Of a DNA stretch of 64,000 nucleotides, positions 1 through 64,000 are shown in pieces; within the stretch, counting starts at the first letter, position 1; each line of letters begins with the position of its first letter. Both the position numbers and the translations under genes were made by a program. This DNA is from Desulfosporosinus youngiae DSM 17734. GTDB lineage: Bacteria > Bacillota > Desulfitobacteriia > Desulfitobacteriales > Desulfitobacteriaceae. The stretch is taken from NCBI RefSeq assembly GCF_000244895.1, contig NZ_CM001441.1, positions 3,430,226-3,494,225 on the forward strand, in the 5' to 3' direction. The notes beneath the pieces are model-generated. The model made no database searches and was not told the origin of the DNA. It worked only from the letters and a program-made list of their open reading frames with translations.

Positions 1-448
1 CTGGATGGATCCAATGACCGTGAACCGTGTAGTCCGTAATGACCGTGACCACCGGAACCTGTAATATATGCTCTAATCTCAGCTGAGCCAGGATCGAAGA
101 GACTGTTGGATAAGTGCAGACGATCAGATCAGGATCAAATTCCTGAATGTATTTGAGAAAATCAGAGCGGCCTAATAGATTCAAAAAACGCTGAATTTTC
201 GACTTAGGACTCAGCTTGGAGGTTTGCTTATATAATTTCCCCCATAGTTTTGGCGAATGTTTGATCAACTCAAAGTATAGTTTTTTAATCACGCTATTAA
301 AGCGCTTACTCAGGAAATCCCCAAAATCTATATGTGTCACAATTGCTGAAGGTTCCTTGATACGTATTTCCTCAATAACTGCTTCAGCAGCCCGAAAATG
401 TCCATTTCCAAAGGCTGCAGAAAACACAAGAATTCGTAAATGCTTCAA
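1..448 (-). CDS. MGDG synthase/UgtP-type glycosyltransferase, N-terminal part (cut by window edge)
   Basis: Partial gene: about 149 N-terminal residues are in the window and the frame runs off the left edge. The start is a TTG at 448, behind a GAGGGG ribosome site; the protein then reads KHLRILVFSAAFGNGHFRAA. The G-N-G-H-x-x-A-A pattern near residues 14-21 is the N-terminal signature of the monogalactosyldiacylglycerol synthase family, including processive diacylglycerol glucosyltransferases. Further on it reads DLIVCTYP and then VVTVITDY, which fit the donor-side Rossmann fold. The likely role is glycolipid synthesis at the inner face of the membrane. The nucleotide-sugar-binding C-terminal half is outside the window, so donor and acceptor cannot be judged. 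Confidence 0.72.
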   Translation of the reverse strand, partial: MKHLRILVFSAAFGNGHFRAAEAVIEEIRIKEPSAIVTHIDFGDFLSKRFNSVIKKLYFELIKHSPKLWGKLYKQTSKLSPKSKIQRFLNLLGRSDFLKYIQEFDPDLIVCTYPTVSSILAQLRLEHILQVPVVTVITDYTVHGHWIHP

Positions 449-819
449 CGATAGCCCCCCTCAAAAATCGTTTCCGGCTCAAACGTCCTAAACACGCCGC
501 TGCCAGCTGTTTAACTCTTTAATATAGAGTGATGCAGCTTCAGCAAAAGGACATCAGCCATAACTGCATTATAAGGTGTAGTTCTTAAAATAAAGTAAGT
601 CAAATTATTAGGAATTTCTTAAAATCAAATTAAAAACATCTTTAATACTTCACTAAGGCCACACTATGTGTTTTTTCTTATAGCAGCTGAAAGCGCTGCC
701 CCTTTGAATCATCTTGGAAATAATACTTCTTAAAACCAAAAAAACGACTGAATTTCATCAGTCGCTACAATATTTTTGCTTCAAACACTTATTAACATTA
801 ATGATTATTTTTACATTCC
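449..819. other. Noncoding stretch with one terminator
   Basis: AT-rich gap of 371 bases between two minus-strand genes. The only structure found is the hairpin at 745-764, listed separately. It should also hold the promoter of the glycosyltransferase gene, but no convincing -35/-10 pair was picked out. Confidence 0.5.
734..764 (-). terminator. Rho-independent terminator of the kinase-like gene
   Basis: A 7-bp stem, CGACTGA/TCAGTCG (745-751 and 758-764), with a 6-base loop. On the minus strand it is followed by a run of T (the A-rich stretch 738-744). It lies 55 bases past the stop of the kinase-like gene. Confidence 0.75.
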
Positions 820-1491
820 CTATCTGCTCATTCGGAAAAGAACAATGATCGCCTTGACAAAGTCTTGAACATTAAAACTTTCAGGCTTTGTCAGGTTATA
901 CCACTTTCGTGCAGTTTCAATCAGCAGGAGCGGAAGAGCTTTACCATCAAATAAGTGATAGTATTCCATATACCCTTCTTTTAAGTATTCCCACCTTCGA
1001 TCGTTTCCCGGTTTCATATACTCAGAGACATCAAGAAGTTTAGCTCTGCCTTCATGAAGGATTATATTCTTTAAATGAATATCTCTCGGGTTTAGTCCTT
1101 TGCTTAATCCATAGCTAATTGCGTTGTCGACATCCAAAATAACCTGGTGTGGTATATGAATCCCTTGCCATAGACAATCGTAGAGAGTTACCCCTTCTTC
1201 AAAACTAATCACAAGGTAATTTAATCCTCTGCCATAATACACTGGGAAATACTCTGAACGGCCCAGTTTTTGATAAACCTCAATCTCACTTTCTAACTTC
1301 CCTAGCTTATCATTGCTAAATACTTTAAAAGCATACTGTGGCTCAGACAAAGAACGAAATACGGCAGCGTCAGTCCCCACACCGATGCACTCGAATTCAT
1401 TCGAACTTCCCTCTACAGTAACAAGCTCATTTTTCCCATTCGCTGAGACGCTTAATCCAGATAATTCTCTTTCCGCGATATCCCACTCCAA
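820..1491 (-). CDS. Small serine/threonine kinase-like protein
   Basis: A 223-residue protein with a reduced protein-kinase fold. It has a glycine-rich loop (GVGTDAAVF, residues 37-45), the ATP-anchoring Lys in AFKVF (K56), a catalytic-loop motif RDIHLKN (136-142) in place of the usual HRDxKxxN, and DVS (154-156) where DFG normally stands. The DFG Asp is kept, so phosphotransfer is possible. It resembles the short kinase-like proteins of spore formers typified by Bacillus YrzF. The start is TTG at 1491 behind AAGGGTG. It is monocistronic, with a hairpin downstream. The substrate is unknown. Confidence 0.62.
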   Translation of the reverse strand: MEWDIAERELSGLSVSANGKNELVTVEGSSNEFECIGVGTDAAVFRSLSEPQYAFKVFSNDKLGKLESEIEVYQKLGRSEYFPVYYGRGLNYLVISFEEGVTLYDCLWQGIHIPHQVILDVDNAISYGLSKGLNPRDIHLKNIILHEGRAKLLDVSEYMKPGNDRRWEYLKEGYMEYYHLFDGKALPLLLIETARKWYNLTKPESFNVQDFVKAIIVLFRMSR

Positions 1492-1580
1492 TTAATTCAC
1501 ACCCTTTTTCTGCCGTTGCCCCTACCTTCACAAACTCTCGCACATAGGATGATTGTATTGAGTGATCATTTATCTATCTT

Positions 1581-1610
1581 TAAAGGCCGCCAGAAAATTG
1601 GCGGCCTTTA
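1581..1610 (-). terminator. Terminator at the end of the proline operon
   Basis: A perfect 12-bp inverted repeat (1581-1592 with 1599-1610; core AAAGGCCGCCA/TGGCGGCCTTT) with a 6-base loop. It lies 122 bases downstream of proA. The stem ends in TTTA on both strands, so it could work in either direction. Confidence 0.75.
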
Positions 1611-1731
1611 ATTTCTGCATCATTCTTATTTTATATTAAGGTAAAAACCTGCCATCCCAGCCACTCCTTAAAATGGACCCACAATACCAAGCTAAGAATA
1701 ACTTAATCATCAGCAAAAGTCCAGCCAATAA

Positions 1732-2982
1732 TTATTTTACAACATGTCCGTCTCCATAGACCATATACTTAATCGTCGTCAATTCTTTCAGACCCATAGG
1801 TCCACGGGCATGTAACTTCTGAGTGCTAATTCCTATCTCCGCCCCAAAGCCAAAACGTCCTCCATCCGTAAAGCGGGTTGAAGCATTTACGTATACAGCA
1901 GCCGCATCAACTTCTTTTAAAAACCGTTGAGCTTTGGTATAGTTCTCGGTAATAATTGTTTCAGAATGCTTGGTAGAGTATTGGAAGATATGATCCAGTG
2001 CCCCATCCAGATCCGGCACAACTTTTATGCTTAATATAAGGTCCAGGTGTTCCAGAACCCAGTCTTCCTCATTAGCCGGGAGAGCATAGGGCAACAGTTC
2101 ACAGGTTCGCGGACAACCTTTAATTTCAACTTGTTTCTTTTTAAGTTCTTCACCGATTAAGGGAAGAAAGTTCTCCGCAATCCCCTCATCCACGAGCACA
2201 GTTTCTAAGGCGTTGCACACTCCCGGATTTTGGGTCTTGGCATTAATAATAATGGGCAACGCCTTTTCATAATCTGCATCCCGGTCAACAAAAGCATGAC
2301 ACATGCCTGTACCGGTTTCAATCACCGGTACAGTGGCATTTTGCACCACCGTTTCAATCAACCCGGCTCCTCCTCTGGGAATAATGACATCAACATAATC
2401 ATTTAAACGCATCAATTGCTGAACCCACTCTCTATTCGTATCCGTAATCAATTGGATACATCCTGAGGGCAGTCCGCCGGCCTCAGCAGCCTCGGCAATA
2501 ACTCCGGCTAAAACTTTATTACTTTCTAAAGCCTCTGATCCACCTCTTAAAATCACCACATTGCCTGACTTCAGACACAGAGCAGCCGCATCGACAGTAA
2601 CGTTGGGCCGTGCTTCATAGATCATCGCCACAACTCCCAAAGGAACCCGGGTTTGTTGAATACGCAGTCCATTCGGCCGCGTCCAGACTTCCCCTTCCCC
2701 GACAGGGTCCCTCAAAGCGGCGACTTCTTTAAGGGATTGGCTGATTTGGGAAATGCCTGCCGATGTCAGCTTCAAACGATTAACCAGACTCTTCTTAAGA
2801 CCTTTCTCTTCAGCCGCCTTAACATCTAAGCCATTGGCTTTCAGGATTTCTTCTTCACTTTTCAGGAGCGCCTCTGCCATTGAGATTAAAGCATTGTTCT
2901 TTGCCTCAGTGCTTGCGCAAGCCAACTGCCGTGCGGCCTGTTTAGCCTTTTGCCCGATCTCAATTAATTCCGGGAAAATCAT
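1732..2982 (-). CDS. proA: Gamma-glutamyl phosphate reductase
   Basis: A 416-residue cytosolic enzyme for the second step of proline synthesis, the NADPH-dependent reduction of gamma-glutamyl phosphate to glutamate semialdehyde. It has the aldehyde-dehydrogenase-like fold. Visible marks are MIYEARPNVTVDA (about 118-130), VILRGGSEAL (about 143-152), the catalytic Cys in NPGVCNALETV (about residue 256) and GPMGLKELTTIKY near the C-terminus. Length is normal for the family. The ATG start at 2982 follows AAAGGAGG and lies 18 bases after the proB stop. It is the last gene of proC-proB-proA. Confidence 0.97.
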   Translation of the reverse strand: MIFPELIEIGQKAKQAARQLACASTEAKNNALISMAEALLKSEEEILKANGLDVKAAEEKGLKKSLVNRLKLTSAGISQISQSLKEVAALRDPVGEGEVWTRPNGLRIQQTRVPLGVVAMIYEARPNVTVDAAALCLKSGNVVILRGGSEALESNKVLAGVIAEAAEAGGLPSGCIQLITDTNREWVQQLMRLNDYVDVIIPRGGAGLIETVVQNATVPVIETGTGMCHAFVDRDADYEKALPIIINAKTQNPGVCNALETVLVDEGIAENFLPLIGEELKKKQVEIKGCPRTCELLPYALPANEEDWVLEHLDLILSIKVVPDLDGALDHIFQYSTKHSETIITENYTKAQRFLKEVDAAAVYVNASTRFTDGGRFGFGAEIGISTQKLHARGPMGLKELTTIKYMVYGDGHVVK

Positions 2983-3000
2983 AGAATCTGCCTCCTTTGT

Positions 3001-4110
3001 TTATATAAGTGTCATATTGTCGCGATGAACCACTTCTTCCCCGTCAAAATCCCTAAAAAGCTGATGCAGTTTTTCCGAATGCAGCCCCTTCACTGTCTGT
3101 ACTTCATCCCTAGTCAATTCTGCTACCCCTCTGGCAATCTCTTCTCCTTTCGTATTGATAATCCGAACGATTTCTTTCCGTTCCCAAGTCCCTTCCACTG
3201 CAATGATTCCTTTGGCCAGCAGGCTCTTGCCTTCTTCCACCAGAGCTTTAGCCGCCCCATCATCGACTTGGATACTTCCTTCAGTTAAGCCTGCATAGGC
3301 AATCCAGCGTTTCCGACCGGCAAGACGATGCTTTACCGGCTGAAAATAGGTTCCTTCGGGACTCTGACCCTTAGTCAGGAAATTAAGTTCCTGAAGACGT
3401 GTGAAATTCAAGAGAAGCATACCAATCCCAAAACGAGTGGCAATCTTGGCAGCTCTCAATTTGGTGACCATCCCTCCCGTTCCTAAAAGACTTCCAGCCC
3501 CGCTCGCCATACTTTCAACAGCGGATACCTCTGTCACTTCTTTAATAAGTTGAGCGGAGGAATCCTTTTTCGGATTGGCCGTATACAAGCCATCGACGTC
3601 TGTTAAAATGACCAATAAGTCGGCCCCGACCAGGCCTGCCACTAAAGCAGACAAAGTATCATTATCCCCAAAACAAAGTTCCTCTACCGCAACTGTGTCA
3701 TTTTCATTAATGATCGGTACGACTTGCAGACGCAGCAATTTCTCCAGTGTATTTTGGGCGTTCCTATAATGGGATGCTTGCGCCAAATCAATTCGAGATA
3801 ACAATACTTGAGCAGCTATAATACCATGTTGTTCGAGATTTCGGGTATACATCTCTATGAGTACCCCTTGGCCCACAGCCGCTACAGCTTGTTTTCCCGC
3901 TAAATCCCGGGGCCGGCCTTGCAGCTTTAGTTGCCCCATTCCCGCGGCAACAGCCCCTGATGAAACAATAATACACTCCACTCCATCTTCCTTTAAGGCT
4001 GCAATAACCGAGACAATCTCATCAATTGCCCGCTCATCTATCCCACCCTGCTGATGGTTTAAACTACTGCTCCCTATTTTCAAGACCACTCTACGCACGT
4101 CACTTAACAC
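3001..4110 (-). CDS. proB: Glutamate 5-kinase with PUA domain
   Basis: Phosphorylates glutamate to gamma-glutamyl phosphate, the first and normally feedback-inhibited step of proline synthesis. The amino-acid-kinase domain comes first (VVLKIGSSSL, then IVSSGAVAAG, INENDTVAV and GTGGMVTKL). A C-terminal PUA domain (about residues 275-369) follows, with ARGVAELTRDEV. The start is taken as GTG at 4110: GGAGAG lies 8 bases upstream, and this gives 369 residues, the usual length. Longer forms upstream of this would only add unrelated sequence. The start overlaps the end of proC by 7 bases, which suggests translational coupling. Confidence 0.96.
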   Translation of the reverse strand: MLSDVRRVVLKIGSSSLNHQQGGIDERAIDEIVSVIAALKEDGVECIIVSSGAVAAGMGQLKLQGRPRDLAGKQAVAAVGQGVLIEMYTRNLEQHGIIAAQVLLSRIDLAQASHYRNAQNTLEKLLRLQVVPIINENDTVAVEELCFGDNDTLSALVAGLVGADLLVILTDVDGLYTANPKKDSSAQLIKEVTEVSAVESMASGAGSLLGTGGMVTKLRAAKIATRFGIGMLLLNFTRLQELNFLTKGQSPEGTYFQPVKHRLAGRKRWIAYAGLTEGSIQVDDGAAKALVEEGKSLLAKGIIAVEGTWERKEIVRIINTKGEEIARGVAELTRDEVQTVKGLHSEKLHQLFRDFDGEEVVHRDNMTLI

Positions 4111-4916
4111 TCGGAATACTCTCCTTCCAGATCTTCTGCACGCTTCGCACAAGCCTTAGCAGCGTTCAGCACAGTCTGAGCTAATTTTTCATCCATAAAA
4201 ACATTCAAAGCTGCGTAAGTTGTACCATTGGGAGAAGTGACTTCTTCACGAAGCCTCCCCGGCGATTTATCACTTTCGGCAATCATTTTTCCTGAGCCAA
4301 TCAAGGTCTCCAGGACTAATATTTCGGCTTCCTCTTCGCTGAGTCCTAATTCTATCCCCGCTTTAATCAAGCTCTCCGCAAACAGATAAAAATAGGCCGG
4401 ACCACTTCCGCTAATTGCTGTTAAGGCATTGATGTTTTTTTCCGGCACCCACATAATTCGTCCTGTAGCCGAGAAAATCTTCTCTCCTATCTCCGCCTGT
4501 TCATCAGTGACATTATCCCCCCGCGCTAAGCCGGTCATTGAATGAAGCACGGCAGTAGAGGTATTTGGCATCGCCCGAACAACTGCAACCCCGGGCAGAT
4601 ATTTATTAAAAAGCTTCAAAGGGACACCCGCTGCCACACTAATAACCAGCTTATCCTGCAGCGAAAAATCCGTTAAATCTTTAAGCACGCCTTGGACGTC
4701 CTTCGGCTTCACTGCAATAATCAAGACCCTCGAATCTTCCACGAGTTCCTTCAGCGGAGCCGCAATAACCTTATATCTATCAACCAAACCCTGAATACGT
4801 CCATGATTTGAAAGATTAGTCACTCGGATTTCCAGTGCACTATTCGTCTTCTTCAGACCGCTGATCATAGCCTCCGCAATATTTCCCCCACCAATAAAAC
4901 CAATACTTTGTGACAT
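4104..4916 (-). CDS. proC: Pyrroline-5-carboxylate reductase
   Basis: Reduces pyrroline-5-carboxylate to proline, the last step of the pathway. The N-terminal Rossmann motif IGFIGGGNIAEAMISGL begins at residue 5. The C-terminal dimerization domain carries LTAISGSGPAYFYLFAE and a Thr/Ser-rich segment (LREEVTSPNGTTYAAL). The ATG at 4916 has AGGAAGG about 10 bases upstream and gives 270 residues, normal for the family. The frame stays open further upstream, but that part lies inside the T-box leader and is not protein. It is the first gene of the operon, so it receives T-box control directly. Confidence 0.96.
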   Translation of the reverse strand: MSQSIGFIGGGNIAEAMISGLKKTNSALEIRVTNLSNHGRIQGLVDRYKVIAAPLKELVEDSRVLIIAVKPKDVQGVLKDLTDFSLQDKLVISVAAGVPLKLFNKYLPGVAVVRAMPNTSTAVLHSMTGLARGDNVTDEQAEIGEKIFSATGRIMWVPEKNINALTAISGSGPAYFYLFAESLIKAGIELGLSEEEAEILVLETLIGSGKMIAESDKSPGRLREEVTSPNGTTYAALNVFMDEKLAQTVLNAAKACAKRAEDLEGEYSEC

Positions 4917-4956
4917 CCCACTACCATCCTTCCTAAACCGTATTATTATTACCCAG

Positions 4957-5235
4957 AAAAAAGGGCTCCTTTCATCCTTATCAAGGACGAAAGAAGCCTT
5001 CCGCGGTACCACCTTTATTGCCAATGCCAACTTTATGCTGCCAGATTGATCCAACAAAATTCCAATAACGGTGGAAACCGTCCGATTCATCATCAGAGCA
5101 TCACGACTGGGTTTCTGATACCATAGGCGGAAAAACTCTCAGCAATTGCTTTTCTCTCTGAACACCAACGTCTACCATACTGGGTCGATCTCATGCTTTA
5201 GGCGTTATTCATCTTACTATACTCTAACTCACTGG
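4957..5235 (-). promoter_or_regulatory. T-box leader, proline specifier CCC
   Basis: Tandem features of a tRNA-sensing T-box in front of proC. The T-box sequence GGTGGTACCGCGGAA lies at about 4999-5013, with UGGU that can pair with the ACCA end of an uncharged tRNA. The terminator is a long stem (about 4966-5000) followed by six T (4957-4964 region). Stem I has GCAT..CGAC pairing with GTCG..ATGC, an AGUA on the 5' side and GAAA-CCC-A (5108-5115) on the 3' side. This matches the GAAA-specifier-A layout of the B. subtilis glyQS leader, so the specifier reads CCC, proline. A possible promoter is TTGGAC-18-TAAGAT just upstream. Low proline charging should raise proCBA transcription. Confidence 0.9.
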
Positions 5236-5266
5236 TCCAAAAATTTCAAGTACTATATTTGATCCT

Positions 5267-6328
5267 CTACTTTAATGCCTCTACAACAGCATCTCCCATT
5301 TCCCGGGTTCCTAGTACTTTATCCCCTGATTTTGCTAAATCAGGCGTTCTATACCCCTCTTGCAAGACGCGCTCAACCGCTTTTTCGATCATCTGAGCCT
5401 CATGCTCTAATCCAAAGGAATAACGCAGCATTAAGGCTCCGGAGAGTATTGTAGCTAAGGGGTTGGCAATATTCTTGCCCGCAATATCCGGCGCCGATCC
5501 ATGAGCTGGTTCGTAGAGTCCTTTGCCTCCATTTAAGCTTGCCGAGGAGATCATTCCGATCGACCCCATTAACATGGATGCCAAATCTGTAAGGATATCA
5601 CCGAACATATTTTCTGTTACGATTACATCGAATTGCTCGGGCCAGCGGACCAATTGCATAGCTGCATTATCCACATACATATGGGTTAATTCAACTTCCG
5701 GATAGTTCTTAGCAATATCCAAGGTAATCTCTCTCCAAAAACGGGAGGATTCCAAGACATTCGCTTTGTCCACAGAACAAAGTCTGCCCCGGCGCTTAGC
5801 TGCCATTTGGAAACCGAGGTCAACAATGCGCCGGATTTCCTCTTCTGTATAAACTAATGTGTCAAATGCACTATTGGGATTTGTTCCTCTCCCTTTCTCC
5901 CCGAAGTAAAGTCCACCTGTCAGCTCACGCAGAACAACCAGATCAACATTCTTAACGACTTCGGTACGAAGGGTAGAAGCTTCCACCAACATCGGCAGCA
6001 TTTTCACAGGGCGGATATTGGCAAACAGACCCAGAGCTTTACGAAGCGCCAGCAGTCCTCCCAACTCCGGGCGTTGGGGTGCCGGCAGAGTGTCCCACTT
6101 AGGACCGCCAACTGATCCCAACAAAATCGCATCAGCTGCCTGTGCCGCTGCTAATGTTTCATCCGGCAAAGCCTTGCCTGCCTCATCAATCCCAGCTCCG
6201 CCGATCAACCCATATTCAAAATTAAGCGTAGTTGAATGGCCTTTTAACACTGCTTGCAATACCTTTACCGCTTCAGGGGTTATCTCTAACCCAATTCCAT
6301 CTCCAGGGAGAACTAGAACGTTAGGCAT
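5267..6328 (-). CDS. leuB: 3-isopropylmalate dehydrogenase
   Basis: NAD-dependent oxidative decarboxylation of 3-isopropylmalate in leucine synthesis. The 353-residue protein shows [18 protein letters not shown] at the start, [11 protein letters not shown] (about 70-80), the substrate-binding [15 protein letters not shown] (about 134-148), the catalytic [14 protein letters not shown] and the NAD-site [17 protein letters not shown]. The ATG at 6328 follows AAAGGAGG. It is the last gene of the ilv-leu operon. leuC and leuD, which must supply its substrate, are not in the window. Confidence 0.97.
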
Positions 6329-6354
6329 TATTTTTCCTCCTTTTGACCTATGGT

Positions 6355-7887
6355 TTAGCTCTCGTTATTCGCTCTGATTTCTATCCAACCCCGAACGAAG
6401 GCGCGGTTTACCGCTTGGAGATAACCACGCACACTTGCTTCAATAATATCCGTACTTACCCCGCGTCCGGCAACCAGATTCTCTCCGAATTTCACACTAA
6501 CTGTAACTTCTCCCTGAGCATCTTCTCCGCCATCAAGAGCCTGCAAGGAATAGTGGGTTAGTTTACCATTAGTCCCCAGTACCTTATCAATGGCTTTAAA
6601 CGCAGCATCGACCGGTCCGTCCCCACAGGCTGCATCTGCTTGGCGCTGCCCCTGATACAGGAGACCGACTGTTGCTGTGGGAACTAAATTGGTGCCACTT
6701 GAAACCTGTAAATAATCTAAGCTGATCTCTTCCGCCTTTTCTTTTTGTTCATCTACTAAGGAGAACAAATCCGAAGTCGTTACTTCCCGTTTACGATCTG
6801 CCAACAGTTTAAAACGGGAAAACAAGTCTTCAAACTGACTCTCTTCTAAATTTAACCCTAAATCCGTAAGTCGCTGCTGAACCGCATGCCGTCCGGAGTG
6901 TTTCCCCAAAACAATGGATTCAACATCCACTCCAATGACACTTGGCGACATAATTTCATAGGTGGACCGTTCTTTAAGCATGCCATCCTGGTGAATACCC
7001 GATTCATGAGCAAAGGCATTCTTACCCACAATAGCCTTATTGTGTTGAATCACCATACCGGTTAAGCGGCTGACCAGCTGACTCGTCCTGGCAATTTCCG
7101 ATGTCACAATCGTTGTTTCTGCACCAAACTGATCCTTGCGGGTGTGCAGCGCCATCACAAGTTCTTCCAAGGCTGCATTTCCGGCCCGTTCTCCGATCCC
7201 ATTCACGGTACACTCCAACTGATGCACCCCTGCCCCGACAGCGGCCAGGGAATTGGCCACTGCCAGACCCAGATCATTATGACAGTGGACACTGACTTTA
7301 ACCTTCTCTATGCCGGCGGTTCGCTCCATAATGGCTCGTAAAAAGGCAGCATACTCTTCAGGTGTCGCATATCCCACAGTATCCGGAATGTTGAGTACAG
7401 TGGCGCCCGCTTGTATAACACCTGAAAAGACCTTGGCCAGGAAATCCACCTCACTGCGCGAAGCATCTTCCGCACTGAACTCAATATCAGCTACTTTAGA
7501 TTTGGCCAATCGGACCGCCTGAACAGCCTGCTCCAGCACATCTTCGGGAGATTTCTGCAATTTATAACGCATATGAATCGGCGAAGTGGCAATAAACGTA
7601 TGAATACGTGGGGATTCTCCACCCGAAATTGCTTCCCAGGCACGTTCAATATCTTTGGCATTCGCCCGGGCCAGAGCCGCTACACTTACATTTCTTACTT
7701 CCTGGGCAATCCTGCGCACTCCGTCAAAATCTCCAAGGGAGGCAATAGGAAATCCTGCTTCGAGAACATTAACCCCCAGCCTGCTTAATTGATGAGCGAT
7801 TTGCAATTTTTCATCTGCATTAAGTGCTACTCCGGGAGATTGTTCACCATCTCTAAGCGTTGTATCAAAGATCTCGATCCGGCGCAT
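6355..7887 (-). CDS. leuA: 2-isopropylmalate synthase
   Basis: Condenses acetyl-CoA with 2-oxoisovalerate, the committed step to leucine. The 510-residue protein has an N-terminal TIM barrel opening with [13 protein letters not shown] (about 6-18), the metal-binding [18 protein letters not shown] (about 199-216) and [19 protein letters not shown]-terminal LeuA allosteric domain (about 385-505) is where leucine feedback normally acts. It lies 26 bases upstream of leuB and 29 bases after ilvC, in one transcription unit. Confidence 0.97.
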
Positions 7888-7916
7888 TACTCTACTTCCT
7901 TCCGATAACGTTACCC

Positions 7917-8915
7917 CTACTCGTGTTTTTTCAGCCAGCTCATCATTCCTCTTAACTGTTCCCCAACTTTTTCGATAGGATGATTTGCTTCAATACGGGT
8001 CATCGCGTTAAAGGTCGGACGATTGGCTTGGTTTTCCAGCAACCAGGCTTTCGCAAAACGGCCATCTTGGATTTCTTCGAGCACACGTTTCATTTCTTTA
8101 CGTGTTTCCTGATTAACGATTCGTTTACCAATCGTCATATCTCCATATTGAGCCGTGTCAGATACGGAATATCTCATCCAACTCATACCGCCTTCATACA
8201 TTAAGTCGACGATGAGTTTAAGCTCATGCAAGCACTCAAAGTAAGCAATTTCCGGCTGATAGCCTGCTTCAACTAAGGTATCAAAACCAGCTTTAACCAG
8301 TTCGGACGCCCCTCCGCAAAGGACTGCCTGTTCTCCAAAAAGGTCGGTTTCGGTTTCTTCTCCAAAGGTTGTTTCCAGTACGCCCGCTTTAGTCGATCCG
8401 ATTCCTTTAGCGTAAGCTAAGGCTAATTCTTTAGCTTTTCCTGTAGCATCCTGATGGACTGCGATCAAAGCCGGTACTCCTGCACCTTCAGTATAGGTGC
8501 GGCGCACTAAATGCCCTGGGCTTTTAGGTGCGACCATGAAGACATCCACATCACTTGGAGGAACGATTTGTCCGAAATGAATGTTAAATCCGTGAGAGAA
8601 GACTAAAGCCTTGCCTGCGGTGAGATGTTGTTTAATTTCCTGATTATAAACTTTACTTTGGGTTTCATCAGGAAGCAAAATCTGAATAACATCGGCGCGT
8701 TTGGCCGCCTCTTCTACCGTCATAACTTCAAAGCCTGCTGCTTGAGCCCGTTCTGTACGAGCACTGCCTGGGCGAAGCCCAATTACAACATTAAGACCGG
8801 AATCTTTGAGGTTTTGAGCCTGAGCATGTCCTTGGCTGCCATAACCCATTACTGCAATAACTTTGCCTTTTAATAACTCCAGATTTGCGTCTACTTCATA
8901 GTACATTTTTGCCAT
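7917..8915 (-). CDS. ilvC: Ketol-acid reductoisomerase
   Basis: Isomerizes and reduces acetolactate or acetohydroxybutyrate to the dihydroxy acids of the valine and isoleucine pathways. The 332-residue protein is the short class I form. The N-terminal dinucleotide motif is [15 protein letters not shown] (about 23-37) with the cofactor-loop residues GLRPGSAR, which suggests NADPH. The catalytic parts [32 protein letters not shown] and [19 protein letters not shown] are all present. The ATG at 8915 has AGGGAG upstream. A 76-base gap separates it from ilvN. Confidence 0.97.
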
Positions 8916-8991
8916 TATTCATAACTCCCTTTCAACTTTAAGCCTGTCTGCAAGGCCTTATTTATTATACTACACTTGGTAAAATCTTTCT

Positions 8992-9471
8992 CTATGCTTC
9001 AGATCGCAAAATTGCAACCTTTCCGGTACGCACCAGCTCCAATAAACCATAAGGTTGAATGGCATGAACAAAGGCGTCTATTTTAGGAATGTCCCCTGTC
9101 AACTCTACGGTAATATTGGTTCTTCCCATATCTACAACCCGTCCTCTGAAAATATCCACTGTCTGGAGAACCGCAGATCGTGTTTCCGGGCTGACCTGAA
9201 CGCGGATTAAGGCCAGCTCCCGATCCACAACACTTTGTCCGGACAGATCTGCGACTGATTGAACAACCACCAGTTTGCTCAGCTGATTCCTAACTTGCTC
9301 AATGATTTGATCATCCCCATTAACGACAATCGTCATTCGTGAAAGTTCAGGATCCTCTGTCTGACATACCGTAAGACTATCAATATTATACCCCCTGCGT
9401 GTGAACAATCCTGCCACTCGAATCAAAACACCAGGATTATTTTCTACAAGAACTGCAAGTGTATGCAACAT
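8992..9471 (-). CDS. ilvN: Acetolactate synthase small (regulatory) subunit
   Basis: A 159-residue regulatory subunit with an N-terminal ACT domain (LAVLVENNPGVLIRVAGLFTRRGYNIDSL, from residue 5; only the pattern is given here) and a C-terminal ACT-like half. It confers valine feedback inhibition on, and activates, the catalytic subunit encoded just upstream. The ATG at 9471 follows GAGGT and lies 4 bases after the ilvB stop, typical of ilvBN. Confidence 0.95.
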   Translation of the reverse strand: MLHTLAVLVENNPGVLIRVAGLFTRRGYNIDSLTVCQTEDPELSRMTIVVNGDDQIIEQVRNQLSKLVVVQSVADLSGQSVVDRELALIRVQVSPETRSAVLQTVDIFRGRVVDMGRTNITVELTGDIPKIDAFVHAIQPYGLLELVRTGKVAILRSEA

Positions 9472-9475
9472 ATGA

Positions 9476-11164
9476 TTACCTCACAATCATTTCAGTAATG
9501 ACCTTACCCGGCGAGACCATAGGCAAAACATTTTCATCTTCTGAAATTTTAATATCTACCAGCACTGCCCCAGGATGTTTAAAAGCTTCCTCAAAGGCAC
9601 TGCGCACCTGCTCCAGGGAATTAACATGGATCCCGCGAATACCATAGGCCTCCGCCACTTTAACAAAATCCGGGTTCCCTTGAAGCTGAATTTGACTATA
9701 CCGCTCTCCATAAAATAATTTTTGCATTTGCCGAACCATTCCCAGAACCCCATTATTGATCAGCACAATTTTTATGGGCAGATTATTCTGAGCAATTGTC
9801 CCCAACTCTTGAATCGACATTTGAAAGGATCCATCCCCTGTTACCAATACGACCCTATCCTCCGGGCGAGCTATTTGCGCTCCTACTGCGGCAGGAAGTC
9901 CATAGCCCATGGCCCCAAGTCCGCAGCTACTCGCATAATTGCGTGGATTGACTGTAGGATAATACTGAGCTACCCACATTTGATGCTGACCTACATCCGT
10001 AGTGATGATGGTTTCTCCTCCCGCGATCTCTCCCAGACATTGCATCACCATCTGAGGCGTGAGTCTGTCCTTATCATAATCTAAAGCATGATTTTCCTTC
10101 CATTCACGCAACTGATCCCACCAGTCTGTAATTTCCGGCAAGACAAATTTGGGCAGGGCCTCGATAATCTCTGCCAGGACCTTACGGGCGTCCCCTACAA
10201 TTTGAATATCCGTTTTAACAACTTTACTGATCTCGACAGGATCAATATCAATATGAATAACTTTAGCATTGGTCGCAAATCGATCTCCGGGACCATTGGT
10301 TACACGGTCATCAAAACGTACGCCCACAGCGATAAGCAAGTCACAATCATTAACAGCATAATTCGCTGTTACCGTGCCATGCAACCCCACCATACCCAAT
10401 AGATTAGGATGTCCAAGCGGCAGGCTCCCTATTCCCATCAAGGTTGTGACCACCGGTGCTCCCGTTTTTTCAGCAAATTGTTTTAAGACCCCTTCAGCTC
10501 CGGCAGTCACCACACCGCCTCCGGCATAAAAAACCGGCTTGCTGGCTTCTGAAAGTGCTCTTGCCACTTCTTCAATCTGACCATTATTATCCCGGCCAAA
10601 AATTTTGTACCCTTTCAATTTCATTTCATTGGAAAAGGGAACAACATTTTCCTCAGCTAATACATCTTTGGGAAGATCGATGAGGACAGGACCAGGGCGG
10701 CCGGTCCGGGCTATATAAAAAGCCTCCTTGATAATCCTGGGGAGATCACGCGGATCCTTAACCAAATAGGAGTGTTTAGTGACAGGCATTGTAATTCCAA
10801 CGATATCTACTTCCTGAAAGGAATCAGATCCTATAGAACTGGTTGGAACCTGCCCCGTTAAAACAACAAGCGGGATAGAGTCTAAGAAAGCATTGGCTAT
10901 ACCGGTCACCAAATTTGTAGCCCCCGGGCCGGAGGTGCCTAAACAAACTCCGACTTTCCCTGTAACACGTGAATAACCATCTGCTGCAAACACAACCCCT
11001 TGTTCATGCCGCCCCAGCACATGGCGTATAGGACTATCCAGAAGGGCATCATATAATGGAAGCAATACCCCACCCGGATAACCAAAGATGACCTCGACAC
11101 CTTCCTGCTGCAAGGCATTCAATAAGATGGTCGCTCCCATTAACCCTTTTTTTTCTTCACTCAT
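9476..11164 (-). CDS. ilvB: Acetolactate synthase large (catalytic) subunit
   Basis: A 562-residue thiamine-diphosphate enzyme making acetolactate or acetohydroxybutyrate. It shows the pyrimidine-domain Glu context GRHEQGVVFAADGYSRV (about 51-67), the central FAD-linked domain, and the C-terminal ThDP motif GDGSFQMSIQELGTIAQNNLPIKIVLINN, in which GDGS..NN bind Mg-diphosphate (about 443-472). The ATG at 11164 has GGGAGG upstream, and ilvE ends 28 bases before it. It is part of the riboswitch-led operon. Confidence 0.96.
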   Translation of the reverse strand: MSEEKKGLMGATILLNALQQEGVEVIFGYPGGVLLPLYDALLDSPIRHVLGRHEQGVVFAADGYSRVTGKVGVCLGTSGPGATNLVTGIANAFLDSIPLVVLTGQVPTSSIGSDSFQEVDIVGITMPVTKHSYLVKDPRDLPRIIKEAFYIARTGRPGPVLIDLPKDVLAEENVVPFSNEMKLKGYKIFGRDNNGQIEEVARALSEASKPVFYAGGGVVTAGAEGVLKQFAEKTGAPVVTTLMGIGSLPLGHPNLLGMVGLHGTVTANYAVNDCDLLIAVGVRFDDRVTNGPGDRFATNAKVIHIDIDPVEISKVVKTDIQIVGDARKVLAEIIEALPKFVLPEITDWWDQLREWKENHALDYDKDRLTPQMVMQCLGEIAGGETIITTDVGQHQMWVAQYYPTVNPRNYASSCGLGAMGYGLPAAVGAQIARPEDRVVLVTGDGSFQMSIQELGTIAQNNLPIKIVLINNGVLGMVRQMQKLFYGERYSQIQLQGNPDFVKVAEAYGIRGIHVNSLEQVRSAFEEAFKHPGAVLVDIKISEDENVLPMVSPGKVITEMIVR

Positions 11165-11191
11165 AGTCTTTGCCCTCCCTGCTATTACTTT

Positions 11192-12073
11192 TTACATGCT
11201 GTAAATCTCAGGACCATTGACATGGGTATGAGCCCTAAATACCTCCAGAAGTTGTTTAAACACAGGACCGGGAACACCGGCTCCGATCACACGCCCGTCG
11301 ACATTTCTTACCGGAATCAATTCAGCTGCAGTGCCGGTGAGAAAGCATTCATCTGCCGTATACAAGTCATGACGAGTAAACAGCTCTTCCTTTACGTTGA
11401 TTCCAAGCTCATCAGCAAGCTGTATCACTGTATTTCGGGTGACACCTTCAAGTATGCCTGCAGAAAGAGGCGGGGTTATTAAGACATTATTACGATAGAT
11501 AAAGATATTATCAGCCGTTCCTTCTGCCACATACCCGTCTTGAGTAAGCATAATGGCCTCAATAACACCGGCCTGAATGCTTTCAATTTTTGCCATAATA
11601 TTATTAAGATAATTAAGGGATTTAATTCTCGGATTCAAAGAATCCGGGTTGTTCCGCCGGATTGCCACAGTTTTCACGTCTAATCCCTGCTCATACATGC
11701 TTTCCTCAAAAAGCTTAATTTGTGCTGCAATACACACAATAGAAGCCCCGGAACAATTATCCGGGTTTAGACCCAGATCTCCTTTACCTCGTGATACCAC
11801 CAGGCGAATGTAAGCATCTTTTAAGCCATTCCTGCGCAGCGATTCCAAAACAACCTCTTGCATTTCCTGCTTAGTCAATCCAATCGATAAATTAATCGAC
11901 TTTGCAGATTCATAAAGACGTTTTAAGTGTTCTTCTAATTTAAACACTCGACCATGGTAAGCACGGATCCCCTCGAAAATCCCGTCTCCATACAAAAAAC
12001 CATGATCAAAAACAGATACTTTCGCTTCTTCCTCAGGAACGAAAGCGCCATTCAGGTAAATGATTAGTCCCAT
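11192..12073 (-). CDS. ilvE: Branched-chain amino acid aminotransferase (class IV)
   Basis: PLP enzyme for the last step of valine, leucine and isoleucine synthesis. The 293-residue fold-type IV protein has FDHGFLYGDGIFEGIRAY near the start, the PLP Lys in NPRIKSLNYLNNIMAK (about residue 158), the Glu in EGTADNIFIYRNN and the C-terminal EGVTRNTVIQLADELG. It is the first gene of ilvE-B-N-C-leuA-B. The ATG at 12073 follows GAGAGGTG and sits 30 bases after the leader terminator, so the whole operon depends on readthrough there. Confidence 0.94.
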   Translation of the reverse strand: MGLIIYLNGAFVPEEEAKVSVFDHGFLYGDGIFEGIRAYHGRVFKLEEHLKRLYESAKSINLSIGLTKQEMQEVVLESLRRNGLKDAYIRLVVSRGKGDLGLNPDNCSGASIVCIAAQIKLFEESMYEQGLDVKTVAIRRNNPDSLNPRIKSLNYLNNIMAKIESIQAGVIEAIMLTQDGYVAEGTADNIFIYRNNVLITPPLSAGILEGVTRNTVIQLADELGINVKEELFTRHDLYTADECFLTGTAAELIPVRNVDGRVIGAGVPGPVFKQLLEVFRAHTHVNGPEIYSM

Positions 12074-12098
12074 CGAATCACCTCTCTAATAGTGAACA

Positions 12099-12148
12099 AA
12101 TAAAATCCCAAGCGCAGTCCCCTAATAACGTGGAACTTTCCGCTTGGG
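12099..12148 (-). terminator. Leader terminator (expression platform) of the ilvE riboswitch
   Basis: An 8-bp stem CCCAAGCG/CGCTTGGG (12141-12148 with 12107-12114) with an internal secondary pairing, followed on the minus strand by ATTTTATTT. The strand entering the stem is AAAAAACCC. This can also pair with GGGTTT inside the 3' end of the aptamer (about 12168-12174), giving a plausible switch between terminator and aptamer-linked antiterminator. The switching is inferred. Confidence 0.8.
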
Positions 12149-12154
12149 TTTTTT

Positions 12155-12260
12155 CTACCCACGGTGTAAACCCATTCTGGATTCTGTACCGCTCGGACCA
12201 GCCAGGTTCTCTTCCATTTGTGGAGGAGAATATCCTCGGAACCCTAGGTACACTTCCTTA
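12155..12260 (-). promoter_or_regulatory. ykkC-class riboswitch, probably the ppGpp subtype
   Basis: The minus strand carries the hallmark ykkC blocks CTAGGGTTCCG (about 12236-12246) and GGCTGGTCCGAG (about 12193-12204). An outer helix GTGTA/TACAC joins the two ends (about 12248-12253 and 12163-12168). ykkC RNAs divide into guanidine, ppGpp and PRPP subtypes; those before branched-chain amino-acid operons in Desulfitobacterium-type Firmicutes are the ppGpp class. The gene context (ilvE operon) is what favours ppGpp here. The subtype-defining residues were not modelled, so ligand identity is inferred while class membership is directly supported. Confidence 0.82.
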
Positions 12261-12298
12261 TCTGTTATATTACATTCATTTTAGGGAACGTTGTGTAT

Positions 12299-12327
12299 AT
12301 GATACAGAATACCTCACTCAGTGTCAA
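12299..12327 (-). promoter_or_regulatory. Sigma-A promoter of the ilvE operon
   Basis: Consensus -35 TTGACA (complement of 12322-12327) and -10 TATCAT (complement of 12299-12304) with a 17-base spacer. It lies about 40 bases before the conserved riboswitch core. Confidence 0.85.
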
Positions 12328-12370
12328 CCCTAATTTACTGTAATTATGGGGAATTTCCTCTAGAATTTCC

Positions 12371-12400
12371 TTGTCAAAGTTAGAGGGTACAAGGTATAAT
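12371..12400 (+). promoter_or_regulatory. Sigma-A promoter of hom-thrB
   Basis: TTGTCA (12371-12376) and TATAAT (12395-12400) with an 18-base spacer, divergent from the ilvE promoter. No riboswitch or attenuator is seen in the short leader before hom. Confidence 0.85.
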
Positions 12401-12446
12401 GTCCACTATGTAGGTACATTTGTTTTTTCGAGAGGAGTTGTTCTTC

Positions 12447-13730
12447 ATGCCAATTAACATAGGCATATTGGGTTTAGGCACTGTAGGATGCGGGGTAGTG
12501 AAAGTATTACAGCAAAATGCTAAGGATATTCAAACACGTACCAATTGCGAACTGCAAATCAAAGCAATCCTGGACCGTGATCTTGACCGTGAACGGGATG
12601 TAAGCGGAGACTATCTCCTCACTGATCAATCTGAAGAGGTTCTTCATGACCCTGATATCGACATTATTGTAGAAGTAATGGGAGGAATAGAACCTGCTCG
12701 TACCTTTATCTTAGAAGCTTTGGAACACGGAAAAAATGTCGTTACTGCCAATAAGGACTTAATAGCACTGCATGGTCATGAACTCCTTGAAGCTGCCGAT
12801 GCAGCAGGGAAGGATCTCTGCTTCGAAGCCAGTGTCGGAGGGGGAATTCCGATTATTGCAGCTCTGAAAGATTCTTTAGCAGCCAACCATATTACAGAAG
12901 TGCTTGGGATTATCAACGGAACAACAAACTATATTCTCACGGCCATGGCTGAGCAGGGGCGTGAGTATGCGGAAGTCCTTGCCGAAGCACAACAATTAGG
13001 GTACGCCGAAGCTAACCCTTCTTCCGATGTTGACGGCCTGGATGCTGCACGTAAACTTGCCATTCTTGCTTCCATCGCCTTTAACTCACGTGTTGCCCTT
13101 AAGGACGTTTTTGTGGAAGGTATTTCGAAAATTACTCGTGAAGATCTGGCTTATGCAGCCGAGCTGGGCTGTACTATCAAATTGTTAGCCATTGCTAAAC
13201 ACCACTCAGAGGGAATCGAAGTTCGGGTTCATCCGGCTATATTGCCGCTTAACCATCCTCTTGCTTCTGTCAGCGGTGTTTTCAACGCTATTTATGTCGT
13301 AGGAGATGCTGTTGGAGAAACCATGTTTTATGGCAGAGGTGCAGGATCTCTTCCCACCGGAAGTGCGATTGTATCAGATATTATGCGTATCGTCCGCAAT
13401 ATCCAAACCAAATCAACCCCTTCCAGTAACTGTACATGTTATCTCGACTTGCCGATCAAGGCCGCTTCTGATTTCCATACCGCATTTTATATTCGCCTTC
13501 TTGTTAAAGACGAACCCCGTGTCCTGGCTACTCTTGCTTTACTTTTTGCAGAAGCAAATATCAGCTTCGCCTCAATCATTCAAAAGCAGCGCGGCGAGCA
13601 TCAGGCGGAGATTGTCCTCCTGACCCATCCCTGCCGTGAAGGCGAACTTCAGGAAGCCCTTGATTCTGTTAGAGCTTATAGCAAAGTCCTGAGTATTGAT
13701 AATGTCATCCGTTTTGAAAAGGAAGATTAG
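12447..13730 (+). CDS. hom: Homoserine dehydrogenase
   Basis: Reduces aspartate semialdehyde to homoserine, the entry to threonine, methionine and isoleucine. The 427-residue protein has an N-terminal Rossmann domain (IGILGLGTVGCGVVKVL), the catalytic segment (GTTNYILTAM, then GYAEANPSSDVDGLDAARKL) and a C-terminal ACT domain (about 350-427) for threonine feedback. The ATG at 12447 has GAGAGGAG 9 bases upstream; the in-frame TTG/ATG codons before it lack a ribosome site. It stops with TAG and is followed by thrB after 16 bases. Confidence 0.96.
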   Translation: MPINIGILGLGTVGCGVVKVLQQNAKDIQTRTNCELQIKAILDRDLDRERDVSGDYLLTDQSEEVLHDPDIDIIVEVMGGIEPARTFILEALEHGKNVVTANKDLIALHGHELLEAADAAGKDLCFEASVGGGIPIIAALKDSLAANHITEVLGIINGTTNYILTAMAEQGREYAEVLAEAQQLGYAEANPSSDVDGLDAARKLAILASIAFNSRVALKDVFVEGISKITREDLAYAAELGCTIKLLAIAKHHSEGIEVRVHPAILPLNHPLASVSGVFNAIYVVGDAVGETMFYGRGAGSLPTGSAIVSDIMRIVRNIQTKSTPSSNCTCYLDLPIKAASDFHTAFYIRLLVKDEPRVLATLALLFAEANISFASIIQKQRGEHQAEIVLLTHPCREGELQEALDSVRAYSKVLSIDNVIRFEKED

Positions 13731-13746
13731 TTCAGGGAGGAATATG

Positions 13747-14649
13747 ATGTTTCAAGTTAAAATACCAGCCACCTCCGCCAATCTCGGGCCTGGATTTGAC
13801 TGCATGGGCATGGCCCTTCAACTATACAACAGGATTACCGTCGAAACTAAGCGGCCCTTCCGGATTTCGTTGGCCGGATCTTATCTAGATGGTATACCCG
13901 CGGACGAAAGCAATCTTGTCTGGAGAACCATGTGCCATTTTTGGGACCTTATCCATTATCCTACTCCCACAGTTGATTTGACCTTTGAAAACTTCATTCC
14001 TCCGGCCCGGGGCTTAGGAAGCAGTTCGGCAGCCATCGTTGGCGGACTCGTAGCGGCGAACATAATTGCCGGATCACCCTATACAAAGCTGGAGCTGCTT
14101 CAGGTAGCTGATGCCCTGGAAGGACATCCTGACAATGTAACCCCTGCTTTATATGGCGGAGTCACTTTGTCTGTGCCTACGGAAAATGGTGTACTTCCCA
14201 GAGTTCTGGCTCAATCCCCTAATCTGAAAGGGGTTGTCATAATCCCCGATACACACTTGAATACCAAAAGAGCACGGGGAATCTTAGCTCCGCAAGTTCA
14301 GCGTAAGGATGCGGTTTTTAATATTTCCCACGTCTCACTGCTCACAGAAGCCTTTATTCGCGAAGAGTATGCTCTGCTAAAGGAGGGAATGCGTGACACA
14401 CTTCACCAAAGTCAACGTGCTGCACTTATTCCCGGCTTACTCGAAACTCTTGAAGCTGCCCTTCAGGCAGGAGCCTATGGTGCCGCTCTCAGCGGTTCCG
14501 GCCCCACCTTGTTAGCTCTTATTCCCAGCAACTCTAAGACAGATGTATCTCAAACTATGATATCCACGCTTGCGACACATGGAATCAATGCACAGGCCAT
14601 GATCCTTGAGATTGATTCCGCCGGAGCTTCATCTTCCCCAATCAGGTAA
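13747..14649 (+). CDS. thrB: Homoserine kinase
   Basis: A 300-residue GHMP-family kinase that phosphorylates homoserine for threonine synthesis. The N-terminus reads IPATSANLGPGFDCMGMAL, the ATP loop PARGLGSSSAAIVGG (about 90-104), and ALSGSGPTLLAL lies near the C-terminus. Two ATGs occur in tandem (13744 and 13747); the second has the better distance (6 bases) from GGGAGG. It is cotranscribed with hom. threonine synthase is not in the window. Confidence 0.95.
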   Translation: MFQVKIPATSANLGPGFDCMGMALQLYNRITVETKRPFRISLAGSYLDGIPADESNLVWRTMCHFWDLIHYPTPTVDLTFENFIPPARGLGSSSAAIVGGLVAANIIAGSPYTKLELLQVADALEGHPDNVTPALYGGVTLSVPTENGVLPRVLAQSPNLKGVVIIPDTHLNTKRARGILAPQVQRKDAVFNISHVSLLTEAFIREEYALLKEGMRDTLHQSQRAALIPGLLETLEAALQAGAYGAALSGSGPTLLALIPSNSKTDVSQTMISTLATHGINAQAMILEIDSAGASSSPIR

Positions 14650-14728
14650 CAACATGTACGTCCTCCACATAGCCTATATCAGGACTTGCTCTTTGGCAGG
14701 ACCAATACAGACTATAGGGGGACTTGCA

Positions 14729-14923
14729 ATGCCGGATATAGTTATTTCCGAAGATGAAGAAGCTGCCATTCAATCCTTCCCATTTAATAATATCGGTCTG
14801 TTGATCGGTGCTTTTTCTGCCGGAATTGGTCTTTTTCTCATCGGTTCTCCAACCTCCGGTCCCGTCACATCCATTGTCGGTTTTATTCTTTTTCTAATTG
14901 GTGTTGTCATTTTCGCTCTCTAA
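14729..14923 (+). CDS. Small two-helix membrane protein
   Basis: A 64-residue protein not recognised by name. After an acidic start (PDIVISEDEEAA) there are two hydrophobic Gly-rich stretches, about residues 20-39 and 43-62, separated by PTSGP, so it is probably a hairpin in the membrane. The ATG at 14729 follows AGGGGG. It comes 79 bases after thrB and just before a terminator, so it may be the last gene of the hom-thrB transcript. Confidence 0.6.
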   Translation: MPDIVISEDEEAAIQSFPFNNIGLLIGAFSAGIGLFLIGSPTSGPVTSIVGFILFLIGVVIFAL

Positions 14924-14940
14924 AGATCCATTTTCAACGA

Positions 14941-14967
14941 GTCCACCGTTAAAGGTGGGCTTTTTTT
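14941..14967 (+). terminator. Terminator after hom-thrB and the small membrane gene
   Basis: A 7-bp stem GTCCACC/GGTGGGC (one G-T pair) with a 6-base loop, followed by seven T. Confidence 0.88.
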
Positions 14968-15037
14968 ATTCCATCTCAAAGTTAAGATAATCAGGTACGC
15001 ATAAAGCCTATCTTTATCAGGGATGACACAGAAAGTC

Positions 15038-15098
15038 AGAAAACTTGGCTGGAGCCAAACTTCTGCGTTTGTCCAAAATCCCAAACGTTTGGGATTTT
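15038..15098 (+). repeat. Possible dispersed repeat unit with perfect palindrome
   Basis: A 21-base block at 15038-15058 (AGAAAACTTGGCTGG plus GCCAA) can fold as CTTGGC/GCCAA. It recurs on the other strand at 47275-47295 with a single mismatch. Seventeen bases later comes a perfect 24-base palindrome at 15075-15098 (half-site AAAATCCCAAAC). The surrounding 14968-15273 stretch contains no convincing gene: the short frames across it have no ribosome site. Confidence 0.5.
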
Positions 15099-15273
15099 GA
15101 TACAAGCATGACCGCTATATCGATTAGTAAATGAAAGGGTACCCTAAAGAATCTCACAGACCCAAAAGCAAGGCAGCTTCGCCTACAGAAGTGAACCCAT
15201 TGCATGGAGAGGAGGTAAGGCTCGTTTTCATCCTCTGCTGGTGCCGCACAGCGGCATGGATTTCTGATATTAA

Positions 15274-15317
15274 GAAAGCCCGTAGGGTCAATTCATGAAT
15301 TGCCTCCACGGGCTTTC
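15274..15317 (-). terminator. Long hairpin, terminator of the protease-like gene
   Basis: A 10-bp outer stem GAAAGCCCGT/ACGGGCTTTC (15274-15283 with 15308-15317) continues, with two mismatches, into an inner stem around CAATTCATGAATTG. It lies 43 bases past the stop of the minus-strand protease-like gene. Both strands carry TTTC at the stem end. Confidence 0.7.
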
Positions 15318-15359
15318 AGCATACTCTGACACAAACTAAAAACGAAGCCCTCCTTGGTC

Positions 15360-16271
15360 TTAAAACTCAATATCCAGTAAGCTTAACACCGTTTGAATTG
15401 GATTTAAGAGGGTTGCCTGACCTGAACCTGCAAACAAAAGCCCAACTGCACGATTATTTTCCTCCAGAACTAAAGATCCGCTATCCCCTCCTGCAGACAT
15501 ATTTGTGGTTAAAATTTGGTTTTGAAAATTCAGGGTTCGACCTCTCCCATAGCCGACATTAAGCTCGACATTAACTGCTCTGATTCTGCCGGTGGTCAGT
15601 CCGGTCGTCCGCCCAGTCTTTTTAACATTCATACCTATTTTTGCTGTTTCAGTCCCTCGAACTAAGCCAATTTCCAGGATCTCAGGGATAATCAGTTCAT
15701 TGTTCAGGGGTTGCGCTAAAGCACAATCAACATGGTTTCTTGTAGGATACTCATTTAATGCAACATATTTCTTCAATCGGGCAATTCCATCTGCCGATGT
15801 ACTTCCACCATCAATTGCTCCAGGTTGAAGAATCAAATCCCCTATTTTTGCCCTCCTGTCTCTGCCGTTGGAGGAATTGGCCAAAACGTGGTTGTTAGAT
15901 AGGATAAGTGGTTGCCCACTCTTGCGGTCATATACAACCGCTCCAAAGGTTCCTGCTGTCGTAAGATAATGCCCAATACTGACACCCGGAGCAGCCGGCC
16001 GCATACGCCTTGGGTAGCTTAGAATAGCATATGCAGGATTTCCTGCTGAAAATGCCTGCATATCCCCGACTTCAATAACATCAGTTACTGTTCCATTCAG
16101 GGTTTTGGGAACTAGCTGATGCTTTTTTAATTGGTCCAATGGTAATTTTCTTTTTACTAAAACAATAATTGCTTTTTGTTCTGTTGTGACTCCCCCAATT
16201 TCCTTAAGACCCTGACCTACCCCAATAACTTGAGGAAGAGCCATTAATGATTTCTTGTTTTTATTATTCAT
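15360..16271 (-). CDS. Trypsin-like serine protease domain protein
   Basis: A 303-residue protein of chymotrypsin fold. The apparent triad is His128 in LSNNHVLAN, Asp182 in HVDCALA and Ser264 in GGDSGSLV (numbered from the start used here). No signal peptide or membrane helix is seen, so the protein should be cytoplasmic or spore-associated. The N-terminal part (about 1-90, with VIGVGQGLKE) matches the front half of bacterial proteins that carry such a domain. The ATG at 16271 follows GGAGGG; a longer in-frame version lacks a ribosome site. It is monocistronic. Substrate and true activity are unknown. Confidence 0.72.
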   Translation of the reverse strand: MNNKNKKSLMALPQVIGVGQGLKEIGGVTTEQKAIIVLVKRKLPLDQLKKHQLVPKTLNGTVTDVIEVGDMQAFSAGNPAYAILSYPRRMRPAAPGVSIGHYLTTAGTFGAVVYDRKSGQPLILSNNHVLANSSNGRDRRAKIGDLILQPGAIDGGSTSADGIARLKKYVALNEYPTRNHVDCALAQPLNNELIIPEILEIGLVRGTETAKIGMNVKKTGRTTGLTTGRIRAVNVELNVGYGRGRTLNFQNQILTTNMSAGGDSGSLVLEENNRAVGLLFAGSGQATLLNPIQTVLSLLDIEF

Positions 16272-16432
16272 CAAGAAAGCCCTCCGTTTGTCCTTTTCTG
16301 CAATATATGAAAAAGAGGACAAACGGTGACATGCCCTGTAAATTTGAGATAGATAAACAAATGGATGCTGTCTTACATATCTTATACAAATAACATTTTT
16401 TGGTATTTTTTATAGAAAAGAGGTTCATTTAA

Positions 16433-16756
16433 ATGAATAATTACGAGTCTATTCGACTATTCAGGAAAAACAGGGTGATTGATGACACGCAAGGGCTATC
16501 TGAGAAAGAAGACTCTCCTATTTCAGAAAAACAATTTTCAGACCTTATAATTAAACCCCTCGAGAATAAGAAAAAAGAGATTTCCGCACAAAAAAATTCC
16601 GAACAATTTCCTCTTCCGCCGAGTATAACCGAGGCGGTTCAAAAAGCCTTTGGGTTACTTGGCATGGTCTTAAAGGACAATTCAGGGCTGAACTCATTAA
16701 AAGATCATGATATTTTAGGGAAATTGCCTCTATGGTTGTTCAAGAAACTACAGTAA
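16433..16756 (+). CDS. Hypothetical 107-residue protein
   Basis: Not recognised. It is a charged, largely helical protein with a Lys/Glu-rich middle (residues 35-60) and a more hydrophobic end (AFGLLGMVL, then LPLWLFKKLQ). No signal peptide or metal motif is seen. The ATG at 16433 has GAGG upstream, and a strong terminator follows 4 bases after the stop, which supports it as a real monocistronic gene. Confidence 0.6.
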   Translation: MNNYESIRLFRKNRVIDDTQGLSEKEDSPISEKQFSDLIIKPLENKKKEISAQKNSEQFPLPPSITEAVQKAFGLLGMVLKDNSGLNSLKDHDILGKLPLWLFKKLQ

Positions 16757-16759
16757 TAT

Positions 16760-16812
16760 AAAAGCCCGCTGTTTGCTAAGTCAAATGAAAGTCTGCAGAC
16801 AGCGGGCTTTTA
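16760..16812. terminator. Bidirectional terminator between convergent genes
   Basis: A 12-bp stem AAAGCCCGCTGT/ACAGCGGGCTTT (about 16761-16772 with 16799-16810), flanked by T on the + strand and by the matching A run for the minus strand. It separates the 107-residue gene from the flavoprotein gene. Confidence 0.85.
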
Positions 16813-16816
16813 TCCT

Positions 16817-17713
16817 TTAGTGAATAGGACTCGTTGATTTTTGATTATCTAAATATTTGACAGCCTGCAAAGCAGCGGTACCACCTTCTCCTGCCGCTTT
16901 GATCAACTGATAAGGTTGGCCCGTACAATCTCCGGCGGCAAATAAGCCCGGCAAGCTTGTCTCCAGTTTATGGTTGACTTTAATTGCTGTATCTTCCATT
17001 TCCAAGCCTGGCACTAGCTGCTCGGCAGGCAGGGTATCTCTCAGGATGAATACCCCATCAACCTCTAAGGTTTCTTTTCCGAGGTCAAGCTGCCGCACAG
17101 CTTGATCCCCAATGATTTTTTCAACCTTGGCCTTAATAACCTCAATTCGTGGGTCAAGCTTTAAAATGTCGCGGTAATATGGAATATAGTAAACGTTTGA
17201 GCAGATACCGGCCATATAATTAGCTTCTTCTTCTCCTTCTTGATGGTAAGCAATAATAGCGACTTGTTTGTTTTTATAGAGAGGACCGTCACACGTCGCG
17301 CAATACCCTACTCCTTTACCCAACAATTCGGCTTCGCCTGGCAATAGTTTTCCCGCTGAAACGCCTGTAGCAATAATCACGGTATCTGCTTCAAAGGATT
17401 TGTCTTTTCCCATAAGGATATAGGGCGGCCCAGGATAAATATTGGTCACTTTAAATTGTGTTATCGGTATTTCCTTTTCCGTTACATGCTTCAGGAAGCG
17501 CTGGCGCAATTCTTCACCACCTATTTCCGGGAAGCCAAGCCAATTGTCAACTTGCGGAGCTTTGGAGAGCTTCGGGCTACAAACTTCGGAACCCAGTAAA
17601 ACAAAATCACGATTACGTATTTTCGCATTAAGGGCTGCTGACATTCCGGCGGGTCCACAACCGATAATCGCTAATTCATAGTGATCTTTTAAGGTATGAA
17701 GCTCTTCTGCCAT
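16817..17713 (-). CDS. Thioredoxin reductase-like flavoprotein
   Basis: A 298-residue FAD/NAD(P)-dependent pyridine nucleotide-disulphide oxidoreductase of thioredoxin-reductase layout. It has the N-terminal FAD motif ELAIIGCGPAGMSAAL, the redox pair CATCDGP (about 137-143) in the NADPH domain, IIATGVSAG, and the C-terminal FAD contact GLFAAGDCTGQPYQLIKAAGEG. The NADPH-domain segment VAIIAYHQEGEEEA replaces the usual GGGxSA motif, so it may prefer another donor, such as ferredoxin as in the FFTR group. The ATG at 17713 has GGGAGG 8 bases upstream. No thioredoxin gene is adjacent. Confidence 0.8.
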   Translation of the reverse strand: MAEELHTLKDHYELAIIGCGPAGMSAALNAKIRNRDFVLLGSEVCSPKLSKAPQVDNWLGFPEIGGEELRQRFLKHVTEKEIPITQFKVTNIYPGPPYILMGKDKSFEADTVIIATGVSAGKLLPGEAELLGKGVGYCATCDGPLYKNKQVAIIAYHQEGEEEANYMAGICSNVYYIPYYRDILKLDPRIEVIKAKVEKIIGDQAVRQLDLGKETLEVDGVFILRDTLPAEQLVPGLEMEDTAIKVNHKLETSLPGLFAAGDCTGQPYQLIKAAGEGGTAALQAVKYLDNQKSTSPIH

Positions 17714-17775
17714 CAATAGTACCTCCCTTTTTGTAAGTTGAGTTATTTTCTTATTATCACCGTTTATTTATCCTT

Positions 17776-18318
17776 CTATTTCTTTAAGACTCCATCTGTT
17801 TTACCAGCCTTCTGACGCAAAAGTGTTAAAAACTCCTGCTTCTGATTCTCATTTTCGAATATTCTAAGGGGAATGATATGTGCCGAATTCGAATTTACAT
17901 AGACAAAAATATGTTCCTTGTCCTCAACAATGTTTTCAATATCACTGAACTGAGTCCTTGCTTCACTGTATTCACTTTTATCGATAATCTCACTGCCAGA
18001 GATCGCTAAGCTGTGAGTTCCCACCACACTGTTATTTTTCCCGCCGGCAAGCATCTTTGAAATTTTCCTGGAAACAATTTTCTTTAAACGTTTCGGATAG
18101 ACAGCCACCCAATACACATACAGGAGTATGAAAACAACGAACCAGTACCCTAATGGCAGATTTGTAAATCTCCTGAGTAAGAAGGGGAGGACTAAAAAGG
18201 ATAAGGAGAGTACATACCGTTGAATAAAATACGACCGCCTGGACAATTTGGAATAGGTAATATGGAAAAGATTAAAGTCCACCAGATCCTGCTCATTCAG
18301 CTTATACTCAAAATTCAT
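17776..18318 (-). CDS. YcxB-like membrane protein
   Basis: A 180-residue protein with a short cytoplasmic start and two hydrophobic segments (about 34-52 and 58-74). A soluble C-terminal domain has the layout of YcxB-like proteins (HSLAISGSEI...FSDIENIVEDKEHIFVYVN). The function of this family is not established. The ATG at 18318 is preceded by GAAGGGAG; the longer in-frame version starts without a ribosome site. It lies between a flavoprotein and a 3-hydroxyacyl-CoA dehydrogenase, apparently as an independent unit. Confidence 0.62.
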   Translation of the reverse strand: MNFEYKLNEQDLVDFNLFHITYSKLSRRSYFIQRYVLSLSFLVLPFLLRRFTNLPLGYWFVVFILLYVYWVAVYPKRLKKIVSRKISKMLAGGKNNSVVGTHSLAISGSEIIDKSEYSEARTQFSDIENIVEDKEHIFVYVNSNSAHIIPLRIFENENQKQEFLTLLRQKAGKTDGVLKK

Positions 18319-18383
18319 GTAAATTCTCCCTTCAATTATCATAAACTAAAAAACTCTTCCTCCAAGATCATAAACAAGTTCAT

Positions 18384-19343
18384 TCAAGGGTTCCTGCCTG
18401 TTTTATCTTTATTCAGCCACTGAATTAAGTCATTTTCACGGATTTTATTAATTTTGGTCAGTTCGTCTATGGTCCATTCGTAAAAACCAGAACCATTCTT
18501 AGCGCCAAGATTTCCTTGGTCAACCAGCTCTCTTAGTATTGGCGACACATGGGAGTGATTGCAAAGATCTTCAAAAAGGTAAGAAGCAATATTATTGATA
18601 ATATCCAGACCACTTAAGTCAGCACTTTCAAATGGGCCTGTGGCAGCTAAGCGGCGTCCTAAAGTGTATTTAATCGTGGTATCAACTGCTTCTTTAGTTG
18701 CAATTCCTGACTCAATAAGGTACAGAGCTTCCCGAAGCATCGCAAACTGCAGGCGATTACCGATAAATCCCAAAGCTTCCCTATTTAATACCACAGGTTT
18801 CTTCCCAACCTTCTCCATTAGTTGAGCCGTAAAATCAACGGTTTTTTGGGAAGTGTGCTTCCCCGGGACTACTTCAACCAAAGGTATAAGATGGGGCGGA
18901 TTCCAAAAATGAGCTGCGACAAAGCGGTCCTTATGGTCCAGCTTCTCTGCAATTAAAGTAGGACTAAGACCGGAAGTACTTGAAGCAAACACGGTATTAG
19001 CAGGGCAAAGCTCTTCCATTTTCCCAAAAACCTCTTGTTTCGCAATCAGGTTTTCAACGATCCCCTCGATGACAAAGTCTGCTCCCTCTGCTGCTTCTTC
19101 TAATGTTGTCACACCCTTTATCCGTCCCATTATCTCAGGGACCTGGTTTTTTTGAATAATATTATTTTCACAGAAACTTCCCAGGATAGTCTCGATTCTT
19201 TGAAAGCCGCGCTTAACGCTGGCATCGGAACGACCAAACATAAAGACCTGATAGCCGGCCATGGCAAATGTAAGGGTTATACTCGGACCAATTGTGCCTG
19301 TCCCTAAATTACAGATTCTTTTAATAGTTTCTACTCTCAGCAT
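18384..19343 (-). CDS. 3-hydroxyacyl-CoA dehydrogenase family protein
   Basis: A 319-residue NAD-dependent dehydrogenase. The N-terminal Rossmann motif ICNLGTGTIGPSI (about 10-22) is slightly atypical (GxGxxG kept). Then come FVIEGIVENLIAKQ, FASSTSGLSPT, the catalytic His-Glu region AAHFWNPPHLIPLVEVVPG (about 141-159), and the C-terminal domain opening with NREALGFIGNRLQFAMLREA. The His and Asn of the 3-hydroxybutyryl-CoA dehydrogenase active site are visible. No thiolase or crotonase is adjacent, so the substrate is unclear; related enzymes oxidise non-CoA 3-hydroxy acids or carnitine. Confidence 0.82.
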   Translation of the reverse strand: MLRVETIKRICNLGTGTIGPSITLTFAMAGYQVFMFGRSDASVKRGFQRIETILGSFCENNIIQKNQVPEIMGRIKGVTTLEEAAEGADFVIEGIVENLIAKQEVFGKMEELCPANTVFASSTSGLSPTLIAEKLDHKDRFVAAHFWNPPHLIPLVEVVPGKHTSQKTVDFTAQLMEKVGKKPVVLNREALGFIGNRLQFAMLREALYLIESGIATKEAVDTTIKYTLGRRLAATGPFESADLSGLDIINNIASYLFEDLCNHSHVSPILRELVDQGNLGAKNGSGFYEWTIDELTKINKIRENDLIQWLNKDKTGRNP

Positions 19344-19398
19344 TAATTATGTACCCCTTAACTACAATTTCACGTTTCTGTAATGGGAAATAAAATTC

Positions 19399-20037
19399 TT
19401 ACTCTGCAAACGCACCATGATACTCAACATTAAACCGCAGGACTGTTTTAAGCTTCTCCGGCTGGGTTTTACGCACATCTGAAAGATAAATCTCTCTGTG
19501 AATCTTTGATAAGCGTCTTAGATTATTTTGCACACAATAATCTTCCATGATTGCAAAACTCCTTGGCTCATCATCGTAAGATCCCTGATGTAACATTTGT
19601 ACACAAAGTCCCTCTTCTAAGGAATCAAATCTTACTTGATCAAGCAACGGGTGAGGTTTTTTTAATTTTACACTATTTATGACTTCCTGAGCTAACTTCT
19701 CTGTTACAAAATCAGGCTGCCTGATCATGATAGTGTAGATCAAACTGTTTTTATCCAATACTTCCTTAGTTCGTGCTTCTTCCGCCAGATCCCAGACTCC
19801 TTCAAGAGGAAAAACCGTGAAATCATAATACCCCTCAGGAATACTGTTTTTTTTGGGCAACATTTTGACGGCATAAGCTAAAGAATACAGCGCTCCGATA
19901 GCTTCAGAAAACTCTTCGGAGTTAGGATTACCTTTTCCATCAATCATAAAGAACTTAAAATCCGGAATCGTAACAAGTTCAGGCTTATTCTTTGGCAAAT
20001 ACAATTCCTTGGCTTGTTTTTTCCACTCATATTTCAT
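19399..20037 (-). CDS. GyrI-like small-molecule-binding protein
   Basis: A 212-residue stand-alone GyrI-like (AraC effector-binding-type) protein without a DNA-binding domain. Family features are the N-terminal KYEWKKQAKELY, then FFMIDGKGNPNSEEFSEAI, the middle FPLEGVWDL and the C-terminal RFDSLEEGLCVQMLHQGSY with EIYLSDVRKTQPEKLKTVLR. Members bind hydrophobic or drug-like ligands, and some hydrolyse them. The ATG at 20037 follows AAGGGAAG. It is followed upstream by an acetyltransferase gene 18 bases away, so the two are probably cotranscribed. Confidence 0.78.
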   Translation of the reverse strand: MKYEWKKQAKELYLPKNKPELVTIPDFKFFMIDGKGNPNSEEFSEAIGALYSLAYAVKMLPKKNSIPEGYYDFTVFPLEGVWDLAEEARTKEVLDKNSLIYTIMIRQPDFVTEKLAQEVINSVKLKKPHPLLDQVRFDSLEEGLCVQMLHQGSYDDEPRSFAIMEDYCVQNNLRRLSKIHREIYLSDVRKTQPEKLKTVLRFNVEYHGAFAE

Positions 20038-20055
20038 TGTTAGTCTTCCCTTTCT

Positions 20056-20496
20056 TCAACCATCATTTAGTTTCTTTTTGTATCCCTTATGTGTATCAGG
20101 ATTATATCCTGCAGATTCGTAAAATTTACACGCCTCAATCCTATCGGCTTCAGTAACAAGAATAATTTGTGAACAATTTTTTTCAGAAGCTATTTTTTCC
20201 AATTCAGATATCAGTGCTTTCCCGACTCCATTATTTCTGTACCTGCTATCAACGATCATGTTTTCCAATACCATAAAAGGTTTGCAATCTCCATACAGCT
20301 CCCCGCAGATAATCCCCATCACCGAACCTATTAACTGATTGTTTTCTACCGCACTAAGTAATAAGTGTGAACCATCCTCATGAAACTTGACAAAGTTCTT
20401 GCTCATGATTTCAACAGACGACTCTTCATTCCAAAATTGTTTATAAATCCGGGCAAGTTGAGGAACATCTTCAAGGATCATTTCACGAATGATCAT
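20056..20496 (-). CDS. GNAT-family N-acetyltransferase
   Basis: A 146-residue GNAT protein. The order is the N-terminal strand IIREMILEDVPQLARIY, the central LIGSVMGIICGEL, the acetyl-CoA loop YRNNGVGKALISELEKIA (about residues 98-115, R-x-x-G-x-G/A) and a final ACKFYESAGYNPDTHKGYKK. The ATG at 20496 has GGAGG 8 bases upstream. The acceptor substrate is unknown. It lies just upstream of the GyrI-like gene in the same direction. Confidence 0.82.
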   Translation of the reverse strand: MIIREMILEDVPQLARIYKQFWNEESSVEIMSKNFVKFHEDGSHLLLSAVENNQLIGSVMGIICGELYGDCKPFMVLENMIVDSRYRNNGVGKALISELEKIASEKNCSQIILVTEADRIEACKFYESAGYNPDTHKGYKKKLNDG

Positions 20497-20563
20497 CTGT
20501 ACACCTCCAGTCAATGTATTATCTCACCATTTTAACTTCAATTCCTCTCTTGTGGGAATATTT

Positions 20564-20621
20564 TCAGACATCAGACATCTTGTGTTTAAAAAGATGTCTG
20601 GTACAATAAATTGAACAGACA
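20564..20621 (+). promoter_or_regulatory. Operator-like repeats before the FadR-type gene
   Basis: A 10-bp inverted repeat CAGACATCTT/AAGATGTCTG (20572-20581 and 20591-20600), with further CAGACAT copies on both sides (about 20565-20571 and 20616-20622). This gives four TGTCTG/CAGACA half-sites within 58 bases just before the ribosome site of the regulator. Position and symmetry suggest an autoregulatory operator. Confidence 0.6.
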
Positions 20622-20636
20622 TATTGGGAGGTTCTT

Positions 20637-21323
20637 ATGACAAGAGAAGGAAGAAGTCTGGCAGAAACTATAGCGGATGATATTCTGGCGATGATTACCA
20701 TAGACAAAAAGTTCGCCAAGGGCGATAAGCTCCCTAATGAAAATGAGCTTTCCGCAGTTTTACAGGTAAGCCGCACAACTTTACGGGAAGCAATTCGCAT
20801 TTTAGCCGCACATAATGTTTTGGAAATCCAACGCGGGAAAGGAACTTATGTAAAGAATAATCAGGAGTTAAACGAGGAGTTTGGCCTGAAAGAGCTTTCA
20901 TCCTTACAGCTTGGCGTCAAAGATCTCTATGAAATGCGGCTGATCTTTGAACCCCAATCAGCCTATTATGCTGCCAAACGAGCTACTGATAAAGAACTTG
21001 AGCGCATCTTATATTATGGCAGGCTGGAAGAAGAAAAGATTTTGAAAAAGGAAGATCGTACGGAGGTAGAGCAAGCCTTTCACAAATCAATTGCCAAGGC
21101 AACTCACAACGAGTTTATGAATCGTTTGATGCCGATACTTTATCAGGCCATTGACAAGGGAGTCCTTTTGTCTGACTCCAATGAAGAAATGGTGCAGAAT
21201 ACCTTAAATGACCATCGGATGATCATGGAGTTTTTAGCAAAGCGGGATGCCGAGGGGGCTAAACTTGCTATGAAACTGCATATCATCCATGCCATGAGAG
21301 GCTTTGGGATTACTGAAGACTGA
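20637..21323 (+). CDS. FadR/GntR-family transcriptional regulator
   Basis: A 228-residue regulator. It has an N-terminal winged helix (residues about 8-75, with KGDKLPNENELSAVLQVSRTTLREAIRIL in pattern) and a C-terminal FCD ligand-binding domain (about 95-220) with DLYEMRLIFEP and the metal-binding-type His residues in FHKSIAKATHN and NDHRMIMEFL. FCD proteins sense small carboxylic acids. The ATG at 20637 follows GGGAGG. The gene lies 89 bases before ilvD on the same strand, so control of ilvD or of a dehydrated sugar/hydroxy acid is plausible but unproven. Confidence 0.85.
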   Translation: MTREGRSLAETIADDILAMITIDKKFAKGDKLPNENELSAVLQVSRTTLREAIRILAAHNVLEIQRGKGTYVKNNQELNEEFGLKELSSLQLGVKDLYEMRLIFEPQSAYYAAKRATDKELERILYYGRLEEEKILKKEDRTEVEQAFHKSIAKATHNEFMNRLMPILYQAIDKGVLLSDSNEEMVQNTLNDHRMIMEFLAKRDAEGAKLAMKLHIIHAMRGFGITED

Positions 21324-21347
21324 GGAAAGATTCGTATAATTTTCAGA

Positions 21348-21376
21348 TAGACATTGGACATCATACAAGATATAAT
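21348..21376 (+). promoter_or_regulatory. Sigma-A promoter of ilvD
   Basis: TAGACA (21348-21353) and TATAAT (21371-21376) with a 17-base spacer, 36 bases before the ilvD start. The -35 region contains GACATTGGACATC, which echoes the CAGACATC half-sites before the FadR-type gene. Confidence 0.72.
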
Positions 21377-21412
21377 GCAGTTATACAACTACATTAAAGA
21401 GGTGTTTGTATT

Positions 21413-23062
21413 ATGAATAGTGATGCAGTAACCAAAACTTCCCCACACCGCGCCTTATTTCACGCGCTGGGATTGACTAATGAGGAAATCGAACGTCCCT
21501 TAATCGGCATTGTTAGCTCGAAAAACGATATCGTCCCGGGGCATATGAATCTGGATAAAATTGTCGATGCTGTAAAGTTGGGTGTCGCCATGGCCGGAGG
21601 TACTCCACTTGTATTCCCTGCCATTGCTGTATGTGACGGTCTTGCCATGGGACATCAAGGAATGAAATATTCACTTGTCACCAGAGAATTGATTGCCGAC
21701 TCTACAGAAGCCATGACCTTAGCTCATGCCTTTGATGCTTTGGTTATGGTTCCCAACTGTGATAAAAACGTTCCTGGATTGTTAATGGCTGCAGCAAGAT
21801 TAAACATTCCGACCATTTTTGTCAGCGGCGGACCGATGCTTGCCGGTAAAGTGGATGGGCAGAAAATCAGCTTTTCTAATGTCTCAGAAGCAGTCAGCGA
21901 ATACCAGGCGGGAAAAATCACTAAGGAAAAACTACAGGAATATGAAAATAAAGGCTGCCCGACCTGTGGCTCCTGTTCAGGCATGTATACTGCCAACAGT
22001 ATGAACTGCCTGACAGAAGTATTGGGAATGGGATTAAAAGGCAACGGCACGATCCCTGCTGTTTATTCGGCCCGGATTCAGCTGGCAAAGCACGCAGGTA
22101 TGCAGATTATGGAGCTGCTGAAACAAACTATCCGGCCTAGAGATATTATGACTAAAGATGCCTTTGAAAATGCCCTGACCTTAGATATGGCCTTAGGCTG
22201 CAGTACGAACAGTATGCTGCATCTTCCTGCGATTGCTCATGAATGCGGCATTGAATTAGATCTGGATATCGCTAATGCCATTAGTGACAAAACCCCGAAT
22301 CTCTGCCACCTCGCCCCTGCCGGGCATAACTTTGTAGAAGAGCTCGATGAAGCCGGCGGCATCTACGCAGTCATGAATGAAGTCAACAAATTAGGTTTGC
22401 TTAAGACCGATATAATAACTTGCTCAGGCAAAACCGTCGGAGAGAACATTGCCGGCTGCATTAATAAAAATACCGAGGTGATCAGACCTGTCGAGAACCC
22501 TTACAGTAAAACAGGCGGAATCGCCGTATTGAAAGGGAATCTGGCTCCTGACTCCTGTGTTGTCAAACGCTCCGCCGTTGCCCCGGAAATGTTAAAACAC
22601 GAAGGCCCTGCAAAAGTATTTGATTGCGAGGAAGACGCCATGCAGGCGATTAATTCCGGTCAAATCGTATCAGGAGATGTTGTGGTGATCCGGTATGAAG
22701 GCCCTAAAGGCGGACCAGGTATGAGGGAAATGTTAAATCCTACTTCAGCTATCATGGGACATGGACTGGGAGAGAGCGTCGCCTTGATCACCGACGGACG
22801 ATTCAGCGGTGCAACCAGAGGCGCGGCAATCGGTCATGTTTCCCCTGAAGCAGCGGTAGGCGGCAATATCGCTTTGATAGAAAACGGAGATATTATCCAA
22901 ATTGACATTATGGCTAATGAGATTAATTTTAAAGTTAGTGACTCAGAACTAGAAAAACGACGAGCGGCCTGGAAGCCTAGAAAGCCGAGAATTACCACCG
23001 GATATCTTTCAAGATATGCCGCCGCAGTAACGTCTGGAAATAAGGGTGCTATTTTAGAATAA
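21413..23062 (+). CDS. ilvD: Dihydroxy-acid dehydratase
   Basis: Dehydrates 2,3-dihydroxy-isovalerate and -3-methylvalerate, the step between IlvC and IlvE. The 549-residue protein begins [20 protein letters not shown], normal for IlvD. Iron-sulphur cysteines lie in [11 protein letters not shown] (about residue 119) and [20 protein letters not shown] (about 182-201). The C-terminus carries [22 protein letters not shown]. This motif set also occurs in sugar-acid dehydratases, but the start and full length favour IlvD. It is separate from the main ilv operon and has its own promoter. Confidence 0.92.
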
Positions 23063-23080
23063 ATAAACCGTAACAAAAGT

Positions 23081-23106
23081 AGCCGGCAGCGAGCCGGCTG
23101 CTTTTT
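23081..23106 (+). terminator. Terminator of ilvD
   Basis: A 7-bp stem AGCCGGC/GCCGGCT (23081-23087 and 23093-23099) with a 5-base loop, then CTTTTT. It lies 19 bases after the ilvD stop. Confidence 0.9.
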
Positions 23107-23305
23107 ATGTAAGCAAGTTCAGCAATCTCTCCCGTTCCTCTTCTAAATCCTCTCGTTCAGCCACCAGCCTTGGCTGAACAGAATGATAAGGCCAGCGCGC
23201 TTTTACGTCAGCTAACTTTTTCTCTACAATATTAAGCTGGCGCATCAGCTCCTGCTGATCTATGGGTTGTCCGGGTCCATCGATCCTTTGTTCTTTATTA
23301 TCCAT
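23105..23305 (-). CDS. Small coiled-coil protein next to a ferredoxin
   Basis: A 66-residue highly charged protein, mostly helix (LNIVEKKLADVKARW, then AEREDLEEERERLLNLL). Not recognised. The ATG at 23305 follows GAGGAGGG and overlaps the end of the ferredoxin gene by 8 bases, so the two are translationally coupled. It may be a partner or stabilising protein of that ferredoxin, which is inference only. Confidence 0.62.
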   Translation of the reverse strand: MDNKEQRIDGPGQPIDQQELMRQLNIVEKKLADVKARWPYHSVQPRLVAEREDLEEERERLLNLLT

Positions 23306-23498
23306 CCAACGTTCCCTCCTCTGGCACAACAAACGTAATAGCGCCATGCATACACTGTTCCATACAAGTTTCACACTCGATACAAATCGCGGGATCTACC
23401 ACCGGAAGATGTGAAAGCATAGTAATGGCTTGTACAGGGCAGGCATTAACACAGCGTTTGCACCCCCGACACAGCTTTTCTAAAATGAACGCAGCCAT
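23298..23498 (-). CDS. 2[4Fe-4S] ferredoxin-like protein
   Basis: A 66-residue protein with two cluster motifs: CRGCKRCVNACP (about residues 10-21) and CIECETCMEQCMH (about 38-50). In the second motif the usual Pro after the fourth Cys is replaced by Met-His. It is a cytoplasmic electron carrier or a small ferredoxin domain subunit. The ATG at 23498 has GGGAG about 10 bases upstream. It overlaps the downstream coiled-coil gene. Confidence 0.85.
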   Translation of the reverse strand: MAAFILEKLCRGCKRCVNACPVQAITMLSHLPVVDPAICIECETCMEQCMHGAITFVVPEEGTLDG

Positions 23499-23751
23499 CT
23501 GTCTCAAACTCCCTTCCAGCGAACACACGGTTTCGCTCAGCGGCCTGCTCAGCCGATGCGGCGTGAAGCCGGCTTAGATACCCCCACGAGGTATTATGTT
23601 TTAATATATTCTCCCGGTTCTCTTTTGTCAACCCCTTAAACTCTATCTATCTTTGGCTTAAATATCTGATCGATAAACGTCAGAGATAGGACATCCAAAA
23701 TCACTGCCCTATACTATAATGATGCCATCGAGGGCAAAGGAGAGATTAACT

Positions 23752-23967
23752 ATGGGTGATTTATCCTCATTAAGCAACGAAGATTTGTCAAGACGTCTGC
23801 AAACATTGTCTGAAGAACTTGAAGAGTTAGAAGAAGAGCGAAGCTTTGTTCTTAAACAGACCGGTCTGCATCTTCCCGGCCATACCGTAAAGCGATATGA
23901 AGTTCAAACCCAAACCTTAAAGGATTCTATCTCAGAATTAAAAGCGGAATTAGAACTTCGCAGATAA
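23752..23967 (+). CDS. Small coiled-coil protein
   Basis: A 71-residue protein dominated by Glu/Leu helices (LSEELEELEEERSFVLKQTG at about 23-42 and a second helix at 50-70). Not recognised. The ATG at 23752 has GGAGAG 7 bases upstream; an upstream in-frame ATG has no ribosome site. It is divergent from the ferredoxin pair and monocistronic, ending about 65 bases before a strong hairpin. Confidence 0.58.
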   Translation: MGDLSSLSNEDLSRRLQTLSEELEELEEERSFVLKQTGLHLPGHTVKRYEVQTQTLKDSISELKAELELRR

Positions 23968-24032
23968 CTAATCAGCCTCCTATGGATTAAATGGAAGTTC
24001 CTTCGGATTCAAATAAGAGATCCGCCACTTAA

Positions 24033-24076
24033 AAAGGGGGTGCAGCAACTGAAAAGCCGGTTGCTGCACCCCCTTA
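24033..24076. terminator. Strong bidirectional terminator
   Basis: A perfect stem of at least 14 bp GGGGGTGCAGCAAC/GTTGCTGCACCCCC (about 24036-24049 with 24060-24073). On the minus strand it is followed by a run of T (A run 24030-24035), so it should terminate the Mrp-type gene. It can also serve the small coiled-coil gene. Confidence 0.88.
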
Positions 24077-24105
24077 TGAATAATATCTATAATATTAGTT
24101 GTTAA

Positions 24106-24960
24106 TTAGGCAAAAATATTTTCATTGCCCTGCTTAATCTGTTCTGCTAAGTTAAGTGCAATCTGATCAAACTCCGGTGATTGATAGTCTTCGATTTTCC
24201 CCTCGTCCGATAAGGTCGCTAAAACAGGATCAAGAGGAAGTGCACCTAAGAATGGAAGAGATGAGCGCTTAGCTTCTGCTTCCCCTTGAGGTTTCCCGAA
24301 GACCTCAATCTTTTTATTGCAATCCGGGCATTGAACATAAGCCATATTTTCAATTAACCCATAAATAGGCGGTTCATAGTTTCTGACCATCTTGATTGCT
24401 TTACGTACCACCATATTGGCCAGAGCCTGCGGGCTTGTTACCATTACAACTCCATTAATCGGCAGGGATTGGAAGATTGTGATAGCTACGTCCCCGGTAC
24501 CGGGAGGCATATCAATTAAGAGATAATCCAGCTGTCCCCAGATAACATCCGTCCAAAACTGATTGACAACCTGAGTAATCAATGGCCCGCGTAAAATTAC
24601 CGGATCATCTTCATTTTCAATCATCAGATTTAGGGACATGATTTTAATGCCGCCACGGCTAGTAGGTGCAATAATGCCGCCCTGGCTGGCACCCGCTCTT
24701 TCTTTAATCCCGAAGATCTTAGGAATACTTGGGCCGGTTATGTCCGAGTCCAATACCCCTACTTTATATCCTTGGCGCATAAGGCTTACGGCCAGCATGC
24801 TTGTTACCGACGATTTACCGACTCCACCTTTTCCACTCATGACCGCAATAACTTTCTTAACGTTACTGGCTTTCTGAGCTTTGGTTAATTGGGGCGCACT
24901 AGAACAACTCTCTGTGTTGCATGAACCTGCTGCAGCACAGCTGCTACATGACTCGCTCAC
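24106..24960 (-). CDS. Mrp/NBP35-type P-loop ATPase, iron-sulphur carrier
   Basis: A 284-residue ApbC/Mrp-family ATPase. A Cys-rich N-terminus (six Cys in residues 5-20) is followed by the deviant Walker A VMSGKGGVGKSS (about 40-51), IIDMPPGTGDVAI, and a C-terminal CPDCNKK near residue 210. The usual CxxC cluster-transfer motif is here CPDC. The likely role is assembly or transfer of [4Fe-4S] clusters. The start is GTG at 24960 behind GGGAGG. NifX-like and DUF134 genes upstream in the same direction recall the Mrp/NifB-like clusters of anaerobes. Confidence 0.88.
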   Translation of the reverse strand: MSESCSSCAAAGSCNTESCSSAPQLTKAQKASNVKKVIAVMSGKGGVGKSSVTSMLAVSLMRQGYKVGVLDSDITGPSIPKIFGIKERAGASQGGIIAPTSRGGIKIMSLNLMIENEDDPVILRGPLITQVVNQFWTDVIWGQLDYLLIDMPPGTGDVAITIFQSLPINGVVMVTSPQALANMVVRKAIKMVRNYEPPIYGLIENMAYVQCPDCNKKIEVFGKPQGEAEAKRSSLPFLGALPLDPVLATLSDEGKIEDYQSPEFDQIALNLAEQIKQGNENIFA

Positions 24961-25088
24961 TTAACTGCCTCCCATTCTAAATAAAATATTTACCCTTGTA
25001 CGGATAAGTAACCAAAATTCATCTTACTCCTCAAATTCTTTACTTGTCAAGGACTGTCCAATCACTCATGCCAATACTTAAATTCGCC

Positions 25089-25463
25089 TCAGTGATGATG
25101 GTGACCATGCTCATGACCATGATCGTGTGAACAAACCACATTCGTACTGACAATCTGACCTGAAGCATACCGTTTCGCCACATCAGCTACTTTCCCCGAT
25201 GCGCCCGAAACAACCTCAAGTCCTACCGCATGAAGACCATTAATCATGCCTCCGCCGATACCACCGCATACGAGGACTTCGACCCCTTTACTTTTGAACA
25301 TATTGGCAAGACCTGCATGCTGATGCTGAAGACCTGTCGAACTTAGTAATTCAACAAAACGAGCCTCATTTCCCTCGATTTCAAACACTGTGAACCCAGC
25401 AGCTCGTCCGAAATGCGGATCTAAATCTTCACCGTTTGTTGGAATTGCTATTTTCTTTGCCAT
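25089..25463 (-). CDS. NifX/NifB-type dinitrogenase iron-molybdenum cofactor-binding domain protein
   Basis: A 124-residue protein of the NifX/NafY fold (IPTNGEDLDPHFGRAAGFTVFEI at the start in pattern, GLANMFKSKGVEVLVCGGIGGGMINGL in the middle). A His-rich tail, HDHGHEHGHHHH, probably binds metal. Family members hold iron-sulphur or iron-molybdenum clusters; stand-alone forms beside Mrp ATPases are common in anaerobes without nitrogenase. The ATG at 25463 follows GGGAGG. No nif genes are in the window. Confidence 0.85.
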   Translation of the reverse strand: MAKKIAIPTNGEDLDPHFGRAAGFTVFEIEGNEARFVELLSSTGLQHQHAGLANMFKSKGVEVLVCGGIGGGMINGLHAVGLEVVSGASGKVADVAKRYASGQIVSTNVVCSHDHGHEHGHHHH

Positions 25464-25522
25464 AACTAAACCTCCCGCTAAATTCTTTTTGAATCAATCG
25501 TTCCTGACTGCACCAAACGACC

Positions 25523-25960
25523 TTAGATATTCCTTTCTTGATGACAGTTGTTGAGCCTCATTTTTTTCATGCTCCCACACATCGGGCAAGAGATCTCATA
25601 CCCATATTTACCCCCTGCTGCACAGGATGCAGCTTCCCAGACATGTCCGCATCCTACACACTCAAACACCCGGTTTTTCATCAAATAATGACCACCTCGA
25701 ATGATTATAGGCCGTCCTTCTACTAATGCAGAAGCAATTTTTGATCTGGCAGAACCTAAAATTCGCTGAAACGTAGCTCTGGAAACCCCCATAGACGCTG
25801 CACACTCGGCTTGATCCAAACCCACTTTGTCTTTAAGACGAATGGCCTCTAATTCCTCCAGCTTAATGTTTACCTCTTCCAAACAGGATTGTCCAAGAGG
25901 AATAAACGTTTGGCAGACTATTGCATCGTCGATCAGGCCACAACAACGTTGCCTTGGCAT
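25523..25960 (-). CDS. DUF134-family DNA-binding protein with zinc-ribbon end
   Basis: A 145-residue protein. It begins PRQRCCGLIDD and has a helix-turn-helix of sigma-70 region-4 type (LEELEAIRLKDKVGLDQAEC, then AASMGVSRATFQRIL). A C-terminal ribbon carries CVGCGHVWE and SCPMCGS. The first part is the DUF134 core, usually found next to NifX/Mrp genes as here. The ATG at 25960 follows AAAAGGAGC. It is probably a regulator of the neighbouring cluster-handling genes, inferred from position. Confidence 0.85.
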   Translation of the reverse strand: MPRQRCCGLIDDAIVCQTFIPLGQSCLEEVNIKLEELEAIRLKDKVGLDQAECAASMGVSRATFQRILGSARSKIASALVEGRPIIIRGGHYLMKNRVFECVGCGHVWEAASCAAGGKYGYEISCPMCGSMKKMRLNNCHQERNI

Positions 25961-26173
25961 CACACCAGCTCCTTTTGGGCATATGCTCAAATAAAGTATA
26001 TCAAATTTGACAAATAAATCAATAAAAATTTGGTATAAAACAAAAAACATTTATTTTTTTAACTTTATTATTTCTGGATTTATTATTTCTTGAATGGTTA
26101 CGCTTATCCATCCCCAAATTTGATAAAAGAAAAACAAAACCGCCACCCTAAAAGGATGCCGGTCAGTCTCAGG

Positions 26174-26452
26174 TTATTGATTTAATGTCATGAGAGTTTC
26201 AATGGCCTTGCTTAGGACCTCTTGACGATCCTCCCCTGAGTCAATGGCCTCCAGCAGACAGGAACTTGCATAATGTTTTGCTATTATAACAGAGGTTTTA
26301 TGCACTGCAGAGCGGATAGCGACAAGCTGCAATAATATGTCTTCACAACTCTTATCCTCCTCTATCATGCGTTCTACTCCTGCTATATGCCCGCGCACAG
26401 TCTTCAGACGCGTAAGAATTTTTTGAACTTCTTCGGGATCGACTTCTTTCAA
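26174..26452 (-). CDS. CsoR/FrmR-family (DUF156) repressor, altered metal site
   Basis: A 92-residue all-helical repressor. The body reads RLKTVRGHIAGVERMIEEDKSC and ends HYASSCLLEAI. The family's copper ligands in CsoR are Cys36, His61 and Cys65. Here Cys36 and Cys65 fall at the same numbers, but 61 is Tyr and His stands at 60. Copper sensing is therefore doubtful; nickel/cobalt, persulphide or aldehyde sensing are alternatives. The start is TTG at 26452 behind AAAGGAA. No metal transporter is adjacent. Confidence 0.82.
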   Translation of the reverse strand: MKEVDPEEVQKILTRLKTVRGHIAGVERMIEEDKSCEDILLQLVAIRSAVHKTSVIIAKHYASSCLLEAIDSGEDRQEVLSKAIETLMTLNQ

Positions 26453-26629
26453 AAAGACACATTCCTTTCTATAGCTTATTCTCCGGGACGTTGCTAATTA
26501 TCCTCACATTCCAGCACTCTGACCTCGTTGTTGCCGTCAAACTGCCAAGAAAAATCTCTTAATTCCCATCAGGAAAAATCACTTTACTCGTTTGCTTCAT
26601 TAACATCTGCAGGCTATTAAGTTAATGGA

Positions 26630-27205
26630 TTATGTACGGTAAAGTTTAATATATTTCTGATAACTATTCAAAACACGCTCTACATGATCCCGGGTTTCTT
26701 TAAAGGGAATATCTTGTTGACGAATATTTTCAGGATCAATTTGACCGGTGTCAATCCATTCCTTTACATGACCTCTTCCACCATTATAAGCGGCGATCAC
26801 TAAGGTACGATTATTAGAGAATAACTTTTGCAGACTTGCAAGGTACCAGGTTCCATATTGAATATTCTTCTCAGGGTTCAGTAAATCCTCGTCAGTATAG
26901 GCTTTATCCCCAATACTTTCAGCAATCGATTGGGCTGTGCTGGGCATCAGCTGCATTAAACCTTTGGCACCCTTATAGGATTCTGATTGGGGAAGAAACT
27001 TGCTTTCCTCACGGATTACGGCAAGCACAAACAAAGGATCTACTCCATACTGAGCGGCATACTTTTCTATGATTGTCCGATGCGGATATGGATAGATAAT
27101 CTTCTGCAGGTCCGATAATTGAAATATACTATAACCCAATAGGACCGTCAAAATAATCATTAAACTTACTGTTTTTCCATTTGCCCAACGCTTCTTTATG
27201 GCCAT
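26630..27205 (-). CDS. Membrane-anchored lytic transglycosylase (SLT domain)
   Basis: A 191-residue protein with a short basic start, one membrane segment (about 14-32: VSLMIILTVLLGYSIFQL) and an extracellular SLT domain. The catalytic Glu lies in VIREESKF (about residue 66), followed by GAKGLMQLMPSTA and IAAYNGG. It cleaves peptidoglycan between MurNAc and GlcNAc. The ATG at 27205 follows GAGGAG. It is placed directly downstream of coaE; in spore formers this neighbourhood often holds an SLT gene. Confidence 0.88.
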   Translation of the reverse strand: MAIKKRWANGKTVSLMIILTVLLGYSIFQLSDLQKIIYPYPHRTIIEKYAAQYGVDPLFVLAVIREESKFLPQSESYKGAKGLMQLMPSTAQSIAESIGDKAYTDEDLLNPEKNIQYGTWYLASLQKLFSNNRTLVIAAYNGGRGHVKEWIDTGQIDPENIRQQDIPFKETRDHVERVLNSYQKYIKLYRT

Positions 27206-27268
27206 CCCATCTCCTCTTCTCAAATTGTGAAGGTCATTATCCTTAATCTATTTACACCACATCAACTA

Positions 27269-27883
27269 TTATGATTGATAATCCGTTTGTCTTTGCAGCA
27301 ATTTTTCCCAAGCATCTTCAAGCTGAGCTGTCGTTTGACTCTCGCTCCCCGAATTGTCGATGACAATATCCGCTCTCTGACGTTTTTCCTCTAACGAGCC
27401 TTGGGCAGATATTCGGGCTTCCACCTCGTCAAGACTGAGCTTGTCCCGCGCAAGAACACGGGAAATTTGTATGTCACGGGGTACCCACACCACCCAAACC
27501 TCATCCACAAATTTGTCAAAACCTGCTTCGTAAAGCAAAGGCACATCCCATACACAAGCTAAAGCCCCGTTATTGCTTAGGGCATCTCTTTCTTCATTCA
27601 TACTTTCCACCACGCGAGGGTGCACGATGCGCTCTAAGCGCTTTCGTGCATCATCATCCTTAAAAACCACGTTTCCCAATCTGGAGCGATCGATTTGTCC
27701 ATTTTCAGCTTGAATGTCCGGGCCAAATTCTTCGATGAGTCTTAAAATAGTTCTTTGATCTGATTGCAGCAAACGGTGTACCGTTTTGTCGGCATCCAAT
27801 ACTGGTACTCCCTGCTTTATAAACCATTGGGCCACTGTGGATTTGCCGCTTCCGATTCCGCCGGTCAGTCCAATGTTCACCAT
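27269..27883 (-). CDS. coaE: Dephospho-CoA kinase
   Basis: Last step of coenzyme A synthesis. The 204-residue P-loop kinase has IGLTGGIGSGKSTVAQWF at the start, the lid and substrate parts DADKTVHRLL and HPRVVESM, and the nucleotide-contact RISAQGSLEEKRQRADIVIDNSG near the end. The ATG at 27883 has GAGG 8 bases upstream; a GTG three codons earlier is less well placed. It lies 10 bases after ytaF, the order seen in Bacillus polA-mutM-ytaF-coaE. Confidence 0.95.
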   Translation of the reverse strand: MVNIGLTGGIGSGKSTVAQWFIKQGVPVLDADKTVHRLLQSDQRTILRLIEEFGPDIQAENGQIDRSRLGNVVFKDDDARKRLERIVHPRVVESMNEERDALSNNGALACVWDVPLLYEAGFDKFVDEVWVVWVPRDIQISRVLARDKLSLDEVEARISAQGSLEEKRQRADIVIDNSGSESQTTAQLEDAWEKLLQRQTDYQS

Positions 27884-27893
27884 CCATATCACC

Positions 27894-28553
27894 TCAGATC
27901 AATTTTCCTAGACCGATTAAGATTAATACCGCGCCCGGCAAATACTCCGCAATATTTGTCCAGTTAACCGGTATCTTGCCAGCCATTTGCTGACCTAAAC
28001 GCAGCATCATAATTTGTGTTAAAGCCACAATCCCAATAACGGATATGGTCATTCCCGCCATTGCAGCACCTATTCCGCTGGCAAAAGCATCGACTGCCAG
28101 AGCACACCCCAATAAAAAGCTCTCACGCAGGCTAATGACTCCGGAACCATCAATATCGGCAATATCCGGCGTTCTAAGTACCTGAATTACTAAACCGAAA
28201 AAACGCAATTGAAACCGGAATACAGGCTCTAAAACCGGATTGGGCTGGGCCATAGCCATCGCAGGAACTGCTTCCGGAAACGCTTCTTTTTTATGGTTCC
28301 AGATTGCTTTCCCTAATTGAAAAATCCCTAAGGTCAGCAAAATTGAAGCCCCCAGCAAACGTGCCTGTATTAACTCAAACCATAACGTAACCCAACCACC
28401 AAAGAGCATGGATATTCCCATTGCCAGAACTGTACACATTGCAATAGCAATAAGTGAATTGATGGGAATACGAATACGGCGCAACCCATACGCCAATCCG
28501 ACTCCAAATCCATCCAAACTTAAAGCCACTGCCATAAGTAAAGCTACACCCAT
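27894..28553 (-). CDS. ytaF: Sporulation membrane protein YtaF (MntP-like)
   Basis: A 219-residue polytopic protein of the MntP/YtaF group. Two repeats of three helices each hold an Asp-containing helix (ALSLDGFGVGLAYG at about 10-23; ALAVDAFASGIGAAMAG in the second half). A long central loop separates them. Family members export divalent cations, and the YtaF branch is expressed in sporulation. The ATG at 28553 follows GGAGGG. It precedes coaE in an apparent operon. Confidence 0.88.
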   Translation of the reverse strand: MGVALLMAVALSLDGFGVGLAYGLRRIRIPINSLIAIAMCTVLAMGISMLFGGWVTLWFELIQARLLGASILLTLGIFQLGKAIWNHKKEAFPEAVPAMAMAQPNPVLEPVFRFQLRFFGLVIQVLRTPDIADIDGSGVISLRESFLLGCALAVDAFASGIGAAMAGMTISVIGIVALTQIMMLRLGQQMAGKIPVNWTNIAEYLPGAVLILIGLGKLI

Positions 28554-28617
28554 AATATGTATCCCTCCATCTTGCGACTTCAGGATAATATATGGAATCA
28601 AAGGCTATTTGGTGAAA

Positions 28618-30459
28618 TCAATCATTTCCAGCAATCCATTCTTCTAGGGCATTATCTCTCCGCTGCTTAACGTTTTCGCACTCATTATGGAGTTTCATGG
28701 CCAATTCATAATTAGTACCCGCCATAGCAAGTTCCTCTTCCAAAGATTGGAGAGCTTCTTCTAACTCCTCAATTTCCAGCTCAAGTTGCTTCAGCCGCTT
28801 TTTTTCACGTGCCAAATTGCGGCTTTCCTGCTGATCCAGGTTACTTGGCTTTGAACTCCGTTCGATGGGGACAAGATTCGCTTCCTCTTGTTGCTTATAA
28901 TCCTTGAACCCAGTATAATCTCCCTCAAAAAGCAACAGCCCCTGTGGTGTGAGTTCAGCAATCTTGTTCACAACCTTATCTAAAAAGTAGCGATCATGAG
29001 AAACTACGAGTACGGTTCCTTCGTATTCCTGAAGAGCGTCCTCCAACACTCCCCGGGTTTCCGCATCCAGGTGATTGGTCGGCTCATCCAGCAAAAGTAA
29101 ATTTCCTTGCTCTAAAAAAAGCTTGCATAAAGCCAAACGGCTCTTCTCTCCGCCGCTCAGTACGGAAATCAATTTAAAAACATCATCTTTTCGAAAACCA
29201 TAGCGTGCCAGCAGATTTCGAATTTCCGGGTCTTTCAATTTAGAGACATTGCGGATCTCATCCATCACAGTTCCGGTCGTGCCTAAATTTTCATGTTCCT
29301 GTGAGTAATAAGCAATTTTCACATTCGCTCCCAAACGAATCGTTCCCTTTACTGGAACCTGATGAAGAATCGCCTTCAGAATGGTGGTTTTTCCTACGCC
29401 ATTTTTGCCCAATAGGGCTACTTTATCTCCCCGTCTCAGATCTAATTGAACATTCGAAAAAAGCGTTCGGGAACCAAAGGAAATCGAGAGGTCTTCTATT
29501 AAAAGAACGCGATTTCCACTTCGTCCTCCATTTCCCAATGAAATAGAAAGTCCGAGTTCCGTCTTGGCAACCTGAATCGGTTTAAGTTTCTGCAACTGAC
29601 TTTCACGTCCACGAGCCTGCTTGGAATTAACCCCAGCTTTATTTCTGCGGACATACTCCTCAAGTTTAGCAATCTTATTCGCTAAACGCTCGGCTTCCCG
29701 GCCTAAAGTTTTTGCTTCTAACACTTTCAGTAATTCGTATTCCGAATAGTTCCCCGTATATCCTTTTAACCCGCCGTTTTCCAGGCAAAAAACCCGCGTA
29801 ACAGTACGATCTAAGAAGTAGCGGTCATGAGAAACTATCAGCAGGGCACCTGGATAATCCCGCAGATATCCTTCAAGCCACTCCATTGCAGCGATGTCCA
29901 AATGATTCGTTGGCTCATCTAAAATCAAAAGTTCGGGCGCTCTAAGCAAAAGCTTGCACAAAGCCAACCTTGTCTTCTGTCCTCCGCTCAGCCTCGCAAC
30001 CTGAGAATTAACCTCCGCTTCAAGCCCCAGTCCCGCCAGGATTCTTCTGACCAAAGCTTCTAAAGCGTACCCTCCTTGGCGTTCAAATGATTCAGTTAAG
30101 GCTGCATATTGATCCATGACTTTCTCACTAGGCGTGGAAGCCATTTTATCTTCCAGCTCACGCAGTTGTTCCTGCATTTGCAGTAAATCTGCCCGTTCTT
30201 GGATTACGCACTCAAAAACGGTCCCCTCGTCCTCTACGATGGGAGTCTGGGGCAGATATCCATAAGAACCCAGAATTTGAGCTTCTCCGCTTTCTAAGCG
30301 CACATCTCCTAAACAAGCCCGAATCAGGGTCGTCTTACCCGCTCCATTGGGACCAACCAAGGCTGCCTTTTCTCCATTTTCTAAGGCAAGACTAATCCGC
30401 CGAAAAAGCGGCTCACCCGATATATCAACGCCGCAATCCCGGCAAAATAAAACACTCAT
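28618..30459 (-). CDS. ABC-F family ATPase (ribosome-associated)
   Basis: A 613-residue protein with two ATPase domains and no membrane part. Domain 1 has GPNGAGKTTLIRA (about 38-50) and LSGGQKTRLALCKLLL; domain 2 has GKNGVGKTTILKA and LSGGEKSRLALCKLFL. The interdomain linker is basic (about 235-300), and a charged coiled coil fills the last 90 residues (EKKRLKQLELEIEELEEALQ). This layout is that of translation-factor ABC-F proteins of the Uup/YdiF type. The ATG at 30459 follows AGGGG at a long spacing. It lies 64 bases upstream of ytaF, and is an insertion relative to the Bacillus polA-mutM-ytaF-coaE order. Confidence 0.92.
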   Translation of the reverse strand: MSVLFCRDCGVDISGEPLFRRISLALENGEKAALVGPNGAGKTTLIRACLGDVRLESGEAQILGSYGYLPQTPIVEDEGTVFECVIQERADLLQMQEQLRELEDKMASTPSEKVMDQYAALTESFERQGGYALEALVRRILAGLGLEAEVNSQVARLSGGQKTRLALCKLLLRAPELLILDEPTNHLDIAAMEWLEGYLRDYPGALLIVSHDRYFLDRTVTRVFCLENGGLKGYTGNYSEYELLKVLEAKTLGREAERLANKIAKLEEYVRRNKAGVNSKQARGRESQLQKLKPIQVAKTELGLSISLGNGGRSGNRVLLIEDLSISFGSRTLFSNVQLDLRRGDKVALLGKNGVGKTTILKAILHQVPVKGTIRLGANVKIAYYSQEHENLGTTGTVMDEIRNVSKLKDPEIRNLLARYGFRKDDVFKLISVLSGGEKSRLALCKLFLEQGNLLLLDEPTNHLDAETRGVLEDALQEYEGTVLVVSHDRYFLDKVVNKIAELTPQGLLLFEGDYTGFKDYKQQEEANLVPIERSSKPSNLDQQESRNLAREKKRLKQLELEIEELEEALQSLEEELAMAGTNYELAMKLHNECENVKQRRDNALEEWIAGND

Positions 30460-30693
30460 TTCTCTAGATAGCCCCTTTATTTTCAGTGGAAGCAAGGGGA
30501 TGTTCTCTTGCTTCTACGTTCATATCTGCTCTATTGCTCCGTACCTCTTGAAGCTTGAGTAACATTCAATCTTTGAAAACGTTATGACGCTTCTATAAAT
30601 TTTACTATATCATACACACTGTTTTCAAACAAACACTTAAAGGTACTTCTTTGACAAACGGTACAATAGTCCTATTATCGAAGCCAACTATTA

Positions 30694-30811
30694 TCAAATA
30701 TCGGCCTCTTCATCCACATAACCTTTCGGGCTCATACCGCCAACAATTCCAGCACCACCAACAGCCATGTTCGCTTTTTCATGAACGATTAAAATGGTCG
30801 GGCTGATTTGG
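30694..30811 (-). pseudogene. Possible gene remnant between ABC-F and DUF2809 genes
   Basis: The 30460-30841 gap is mostly noncoding. One frame reads like protein for about 38 codons (SPTILIVHEKANMAVGGAGI and a following GGMSPKGYVDEEADI) and ends in TGA at 30694. No start codon with a ribosome site precedes it, and the frame closes upstream. Family not recognised; it may be a decayed C-terminus. Confidence 0.3.
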
Positions 30812-30841
30812 AAACATCACCCAATAACATTAACTTACGGA

Positions 30842-31246
30842 TTAATCCAATCTGTAAGAATGCAAAACTCTAATCTCAATTAGGATTCCGATCCCAATTC
30901 CCGCCGTATAGGAAATTAAATCACTCCACAAGAATCCATAACCTAGAACCAGTCCGCCGAGCCTGGTCTTTCTTAATAAATCAACCCCAGGGGAATGGTA
31001 CAATTGACTGAATTCAATAGCAAAGGAAAAAAGGAGCGCGCCTACCGCAACCCATCTTGTTTCCCTGCTCCTGAATAGAAGTCCCAGTAAGAAAAAGACC
31101 ATAAGCGCCCATAGGGCATCACCTAAATACAGATTAATCCAGCCCGGAAAATAGACAGAAAAACCTCTGGCGCATAAACCAAGTATCATAACCGTGACAC
31201 TCAGGAAAGAATAGGTGATTACATTTCGTTTAGGTGTCAAACGCAA
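30842..31246 (-). CDS. DUF2809 membrane protein
   Basis: A 134-residue protein with four hydrophobic segments (about 10-30, 39-58, 66-80 and 107-125). The motif GDALWALMVFFLLGLLF, then FSFAIEFSQLYHSP and GYGFLWSDLISYTAGI, is that of DUF2809. Function unknown. The start is TTG at 31246 behind GAGAGGA. It lies inside the insertion between mutM and ytaF. Confidence 0.8.
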   Translation of the reverse strand: MRLTPKRNVITYSFLSVTVMILGLCARGFSVYFPGWINLYLGDALWALMVFFLLGLLFRSRETRWVAVGALLFSFAIEFSQLYHSPGVDLLRKTRLGGLVLGYGFLWSDLISYTAGIGIGILIEIRVLHSYRLD

Positions 31247-31288
31247 TTCATTTCCTCTCTGCTATATGTCGTTACATCTCTCCAAATG

Positions 31289-31433
31289 CTAACCAGCGGA
31301 AACTAATTTTACCAGTACAATTTCCGGCCTATTGTAAAACCTTATTGGTAAAACGCTTTCTCCTAAACCACCATTTATAATCATATTCGTAGAATCAGAC
31401 GTAAATTGACCGTGATCAAGCAACCGTCTTATC
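31289..31433 (-). pseudogene. C-terminal remnant of a YkuE-type metallophosphoesterase
   Basis: About 48 codons, ending in TAG at 31289, read DHGQFTSDSTNMIINGGLGE followed by SVLPIRFYNRPEIVLVKL. This matches the end of membrane-linked metallophosphoesterases, where a His-Gly-Gly-Gln is followed by a (S)RGLG..PIRF..PPEIV tail. The catalytic N-terminal 200 or more residues are missing, and the frame runs directly into the end of mutM. It is a truncated, dead gene fragment. Confidence 0.62.
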
Positions 31434-31436
31434 AGT

Positions 31437-32258
31437 CTACCTCTGGCACTTGGAACAAAAGACCGTCGTCCGGCCGGCAAGACGAATTCGTTCCAGCGCC
31501 TGCCCGCACAGCTTACACGGTTCCCCGCCCCGCCCGTACACTTGCAAGGCCCGTTCAAAGGATCCTTTTTCTCCATTGGCATCCCGATAATCCCGAAAAG
31601 AGGTGCCCTGAGCATCGATTCCCGCTTGAAGCACATTTCGAATAGCACCATGGAGTCTGGAGATTTCCTCCTCGGATAAAGTATCTACTCCGCGTTCGGG
31701 AGATATTCCTGCTTGAAAAAGAGATTCATCTACATAGATGTTGCCCAAACCTGCCAGCACATGCTGATCGAGCAAGGCCGCTTTTAGGGAGAGGGTTTTC
31801 TTCCCGAAACGTTCCTTTAAGACTTCAGGTGTGAATTCTGCCTCCAAGGGCTCAGGACCTAGTTTACATAAAGATGATCCGCTTATACAAAGCTGAGTTG
31901 GTATCGCCTGAATACGCCCGAATTTCCGCACATCTGAGAAATGCACTTCTCCATGTTCCAATTGAAAAACAACATGAGTATGCTTCTCCGGCTCTTGACT
32001 TTCCGCGTAATAATTCAAGCGCCCAGTCATCCTCATATGAGCTATTAGGGTCAAATCTTCATCCAGCCGAATTAAAAGGTATTTACCGCGGCGGTCTATG
32101 GTTTTAATTCTTCGACCAGTGACCAGGTATTCAAATGATTGATCTTCCCAACCGCAGACTGCAGAGGACCAGATAAGTTTTATTTCTCTAATCTCTAAAC
32201 CAGTAACGTGCTGGGCTAATGTTCGTCGAATGGTTTCAACCTCAGGTAATTCCGGCAT
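31437..32258 (-). CDS. mutM: Formamidopyrimidine-DNA glycosylase
   Basis: A 273-residue base-excision repair enzyme removing 8-oxoguanine and FaPy lesions. It starts with the catalytic PELPEVETIRRTL (Pro2 nucleophile, Glu3). The helix-two-turn-helix has LDQHVLAGLGNIYVDESLF. The zinc finger is CKLCGQ...CSKC, with R in RLAGRTTVFCSKCQ. All catalytic residues are present. The gene follows polA in the order known from Bacillus and stops with TAG. Confidence 0.96.
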   Translation of the reverse strand: MPELPEVETIRRTLAQHVTGLEIREIKLIWSSAVCGWEDQSFEYLVTGRRIKTIDRRGKYLLIRLDEDLTLIAHMRMTGRLNYYAESQEPEKHTHVVFQLEHGEVHFSDVRKFGRIQAIPTQLCISGSSLCKLGPEPLEAEFTPEVLKERFGKKTLSLKAALLDQHVLAGLGNIYVDESLFQAGISPERGVDTLSEEEISRLHGAIRNVLQAGIDAQGTSFRDYRDANGEKGSFERALQVYGRGGEPCKLCGQALERIRLAGRTTVFCSKCQR

Positions 32259-32422
32259 ATTCTTATCTCATTCCTTTATTTTTTCTCAATGCTGGAACGC
32301 ATTGGTCCTTTACATCGTACAAAATCTTCAGGAAACTTTCAGTTAACTTTCAGCCATTTTTCAGATTTATATAGTAAAGTACAATAAGTTTAAAATCAAT
32401 AGCTGGGAGGTTTTAACATCTG

Positions 32423-32725
32423 ATGAACATTTCCTCAGTTTCTTCAACATCTAATAGTTCTTATATCTCAAGTAATGATAATACCGCAAAGCAAATCACG
32501 GATCGTATCAAAGAACTTCAGAATCAAATCAAAACTGTGAATCAAAGTGAGGACAGCGAAAAAGTCAAACAGGAAAAGATTCAACTATTACAAGCTCAAA
32601 TAAGCCAACTTCAAGCACAAATCCAAGCAAAACAGTCTACCCCAAGCAATGAAATTAGTAATCGTGTACAAGCAACAGAGTCTGCAACTATTCTAAGCAA
32701 TAACGCCATTGATATTCGGGCCTAA
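32423..32725 (+). CDS. FlxA-like small protein
   Basis: A 100-residue protein with a Ser/Thr/Asn-rich start (residues 1-20) and a central Gln/Lys coiled coil (ITDRIKELQNQIKTV, then LLQAQISQLQAQIQAK). This is the pattern of FlxA-like proteins, which in some bacteria are flagellar-regulon products; their role is unknown. The ATG at 32423 follows GGGAGG. It is monocistronic, convergent with polA and divergent from mutM. Confidence 0.68.
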   Translation: MNISSVSSTSNSSYISSNDNTAKQITDRIKELQNQIKTVNQSEDSEKVKQEKIQLLQAQISQLQAQIQAKQSTPSNEISNRVQATESATILSNNAIDIRA

Positions 32726-32765
32726 TTATGAAATCTAATTGACTTGAACTTAGATAACTTAAAAG

Positions 32766-32804
32766 AGCCGACCGCTCATAACCAGACGGTCGGCTTATAT
32801 TTGT
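32766..32804 (+). terminator. Terminator of the FlxA-like gene
   Basis: A 9-bp stem AGCCGACCG/CGGTCGGCT (32766-32774 and 32787-32795) with a 12-base loop, then TATATTTGT. It may also act on the minus strand at the end of polA. Confidence 0.82.
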
Positions 32805-32901
32805 CTCAGTGAAGACAACTGAACAACCGATTCATTTCCTTTAGCTATTATGTCCTATTTACCAATCTAAAGGTCCATACTCATAAACAATGGATTTGGA
32901 C

Positions 32902-35526
32902 TTAATCTATCGGCTTAAATGGCTGCATATCATACCAATTCGTTCCCACCTTGCATTCCACCGTCATTGGCACCGACAGTGTGAAGGCATTTTCCATTTT
33001 ATCTTTCAGCATATGAGCAACCTTCTCCAGATCCTCAGGAGCCACCTGAAGCAAAAGCTCATCATGGACTTGGAGAAGCATCGCCGCCCGATATGGCGCC
33101 AATCCTTCCGCCACTTTAAGCATGGCTAATTTCATAATATCAGCAGCAGTACCTTGCACCGGTGTGTTCATAGCAATCCGTTCTCCAAATTGACGTTTAA
33201 CGCGGTTGGAATGAAGCAACTCCGGAATCCGCCGCAGTCTATTCAGCAAGGTGCGCACTTGTCCCTCTTTTTTCGCCTGGGTCACCACATCCTCCAGATA
33301 TCGTTTGACTCCGCCATAGCGTTTAAAATATTGCTCAATGTAAAACTTCGATTCTTTGCGAGGAATTCCTAAATCCCTGGAAAGGCCAAACTCTGTTAAA
33401 CCGTATACCAAGCCAAAATTGACCGCTTTGGCACTTCGTCTCATGTCCGAAGTCACTTCATTAAGTGAGATGCCAAAGACTTCCGCCGCAGTTCGGGTGT
33501 GGACATCCTGTCCCAGGGAGAACGATTCGCATAAAAGAGGATCTTGAGAATAATGGGCTAAAATCCGAAGCTCAATTTGGGAATAATCAGCAGACAGCAA
33601 CACCCATCCAGGTTCGGTGGGATGAAAAACTTTTCTGAGCTGACGTCCTTGTTCAAGCCGGATCGGGATGTTCTGCAAATTGGGTTCCGTACTCGACAAA
33701 CGACCGGTGGTGGTCACGGTTTGTTGAAAGGTGGTGTGAATCCGCCCCTCCTTCGCTTGAGCAAGCAGACCGTTTACATAAGTAGACATCAATTTATTCA
33801 ACTGCCGGTAGTCAAGTATCTTAGCCACGACAGGGTGAGCGTTGCGCAGTTCTTCTAAGGTTTCCGCATCTGTCGAATAACCCGTTTTCGTCTTCTTCGC
33901 GGTCGGCAGACCTAACTTTTCAAAAAGAATGGTGCCTAATTGTTTGGGGGAATTAATATTAAAAGTTTCCTCAGCGAGAGCATAGATCTCCTGCTCCAAC
34001 TCCCTTAGAGTCAGGCTTATTCCTTCACCAAAAACCTTTAATTGCTCAGAGTCAATCCCAATTCCATGCCTTTCCACTTGGGCAAGCACCAGGCTTAAAG
34101 GTTCTTCGACTTCATGGAGCAGGCGCGCAAGTCCGAGGAAGTGAATTTCTTTTTCAAACTTTGGAGCAACTTGAGCTAAGGCAGCCGCTTCTTCAGCAAC
34201 ATTCCTGAAGGCCGGTTGGGTCGGGAAGTATTCTTTGACCAAATCCAAGGGAGCAAATTTCGGACGTGAGGATTGAATCAGATATGAGGCAAGGCTTAGA
34301 TCTAAGACGGAACGTTTCAAGCTTATACCTTCGTTAGCCAGTAATAAGGCCACGGTTTTACTGTCCGCTAAAGTTTTAGGAACCCGCTCGCTTCCCATCA
34401 ATTGCAGCCAAGCTTCGCAAACTTTTTCAGATGCCTCTTCACGTATCAATGTAAAGGTCTCACCTTGGGCGGCCACTCCCCATTCCAGCCAGCGCCCCCC
34501 TTGCAAACCGGTTCCTTCATATCGGCAGGCCAGGGTAAGTGGGATGTTTTTCGATTGCCATTGTTCAATCTGCATAAGCCATTCTTCTTCAGTCAATACC
34601 CGTTCTGGCCAGTTTTCTAAGACCTCTTCCGGACTTCCGCCAGGGATTTCTTCGTCATCCTTATGCCGTTCCTGCCATAAACGGGTTACACTCTTGAGAT
34701 CATATTTCTGCAAGACAGGAAGTACTTTGGCTGCTATGGAACGCCGGTGAACAAAATCATCGCAGGAAAACCCGATCGGAACCTCTGTCAGCATGGTTGC
34801 TAACTTTTTGCTGAGAATAGCCTGATCGGTATACTCCTTCAGATTACTCTGCACCTTTTTCCCGGAGACTTTATCCACATTCGCCAAAACCCCTTCGACC
34901 GTTTCAAATTCCCAGAGTAATTTCAGCGCGGTTTTCTCTCCGATTCCTGGAACCCCAGGGATATTATCCGAGGTATCACCCATCAGACCCTTAAGATCAA
35001 TGATTTGATGAGGACGCAGTTGGTAGCGTTCCCATAACGCTGTTTCATCATAAGGTTCAACTTCGCTGATGCCTTTCTTAGTAAGGAAAACAGTTGTCCT
35101 GGGTGAAATAAGCTGCAGTGCATCTTTATCCCCGGTATATATCTGAATCTCCATACCTTGCGCTTCCGCTTGTTTGGTTATGGCAGCTATCAGGTCATCC
35201 GCTTCGTAGCCCGCCAGTTCAAGCATGGGAACATCCATTTCTGTCAGTATTTCTTTTAGATAATCAAATTGCGGACGCAGTCCCTCCGGGGTTTCTTTGC
35301 GCTGCGCTTTATAACCGGCATATTGCTCAATCCGAACAGTTGCCTTTGTTTTATCGAAAGCCACCACCCAATAATCCGGATGTTGCTCTTGCTCTAAGCG
35401 AAAGAGCATGGTCAGAAAACCATGCAAAACATTCGTCGGTCTCCCATCGGCCGTCGTTAGCGGCGGGAGAGCATAAAAGGCGCGATTTGCAAGACTGTTT
35501 CCGTCTAAAATCACCATCCGCGGCAT
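32902..35526 (-). CDS. polA: DNA polymerase I
   Basis: An 874-residue protein. The N-terminal 5'-3' nuclease (about 1-290) has VILDGNSLANRAF and GVPGIGEKTALKLL. The middle domain (about 310-470) lacks the DxE exonuclease motif (the strand reads LACRYEGTG), so proofreading is absent as in Bacillus. The polymerase domain has LSADYSQIELRILAH, RRSAKAVNFGLVYG and LLQVHDELLLQV with all catalytic carboxylates. The ATG at 35526 follows GGGGG. It is first in the polA-mutM-(...)-ytaF-coaE block. Confidence 0.97.
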   Translation of the reverse strand: MPRMVILDGNSLANRAFYALPPLTTADGRPTNVLHGFLTMLFRLEQEQHPDYWVVAFDKTKATVRIEQYAGYKAQRKETPEGLRPQFDYLKEILTEMDVPMLELAGYEADDLIAAITKQAEAQGMEIQIYTGDKDALQLISPRTTVFLTKKGISEVEPYDETALWERYQLRPHQIIDLKGLMGDTSDNIPGVPGIGEKTALKLLWEFETVEGVLANVDKVSGKKVQSNLKEYTDQAILSKKLATMLTEVPIGFSCDDFVHRRSIAAKVLPVLQKYDLKSVTRLWQERHKDDEEIPGGSPEEVLENWPERVLTEEEWLMQIEQWQSKNIPLTLACRYEGTGLQGGRWLEWGVAAQGETFTLIREEASEKVCEAWLQLMGSERVPKTLADSKTVALLLANEGISLKRSVLDLSLASYLIQSSRPKFAPLDLVKEYFPTQPAFRNVAEEAAALAQVAPKFEKEIHFLGLARLLHEVEEPLSLVLAQVERHGIGIDSEQLKVFGEGISLTLRELEQEIYALAEETFNINSPKQLGTILFEKLGLPTAKKTKTGYSTDAETLEELRNAHPVVAKILDYRQLNKLMSTYVNGLLAQAKEGRIHTTFQQTVTTTGRLSSTEPNLQNIPIRLEQGRQLRKVFHPTEPGWVLLSADYSQIELRILAHYSQDPLLCESFSLGQDVHTRTAAEVFGISLNEVTSDMRRSAKAVNFGLVYGLTEFGLSRDLGIPRKESKFYIEQYFKRYGGVKRYLEDVVTQAKKEGQVRTLLNRLRRIPELLHSNRVKRQFGERIAMNTPVQGTAADIMKLAMLKVAEGLAPYRAAMLLQVHDELLLQVAPEDLEKVAHMLKDKMENAFTLSVPMTVECKVGTNWYDMQPFKPID

Positions 35527-35705
35527 CCTAAAACCCCCATTCTTTCACAATTAACTATACCATACCCACTACTTTCTAACAAATTAGCCCATTAAATTCT
35601 TGTAGTAAATCTTAGTCCTAATGATTGACTAGCGCATAATCCATGGTACGATTAAGAGGTTACGGTATTATTGAAACTCCCTCTACATAAAGGAGATGTA
35701 TTCTT

Positions 35706-36629
35706 GTGTCCGATAAACAAGTCCGTTTGCTCATGGTACTTACCAGTATTCTGTGGTCTGGCGCATTTATCACCGGAAAATTCTCCGTACAGGAGTTTCC
35801 GCCATTCGCTTTAACCTTCTTTCGCTTTCTCTTCGCCTTGCCTTTTATCTTTGCAATCTTGTTCTTCAAAGAACCAAAAAACCTTTTTCCCCATGGCAAG
35901 CAATGGCCGGCACTGCTCTTGCTTGGATTTGTCGGAACCTTTTGCTACCACGCCTTATTCTTTAGTTCCCTCAGCTATACCACAGCGATCAACTCCTCGC
36001 TAATCGGAGCGATCAACCCCATGGTTACGGCCCTTCTTGCAGCTGCGTTCTTCGGTGAACGTTTAACTCTTCGGAGCATATTGGGAATTATTCTATCCTT
36101 CAGTGGTGTTTTTCTCTTCATTACAAATGGGGATTTGCAATTGATCTCTCAATTCCAATTAAATCATGGGGATTTTTTAATGCTGCTCGCGGTCGTTTGC
36201 TTTGCGGTCTATTCCCTTCTCAGCCGGCGGTATATGAAAAACTATCAACTAACACCGTTCATGGTCACCGCCTATACCTTCTTAATCTGTGCTGTTATCT
36301 CGATTCCTTTCGTCTTGTGGGAAAACCCCGCCGCCTATCTGCCAACAACCACAGCCAGAGGCTGGCTCTCTATTTTATATATGAGCGTATTCGCTTCAGT
36401 ATTGGGTTACCTTTTTCAGGCAATTGCTATTCAGCGCATTGGTGCTCCCCGCACCGCCGTTTTTATTAATCTCGTCCCTATCTTTACAATTATCCAGTCT
36501 GTGACAATCTTAGGGGAATCGATCACCCTTATTAAATTATTATGTGCCGGCATTGTTATATCCGGTGTTTATTTGGCGACACACCAGGACCCGAGAGCTA
36601 ATTCCTGGAAATCTCAGAGTGTCGCATAA
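35706..36629 (+). CDS. EamA/DMT-family transporter
   Basis: A 307-residue membrane protein with ten predicted helices and two EamA repeats (the first ends near SGVFLFITNGD, the second begins near GDFLMLLAVVCFAVYSLLSR). Drug/metabolite transporter superfamily; the substrate cannot be told, and amino-acid or metabolite efflux is usual. The start is GTG at 35706 behind AAAGGAG. A possible promoter is TTGACT-16-TACGAT (35625-35652). Monocistronic. Confidence 0.86.
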   Translation: MSDKQVRLLMVLTSILWSGAFITGKFSVQEFPPFALTFFRFLFALPFIFAILFFKEPKNLFPHGKQWPALLLLGFVGTFCYHALFFSSLSYTTAINSSLIGAINPMVTALLAAAFFGERLTLRSILGIILSFSGVFLFITNGDLQLISQFQLNHGDFLMLLAVVCFAVYSLLSRRYMKNYQLTPFMVTAYTFLICAVISIPFVLWENPAAYLPTTTARGWLSILYMSVFASVLGYLFQAIAIQRIGAPRTAVFINLVPIFTIIQSVTILGESITLIKLLCAGIVISGVYLATHQDPRANSWKSQSVA

Positions 36630-36811
36630 GCCGTTGCCGGAGATTCCAGCCAATTTTTGTGAATGCTGAATGTTAATAGTTATTATGCGCTACAATAAAC
36701 CATGCCCGTTTGTGGCCCGGACCTGATCATCCCAATAGATTTGAAAAATTCTAACCTAAGGTCGCCGCCGATGCGATTACATGTGAAAACTAATAAAGCG
36801 AGGGAATACCT

Positions 36812-37015
36812 ATGAAAAAAACAGGGAAAAGGATGGGAAACACGTCAAAGAAGAAGCCAATCAAAGCATTCTGGGACTATTTTGCAGCCATAGCTTTTAT
36901 TCTTGCAGGCAGTTACTATCTGGCAACAGAGCGGGCAAGTACAGGGGCAATTTATATTCTTGTCGGTCTTTTCTTCTTTGTAATCACACGATCACGGGAT
37001 ACTAAGAAAAAATAA
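36812..37015 (+). CDS. Small two-helix membrane protein
   Basis: A 67-residue protein with a strongly basic start (residues 1-18), two hydrophobic segments (about 25-38 and 46-60) and a basic end RSRDTKKK. Not recognised. ATG at 36812 with GAGGGA upstream and a terminator right after the stop support it as real. Confidence 0.6.
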   Translation: MKKTGKRMGNTSKKKPIKAFWDYFAAIAFILAGSYYLATERASTGAIYILVGLFFFVITRSRDTKKK

Positions 37016-37025
37016 GCCAATGAGG

Positions 37026-37062
37026 AATCCCCACACCCAGTTTGAGGTGTGGGGATTTTTTT
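37026..37062 (+). terminator. Terminator after the small basic membrane gene
   Basis: A perfect 12-bp stem AATCCCCACACC/GGTGTGGGGATT (37026-37037 and 37046-37057) followed by a run of seven T. It lies at the convergence with the DUF4173 gene. Confidence 0.92.
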
Positions 37063-38605
37063 AAGGCATAGTTTCACTGGACTTCAAGTCATATTGTGAA
37101 AGCACTTGTCCAGCCTTATGCCTGGACAAATTAAACGACTGCCAGGCCTGCTTTTCAGATAGCTCTTTTTGTTTTTGCGCTAAATCATTTTTGAGCTCCA
37201 GAGGGACATTTTCCTCATCAAGCAGCTTCACTAAGACTGGAATGCTGTCATAGGATAATCGTCTCAGATAATAAGTATCCAGCCTTCCCGTTTCCATATA
37301 CCGGTCTATGTTTTTTTTCGCTATCAAGACATCAATATTCGCGAAATTAAGGATCATATAAGCCGCTATTGCAAGAACGACATAGGGTTTCAGCAGCGAG
37401 ATTCCTTCATTCCAGACTTTATAGAGAGCTATCACAAGCAATACAAACAGGAAAATCATGAAACTATGGGTTAAAACTCTTAAATAGGTATACCCATAGG
37501 CTGCCTCATAGAGTGACATTCTGAGATATGCCGAGGATAAGATAACCATGGTACAGAGAACTAGAAGCGAGTGCAAAATACGAACAATCCTGGCGACTGA
37601 TTTTCCATTGTTTCCAGTGAATTTAATGCTGCTCAGTAAAAGACTAAAATTAATTAATGTGACCATTAGTAATTCAAAAAAGCCTCTTCGTGCATACTCC
37701 GCATAGGTAAAATCCGCCGGTAAACCATTATTGACAGAACCAAACATATAAGCAAACTGAATTAGTATAAATACCAGATAAACCCCATTAATCAGGCTCA
37801 TAACGGTTATAGAAATTACCGGATCCCAAATAGTGCTTTGCTTACTTTCCGGTCCCTGCTGCCTTTGAGTTGACGGACATTCTTTATCAGTGGGTTTTAA
37901 AAAGCTCCATGTATAGCTGAATACAAGGATACTAATCAGCAGGACAAGAGTTCCTTGTATCGGAAAATCGCTTAGGTTAATACTGCCCAATGAACTTACA
38001 ATATTGTCTATAAGATGTTTGAAAACCCTGTCCGCTGAGGTAAGAAGAGAGATAATGATCATCAGAAGGGGTATCGACATAGCTAGCCCAATCAAGACTC
38101 TTTGAAGCACATCATGTTTTCCATCACTTTTCCTGATTCTTAAAGAGCTTAATACCACGACAAATGGTTTGAGGATATTCCCCAAGGTTCGATTAAAGAC
38201 TCCATAGAAAATATCCTTAATAAACCTTGCATCAAACCATTTGTATTTATTGCCTTCGTTAATCAATACTGTTTGGGCTATTATCAAAATTGGGATTATG
38301 AGGAAGTTTAAGGCAGCAAAAATTTGATTAGAACCGGTAAAATAAGTCACTGACAAGGTGATGATGGGTATACTTAAAAACCAACCAAAATTACACTTAA
38401 ATTTGACTTTACAACGAAGATTTCCTAAAAACACTATGTAAAAAGCAATTACAAAAAGCGGGTAAGAAATCCCCAGTGGTTTTTTATAAAACAAAGTGTC
38501 AAATAGCAGGCCTAACACAACTGAAGAAATGAGGAGATAGATATCCTCCTTCTGAACTGGAGTCTTGTTGGTCTCTTCCACTTGAACTATCTTTAAATCC
38601 TCCAT
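37061..38605 (-). CDS. DUF4173-type polytopic membrane protein
   Basis: A 514-residue protein with about 12 hydrophobic segments and a soluble C-terminal tail (about 450-514, KQKELSEKQAWQSFNLSR). The central part, with NAFRTLG-like spacing (GVFNRTLGNILKPFVVVL) and RRGFFELLMVTLINFSLLL, is that of DUF4173/DUF4153 proteins, often found near two-component systems. Function unknown. Two ATGs in tandem occur (38608 and 38605); the second has the better distance from AAGGGG. Monocistronic. Confidence 0.78.
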   Translation of the reverse strand: MEDLKIVQVEETNKTPVQKEDIYLLISSVVLGLLFDTLFYKKPLGISYPLFVIAFYIVFLGNLRCKVKFKCNFGWFLSIPIITLSVTYFTGSNQIFAALNFLIIPILIIAQTVLINEGNKYKWFDARFIKDIFYGVFNRTLGNILKPFVVVLSSLRIRKSDGKHDVLQRVLIGLAMSIPLLMIIISLLTSADRVFKHLIDNIVSSLGSINLSDFPIQGTLVLLISILVFSYTWSFLKPTDKECPSTQRQQGPESKQSTIWDPVISITVMSLINGVYLVFILIQFAYMFGSVNNGLPADFTYAEYARRGFFELLMVTLINFSLLLSSIKFTGNNGKSVARIVRILHSLLVLCTMVILSSAYLRMSLYEAAYGYTYLRVLTHSFMIFLFVLLVIALYKVWNEGISLLKPYVVLAIAAYMILNFANIDVLIAKKNIDRYMETGRLDTYYLRRLSYDSIPVLVKLLDEENVPLELKNDLAQKQKELSEKQAWQSFNLSRHKAGQVLSQYDLKSSETMP

Positions 38606-38801
38606 CATTATGCCCCTTTCAGTTCTTCAATCTTCTTCATAGGCTAAAAAATGTCTCCTGGTTTTTGATCTAAATCACCAGGCTCTAAGTCCTCCCTATA
38701 AACTGCTTTGCGTGATTAAGTATACATAAGGTTTACCCATTTATCAATATATTTTTATTGTTTATCGATATATTTTTATTGCCTAACATTTATATGGCCA
38801 T

Positions 38802-38843
38802 AAAAAAAGCCTGATTGCCGTAGACAGTCTACATCAATCAGAC
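38802..38843 (-). terminator. Terminator of the DUF1858 gene
   Basis: Stem GTCTGATTG/CAATCAGGC with one G-T pair (38835-38843 and 38809-38817) and a 17-base loop, followed by seven T on the minus strand (38802-38808). Confidence 0.85.
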
Positions 38844-38871
38844 ATAAAGAAACGCCAAGGTTATAATTTCG

Positions 38872-39069
38872 CTAGTGATTATCAACCACTTTATTCAAGT
38901 CCTTAATCAGACTCGGTACGTCAATTCCATGGGCCAATGCCCCTTGTTCTACATTTTCAAATCGTGCAGCCATGCAGCCAAAACAATGCATGCCATATTT
39001 TGCAAAGACTTCAACCGTTTGTGGATATTTTTCGACAACACTCGTAATCGATTCAGTTCCTGTAATCAT
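38872..39069 (-). CDS. DUF1858 (hybrid-cluster-associated redox) protein
   Basis: A 65-residue protein: TESITSVVEKYPQTVEVFAKYGMHCFGC and then the AARFENVEQGALAHGID tail. The CFGC disulphide motif (about 29-32) after GMH is the mark of the short DUF1858 redox-disulphide proteins that accompany hybrid cluster proteins and ScdA/RIC-type repair proteins. Role in redox signalling or iron-sulphur repair is likely but unproven. The ATG at 39069 follows AAGGAG. Stand-alone here: no hcp gene in the window. Confidence 0.88.
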   Translation of the reverse strand: MITGTESITSVVEKYPQTVEVFAKYGMHCFGCMAARFENVEQGALAHGIDVPSLIKDLNKVVDNH

Positions 39070-39191
39070 TAATTTAACATCTCCTTATAAATCTTTTTTC
39101 TTAGGTTGGATTAGCATTAGAATTTGATTTTGGACAAATGAATGTCTCTCTTTTAATGTAACCTTTTACCGTTAGCTTAGACGTCCATTTC

Positions 39192-39350
39192 TTACCAATT
39201 TATAAGGTCATTGCCTAAAGCGACTTGGCTGACGCCCGGAAACACTGTCTTCGCACGAATTAGCCCTCTAGTTAGCCACAAGGCCTGGCCATAGATGGCA
39301 AAGGCGTCTGATGCTGGTGAGGACACGGAAAATCCTTCAATAACAGTCCG
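39192..39350 (-). pseudogene. Possible gene remnant in a 600-base gap
   Basis: The 39070-39677 gap holds no complete gene. One minus-strand frame of 52 codons looks protein-like (FSVSSPASDAFAIYGQALWL, then TRGLIRAKTVFPGVSQVALG) and ends with TAA at 39192. It is preceded immediately by an in-frame TAA and has no ribosome site, so it reads as a decayed C-terminal piece. Family not recognised. The rest of the gap is AT-rich without clear signals. Confidence 0.3.
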
Positions 39351-39677
39351 TTAAATTCCGTGCTATAATTCAGTTATTCCCCATCAGCACCAAACACGAC
39401 CGTTATCCTGTCATAATGTATCCGTCACACTTACCTCTGAATACAACGGTCTAAAAACGAAAAGAAGCTGGTAATTTCTTACCAACTCCGTTAAAGCCTT
39501 GATATAACTGTATTTCATTAATCGTGAAGTAACAGTGGAAAAAAGATTTCTCACTCATTTCATAGAAAGTCTTTTCAAAGCTTTGGTATTTTAGCTCAAG
39601 TTCTTATCTGTCTCAATTTTAACAAGTGGTACAAATGGTGAAAAAAGTTCTTCACATAGCAAGGACAAGATAAGTCA

Positions 39678-40025
39678 TTAAACATTGGCATCTGTTGCAA
39701 AAGCCTCTGAACCCATTGGTGAAATTGTGACGTAAAGGCGCAAGACATCTTCGCCGATGTTTATAACCTGCAAGCTTTCCTGACCATCAACCTGCATTAA
39801 CTCGCCCACTTGCAACGAGGTCTCATTGCCATCCGTGACAACCTTGGCATTACCCTCCATGACCTGCAGGAAAAGGGTTGATTCCAGATGTGTGTGTCCC
39901 GGTAGTATTTCCCCTTTTGCAATGTTTAGAACAAAGGCAATTACATTATCGCTTTTGAAAAGCATCCGCTTGGCGATTTTTCCTTGGGGCTCATGAAAAT
40001 AATCATTGAAAATAAACTTATTCAT
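39678..40025 (-). CDS. Cupin-domain protein
   Basis: A 115-residue single cupin. The first motif is GHTHLESTLFLQVMEG (His-x-His..Glu, about 43-58) and the second is a weaker VGELMQVDGQESLQVIN without the usual His, so metal binding may be incomplete. Function unknown; small cupins of this kind bind sugars or organic acids or act as isomerases. The ATG at 40025 follows AAAGGAGG. Monocistronic. Confidence 0.78.
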   Translation of the reverse strand: MNKFIFNDYFHEPQGKIAKRMLFKSDNVIAFVLNIAKGEILPGHTHLESTLFLQVMEGNAKVVTDGNETSLQVGELMQVDGQESLQVINIGEDVLRLYVTISPMGSEAFATDANV

Positions 40026-40087
40026 AGATAAACCCTCCTTTAATTTAAAACTTAAATTTTAATATACCCCTATTTTAGCATATAATA

Positions 40088-40229
40088 ACTGATTCCTTTT
40101 CTGCAAAATGTTTCATGGTTAGACTACCTCATGGATGAAAAGGAGATCATCCCAACTCCATCAATGGTAAAGGATATTCTTTTAGATGATGGGCAATTTG
40201 TTACAATGAACATTTTAGGGACATGCTGA
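40088..40229 (+). pseudogene. Possible short remnant before the 39-residue gene
   Basis: An open frame of about 46 codons follows a TAA at about 40085, with an internal ATG at 40131 giving MDEKEIIPTPSMVKDILLDD plus a 12-residue tail (TGA at 40227). It has protein-like composition but no ribosome site before the ATG. Not recognised. Confidence 0.22.
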
Positions 40230-40295
40230 ATAGTATAAATCGAGAAACCTCTCAATCTTAATCTTATAGGAATCTAAGATAAAGAGGTGAAGTAT

Positions 40296-40415
40296 ATGAT
40301 CTTAGCATTGTCTATAATTATTTTTTTACTGCTAGTAATTATTGGAGTACTATTCTGGCTTCAGAGACCAATCTTTCCGCCACCACCTAAGCCTTGTCGC
40401 AGATTATTATTTTAA
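40296..40415 (+). CDS. 39-residue single-span membrane peptide
   Basis: Short gene with ATG at 40296 and a clear ribosome site (AGAGGTGA, 5 bases away). The product has one hydrophobic helix (ILALSIIIFLLLVIIGVLFW, residues 2-21) followed by a Pro-rich, basic tail (QRPIFPPPPKPCRRLLF). Not recognised. It resembles in size the small regulatory or stress membrane peptides. Downstream lies the bidirectional hairpin at 40606. Confidence 0.5.
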   Translation: MILALSIIIFLLLVIIGVLFWLQRPIFPPPPKPCRRLLF

Positions 40416-40605
40416 CAAGCCTTAGCCTAGGGTATCAGACTCTCTTAAAACAAAAATATAATATATTTCAAAGTAAGCGGCCGTTAAGGCTGCTTATTTT
40501 AATGCTACCCCGCGATTATTCCTCATCATCCGGTCAATCGCCTTAAATTCCTTCGTATTCTCATAGCTATTCTTTCGAGGCGGCTTAAGCCGGTTCTTTC
40601 TGGAG

Positions 40606-40646
40606 ACACAAAAAGAGAGCATGGTATCTATGCCCTCTTTTTGTGT
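40606..40646. terminator. Hairpin between the membrane peptide gene and the tRNA
   Basis: A 12-bp stem ACACAAAAAGAG/CTCTTTTTGTGT (40606-40617 and 40635-40646) with an inner 4-bp GCAT/ATGC. The T5 and A5 tracts lie inside the stem on both strands, so it can act in either direction. The rest of 40416-40737 holds nothing gene-like. Confidence 0.6.
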
Positions 40647-40705
40647 TTATCTGGCCATTTTTAAGTTCATGGCTTTTTCTAAAATTACACTGCTGTTTTC
40701 TCAAA

Positions 40706-40727
40706 CTAAAAAAGGCCCGCAGGCCTT
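40706..40727 (-). terminator. Terminator of the tRNA-Leu gene
   Basis: A 6-bp stem AAGGCC/GGCCTT with a 4-base loop (40712-40727), followed on the minus strand by a run of T (A run 40708-40713). Confidence 0.78.
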
Positions 40728-40737
40728 GAATTTACTG

Positions 40738-40823
40738 TGGTGGGCGAGGTGGGACTTGAACCCACACATACTCACATATATCGGTTTTTGAGACCGACGC
40801 GTCTGCCATTCCGCCACTCGCCC
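40738..40823 (-). tRNA. tRNA-Leu (anticodon CAA)
   Basis: An 86-base type II tRNA with the CCA encoded. Acceptor stem GGGCGAG/CTCGCCC with A discriminator, D-arm AATGGCAGACGC, anticodon stem TCGGT/ACCGA with loop CTCAAAA (anticodon CAA, reads UUG), a long variable arm, and the T-arm GGGTTCAAGTCCC. Stand-alone gene between accA and the 39-residue gene. Confidence 0.95.
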
Positions 40824-40883
40824 TTATTCAGCTCCGCGGCATTAACCGCGGCGACTTAGATATAATAACATTAAACCAAAGAC

Positions 40884-41885
40884 TTAGTCAAGCTTTTTTG
40901 TTAAATTTATATCAGCACTCTCTTTGACCCCTGTTTCCTGAAAAAATCCAATAGCCCGCATCTTCTGGTAGCGCTTAGCCCGCAGCGCTTCCGGACTTTC
41001 AGAACGCAGCCGTACAAGATACTTGGAAATAACCTGGGACAGTTCCTCCGCAGTCTGATGCAGGTTATTATGAGCCCCGCCTTGAGGCTCGCGTATCAAT
41101 TCATCAGCAACCCCAAGTCTTAGCAGGTCCTGAGCCGTAAACTTCAGAGCGGCTGCAGCTTCTTTCGCCTTAGTGGCATCCTTCCAGAGAATTGTAGCAC
41201 AGCTTTCCGGAGCAATGACCGAGTAAAAGGAATTCTCAAGCATCAGAAGAACGTTGCCCACTCCAAGAGCCAGTGCACCGCCGCTTCCGCCTTCCCCAAT
41301 AACCGTGCTGATCACGGGGACATGATAGCCTGACATTGCAATCAGGCAGCGGGCGATAGCTTCACCCTGGCCTCGTTCCTCGGCAGCAAGATCGCATGCG
41401 GCTCCAGGTGTATCGATGAACGTCAGAATCGGACGCCCGAACTTTTCGGCTTGATCCATCAGCCGTACCGCTTTACGATATCCTTCCGGATGTGGCATAC
41501 CAAAATTGCGTTTAATATTTTCTTTCGTATCTTTACCTTTAACCTGGGCTATAACAGTTACGGCAATCCCATGAAAAAGTGCAATTCCACCGCTAATAGA
41601 AGGATCATCTGCGTAAAGCCGATCCCCTTTAAGTTCTATAAAATCTTCAAACAAGAGAGGAACATAGTCATAGAAATTAGGCCTCTCGGAATGTCTGGCT
41701 ATTTGAACCTTTTGCCAGGGTTCAAGGTTTCCATAAATCTCCTTCTTTAAATCAACCGCCTTCTTTTCAAGGGTTATAATCTCTCTGGAAAGATCAATTC
41801 CTTTGTCCGCGGAAAACTTTTGAAGTTCGGAGATTTTCTGCTCTAATTCCGCAATTGGTTTTTCAAATTCAAACAGTTGCGCCAT
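40884..41885 (-). CDS. accA: Acetyl-CoA carboxylase carboxyltransferase subunit alpha
   Basis: A 333-residue half of the carboxyltransferase that moves CO2 from biotin to acetyl-CoA, the first step of fatty acid synthesis. The N-terminal helices are [17 protein letters not shown]. The core shows [56 protein letters not shown] and [16 protein letters not shown]. The start (ATG 41885) overlaps the end of accD by 17 bases. accB and accC are not in the window. Confidence 0.96.
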
Positions 41886-42786
41886 AATGAGCCCCTTCCT
41901 GATGGTATCGCAGTAAACGTGCTAAAACAGGCCGCATCTCAGTACGTGACACGATCAGATCGATTAAACCATGTTCTTGGTTAAACTCCGCTGTTTGTGC
42001 TCCTTTGGGAAGTTCTTGCCTTATGGTTTGCTTAATAACACGCGGTCCTGTAAACCCAATTAAAGCATTAGGCTCTGAAATCAAAATATCTCCAAGTGAA
42101 GCATAGCTGGCTGTAACCCCGCCAAAAGTGGGATCTGTAAGTACGGAAATATATAATAAGCGGCTTTCAGCTAACTTTCCCAAAGCCGCGCTCGTCTTTG
42201 CCATCTGATAAAGGGAAAGAATCCCTTCTTGCATCCTCGCGCCTCCAGACGTGGAAAAAATAACCACCGGCAGCCTTAACTCAACCGCACGTTCAATCGC
42301 ACGGGCAATCTTTTCCCCCACGACCGAACCCATACTGCCCATCATAAAACCTGCTTCATTAATAGCCACAACAAAGGGAACACCCTCTATCTTAGCGCGG
42401 CCTGTCAGTACCCCTTCAGCCATACCCGTCTTTTCCTGAGCATCTGAGATTTTTTCATCATAGCCAGGAAACTCTAAGGAATCCAGGGTTTTTAATTCAG
42501 CATCCCATTCTTCAAAACTATTTTCATCAACCAATAATGAGAGACGTAAACCGGCTGTAATTCGAAAATGATACTCACAAGTTGTACAAACCCGTGCATT
42601 TTCATCCAGATTTTTATTGAAGAGAACCTCCCCGCATTTTGGGCATTTAGCCCAAAGACCATCAGGAAGTTCTTTCTTAGTTATCACAGGCTCTTCTTGA
42701 GTTAAAACCTCAGAAGCTCTGCGATCCTTGGCCTGACCAGAATTGATCGTAACATACTTTGTCTTCCTGAATATATCCTTAAACAT
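41869..42786 (-). CDS. accD: Acetyl-CoA carboxylase carboxyltransferase subunit beta
   Basis: A 305-residue partner of AccA. The N-terminal zinc ribbon has CPKCGEVLF and CTTCEYHF (about 48-74). The carboxyltransferase core has [43 protein letters not shown] and [16 protein letters not shown]. Complete. The ATG at 42786 follows GGGGAG; the DUF2007 gene ends 3 bases before it. Confidence 0.96.
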
Positions 42787-42788
42787 AG

Positions 42789-42989
42789 TCAGCTCCCCAT
42801 AGCGCCAGTAATTATTTCATGTGCTTCTTCAGCTTCGGATTCCGGAACAAGAATTTCGACGGAAGCGTGTTCCCCAAGATGAGCCGAACCAATTGGACGA
42901 AGCTGGACCAACATTCCTTCATCAGTGAGGATTTTCTTATACTTTTCTGCAATTAACTTATTGGGAGCAATATAAATAACCGTCCACAT
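42789..42989 (-). CDS. DUF2007-type small protein
   Basis: A 66-residue protein ([20 protein letters not shown], then LVQLRPIG and [17 protein letters not shown]) with the beta-alpha-beta layout of DUF2007 'putative signal-transducing' proteins. Role unknown; its place directly before accD is common in clostridia, suggesting a link to fatty acid synthesis. The ATG at 42989 follows AAGGGGG; a longer in-frame version has no ribosome site. Confidence 0.75.
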
Positions 42990-43060
42990 TTTCCTAAAAT
43001 CCCCCTTATTAAATCGATTTATGATACCATAGCACCTCTTATTGTGCAAGAAACGGGCCC

Positions 43061-43567
43061 TTAATCCTCTGCATCAGAGTCTGAACGCTGCCTGGCATAT
43101 TTCGACATCAAGGCTTTTTCCACATGTGGGGGCACAAAATCCGAAACTCCTGCATGCAAGCTGGAGGCCCATTTAATCGCACTTGAGCTAATAAATGAGT
43201 ACTCACTTTGAGTCATGAGAAACGTCGTTTCAATATCCGGCGCAATTTTTTTGTTCATTAAGGCTAATTGGAACTCATACTCAAAATCGGATAAGGCCCG
43301 GAGTCCCCGAATGATTGCTATGGCCCCGCATTGACGGGCAAACTCTACTGTCAGCCCTTCAAAAACGCGAACAGCAACATTCGGCATGTCTTTGGTTGAT
43401 TCCACGAGAAGTTCCATTCTCTCACCAAGGGTAAACAATGGAGTCTTATTGCTATCGGCTGCAACAGCAATAATCAAGAGATCAAACAGTTCTTTAGCCC
43501 GGACTAAAATATCAAGGTGTCCTTTGGTTACAGGGTCAAATGTTCCAGGATATACTGCAATACGCAC
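43061..43567 (-). CDS. coaD: Phosphopantetheine adenylyltransferase
   Basis: Adds AMP to 4'-phosphopantetheine in coenzyme A synthesis. The 168-residue nucleotidyltransferase has AVYPGTFDPVTKGHLDIL (with T/HxGH-type site), IIRGLRALSDFEYEFQLALMN and YSFISSSAIKWASSL. The start is taken as GTG at 43567, 7 bases after AAGGAG, which gives the canonical MRIAVYPG start; an upstream in-frame ATG lies within the ribosome site. It follows dnaE after 78 bases. Confidence 0.94.
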   Translation of the reverse strand: MRIAVYPGTFDPVTKGHLDILVRAKELFDLLIIAVAADSNKTPLFTLGERMELLVESTKDMPNVAVRVFEGLTVEFARQCGAIAIIRGLRALSDFEYEFQLALMNKKIAPDIETTFLMTQSEYSFISSSAIKWASSLHAGVSDFVPPHVEKALMSKYARQRSDSDAED

Positions 43568-43645
43568 AATCAATCTCCTTTTCATTTAAGGATATTTTGA
43601 TGGGTTTCGCCTTGAAAGCGAATAATCCTGCAAGGATATAACCCT

Positions 43646-46600
43646 TTAAGCAAAATTTTTAGTTTGCTGCCAGACTATATTATGTTGATCCATCACTTCA
43701 CGAAGCGCATTCGTCAGCTCATCCTGATCGTTCACCCAAAATTGTCGTTTTCCTTCAAGGACTTTCTGAGTATCCTCAAAGTAGAAATACACCGGCTGAT
43801 TGCCCGGAAAACGTTGGATAATACTTAAAACAAGCTGCATAAGATCACTTTTTTCATGAGAAAACCTTAAGAAGAGACGCTTCGATGCAGCCGGTGACAT
43901 GATAGTTTTATTCTCTCCGGAAGGTTTCAGGTCCTCTAATCTTGTGATTTTTTCGGCAAAAATCTTTTTCTCTTCATCCCGGATATTATACCTGCCAACC
44001 ACAACAACTGCCTGATCATTGCTGAGAGTGCCGGTTTGAGCGAAGACACGGGGGAAGACTAATACCTCAATACCGCCCGTTAAATCTTCCAGAACAAAAC
44101 TAGCCATCATTTCTCCCTTTTTAGTAACATTCTGCCTAAACCCAGTTACCAGTCCGCCTAGAGCAACCTTCTTCTCTTCTTCCCCCTCCAGACATGTTAT
44201 GATATCTGATGAGATATATTCTTTAAGTTGAGGCAAGACGGAAGAAAGGGGGTGTCCACTTAAGTAGAGACCAAGATATTCCTTTTCCATGTTCAAAATA
44301 TCCCGTTCTTTAAAATCCGGCAGCTGAGGAAGCTTGGTCCCTTCATCCATCTCTTCATCTAAATCGAAAAGAGAAAATTGGCCCGACAGCCGGTCTTTTT
44401 GCCGGCGTCCGGTTGTATCCAAAACTTGATCCATTACTGCCAAGGCCTGAGCCCGTGTACAAATCGAACTGAAAGCACCGGCACGGACCAAGCTCTCCAG
44501 GACACGCCGATTTAAAACTTTCTGGTCAACGCGGAGACAGAAATCGTCGAGAGATTTAAAAGGCCCCTCTTGCCTGGCCTCCAGAATCTTTTCTACGACA
44601 TTGATTCCCACATTGCGAATCGCTCCCAAGCCAAAACGGATAGCCTGGTCTTCAATGGAGAATCCAACTTGGCTGTATTGAACATCCGGCGGCAATACTT
44701 TAATTCCACTCGAACGGGCATCTTGAATATAGAAGGATATTTTATCCGATGAACCCATTACAGTGCTTAAAAGCGCCGCCATAAACTCTAAAGGATAGTT
44801 TGCTTTCAAATAAGCCGTCTGATACGAAATCACAGCATAAGCTGTCGCATGCCCTTTATTGAAGCCATACTCCGCAAATTTGGCCATTAAATCAAAAATT
44901 TCTTCCGCATCTTTAAGTGTCAGGCCAAGCCGAAGCGCGCCTGGAATAATCCAAGTTCCATCACTGTCCTGCAAACCATCAATAAAGTTCTGGCGTTCCT
45001 CTGCCATGATTTCTTTCTTCTTTTTCCCCATCGCCCGCCGGAGCAAATCCGCTCGTCCCAGGGAGTAACCTCCTAAATCCCGGGCAATCTGCATGACTTG
45101 TTCCTGATAGACGATAATACCGTAGGTCGATTTAAGGATTGGTTCCAGTTTTGGATGCAGATAGGTAATGTTGCCCCCGCGTTTCCGCCGGATAAATTCC
45201 GGGATCTGTTCCATTGGCCCAGGGCGGTATAAGGCCACGACGGCAATAATATCCTCAAAGCAGTTCGGCTTGAGGTCCTTCAGGATCGTGCGCATCCCTC
45301 CGCTTTCCAACTGAAAGATTCCCGTACTGTTTCCTGAGGCCAGGAGCGAGTAAGTTTTGGGATCATCTAAAGCTAATGTTTGTAAATCAAGCTTGAAGCC
45401 ATGGGTCTCTTCAATTCGCCGCACAGCCTCTTGCAAAATCGTTAAATTCCGCAAACCTAAAAAGTCCATTTTTAAGAGTCCGATTTCCTCGACAGCTTTC
45501 ATGGGAAATTGGGTCATAACAAAGTCTTCTGATGTCCTTTGCAGAGGCAGATAATTCATAAGGGGCTCCTTGGCGATGACGACCCCGGCAGCATGCGTAG
45601 ACGCATGTCTGGTCATCCCTTCCAACGATCTGGCTAAGGTATAGAGCCTTTTTATTTCCTCATCCTCTTCCACCATACGGGCCAAATCAGGGGATACCTC
45701 CAGAGCCTTTTCTAACGTCATCCCCAGATCCGAAGGAATTGCTTTAGCCACTTTATCGACTCGAAACAAAGGGATTGCCAACACTCGTCCCCCATCTCTA
45801 ATGGCTGCTTTGGCACCCATAGTTCCGAAGGTGATAATCTGACACACCTTATCAGCACCGTACTTTTCAGTAACATAGCGGATAACACGTTCACGGCCTT
45901 CCGGATCAAAATCTATATCAATATCGGGCATCGAAACACGTTCGGGATTTAAAAACCGTTCAAAGAGCAAATCAAAGCGCAGAGGTTCAACCGAGGTTAT
46001 CCCTAATAAATAGGCAACCATACTAGCTGCCGCTGATCCCCGCCCCGGACCGACAACGACCCCATTTTCTCTTGCATAACGGCAAAAATCTGCCACGATC
46101 AAAAAGTATCCGGCGAAACCCGTTTGGAAGATAACTTGGAGTTCATAATCCAGGCGCGCACATTCTCTCTCTGTCATTTGTGGATAGAAACGGGGAAAGG
46201 CCTTGCGGCATTCTGCTTCAAGATAGCCATTTAGTGTATAGCCTGAAGGGACCTCGAACACAGGTAAAAAGTTCTCCCCGAAATGAAAATCCATCTGACA
46301 GCGTTCAGCGATCAGGGAGGTGTTTGTCAATAGTTCCGGGTGTTCTCCGAAGAGCATGGCCATCTCCTCTTCAGATTTGAGAAAGAATTCCTCACTTGAA
46401 AAACGCATCCTTGCAGTATCCTCTAAGGTCTTGCCCATTTGAATACAAAGCAGGGCGTCTTGAACAAACGCATCCTCACGTTTAACATAATGTACGTCAT
46501 TGGTGGCCACCATGGGAATCCCCGTACGCTCATGCACCTTCCACATTCCTATTATGACCTTGCGCTGTTCTTCTAAGCCATGATCCTGAAGCTCAAGGAA

Positions 46601-47137
46601 AAAATTTCCCTGGCCAAAAATGCTCTCATACTCCCGGGCACTTTGAACTGCCATTTCCAATTGATCCTGTACCAAGTAATCCGCGACTTCCCCAGCCAAA
46701 CAAGCACTAAGGGCAATAATCCCCTCGGCATGTTTGCGAAGAATTTCTTTATCTACCCGAGGCTTATAATAGAAACCTTCAATATGAGCCATCGAAACCA
46801 GTCGGATCAGGTTGCGATATCCTTGCTCATTCTCAGCAAGCAAGACCAAATGATAATTGGAGTCGTCTTTGCCTGAGATCTTATCCGTCCTCTTATTAGG
46901 TGCCACATATACTTCACACCCGATAATTGGTTTAATTCCTGCTTTCCGGCATGCTTTATAGAAATCCAGGACCCCGTACATCACCCCATGATCCGTAATT
47001 GCCAAAGCCGGCATTTGCAGATCTGCCGCACGCTGGACTAAGTTCTTGATCCGTGCTGCTCCGTCAAGCAGGCTGAATTCTGTATGATTATGAAGGTGAA
47101 CAAAGCCACAGGTTTTTTGAGTTTTTTCAGTCTTTAT
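43646..47137 (-). CDS. dnaE: DNA polymerase III alpha subunit DnaE, apparent AUA start
   Basis: Replicative polymerase of the DnaE type. From residue 11 it reads GFVHLHNHTEFSLLDGAAR, the PHP-domain opening, and later VVGPGRGSAAASMVAYLLGI and PDIDIDFDPEGRERVIRYV with catalytic Asp residues. A C-terminal OB domain has VALGGLVTGFRQNVTKKGEMM. There is no ATG, GTG or TTG in frame between the upstream TGA (47144-47146) and the PHP motif; the first such codon is the ATG at 47014, which would remove the metal-binding HLHNH. AAGGTGA stands 6 bases before an ATA at 47137, giving 1163 residues, normal for DnaE. Confidence 0.88.
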   Translation of the reverse strand: MKTEKTQKTCGFVHLHNHTEFSLLDGAARIKNLVQRAADLQMPALAITDHGVMYGVLDFYKACRKAGIKPIIGCEVYVAPNKRTDKISGKDDSNYHLVLLAENEQGYRNLIRLVSMAHIEGFYYKPRVDKEILRKHAEGIIALSACLAGEVADYLVQDQLEMAVQSAREYESIFGQGNFFLELQDHGLEEQRKVIIGMWKVHERTGIPMVATNDVHYVKREDAFVQDALLCIQMGKTLEDTARMRFSSEEFFLKSEEEMAMLFGEHPELLTNTSLIAERCQMDFHFGENFLPVFEVPSGYTLNGYLEAECRKAFPRFYPQMTERECARLDYELQVIFQTGFAGYFLIVADFCRYARENGVVVGPGRGSAAASMVAYLLGITSVEPLRFDLLFERFLNPERVSMPDIDIDFDPEGRERVIRYVTEKYGADKVCQIITFGTMGAKAAIRDGGRVLAIPLFRVDKVAKAIPSDLGMTLEKALEVSPDLARMVEEDEEIKRLYTLARSLEGMTRHASTHAAGVVIAKEPLMNYLPLQRTSEDFVMTQFPMKAVEEIGLLKMDFLGLRNLTILQEAVRRIEETHGFKLDLQTLALDDPKTYSLLASGNSTGIFQLESGGMRTILKDLKPNCFEDIIAVVALYRPGPMEQIPEFIRRKRGGNITYLHPKLEPILKSTYGIIVYQEQVMQIARDLGGYSLGRADLLRRAMGKKKKEIMAEERQNFIDGLQDSDGTWIIPGALRLGLTLKDAEEIFDLMAKFAEYGFNKGHATAYAVISYQTAYLKANYPLEFMAALLSTVMGSSDKISFYIQDARSSGIKVLPPDVQYSQVGFSIEDQAIRFGLGAIRNVGINVVEKILEARQEGPFKSLDDFCLRVDQKVLNRRVLESLVRAGAFSSICTRAQALAVMDQVLDTTGRRQKDRLSGQFSLFDLDEEMDEGTKLPQLPDFKERDILNMEKEYLGLYLSGHPLSSVLPQLKEYISSDIITCLEGEEEKKVALGGLVTGFRQNVTKKGEMMASFVLEDLTGGIEVLVFPRVFAQTGTLSNDQAVVVVGRYNIRDEEKKIFAEKITRLEDLKPSGENKTIMSPAASKRLFLRFSHEKSDLMQLVLSIIQRFPGNQPVYFYFEDTQKVLEGKRQFWVNDQDELTNALREVMDQHNIVWQQTKNFA

Positions 47138-47154
47138 AGTGGTTCACCTTCCTT

Positions 47155-47187
47155 CAGAAAACCCCCTCGCTTCACATGACGAGGGGG
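47155..47187 (-). terminator. Terminator-like hairpin just before dnaE
   Basis: An 8-bp stem CCCCCTCG/CGAGGGGG (47162-47169 and 47180-47187) followed on the minus strand by TTTTCTG, ending only about 15 bases before the ribosome site of dnaE. It may end the YtoI-like transcript. If dnaE is transcribed from upstream, it would act as an attenuator or 5' UTR structure. Confidence 0.7.
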
Positions 47188-47203
47188 CTATTTTATACTG
47201 TAT

Positions 47204-47295
47204 AGAAAGTATAAACTTGCGTTATATACTTTCTGAGCATAAGTGCAACTAAGGCGGCCGCCCGCGCCTGCGGCTTGGCGCCAGCCAAGTTTTCT
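47204..47295 (-). repeat. Second copy of the dispersed repeat unit
   Basis: The block 47275-47295 matches 15038-15058 in 20 of 21 positions on the opposite strand and can fold as CTTGGC/GCCAAG. It is followed, in the same relative order, by an inverted repeat AGAAAGTATA/TATACTTTCT (47204-47213 and 47225-47234). A very GC-rich stretch (47254-47280) lies between them. It begins directly at the stop codon of the YtoI-like gene. Confidence 0.5.
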
Positions 47296-48633
47296 TTATA
47301 CCATTAGCTCCGGATGGGCTGTCTCAATGACTAATTTCTTATCCCCTATTCTGGCTGTCATCAAACCTTTGGCTACCAAGGCACTGTTGGCCATTACTTC
47401 CACCTCAATACTGCAGTGTTTCTTGGCAACCAGCAATAGCTTGGCGGTAACCTTGATCTCCGTCCCGACCGCAATCGGCTGAAGCTGATAGAGCGTAAAA
47501 TTTTCGGTAATCGCATTCAGTCGATACTTCTTCCGCAGTCCTATATAGCCGGCCATATTCATGACTGTCACTATGACTCCGCAACTGGCTGACCCATAGT
47601 CGTCACTCATGGCATTCGTGATTTCCCCTTCGATCGTGAGATGTTCCGCATCATCAACAAAGCGGAACCCGCTCAGGACAAGATTGTCCACTGTTTCACC
47701 GAATTGCGGTTGTTTCTGGACTTGCTGATAAGCTTCAATAACATCTTGCAGGCTTATGATACCGATTAATTTTCCCTGATCGGCGACTACCGCGATTTCC
47801 CACCCTTCCCAAACCATGATCCGGGAGATATGGGTCACAGGGTCATCTCGTCCGACAAGAAAAGGATTGGCATTCATTACCTCTCTGATCGGCGTCTTAA
47901 CATCGGCCCCGGCGACATCCACTGCGGAAACGATTCCAACCAGAGTCATTTCCTCATCAACGACCGGGAAGCGGCTGTGGTCGGTATCTTGGGAAAGTTT
48001 TCGCCAATCTTCAACCGTTGCATCCGCTTTTAAATAGCTCACATCTTTAACCATAATATCTTCAACCAAAATAAGTTCCTTCTCGATCAAGCGATCATAA
48101 AGAGCCCGATTAATCATCGAAGTAACTGCAAATGTATCATAGGGAGACTGGATAATCACTAACTCATTTTTTTGTGCTAAGGCTATAACCTCTTCATCAG
48201 GTTCGAATCCCCCGGTAACTAACAGGGAACTGTGATGACTCAAAGCAAACATCTGGGCATCGCGACGGTTGCCAACAATACACAACGCTCCATCTTCTAA
48301 GTACCGGGCCATAGTCTTTAATTCCATTGCAGCTATAACAAACTTATTAGGGGAGCGATTGAGATACGCGAAGCCGCAGATAACAACCCCTTCAGCGATT
48401 TGGGAAACTTCATGCAAGGTTAAATCCTCAATTTGCCGCTCTTTAACCCCTTCTATCCGTATGGTTCCAACCTTAGGAATCGAACGGACAAATCCTTTAG
48501 CTTCAGCCTCTTTAATAGCCCGATAAGCAGTCCCTTCACTGACGTCCAACTCCTTGGCAATAAAGCGAACAGAGACCTTGCTGCCAATCGCGAGATCTTC
48601 AATAAAGGTTAAAATTTGTTGATGTTTTGTCAA
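47296..48633 (-). CDS. HTH-DRTGG-CBS-hotdog protein (YtoI-like)
   Basis: A 445-residue regulator-like protein. An N-terminal helix-turn-helix (about 15-50, KELDVSEGTAYRAIKEAEAKG) is followed by a DRTGG domain (about 70-180). Two CBS domains come next (about 190-310, with VEDIMVKDVSYLKADATVED and REVMNANPFLVG) and then a C-terminal thioesterase-like hotdog domain (about 325-440). The same order is known in Bacillus YtoI, whose gene lies near dnaE as here. It may sense nucleotides, e.g. adenosine compounds. The start is TTG at 48633 behind GGGAG. Confidence 0.86.
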   Translation of the reverse strand: MTKHQQILTFIEDLAIGSKVSVRFIAKELDVSEGTAYRAIKEAEAKGFVRSIPKVGTIRIEGVKERQIEDLTLHEVSQIAEGVVICGFAYLNRSPNKFVIAAMELKTMARYLEDGALCIVGNRRDAQMFALSHHSSLLVTGGFEPDEEVIALAQKNELVIIQSPYDTFAVTSMINRALYDRLIEKELILVEDIMVKDVSYLKADATVEDWRKLSQDTDHSRFPVVDEEMTLVGIVSAVDVAGADVKTPIREVMNANPFLVGRDDPVTHISRIMVWEGWEIAVVADQGKLIGIISLQDVIEAYQQVQKQPQFGETVDNLVLSGFRFVDDAEHLTIEGEITNAMSDDYGSASCGVIVTVMNMAGYIGLRKKYRLNAITENFTLYQLQPIAVGTEIKVTAKLLLVAKKHCSIEVEVMANSALVAKGLMTARIGDKKLVIETAHPELMV

Positions 48634-48713
48634 CTTATACGCTCCCTACTATTAACTATATCGGACTATTATTATATCACATGATTGACTATTCAACTAC
48701 GAATTCAGCGGCT

Positions 48714-48899
48714 CTATACATTTTTTCGCCGCCTTTGCGTCATGAGCCCGCCGATTCTTCCGGCATCCTTGGCACTTAAAGAATGCCAGCCATTACTATG
48801 GATCTGATCGAGCAATCCCAGCTCAGCCGCGATCTCCATTTTCAGCGGTTCTAAAGGATCTATTCGTCTCACCTTAGGTTTTTTCTGTTTCTTTTCCAT
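48714..48899 (-). CDS. Alpha/beta-type small acid-soluble spore protein
   Basis: A 61-residue protein with a basic start and the core LKMEIAAELGLLDQIHSNGW followed by LSAKDAGRIGGLMTQRR. The E-I-A-x-E-L-G-L and GRIGG(L/H)M motifs are those of clostridial alpha/beta SASPs, which coat spore DNA. The ATG at 48899 follows GAGGGAGA. It begins 2 bases after the stop of the Cys-rich gene. It supports the spore-forming nature of the host. Confidence 0.82.
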   Translation of the reverse strand: MEKKQKKPKVRRIDPLEPLKMEIAAELGLLDQIHSNGWHSLSAKDAGRIGGLMTQRRRKNV

Positions 48900-48901
48900 T
48901 T

Positions 48902-49039
48902 CTAGATTCTCCCTCTGCTCAAAATAAACCCTTCTTCGTAATGAGGGCAATTTGGTCCGCGTTCACCTAAAATATGTTCCAAACTACAACGGCCTTCAGA
49001 CCCATAAAGACAACGAGTCGTACATGGTTTTCTTGTCAT
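48902..49039 (-). CDS. Small Cys-rich protein before the SASP gene
   Basis: A 45-residue protein: TRKPCTTRCLYGSEGRCSLE and then HILGERGPNCPHYEEGFILS. Four Cys (about residues 6, 10, 18, 31) plus His 22/33 could bind zinc or an iron-sulphur cluster. Not recognised. The ATG at 49039 is 9 bases after AGGAG; the ATG at 49048 is too close to it. It stops with TAG, and its 3' end holds the ribosome site of the SASP gene, so the two are coupled. Confidence 0.6.
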   Translation of the reverse strand: MTRKPCTTRCLYGSEGRCSLEHILGERGPNCPHYEEGFILSRGRI

Positions 49040-49101
49040 TAAATTCATCTCCTATGTCCATAAATTTATCTCTCCTCTCAATAAGTTTGACCATTTCCAA
49101 A

Positions 49102-49134
49102 TAAAAATATCCCACTTGAATCATCAAGCGGGAT
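49102..49134 (-). terminator. Terminator of the UPF0173 hydrolase gene
   Basis: An 11-bp stem ATCCCACTTGA/TCAAGCGGGAT with one mismatch (49109-49119 and 49124-49134), followed on the minus strand by ATTTTTATTT. Confidence 0.8.
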
Positions 49135-49153
49135 GAATGATCTCTATAATGAT

Positions 49154-49849
49154 TTAAACCTCGTAAACATCGCCAGGCTTAAGGGCCTGACCCCGGCTTT
49201 CCGGAACTCTGCGCTGGAGAAGATGTAAGAATTCTTTTACATCCTGAACAATCACCGGAAACGTATTATAGTGCATCGGAATAACGACTTTAGGACGCAA
49301 TAGCAGGGAGGCATGAACGGCTTCCTCGACCCCCATGACAAAATTATCGCCGATGGGAAGCATAGCAACCTCAATGGGGTAACGACGTCCGATCAGTTCC
49401 ATATCCCCAAATAACCCTGTATCCCCTGCATGATAAAGCCATTTTCCTTCCACCTGGAGCAGGAAACCGCAGGCTAAGCCCCCATAAATCGTTTCTCCAT
49501 CAGGGTTTTCTATCCCTGATCCATGTAAAGCTTGAGTAAGCTTAATCCAGCCAAAGGGGAACTGATGCTTTCCGCCAATATGCATAGCATGGGTTTTGGC
49601 ACCCCGGCTCTGGCAATAATTCGCCAGCTCAAAAACAGCAATGATCGGAGCTTCTGTCTGTTTAGACAACTGTATCGCATCTCCTAAATGATCGCTGTGT
49701 CCATGAGTGACCAGAATTGCATCAAGATGGGTAAAGTCTTCGGGCTTAGCTGTAGCGCTTGGGTTACCCGTCAAGAAAGGGTCTATAAGGATTCTTCCTG
49801 CTTCCCCTTCTATTTCGAAGCAGGCATGTCCATGGAAATGAATACGCAT
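49154..49849 (-). CDS. UPF0173 metal-dependent hydrolase (metallo-beta-lactamase fold)
   Basis: A 231-residue protein. Motifs are IHFHGHACFEI near the start, LVTHGHSDHLGDAI (HxHxDH, about 47-60), YHAGDTGLFGDM (about 138-149) and VVIPMHYNTFPV near the C-terminus, so all metal ligands are present. Substrate unknown. The ATG at 49849 follows GGAGG. Downstream of the GH18 gene by 23 bases, probably cotranscribed. Confidence 0.9.
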   Translation of the reverse strand: MRIHFHGHACFEIEGEAGRILIDPFLTGNPSATAKPEDFTHLDAILVTHGHSDHLGDAIQLSKQTEAPIIAVFELANYCQSRGAKTHAMHIGGKHQFPFGWIKLTQALHGSGIENPDGETIYGGLACGFLLQVEGKWLYHAGDTGLFGDMELIGRRYPIEVAMLPIGDNFVMGVEEAVHASLLLRPKVVIPMHYNTFPVIVQDVKEFLHLLQRRVPESRGQALKPGDVYEV

Positions 49850-49872
49850 ACTTTTTAGAAACCTCCTATATT

Positions 49873-50829
49873 TTAACGCCTAACGTACGCTTGAAGCACC
49901 TCCCAGAAAGCAGGATAGCTAAGGTTCATTTCCCAAAGCGCCACACCGCCAATGCCCTTCTGCAGAGCTAAGTCGAGTTTTTCCCTTAAGCTTCTGGGAT
50001 CTTCAAAATATACTGTATGACGCACGCCTCCAGTTTCGTAACGAAAAAATGTACTATGCTGCCTTGCATCCCACTGCAGCGGAGCACCGTATCGCCGCGC
50101 CAGCTCAGTGGCCCGCCGGTAGCTTATAACCCTGCCCCTCCCTTCCTCCGGCCAATCATAACCATAGATCGGAATGCCCATATAGATTTTTTCCCGCGGA
50201 ATATTGGTTATGGCATAATCTAAAACTTGAGTCACCCAGGGAATTGAGGCTACTGAGCCTGGTTCACTTTCCGACCAATGCTCTTCGTAAGTCATCAGAA
50301 TAACTTTATCAACAGCCTGACCGATCAGTTTATAATCAAAGGACCCTCGCCAGACATTCTCAGTATCATCCCAAGTTTTAGCAGGAACATCAATCGATAC
50401 AATAAAATTTGCTTGTTGAAACATCCTGGACCATGTTTGAATCAGTCGGGTAAAAAGAGAACGATCTGCCGGTGCCGCCCTTTCCAGATCAAAATTGACA
50501 CCATCAAGCCGATAATCAACTAAGATATCACGTATGTTTCGCCAAACAAGATTAGCAAAGTCCTGATCCCGCACTAACCGACTCATCAGAGCCGTGGAAA
50601 ATTGGCCCTGTCGTGTCAGATTGCTGACCACCAGGAAAACCTTGATTCCCATGGCGTGGGCCTCATCAATAAGCCCACGGCTTGGGCGCCCGAGGATTGT
50701 TCCATTATTCTGAATCGAAACCTCAAAAATTGCTAACTGGTCAATACTGCTTCCGTAACGCTGGAGATAAGGATAACCCCTTGTTTGCTCTGTTAAGCCA
50801 TTATAAAAGGCAAATACATTTAATGGCAT
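49873..50829 (-). CDS. Glycosyl hydrolase family 18 protein, cortex-hydrolase type
   Basis: A 318-residue GH18 barrel. It starts LNVFAFYNGLTEQTRGYPYL. The catalytic strand is DGVNFDLE (about 109-116), ending in the Glu acid; the first two Asp of the DxxDxDxE consensus are partly replaced (D..N.D.E). It also has VILMTYEEHW and GGVALWEMN. This branch includes spore cortex enzymes such as YaaH and YdhD, but no LysM repeat or signal peptide is seen. The ATG at 50829 follows AAAGGGGG. Confidence 0.85.
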   Translation of the reverse strand: MPLNVFAFYNGLTEQTRGYPYLQRYGSSIDQLAIFEVSIQNNGTILGRPSRGLIDEAHAMGIKVFLVVSNLTRQGQFSTALMSRLVRDQDFANLVWRNIRDILVDYRLDGVNFDLERAAPADRSLFTRLIQTWSRMFQQANFIVSIDVPAKTWDDTENVWRGSFDYKLIGQAVDKVILMTYEEHWSESEPGSVASIPWVTQVLDYAITNIPREKIYMGIPIYGYDWPEEGRGRVISYRRATELARRYGAPLQWDARQHSTFFRYETGGVRHTVYFEDPRSLREKLDLALQKGIGGVALWEMNLSYPAFWEVLQAYVRR

Positions 50830-50883
50830 ACTTATACCCCCTTTCCGACCATCATATGCATGGAGGAAAAAAGAAGTGTAAGC

Positions 50884-51936
50884 TTACTTTGAATGCCGCC
50901 GGCTGAATACCGCCAGTTTTTCCGTTCTGCGCATAAGAATAGTAATCAAGATCCCAAAAACGATCAGGAGAACAACCAGAGCACCTACCCACAGCCCTTT
51001 GGCTCCAAGTACAGCGGCCATCCCAAAACAGGCACTGATTCCGTACATCAAAAGCACAGCCTGCCTTTGTGTAAACCCTGCATCAAGCAAACGATGATGC
51101 AGATGCCCCCGATCGGCCATTGCTATGGATTGCCCCCGCAGCTTTCGCCGAATAATGGCAAAGGTAAGATCTGTAACCGGCATACCCATCACAAGGAGCG
51201 GGAAAACCAATCCCAGAATTGTGGCGGTTTTGAGGAGACCCATGATTGAGATTCCTCCAATAATATACCCTAAAAACATACTTCCCGAGTCTCCCATGAA
51301 AACACGGGCCGGGGGAAAATTAAACAACAGAAAACCGAGGAGTGCTCCGGCTAATGCTAAAGTAAGATGGGCAGCCGAAACTTGATTGATTCCATACGCC
51401 GACCAAAACAACAAAATGGCGACTATAAAACAAATGCCGGCGGCCAGGCCATCCAATCCGTCCGATACATTAACCGTATTCACCAGTCCAACCACCCAAA
51501 AGAGCATTAAAATAATACCTACAGCACTTAGACCGAAGTCCGAAAAGATAACGTCTTTGTCGAGGAACGGGAGGGAAATGAAATCCATGGAAAAACCAAA
51601 GAAGAGGAGCACAGCCGCAGCGGCGATTTGCCAATAAAGCTTATACAAAGGACGAATTTCACGGATATCATCCCAGATGCCAACCGCTACAATGATCGTA
51701 CTTCCAATAAATAAGCCCCAGATATTCTTAGTCCAAGCCTGTGTCACCAAAGCGGTCATCCAAAACGCGGCGTAAATCGCCAATCCGCCCAGCCGGGGAA
51801 TCGGCCGGCTATGAATATGCCGTCCGCCCGGATAAGCAATCGCTCCCCAATGTTTTGCAAGTTTAATAGAAACAGGCGTAGCGATTATTACGATCACCAA
51901 AGCCATCAGAAAGGTCAACCCATACTCATTCATCAT
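50884..51936 (-). CDS. UDP-GlcNAc:undecaprenyl-phosphate GlcNAc-1-P transferase (WecA/TagO type)
   Basis: A 350-residue membrane enzyme of the MraY-like glycosyltransferase 4 family with about 11 helices. It carries HSRPIPRLGGLAIY, GIWDDIREIRPLYKL (DD motif), NVSDGLDGLAAGI and RVFMGDSGSMFLGYIIG. The C-terminal loop MADRGHLHHRLLDAG matches the WecA/TagO His-rich motif. It starts wall polysaccharide or teichoic-acid-like polymer synthesis. An ATG-ATG pair begins at 51936. Confidence 0.92.
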   Translation of the reverse strand: MMNEYGLTFLMALVIVIIATPVSIKLAKHWGAIAYPGGRHIHSRPIPRLGGLAIYAAFWMTALVTQAWTKNIWGLFIGSTIIVAVGIWDDIREIRPLYKLYWQIAAAAVLLFFGFSMDFISLPFLDKDVIFSDFGLSAVGIILMLFWVVGLVNTVNVSDGLDGLAAGICFIVAILLFWSAYGINQVSAAHLTLALAGALLGFLLFNFPPARVFMGDSGSMFLGYIIGGISIMGLLKTATILGLVFPLLVMGMPVTDLTFAIIRRKLRGQSIAMADRGHLHHRLLDAGFTQRQAVLLMYGISACFGMAAVLGAKGLWVGALVVLLIVFGILITILMRRTEKLAVFSRRHSK

Positions 51937-51978
51937 GATTGTTCTTCAACCGCCTTTGCATGCATTACGTATCCCTTC

Positions 51979-52449
51979 CTATACAAGATCAGGAAATCCC
52001 CATTGGCGTAGTACTTCGTAAACAACAACTGCTACAGAATTCGATAAATTTAAGGAACGGGCATCTGCACGCATCGGCAGCCTTAAGGCCGTTTCCGGAT
52101 AGCGTGCCAGGATTTCAGGAGCCAGTCCTTTGGTTTCCTTCCCAAAAAGAAGGTATCCGCCAGGCTCATACGTAACATCTGTATAGGATCGCCCGCCTTT
52201 AGTGGTCGCCAAATAACGCGGGCCCACGGGATTTTTTTCCTCAAACTCGGCAAAATTTTCATAAAGAAAGATATCAAGCAAGTGCCAATAATCCAGGCCG
52301 GCACGTTTAAGGTGCTTATCATCAATGCTAAAACCTAATGGTTTTACCAAATGCAGCGCAGCTCCGGTAGCAGCACAAAGCCGGGCCACATTCCCTGTAT
52401 TAGGAGGAATTTCCGGCTCTACAAGGACAATATTAAGTCTCGTGTTCAA
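51979..52449 (-). CDS. trmL: tRNA (cytidine/uridine-34 2'-O)-methyltransferase
   Basis: A 156-residue SPOUT methyltransferase with the trefoil-knot motifs NIVLVEPEIPPNTGNVARLC at the start, LLFGKETKGLAPEI (about 101-114) and LRLPMRADARSLNLSNSVAVVVYE (about 121-144 in pattern). It methylates the wobble position of tRNA-Leu species; a tRNA-Leu(CAA) gene, one of its typical substrates, is in this window. The start is TTG at 52449 behind AAGGGGA. Confidence 0.93.
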   Translation of the reverse strand: MNTRLNIVLVEPEIPPNTGNVARLCAATGAALHLVKPLGFSIDDKHLKRAGLDYWHLLDIFLYENFAEFEEKNPVGPRYLATTKGGRSYTDVTYEPGGYLLFGKETKGLAPEILARYPETALRLPMRADARSLNLSNSVAVVVYEVLRQWGFPDLV

Positions 52450-52464
52450 TTAGATGGTCCCCTT

Positions 52465-52680
52465 TCAATGACACCCCGCACAATTACCGCTGCATCCCGG
52501 CGAACAGCTTCCGCCCCCGGTTCCTCCCGAAATTCCCGGGCTGGAAAAACCGGAGATATGTCTGGTAAGCCCAATATGTCCGCATTTGCTGCACACAAGC
52601 CGCTCACCTTTTTCTCCCATTTTACACAGTTCTGTGATCACAACCCCGCATTTCGGGCATCCAAATTCATACATAGGCAT
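52465..52680 (-). CDS. FmdB-type zinc-ribbon protein
   Basis: A 71-residue protein with MPMYEFGCPKCG and CSKCGH, the FmdB-family zinc ribbon. A Gly/Ser/Cys-rich tail (CSPGCSGNCAGCH) may bind a further metal. Regulatory protein of unknown target. The ATG at 52680 is 9 bases after GGGAGG. It lies just upstream of trmL. Confidence 0.85.
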   Translation of the reverse strand: MPMYEFGCPKCGVVITELCKMGEKGERLVCSKCGHIGLTRHISGFSSPGISGGTGGGSCSPGCSGNCAGCH

Positions 52681-53069
52681 AAAACGATTCCTCCCGGCTA
52701 TCAACATCAAACGTCAAAGGCTATCCAACCTATTATAACCTGAAATAATGACAAACCCAAACAAATATTACCGAAACTTAACATACGTTTAAAGGCTTTT
52801 GTATTGTAAATCATCTGACTATCTCTTTAGGTTATACCTGCAAGTATAAGCAAATGACTCAATACACCCAGCCTATTCTAAAACTTCTATGTAAAACATG
52901 AAAACTAATCAACATTATAAACACATAAATCTTTACAGTTCTGCTATGTAAAACAAACATTGGAAATAATATATTAACTTACAAGAAATTTTGTATACAT
53001 TTAGGAAACCCATAGATGTTTCCTCTTGTTTTTGGTAAAGTTAATACCAAGTTCAAAGGAGGAATTATC
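52681..53069. other. AT-rich divergent gap before the aconitase gene
   Basis: About 390 bases between divergent genes. Very AT-rich from 52740 on; it must hold promoters for both sides, but no single box pair is convincing. GAAACCCATAGATGTTTC (about 53007-53024) is an imperfect inverted repeat close to the aconitase start and could be an operator. Confidence 0.35.
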
Positions 53070-54989
53070 ATGGGACAAAACTTGACACAAAAAATACTCT
53101 CATCTCACTTAGTTTCCGGCAGCTTGGACAGCGGAAACGAGATCGCGCTTCGCATTGATCAAACTCTAACCCAGGACGCCACAGGAACCATGGCCTATCT
53201 GCAATTTGAAGCCATGAATCTTTCCAGAGTGCAAACCGAATGTTCGGTAAGTTATATAGATCATAATACTCTCCAAACAGGGTTTGAAAACGCTGATGAT
53301 CACGCCTTTCTGCAAAGTGCCGCTGCGCGCTTTGGGGCATATTTTTCCCGTCCGGGAAACGGGATCTGCCATCAAGTCCATCTTGAACGTTTCGCCAAAC
53401 CAGGCAAAACCTTGCTGGGGTCCGACAGTCATACCCCAACTGCCGGCGGAATGGGCATGCTTGCTATGGGTGCCGGGGGGCTTGATGTTGCTGTGGCGAT
53501 GGGCGGCGGAGCCTTTTATCTTCCTAACCCTAAAGTCCTGCGTGTCTGGCTGACGGGCCAACTCCCCGAATGGGTTTCAGCTAAAGATATCATCTTGGAA
53601 ATTCTTCGCACGCTCACGGTCAAAGGGGGCGTCGGCAAAATAATCGAATACGCCGGACCGGGTGTAAAAACTCTTACGGTTCCGGAGCGATCAACTATCA
53701 CCAATATGGGCGCAGAATTAGGCGCATCTTCTTCAATATTTCCCAGTGACGAACAAACCCTTCGTTTTTTAGAAGCACAAGGCAGAGCAGAGGACTATGT
53801 TCCTCTTTGCGCTGATGAAGATGCTGCTTATGACGAAGAATTAGCTATAGATCTTTCCACTCTGGTTCCCCTCGTCGCCCAGCCCCATAGCCCGGATAAC
53901 GTAGCTCCGGTTAGTGAGCATTCCACAACTCAAGTTCATCAAGTGGCTATCGGAAGCTGTACTAACTCATCTTATCAAGACCTCATGCGGGTTCGTCAAA
54001 TCCTTAAAGGAAAACATGTCCATCCAGGCGTCAGCTTAGTCATATCCCCCGGATCGCGCCAGGTTCTAAGCATGCTTTCCAGCAATGGCGCCTTAACCGA
54101 TCTCCTGGACAGCGGGGCCAGACTGTTGGAATCGACTTGCGGACCATGTATCGGCATGGGACAATCCCCAGTCTCGAAAGGGGTATCTGTCCGGACCTTT
54201 AACCGGAACTTCTTAGGCCGCAGCGGGACTCAAGATGCCTCCGTGTTTTTGGCCAGTCCCGAAGTTGCGGCAGCCTGTGCTTTGACCGGCTTCTTAACTG
54301 ATCCGCGGACCTTGGGACTATCTTCCAATGTCGGGTTCCCTGAGCGGTTTCGCATTGATGACAGTATGATTCTCCCCCCAGGGAGTCCGGATACCCCAAT
54401 CAAACGCGGACCTAACATTCAGCCCCTCCCTATTGCTCCCGCCTTAGATGACTCACTTGACTTACCTATTATTCTAAAGCTGGGCAACAATATAACCACC
54501 GATGATATCATGCCGGCCGGATCTAAAATTCTGCCGCTCCGTTCTAATATCCCCGCTATCTCTGAATTCACATTTCACAAGATTGATCCTCAGTTTGCTG
54601 CTAAGGCCAAGGCCCAAACCCAAAGTGTCATTATAGCCGGCCATAATTATGGTCAAGGTTCCAGCCGGGAACATGCTGCTCTGGCTCCCATGTATCTCGG
54701 ACTGCGTGTCGTTTTAGCCAAGAGTTTTGCCCGCATTCATCGTGCTAACCTAATTAATTTTGGGATTCTGCCCCTAACCTTTGTTGATGAAAATGATCTG
54801 GACCGTCTAAATGTTGGGACGACTTTGCACCTTTCCGGCCTGCATCAGGCTATTCAAACCTCTGAGCCTTTCGCCATTGCTTTAGATAATGACTCGGCTC
54901 CAGTCTTGGTCAGGCATGATCTCACCGAACGACAAGCGAAAATCCTGCTTGCCGGAGGGCTGCTGAATTCAACAAGAGCCTCTATTTGA
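53070..54989 (+). CDS. Aconitate hydratase, Aquifex type
   Basis: A 639-residue aconitase for citrate-isocitrate interconversion, the short form known from Aquifex and many anaerobes. It has LLGSDSHTPTAGGMGMLAMGAGG (about 113-135 in pattern) and cluster cysteines in IGSCTNSSYQD (about residue 297) and STCGPCIGMG (about 357-366). The C-terminal swivel domain has GHNYGQGSSREHAALAP. It could also be read as a homoaconitase/LeuC-LeuD fusion, but length and the swivel motif favour aconitase. The ATG at 53070 follows AAAGGAGG. Confidence 0.9.
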   Translation: MGQNLTQKILSSHLVSGSLDSGNEIALRIDQTLTQDATGTMAYLQFEAMNLSRVQTECSVSYIDHNTLQTGFENADDHAFLQSAAARFGAYFSRPGNGICHQVHLERFAKPGKTLLGSDSHTPTAGGMGMLAMGAGGLDVAVAMGGGAFYLPNPKVLRVWLTGQLPEWVSAKDIILEILRTLTVKGGVGKIIEYAGPGVKTLTVPERSTITNMGAELGASSSIFPSDEQTLRFLEAQGRAEDYVPLCADEDAAYDEELAIDLSTLVPLVAQPHSPDNVAPVSEHSTTQVHQVAIGSCTNSSYQDLMRVRQILKGKHVHPGVSLVISPGSRQVLSMLSSNGALTDLLDSGARLLESTCGPCIGMGQSPVSKGVSVRTFNRNFLGRSGTQDASVFLASPEVAAACALTGFLTDPRTLGLSSNVGFPERFRIDDSMILPPGSPDTPIKRGPNIQPLPIAPALDDSLDLPIILKLGNNITTDDIMPAGSKILPLRSNIPAISEFTFHKIDPQFAAKAKAQTQSVIIAGHNYGQGSSREHAALAPMYLGLRVVLAKSFARIHRANLINFGILPLTFVDENDLDRLNVGTTLHLSGLHQAIQTSEPFAIALDNDSAPVLVRHDLTERQAKILLAGGLLNSTRASI

Positions 54990-55080
54990 TCTTTAAATAT
55001 TCCAGGCGCCCCCCTATTCCTTTTTCCTGCCGTTGAAATGACAAATTTTTTTATAGAAGAAAAAACGAGATATGATATAC

Positions 55081-55110
55081 TATAATGAATTGTTCAGTTA
55101 ATGCTGAACA
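55081..55110 (+). promoter_or_regulatory. Promoter -10 with adjoining palindromic operator
   Basis: TATAAT (55081-55086) is followed at once by the inverted repeat TGTTCAG/CTGAACA (55091-55097 and 55104-55110). The palindrome would cover the transcription start of the Lrp-type gene, as expected for autorepression. A clear -35 box is not seen. Confidence 0.5.
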
Positions 55111-55154
55111 TTAGGACTTCGGTCGCCGAGGTAGATAAAAAGAGGTGGATTAAA

Positions 55155-55652
55155 ATGCTCACTGAAAAGGATCGCAGCCTGCTCAAACTCATCGCTGAAG
55201 ATTGCCGGCTTACTCCTGAGGAACTCTCTATTCAAACAGGGTTGTCCCCTGACTATATTAAACAACGTATCCGGGATTGGGAAAATGAAAAAGTAATCGT
55301 CGGCTATCAGCCTATGATCAACTGGGATCGAACCGGCGATGAAAAGGTTTCTGCTTTAATTGAAGTTAAAGTTTTACCCCAACGGGGCTATGGCTTTGAT
55401 AAAATAGCTAAACGTCTGCAGAAATATCCGGAAGTCAAAGCGCTTTTTTTAATGTCGGGAGGATATGACTTATCCGTTCTTATCGAAGGTAAGACCATGC
55501 AGGATGTCGCTCTTTTTGTGGCTGAAAAACTGGCCTCTCTTGAACATGTTCAAAGCACTGCAACCCACTTTGTGCTCCGCCGCTATAAGCAGGACGGAAT
55601 AGAGCTTATGGGTGATGAAGAGACTATCCAGCGCTTGGTGGTGTCACCATGA
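55155..55652 (+). CDS. Lrp/AsnC-family transcriptional regulator
   Basis: A 165-residue regulator with an N-terminal helix-turn-helix (LTPEELSIQTGLSPDYIKQRIRDWENE in pattern, about 17-45) and a C-terminal RAM/ACT-like ligand domain (VSALIEVKVLPQRGYGFDKI, then GGYDLSVLIEG). It is expected to sense an amino acid. The ATG at 55155 is 6 bases after AGAGGTGG. The end overlaps the aminotransferase start by 4 bases (ATGA), so the effector may be the aminotransferase's amino acid. Confidence 0.88.
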   Translation: MLTEKDRSLLKLIAEDCRLTPEELSIQTGLSPDYIKQRIRDWENEKVIVGYQPMINWDRTGDEKVSALIEVKVLPQRGYGFDKIAKRLQKYPEVKALFLMSGGYDLSVLIEGKTMQDVALFVAEKLASLEHVQSTATHFVLRRYKQDGIELMGDEETIQRLVVSP

Positions 55653-56818
55653 ATCAATATCTGGCCCCCCACGTTGCTACCCTTCCCCCATCGGGAATAC
55701 GCAAATTCTTTGACCTTGTCGCAACCATGAAAGATGTCATTTCTTTAGGGGTCGGTGAACCTGACTTTGTCACCCCTTGGACGGTCAGGGAAAGCGGCAT
55801 CTTCTCCTTAGAAGAAGGACAGACCATGTATACCAGTAACGCGGGGCTCTTTGAATTACGTGAAGAATTGACCCACCATTTGAGCCGGACTTTGAATCTA
55901 AACTACGACCCGCTTCATGAGATTCTCATCACTACCGGAGCAAGTGAAGCCGTAGACCTGGTAATGCGGGCGGTTCTGGGACCTGGGGATACTGTCTTAA
56001 TTCCCGATCCATCCTATGTGTCCTATGCGCCATGCGCCATATTGGCCGGGGCAAGCGTTAAGTACGTTCCAACTTATGCTAAGGAAAACTTTCGCATGCG
56101 TGTGGAAGACTTAGCCAGAGTCTATACTCCTGAAGCGAAACTTCTGGTCCTGTCCTATCCGAATAATCCAACCGGAGCGATTATGAACCGCGAGGATCTG
56201 CTGCCCATCGCCGATTTTGTGACTGAGCACGATCTTCTCGTCCTCGCAGATGATATTTATTCAGATCTTACCTATGACGGAACACATGTCTCATTTGCCA
56301 GCTTACCCGGTATGCGCGACCGTACTTTATTTGTCAGTGGTTTCTCGAAATCCTACGCTATGACAGGGTGGAGAATCGGGTATGTCGCGGGTAATGCGCA
56401 CTTGATTTCAGGAATGACGAAAATTCATCAATACACTATGCTCTGTGCCCCCATTATGGGACAATTTGCAGCCATAGAGGCCTTGCAGTCTGCCAATGAA
56501 GCTAAAAACGATATGGTCCAAGCCTACGATCGCCGGAGACGGCTGATGGTTCATGGTTTTCGGGAGATGGGCCTGGACTGTTTCGAGCCTTTAGGTGCTT
56601 TTTATACCTTCCCGGATATTTCTAAGACCGGATTATCTTCAGAAGAGTTTGCTGAACAGCTCTTAAAAGAAGAAAAAGTAGCCGTCGTTCCGGGGACTGC
56701 CTTTGGCCCTTCCGGGGAAGGTCATATCCGCTGTTCTTATGCTTATTCTATGGAACAAATCCAGGAAGCCCTTAAACGCATCGCCAATTTTGTGGAACGC
56801 AGATTGGCCAAACGTTAA
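55649..56818 (+). CDS. Class I/II aminotransferase
   Basis: A 389-residue PLP enzyme of the aspartate-aminotransferase fold, PatA/aromatic type. It shows ISLGVGEPDFVTPW, SYPNNPTGAIM (substrate-binding Asn), LADDIYSDLTY, the PLP Lys in VSGFSKSYAMTGWRIGY (about residue 233) and the carboxylate-binding Arg in HIRCSYAYS. Amino donor not deducible. Translationally coupled to the Lrp-type regulator. Confidence 0.9.
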   Translation: MNQYLAPHVATLPPSGIRKFFDLVATMKDVISLGVGEPDFVTPWTVRESGIFSLEEGQTMYTSNAGLFELREELTHHLSRTLNLNYDPLHEILITTGASEAVDLVMRAVLGPGDTVLIPDPSYVSYAPCAILAGASVKYVPTYAKENFRMRVEDLARVYTPEAKLLVLSYPNNPTGAIMNREDLLPIADFVTEHDLLVLADDIYSDLTYDGTHVSFASLPGMRDRTLFVSGFSKSYAMTGWRIGYVAGNAHLISGMTKIHQYTMLCAPIMGQFAAIEALQSANEAKNDMVQAYDRRRRLMVHGFREMGLDCFEPLGAFYTFPDISKTGLSSEEFAEQLLKEEKVAVVPGTAFGPSGEGHIRCSYAYSMEQIQEALKRIANFVERRLAKR

Positions 56819-56831
56819 AAGGTGAGGATCT

Positions 56832-56886
56832 GCCTATAATGAAAAGACATACTGGTTTGAAACCAGTATGTCTTTTCATTATAGGC
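56832..56886. repeat. Perfect 27-bp inverted repeat
   Basis: Two 27-base arms (56832-56858 and 56860-56886) are perfectly complementary around a single central G. The left arm begins GCCTATAATGAAAAGACAT. The structure starts 14 bases after the aminotransferase stop. It could be a bidirectional terminator, but it is longer and more perfect than the others in this window and has no T run after it; a miniature mobile element is another possibility. Confidence 0.8.
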
Positions 56887-56975
56887 GGCACAAATCTTTC
56901 TTTATACTCCAACCCTATCCTGTGAGCCGGAGCTTTATAATGTTCTAAAATTCACAAATGTGAGAAAAGTTATCT

Positions 56976-57152
56976 TCACTCAAAGACCAAACCTTCCCAG
57001 AATGCTTCATCAACCACTCCCACCTCTTTAGCCAGATGCCACTTAATGGCTTCTGCCTTAATCCTTGTCGCTTCTTTAATGGCTTCTGCTTTAATCGCTG
57101 CTGCCTCTTTAATTGCTTCCGCTTTGAAATTATCAATATTAGACTTTGACAT
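56976..57152 (-). CDS. Small protein of tandem KAEAIKEA-like repeats
   Basis: A 58-residue protein. The middle (about residues 10-36) is three imperfect copies of an Ala-Glu-Ala-Ile-Lys unit (FKAEAIKEA, IKAEAIKEA, IKAEAIKW), predicting one amphipathic helix. The tail is HLAKEVGVVDEAFWEGLVFE. Not recognised. The ATG at 57152 follows GGAAAGGAAG. The frame stays open further up to about 57320 with protein-like sequence (GKYQGYAKGRLIEGKEVV), so it may be the end of a longer, decayed gene. Confidence 0.5.
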   Translation of the reverse strand: MSKSNIDNFKAEAIKEAAAIKAEAIKEATRIKAEAIKWHLAKEVGVVDEAFWEGLVFE

Positions 57153-57862
57153 TAATACCACTTCCTTTCCTTCAATTAACCGTCCCTTCGCATATCCTTG
57201 GTATTTTCCGTTCACCTTGCTTAATTCCACATGTTTGACCTGTCTCTGCTTTTTCCCAATCGGAATACTTAAGCATTCCGGGACTCCAACATGGCTTCTG
57301 GTTCTTGCCTATATCTGCGGCCTGATCATCATATAGTTTCCGTTAAGTGAAGATTATCACTGTTTTAGCATTATGTCGATAGGTTATACGAATTATTACA
57401 ATCAATATTTTTTATGAATATTCGTTTGAAAGCTAAAGTCTGTTTTTCTTTCGATACTCCAATTTTCTATAACCTTTGATCATGAATATTATCCACTGAC
57501 TCTTCATGATGCCTAGGAAAAATAATGTTCATACAAGAACCCAGGCTAAAGCCCGGGCTTTTCCATTAAATATATCATCAAATATATAAATCATAGCTTA
57601 ATAATCACAATTTTCAAAATATAATCATTGTTTTAATATGATATAATACAGGCAGCTTTCAAGCATTCCAGCCCTAGCAATCCCTTGCAATCATCGTTTT
57701 ATAGGCCTTCTTCCCCAAATTAATGTCGTAAAATTCCCATTAAAACGGCGATACTCTGTACATCTAGAAGCAGCTTCATGGCAATATTAAATACTTAATA
57801 CCTAATATAACAAGTTATTTAACTTACAGAAGATTTAAACTTGTCTGTTGGAGGTATTTTTT
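57153..57862. other. AT-rich gap before the sigma-54 activator gene
   Basis: About 700 bases without a complete gene. 57153-57320 continues the open frame of the repeat protein on the minus strand but without a ribosome site. A terminator-like stem CCCAGGC/GCCCGGG with one mismatch, then CTTTT, lies at about 57540-57563. The remainder is very AT-rich; no -24/-12 or -35/-10 pair was confidently picked. Confidence 0.4.
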
Positions 57863-59326
57863 TTGCAAAATGATAAAATAGCGGAACTTAAAAAGGAAAA
57901 TGAAGAACTAAAAATAGAGAATGAAAAACTGAAAATAGAAAACGAATTGCTTAAAACCATTATTGATAATATTCACGAATCGGTCATTGCGGTCAATAAA
58001 AACGATGAGATCATTCTCTATAACTGCGAATCAGAAAAAATGGAAGGGCTTAACCGAAACGATGTCTTAGGGAAAAAAGAAGATGATGTATATGCCCCGC
58101 CTTTTTACTTTTCAGACGAAGTTGTAAAAAAAGTATTGCGAACAGGCATAGCCGTAATTGAACAGCCCTATTGGTATTACTTAAATGACGGCAGACAAAC
58201 GAACATGATCTTCAGCGTGTTTCCTTATTTATACAAGGGACAAATCTTCGGGGCTTATATTATCTTTCGCAATGTGAATCAGATGAGTGATTTTATAGCA
58301 AGGACATTAGAAATGCGGAAAAGGTTTTTCGAGGATGAAACTACCTCTCAAACGGGGGCTGTGTTTCTTCTGGACCATATCATTGGAAGCGGCTCGATAA
58401 AAAAGATCAAGGAAGAAGCACGCAGTATTGCCCGCCGCGACTCACCGGTATTAATCGTTGGGGAAACCGGCACAGGAAAAGAACTTTTTTCTCAAGGTAT
58501 TCATAATGCCAGTTTGCGGTCAAAAGGTCCTTTTATATCTGTCAATTGTGCCGCTATTCCCGAAACGCTCTTCGAAAGCCTGCTCTTCGGCACCGTTAAA
58601 GGTGCTTTTACCGGTGCCGTTGAAACCCCCGGCCTGTTTGAACAAGCCGAAGATGGAACGATTTTCTTTGATGAAATTAATTCCATGCCCCTTTTCCTGC
58701 AGGCTAAACTGCTGAGAGTATTACAGGTCAAATCCATTCAAAGAATCGGAAGCACAGTTCAAAAACCTATCAATTGCAGAATTATAAGTGCCACAAATAA
58801 TGATCCTGTTGAAGCCATTGAACGAAAACTTATCCGGTCCGACTTATATTTCCGTTTAGCAACCATCACCTTAAACATTCCTCCCCTAAGAGAACGAAAA
58901 GAAGATATAAACTATCTGGCCGCAAGCTTTATTAAGAAATATAACCTTAAATTTGGCTTATTTGTTGATAACATTGCAGAGGAATTGCTTAACCTTTTTG
59001 ATGAATATTACTGGCCAGGCAATGTTCGGGAGTTGGAAAACTTTATTGAAGGTGCTATGAATTTTGTTCAAGATAAGGATAAGACATTAAATTTGCACCA
59101 TTTACCGGAATATTTCAGAAAAAGAATTCTTTCTAATAAAAAATCTCCAGTAAATACTATAGTTTCTGATAAAAAGCTTCAAAGCGTTTTATCAGAAACT
59201 GAAAAAGAAATGATAGAAAGTATCCTGGCACAAAACAATAGAAATATCACTAAAACGGCGCGGGAATTGGGTATTTCCAGACAAAATTTATATTATAAAT
59301 TTAAAATATTGGGCATTAAAAAATAG
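57863..59326 (+). CDS. Sigma-54-dependent transcriptional activator (PAS-AAA+-HTH)
   Basis: A 487-residue activator. A coiled coil of Lys/Glu/Leu heptads (about 8-35) is followed by a PAS domain (about 38-140, IDNIHESVIAVNKNDEIILY in pattern) and an AAA+ domain with GETGTGKELFSQG, the sigma-54-contacting GAFTGA loop, and GTIFFDEINSMP. R-finger-region residues are present (RLATITLNIPPLRERKEDI). A Fis-type helix-turn-helix ends it (NITKTARELGISRQNLYYK). The start is TTG at 57863, 8 bases after GGAGG. It stops with TAG and is convergent with the methyltransferase operon, which it may control. Confidence 0.9.
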   Translation: MQNDKIAELKKENEELKIENEKLKIENELLKTIIDNIHESVIAVNKNDEIILYNCESEKMEGLNRNDVLGKKEDDVYAPPFYFSDEVVKKVLRTGIAVIEQPYWYYLNDGRQTNMIFSVFPYLYKGQIFGAYIIFRNVNQMSDFIARTLEMRKRFFEDETTSQTGAVFLLDHIIGSGSIKKIKEEARSIARRDSPVLIVGETGTGKELFSQGIHNASLRSKGPFISVNCAAIPETLFESLLFGTVKGAFTGAVETPGLFEQAEDGTIFFDEINSMPLFLQAKLLRVLQVKSIQRIGSTVQKPINCRIISATNNDPVEAIERKLIRSDLYFRLATITLNIPPLRERKEDINYLAASFIKKYNLKFGLFVDNIAEELLNLFDEYYWPGNVRELENFIEGAMNFVQDKDKTLNLHHLPEYFRKRILSNKKSPVNTIVSDKKLQSVLSETEKEMIESILAQNNRNITKTARELGISRQNLYYKFKILGIKK

Positions 59327-59336
59327 TATTTTTAAA

Positions 59337-61100
59337 TCACAAACTTAAAGCCTTCATGAAGACCGTTTGAAAATCCCTTCGGGCCGATAATTCGATATGC
59401 ACAGTTCGGCCGGCCAATGCTTCGGCCCGGGTTCTTTCTTCTTTGGAAAGCAAGGCTATCTTGGCACCATCCCCGGCTGCGTTACCGACAGTGGTTATTT
59501 TATCGAGCGGAAGAGAAGGGAGAAGTCCGATGCTCACAGCATTTTCTTTTTTAATATAATGACCAAATGCTCCCGCAATCAGTACACGGTCGATTGCTTC
59601 CGCACTCACCTTCATTTCCTGGAGCAGAAGCTGTATCCCCGCCATAATAGCTCCTTTAGCCAACTGTAATTTACGGATATCCTTTTGAGTAAGTACAACA
59701 TCCTCGCCCGTGGCCGAATCCTTACTCCAAACCAGGATAAATTCACTTTTCTGATCGTCATTACGTAACCGCTCCCTGACCGCCGGAGGCAGCTTCTCCA
59801 GTTGATCTGCTTTGCTCGTCAGCCGCCCGGATGCTTCGATAATACCACTTTTTCGTAGTTGAGCGATAGCATCAATCAGACCGGAACCACAGATGCCTCT
59901 GGGTTTGCTGCCGCCAATCACTGCCAACTCTACGTCATCACCGATTAAAACCCCTTCTATAGCACCCTCGGCAGCTCGCATTCCGCAGTTTATCTCAGCC
60001 CCTTCAAAGGCGGGTCCGGCTGCTGCGGAACAAGTGAGTATTTGCTTATTGCCGGCTAGAATTATTTCACCATTGGTACCAATATCAATCGCTAAACTCA
60101 GGCCGGGAAGGCGGTCGATTCCGGTGGACAGCATGACGCCTACGGTATCAGAGCCAACATAGCCCGCGATATTCGGTAAGACGACGACCTTGCCCGACTC
60201 TAAAATACGGAGACCTAATTCCTTAGCCTCAACCTCAACAGCTTGCCGGAAAACGGGAATAAAGGGTGCCGTCGCCAAATAAGTGGGGTCAATGCCCAGA
60301 AACAAATGGCTCATCGTCGTATTGCCAACAACGACCGCTTGATAAATTTCCTGATGGTCTATTCCAGCCGCTTCACAGAGCTGGGCAATAATTTCGTTGA
60401 GCGCATTGATTAGTTTCACCTGAAGCTGGCGTCGTTTATCTGAATCCTCTGAAGCGTAGGTAATGCGTGAAATAACATCCGCCCCAAAAACATGCTGGGG
60501 ATTCGTAATAGCCCCGCTAGTGAGGACAGTACCATTATTCAGATCCATAAGGTAGGCCGCCACAGTGGTCGTGCCAATATCCACCGAAAGACCATAGCTG
60601 CGCTCCAGCGTTTCTCCCTCTTCCACTGCCAGCAGGAAATTCTCATCGAGTACCGCCGTCACACGAAATTGTGCTTTCTGCAGCGTCTCTGGCAAATTTG
60701 CCGCGACCCGTCGGTTAAATGGGATTGTACGATTGGACAAAGCTGCCAATAGACGCTCCCAGTCCGGTGTTTGGTTTTTAGCACTGGGCTTTTCAACCTG
60801 TACATGGTATTTACGAATACTTGGCGCTATCATAATATCTTTAAGATGGTTTAGAGAGAGCTTTCGTTCAAACGCATCTTTTTGTACATTGAGCTCTACC
60901 GTCAAATCCTGTTCTATCATATGCTGGCAAGCCAAAACCCAACCGTCTGAGGAAATTTGCACTTTGCATTTGCCGCACGTCCCTCTGCCGCCGCAGGTAC
61001 TTTGTATCTGTACTCCGGCTGCCACAGCAGCCTGCAAAATAGTGCTGCCCATCGGAACTTCAACTGATTTGCGGAAGGGTAAAAAGGTTACCTTAGCCAT
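59337..61100 (-). CDS. Corrinoid-protein reactivase (RACo/RamA-type, 2Fe-2S + ASKHA domain)
   Basis: A 587-residue protein for ATP-dependent reduction of Co(II) to Co(I) in corrinoid methyltransferase systems. The N-terminal 2Fe-2S ferredoxin domain has CGGRGTCGKC (about 36-45) and a fourth Cys in LACQH (about 58). The large C-terminal DUF4445/ASKHA part has SVDIGTTTVAAYLMDL (about 178-193), AIDIGTNGEIILAG and GAFGHYI. This is the bacterial 2Fe-2S RACo layout, not the 4Fe-4S RamA of methanogens. The ATG at 61100 follows AAGGTGTGA. It is the last gene of the operon, after mtbC-type and mtbB genes. Confidence 0.92.
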   Translation of the reverse strand: MAKVTFLPFRKSVEVPMGSTILQAAVAAGVQIQSTCGGRGTCGKCKVQISSDGWVLACQHMIEQDLTVELNVQKDAFERKLSLNHLKDIMIAPSIRKYHVQVEKPSAKNQTPDWERLLAALSNRTIPFNRRVAANLPETLQKAQFRVTAVLDENFLLAVEEGETLERSYGLSVDIGTTTVAAYLMDLNNGTVLTSGAITNPQHVFGADVISRITYASEDSDKRRQLQVKLINALNEIIAQLCEAAGIDHQEIYQAVVVGNTTMSHLFLGIDPTYLATAPFIPVFRQAVEVEAKELGLRILESGKVVVLPNIAGYVGSDTVGVMLSTGIDRLPGLSLAIDIGTNGEIILAGNKQILTCSAAAGPAFEGAEINCGMRAAEGAIEGVLIGDDVELAVIGGSKPRGICGSGLIDAIAQLRKSGIIEASGRLTSKADQLEKLPPAVRERLRNDDQKSEFILVWSKDSATGEDVVLTQKDIRKLQLAKGAIMAGIQLLLQEMKVSAEAIDRVLIAGAFGHYIKKENAVSIGLLPSLPLDKITTVGNAAGDGAKIALLSKEERTRAEALAGRTVHIELSARRDFQTVFMKALSL

Positions 61101-61159
61101 CTTTCATCACACCTTTTCAATAGCAGTTGCAATAAGGTGATCTTAATAAAAAGTAAAGC

Positions 61160-61179
61160 AAGCGGTTAGAAGGCCGCTT
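61160..61179 (-). other. Small hairpin between the corrinoid-protein and reactivase genes
   Basis: Stem AAGCGG/CCGCTT (61160-61165 and 61174-61179) with an 8-base loop in the 105-base gap, followed some bases later on the minus strand by ACTTTTTATT. It may partly stop transcription so that less reactivase than corrinoid protein is made. Inference only. Confidence 0.35.
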
Positions 61180-61205
61180 ACTCTACCATTGGAATCACTT
61201 AGTTT

Positions 61206-61847
61206 TTATGCTTTCACCATTTCAAGAATTTTTTTGACTCCATCATTGGCATTTTCCGCATAAGCATCAGCCCCGATTTTGTCCGCATATCGTTGCGTTA
61301 CAGGAGCTCCGCCAATGATCGTCTTGAATTTGTCACGAACTCCCCTTTCGCGGAGTGCATCCTCCAGCTTTTTCATGTTTTTCATGGTCGTGTTAAGTAA
61401 TGCACTTGTACCGATAACGTCAACTTCATATTCCAAAGCTTTATCAATGATCTCATCGACGGGGATATCATTACCTATGTCATAAACATCCATGCCATGA
61501 ACCCTAAACAAGGAAACAACAAGACCTTTGCCAATATCGTGAATATCCCCTTCAACGGTTGCGATTAAGGCTTTAATGCTTTTAGTTTGTTCGGCTGGAG
61601 GAATGGCATCATTTAAAATCGTTACCGCGTTCTTCATAGCATCAGAACTTACCATAAGTTCAGGCAAGAAGAATTTGCCCCTGTCAAAAAGATCGCCTAC
61701 CTTATTAATCCCCACTGTGAAGCCCTTTTCGATAACTTCTAAAGGGTCTAATCCTTCGGCCAAGGCCCGCTTGGCTATTTCTACAGCTTTGGCCTCATCT
61801 CCATCTATAATGGATTGCGCCGCTAGTTCAAACAGTTCATTACTCAT
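61206..61847 (-). CDS. Methylamine-type corrinoid protein (MtbC-like)
   Basis: A 213-residue cobalamin carrier of the methyltransferase system. The N-terminal helical cap (about 1-88, with FLPELMVSSDAM) is followed by the B12-binding Rossmann domain. The cobalt-ligand His is H103 in EGDIHDIGKGLV. Further contacts are VIGTSALLNTTM and TIIGGAPVTQRYADKIGADAY. Sequence alone does not separate MtmC, MtbC and MttC; mtbB upstream favours the dimethylamine type. The ATG at 61847 follows GGGGAGGGG. Confidence 0.9.
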   Translation of the reverse strand: MSNELFELAAQSIIDGDEAKAVEIAKRALAEGLDPLEVIEKGFTVGINKVGDLFDRGKFFLPELMVSSDAMKNAVTILNDAIPPAEQTKSIKALIATVEGDIHDIGKGLVVSLFRVHGMDVYDIGNDIPVDEIIDKALEYEVDVIGTSALLNTTMKNMKKLEDALRERGVRDKFKTIIGGAPVTQRYADKIGADAYAENANDGVKKILEMVKA

Positions 61848-62043
61848 TGTTATAACCCCTCCCCATCATCTTTTCATGTTCTGCTCCGGATTGACTTACT
61901 TCGAAAACTTAATAATCCAGACAGACTTAATTAGTCAGACTTAGTGACCCAGGCTTAATTATAAGCAAGTTAGGCCCTGCTAACCTACGCCAATAACTAG
62001 AGTCTGGGAAACTAAGATCTGTGCTAATTAAAATCTTCCCTAA

Positions 62044-63423
62044 TTACTTAACTCTTTTCTTAAAACGCTCGACACAGTTGATTTCAATATCGAGCAATTT
62101 AGCGATATTATGTTTCGCTTCAATGCCCTTAGCAGCGGTGGCGATTGAGTGGATTCTGCCAATATCAAGGTCTTCTCTCACTTCATCCATCACTACCGGA
62201 TCAACTAAATCTTCTACAGAAACTTTTAATTTTCCGGCAACATATGCTTTCGCTTCATTTAAGCGCATTCCCTTAGACATTTGCATACGTGCTACCAGAT
62301 CTCCGGCAGTACGTACTCCGCCCATGCCTGCGGCCATTGCATGACTTATTGCCATTCCGAAAGGATCGCCCACGCCTACCTATAATCCGTCTAACCGGCC
62401 AATCTCGGTCATTGCGACGGAGGCCCGGCTCAAAGCATCGACAGGTGGAGTATCGACAATCGGAATACCTCCAACTCCCATTCCCATGTTGGCATGAACC
62501 GGAATACTGGAAGCTTCCGTGCAGGCTTTGCACATGGTTACAGCCCGGGTGATGTCATAAGCGAAGGAGTGACTGCTATTAATGTTAACCACGGGGCCAA
62601 AGATGGTTACTCCGGCCTTTTCAGCTAATTTAACCTGCTCATGGGGATATAAGCCAGCCAGTTTTACTCCATCATAATAAAGGTCCCCATGCATACCTAA
62701 CACGTATTCTCCAGCCATACCCATTTCAATGCATATATCAGGATATTTCTTCTTTAGAATTTCAGTGGCTTTCAGTGTTGCGTAAAAATCAGCATCACCA
62801 GCGGAGCCCGTTGTGTCAAAGTTAATCCCATCTGCACCGGCCTCGTACATCTTGCTCGACGTAAAAACGAGGTCGTGAATCATTAATTCAATGGATTCAT
62901 CATAGGCTGCCCGGGCTTCTTTAATTTTACCCTTTGGCAATAGGGTAATCGGGTTAGCAGCGGGTCCGTCAGGGTAGCTGTAAAGTGCCATATTCGGCAT
63001 TGCTCCGTAAAATAAAGGAAGAGTCGTAACAAGTTGTGCTTGTTCCATTGTGGCTTGTTCTTCGTGAATAATGGGCTTCGTGGGTTTATAGCTGTAGTCT
63101 ACGTGAGCCAGCTCAGCAGTATCAGCACCAAAACACCGTTCGTATATTTGTAAGTCTTGAATTCTGCCGATAGAGATTCCCAAGCGCATCAGCTTAACGC
63201 TGCCCTCATCATAGGTCAGAACTAATTCTTTACCAGGTTCAACCCCTACAAACCGGCCTTTTCTAGTGATAATCTCCAGCAAATGTTTTTGATCATCCTC
63301 AGAAAGAGGAGCACAATTGGCACGGTCTGCGGCATCAATGGTGGCATTTTCGATGTCTTTTTTGATTTCGTCCACCGACATTTCTACTCGCAAGCCGTCG
63401 CCTAGTCTGGTTGTAATAGTCAT
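62044..63423 (-). CDS. mtbB: Dimethylamine:corrinoid methyltransferase with in-frame amber codon (pyrrolysine)
   Basis: Transfers a methyl group from dimethylamine to the corrinoid protein. The reading frame is one 460-codon gene (459 residues) broken only by TAG at 62380-62382, codon 348. Both sides match the MtbB family: before it [17 protein letters not shown] and GRLDGL, after it [19 protein letters not shown] and [17 protein letters not shown]. In Methanosarcina MtbB the pyrrolysine stands in the same context (DGI-Pyl-IGVGDP). The N-terminal part has [36 protein letters not shown] and the conserved [25 protein letters not shown] at 63423 follows GAAAGGAGC; a TTG two codons earlier is inside the ribosome site. 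Confidence 0.95.
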
Positions 63424-63495
63424 TTTCAAGCTCCTTTCAAATTTTTATGCGATTATCCCCGCTAACGGGAAGACGCCATAGTTATGGACCTAAGA

Positions 63496-64000
63496 TTACG
63501 CGTTGGCAATTCCGCTTCTTACCGCTTTAAGATAAGCCATACATCGTTTATCTCTATCCACGAGGACCTCGGAGGCATAGAGTAAGGCCATTATTTTTTT
63601 ATCCAAGGGATCGATAATTACAGAATCCATTCCTTTAGCAATACACATTACGAAGAACGCCTGATTTAAAAGTTTCCTTTCAGGCAGTCCAAAGGAAACA
63701 TTACTCAAGCCGCAAGTGGTATGAATTCCTTGGTAACGCTTATTAATTTCTTCTAATGTAGTTAATACCTCATTACCAAAACTCGTGTTTACACTAACAG
63801 GCTTAACTAAGGGATCTAAAAATACATCGCCTAAGCCTATCCCGGCACTGGCGAAACTATCACAGAGCTTCTCAACTATAACTAAACGTTCTTCTGCGGT
63901 GTTTGGCATGCCGTTATCATCCATGCATAAGGCAATAACTTTAGCGTTATATTTTTTAATCAGCGGAATTATCGCTTCAAGTTTTTCTTTTTCAGCTGTA
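63496..64000 (-). CDS. Methyltetrahydrofolate:corrinoid methyltransferase, C-terminal part (cut by window edge)
   Basis: At least 168 C-terminal residues of a pterin-binding TIM-barrel protein of the AcsE/MtgA/MtvA group; the frame runs off the right edge with no start in sight. Visible marks are VIALCMDDNGMPNTAEERL, DVFLDPLVKPVS and TCGLSNVSFGLPERKLLNQAF (in pattern), the last being the pterin-site motif of methyl-THF methyltransferases. It should move the methyl group from the corrinoid protein to tetrahydrofolate. It precedes mtbB by 72 bases in the same direction. Confidence 0.88.
   Translation of the reverse strand, partial: TAEKEKLEAIIPLIKKYNAKVIALCMDDNGMPNTAEERLVIVEKLCDSFASAGIGLGDVFLDPLVKPVSVNTSFGNEVLTTLEEINKRYQGIHTTCGLSNVSFGLPERKLLNQAFFVMCIAKGMDSVIIDPLDKKIMALLYASEVLVDRDKRCMAYLKAVRSGIANA

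Follow-up and report, generated by a model that had tools for sequence, protein, structure and literature searches.

A single mtbB gene across an in-frame UAG

Does the UAG codon within a dimethylamine methyltransferase gene of Desulfosporosinus youngiae end the protein, or is it read as pyrrolysine (Pyl)? The window, i.e. the whole 64,000-nucleotide stretch of DNA analysed here, corresponds to C1:3430226-3494225 of a host genome that consists of a single contig (C1) of 5,660,978 bases. An earlier note, drawn from the letters of the window, had joined two abutting minus-strand frames into one MtbB gene with TAG as its only interruption. We confirmed that 62044-63423(-) is one full-length MtbB gene with a TAG at 62380-62382 as the sole interruption, and the coordinates, strand, and frame in that note are exact.

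62044..63423 (-): mtbB, dimethylamine:corrinoid methyltransferase, 459 residues, of which residue 348 (UAG) is the predicted pyrrolysine
62380..62382 (-): in-frame UAG, codon 348; all 38 relatives have TAG in this alignment column

The gene starts with ATG at 63423, with AAAGGAG ahead of it, ends with TAA at 62044-62046, and is the sole mtbB copy in the 5.66-Mb genome. The family assignment was upheld across the TAG, as the alignment of the read-through protein to Pfam Dimeth_Pyl (PF09505) is continuous over residues 4-456 of 459 (699.5 bits, E 2e-210; cut-off 25 bits), and its score against the NCBIfam equivalog TIGR02368 is 539.7 bits (cut-off 369.1). When compared with the nearest relative (L036), codons 349-459 show 79% identity and a pN/pS of 0.21, and codons 1-347 show 81% identity and a pN/pS of 0.15; purifying selection on the codons past the TAG equals that before it.

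To follow the codon through the family, we recovered 38 MtbB homologues using peptide patterns free of the TAG site, from genomes of Bacillota, Chloroflexota, Thermodesulfobacteriota, Myxococcota, Actinomycetota, Aminicenantes, and Methanomassiliicoccales. The placement of the amber codon at residue 348 holds, with TAG found in the same alignment column in every one of them; in the archaeal Methanomassiliicoccales proteins, this column falls at their residues 350-351. Moreover, in a phylum-wide sample of 398 genomes, 17 have MtbB, and all 32 full-length genes among them (own gene included) contain exactly one TAG, as do the full-length matches from the MtbB family search. No MtbB without the TAG was seen among the 38 homologues, in the family search, or in the 398-genome sample. 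A sequencing error or a pseudogene was rejected, since the same codon is present in every relative.

An AlphaFold2 model of MtbB, computed with 30 homologues and lysine placed at position 348, gave a TIM barrel (pLDDT 93.8, pTM 0.93) in which residue 348 lies within the last barrel strand (346-349). Its best structural matches are the barrels of cobalamin-dependent methionine synthases (Z 19.1, 3.2 Å over 252 residues with 12% identity). No sequence relative of MtbB was found in the PDB, and the absence of MtmB and MttB from the 50 structural matches listed excludes nothing.

Pyrrolysine genes in the host genome

The earlier note had supposed that the host carries Pyl machinery outside the window, and had named the lack of any pyl gene in the genome as a refutation. 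That check, run here, found the genes present and left the reading standing. The genome holds one pylSc (412.7 bits), three pylSn, two tRNA-Pyl genes, three pylB, three pylD, and two pylC, and the scored copies of pylB, pylC, and pylD are all above the NCBIfam cut-offs. Both tRNA-Pyl genes have a CUA anticodon, and ARAGORN and the tRNA-Pyl covariance model agree on their identity; one lies at C1:667618-667689 with pylSc directly after it, and the other at C1:2896485-2896556.

C1:677567-677893 (L009): pylSn, intact
C1:4388126-4388449 (-) (L010): pylSn, intact
C1:1672269-1672571 (L011): pylSn, intact
Locus A: pylT, pylSc, pylB, pylD, pylSn
Locus B: pylB, pylC remnant, pylD, pylSn
Locus C: pylB, pylC, pylD, pylSn
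Locus D: pylT, pylC

These genes are thus spread over four loci, with a complete set in none. Between pylB and pylD of cassette B, the pylC remnant comprises 41 residues (L010:10817-10939(-)). A strict account in which two loci repair each other is weakened by the second pylC and second pylT at C1:2.896-2.899 Mb. All six gene kinds of the Desulfitobacterium-type split-PylRS cassettes (pylT, pylSc, pylB, pylC, pylD, and pylSn) also occur in the host, and cassette A resembles that of one compared genome (G004; PylSc 82% identical). The host differs from such cassettes in having its genes in four incomplete loci, with three PylSn to one PylSc and two tRNA-Pyl.

The three PylSn copies display low nonsynonymous change with high or saturated synonymous change (dN/dS of 0.03-0.06 where computable for copies A and C; pN of 0.08-0.09 versus pS of 0.77-0.97 for copy B). 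This imbalance shows purifying selection on all three, so that the extra copies are being retained. PylSn outnumbering PylSc recurs in the genus.

Other arrangements were noticed around these loci. Certain congeners (G010 and G016, loci L140 and L141; also G020:C35) have a second, divergent PylSn-PylSc-tRNA-Pyl set besides another PylSc, with about 50% identity between the divergent PylSc and the host's own; this is possibly a case of two Pyl systems in one bacterium. An extra locus in another congener (L130; G018 C1:3160000-3179900) has pylD only as fragments and no pylSc, and keeps pylC, pylT, pylB, and pylSn. By eye, a microcompartment-like operon of the ethanolamine/propanediol type follows a sigma-54-type site 3' of cassette C (L011:10234-19800).

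The mtbB operon and its predicted role

On the same strand, mtbB is the second gene in an operon of the order mtgA-like, mtbB, mtbC-like, and RACo-like.

63496..64000 (-): MtgA-like methyl-tetrahydrofolate:corrinoid methyltransferase (PF00809, PRK07535 model)
61206..61847 (-): cognate corrinoid protein, MtbC-like (B12-binding domains; TIGR02370 pyl_corrinoid 228.5 bits, cut-off 215.3)
59337..61100 (-): RACo-like ATP-dependent corrinoid reductive activase (PF14574, PF17651, PF17650, PF00111)
57848..59326 (+): PAS / sigma-54 enhancer-binding regulator (PF00158, PF02954), convergent with the mtbB operon

The mtgA-like gene continues outside the window (complete at L012:3722-4519), the MtbC-like protein scores below the MtbC equivalog cut-off, and the RACo-like activase carries an N-terminal 2Fe-2S domain. 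Taking the gene, its neighbours, and the pyl loci together, we are close to certain that residue 348 of MtbB is pyrrolysine, which the host's split PylRS, tRNA-Pyl, and PylBCD would supply to this dimethylamine corrinoid operon. From the sequences we infer this residue together with its decoding, the substrate, the direction of methyl transfer, and the regulation. In this scheme, Pyl would be made by PylB, PylC, and PylD, encoded elsewhere in the genome, loaded by the split PylRS (PylSc plus PylSn) onto tRNA-Pyl(CUA), and inserted by this tRNA at UAG 348 as an active-site residue. MtbB would then demethylate dimethylamine and load the methyl group onto the Co(I) corrinoid protein of the next gene in the operon, from which the MtgA-like enzyme would pass it to tetrahydrofolate, and the RACo-like protein would re-reduce corrinoid that has become inactivated. 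Dimethylamine is the putative substrate of MtbB by family alone. Given Pyl-type MttB genes (four of the MttB family, with one TAG each, occur in the host genome) and no MtmB found in that genome, the predicted route runs from trimethylamine through dimethylamine to methylamine. A supposed internal TAA in one MttB (L014) was discarded, as this protein is open throughout and the stop was the edge of the match.

As for regulation, a -24/-12 site, TGGCATCAAAGTTGCT, lies ~100 nt 5' of mtgA (L012:4615-4630(-)), ~390-400 bases outside the window. The sigma-54-type search pattern TGGCAYN5TTGCW has one match in the 20-kb mtbB locus versus 0.07 expected (at least one in 14 of 200 shuffles), and two in pyl locus A versus 0.03 expected. 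In the 64-kb window, for which 0.28 matches would be expected, it has none. Taken by itself, the lone promoter-like match in the 20-kb locus is weak evidence. Similar sites precede the mttCB and pylB operons in relatives, and the regulator beside mtbB is 66% identical to one beside mttB and pyl cassette A. The mtbB operon probably has a sigma-54 promoter, with the neighbouring enhancer-binding protein as its activator. Across the loci, sigma-54-type sites (L012:4615-4630(-), L009:830 and 6305, L011:6243, and L154:8257) stand before mtbB, mttCB, pylB, and pylT-pylC operons, whereas none precedes pylT-pylSc of locus A, a pattern that would fit separate control of the two PylRS halves. In the literature covered, no paper mentioned pylSn together with sigma-54, and the host species name led to chemistry papers only.

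An RNA stem-loop downstream of the UAG

Whether an mRNA signal aids Pyl decoding of UAG became an unsettled matter when the PYLIS element of mtmB proved non-essential; this element is nonetheless stimulatory, as its removal lowered the full-length product (PMC2933860). In that study, "nothing similar" was seen in mtbB, and a later prediction, from about 2013, gave mtbB a structure of its own (PMC3639795).

62283..62382 (-): PYLIS_2 (RF02509) match, 79.5 bits against a gathering score of 36, with the UAG as its exact start
62288..62313 (-): selected RNA stem-loop (covariation and synonymous conservation)

As the region is coding and Rfam built PYLIS_2 from mtbB, a hit alone is no proof of function, and the stem was therefore tested apart from Rfam. 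Counted from the U of UAG, it occupies columns 70-95 (stem CGU.CUGCCGG, loop AGAU, CUGGUAG.ACG). Folded alone, these 26 nt give -11.7 kcal/mol (z -2.98), while the folding energy of the 100 nt past the UAG is overall not unusual (z -0.75). For the 3' hairpin (columns 74-80/85-91) in 32 mtbB, standard pairs make up 92.9% versus 86.6% when shuffled, and 13 two-sided changes compare with 4.0 in shuffles, with 0 of 500 shuffles reaching either value. Synonymous conservation in this first set ranks codons 374, 347, and 376 first, second, and third of 138. After the stem hypothesis had been formed, the phylum search supplied 28 genes as a second set, though, with both sets taken as they stood, near relatives may span them (e.g., L163 looks close to L036). 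Both results recur here: codons 374, 376, 373, and 375 rank 1, 2, 3, and 5 of 175, and with the window's own sequence added, the hairpin has 93.1% versus 87.6% pairs and 12 two-sided changes versus 3.2.

Among 528 third-position couplings in 56 distinct bacterial mtbB from both sets, the top three (72-93, 75-90, and 78-87) nest exactly within a single stem. All 56 sequences retain pair 78-87, as C-G, U-G, U-A, or G-C, and phylogenetically independent contrasts run the compensatory way by about 5:0, 5:0, and 6:0, each at or near the smallest reachable p. The stem 70-95 nt after the UAG is thus very likely under selection at synonymous sites. Covariation does not clearly extend to the whole PYLIS_2 fold, in that the 5' helix forms pairs no more often than shuffles do in the first set (67.6% vs 68.0%) and just slightly more often in the second (62.7 vs 62.0), although only 35 of 500 shuffles reached its covariation score there. 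The selected stem equals the 3' hairpin of Rfam PYLIS_2 (columns 73-92; PMC3639795), extended outward by 70-95, 71-94, and 72-93, and differs from the Rfam model in that the 5' helix lacks clear support. A shared stem-loop in mttB was rejected, as the motif was not found in 32 distinct bacterial mttB stretches after the UAG, and pair 78-87 is mismatched in all three archaeal mtbB examined.

Codon choice near the UAG was noted in both genes. Most mtbB (24/31 and 19/28 in two sets) use UUG for the leucine directly 5' of the UAG, a share far above UUG usage elsewhere in the gene; in the window it is UUA (62383-62385). In 33 Pyl-type bacterial mttB, the strongest synonymous bias is the AGC codon for serine, third after the TAG (residue 333 of the L009 mttB; AGC in 25/31).

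That the hairpin has been kept suggests that it does something. Tentatively, in bacterial mtbB a cis-acting stem-loop ~70 nt after the UAG may promote Pyl decoding or protect the message when decoding fails; within that reading it would be mtbB-specific, given a motif without a match in the 32 mttB and a pair 78-87 that cannot form in the three archaeal genes. A related proposal is that Pyl is inserted and the stem-loop sets a regulated ratio of full-length to truncated MtbB, which would add to the Pyl reading, not replace it. Selection on the stem at synonymous sites, accompanied by compensatory changes in both gene sets, and the lowered product upon PYLIS removal in mtmB (PMC2933860), speak for it. 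Against it, a role in mRNA stability or message folding would give the same pattern, and comparison cannot part the stem from the TAG, as all mtbB have one. A ribosome with UAG in its A site has a footprint that ends short of ~70 nt downstream. The stem lies beyond this footprint, so a direct, SECIS-like action is doubtful, and we consider the regulated ratio possible but somewhat less than probable.

Other readings of the UAG

Two further readings would do without Pyl. If the TAG were a plain stop, whether of a pseudogene or a true one, only a 347-residue fragment would be made. Indeed, UAG is an ordinary stop for other host genes (e.g., pylD of cassette A), ending about 29 of 159 long frames by a mechanical count over eight host regions, and termination must therefore compete at the mtbB codon. 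However, equal purifying selection on either side of the codon, its fixation in all relatives, and the complete Pyl gene set in the host make this reading highly improbable. Equally remote, and with nothing found in its favour, is decoding as a standard amino acid by a near-cognate or suppressor tRNA, as both ARAGORN and the covariance model identify the CUA tRNA genes found in the host as tRNA-Pyl (one beside pylSc), and in archaeal MtbB, mass spectrometry showed this site to be occupied by Pyl (PMC2933860).

Relation to known systems

The host MtbB belongs with the archaeal MtbB of Methanosarcina and Methanomassiliicoccales in one family (PF09505 and TIGR02368), at ~45-50% identity, and three Methanomassiliicoccales proteins share its TAG column. 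Unlike these, the host gene has tetrahydrofolate-linked (MtgA-like) partners and a RACo-like activase. Full-length MtbB with one TAG in the same place also occurs in Natroniella, Halanaerobiaceae MAGs, Desulfosporosinus congeners, Sporomusa ovata, and deltaproteobacteria. In the phylogeny, the window MtbB shares a clade (support 98/98) with those of Halanaerobiales and an uncultured Clostridia MAG, apart from those of three congeners, which are placed in a Sporomusa clade. Because a single clade of the four same-genus proteins is rejected (delta lnL 283, p-AU 2e-4), the host species probably acquired its mtbB separately from its congeners.

Pyl in bacterial MtbB is already published, and the gene kind is known (PMC8318568, PMC3639795). 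A 2013 survey reported clusters including Pyl-coded mtbB, with D. orientis among the genomes surveyed (PMC3639795), and mtbB has been reported in a Peptococcaceae genome (PMC6778437) and a Pyl-containing dimethylamine methyltransferase in deltaproteobacteria (PMC8318568), whereas mtbB was still described in 2014 as nearly confined to Methanosarcinales (PMC3941956). The mtbB finding itself is therefore mostly ordinary, and what goes beyond the known is the RNA stem under selection and the scattered pyl genes.

For the organism, this adds one more correctly read Pyl gene, where a standard gene caller would split mtbB, and predicts a route of dimethylamine use for a probable sulfate reducer. Three selected PylSn beside one PylSc raise the question of how a split PylRS assembles. 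For the family, third-position covariation that runs in the same direction in independent lineages indicates that the stem is real in bacterial mtbB.
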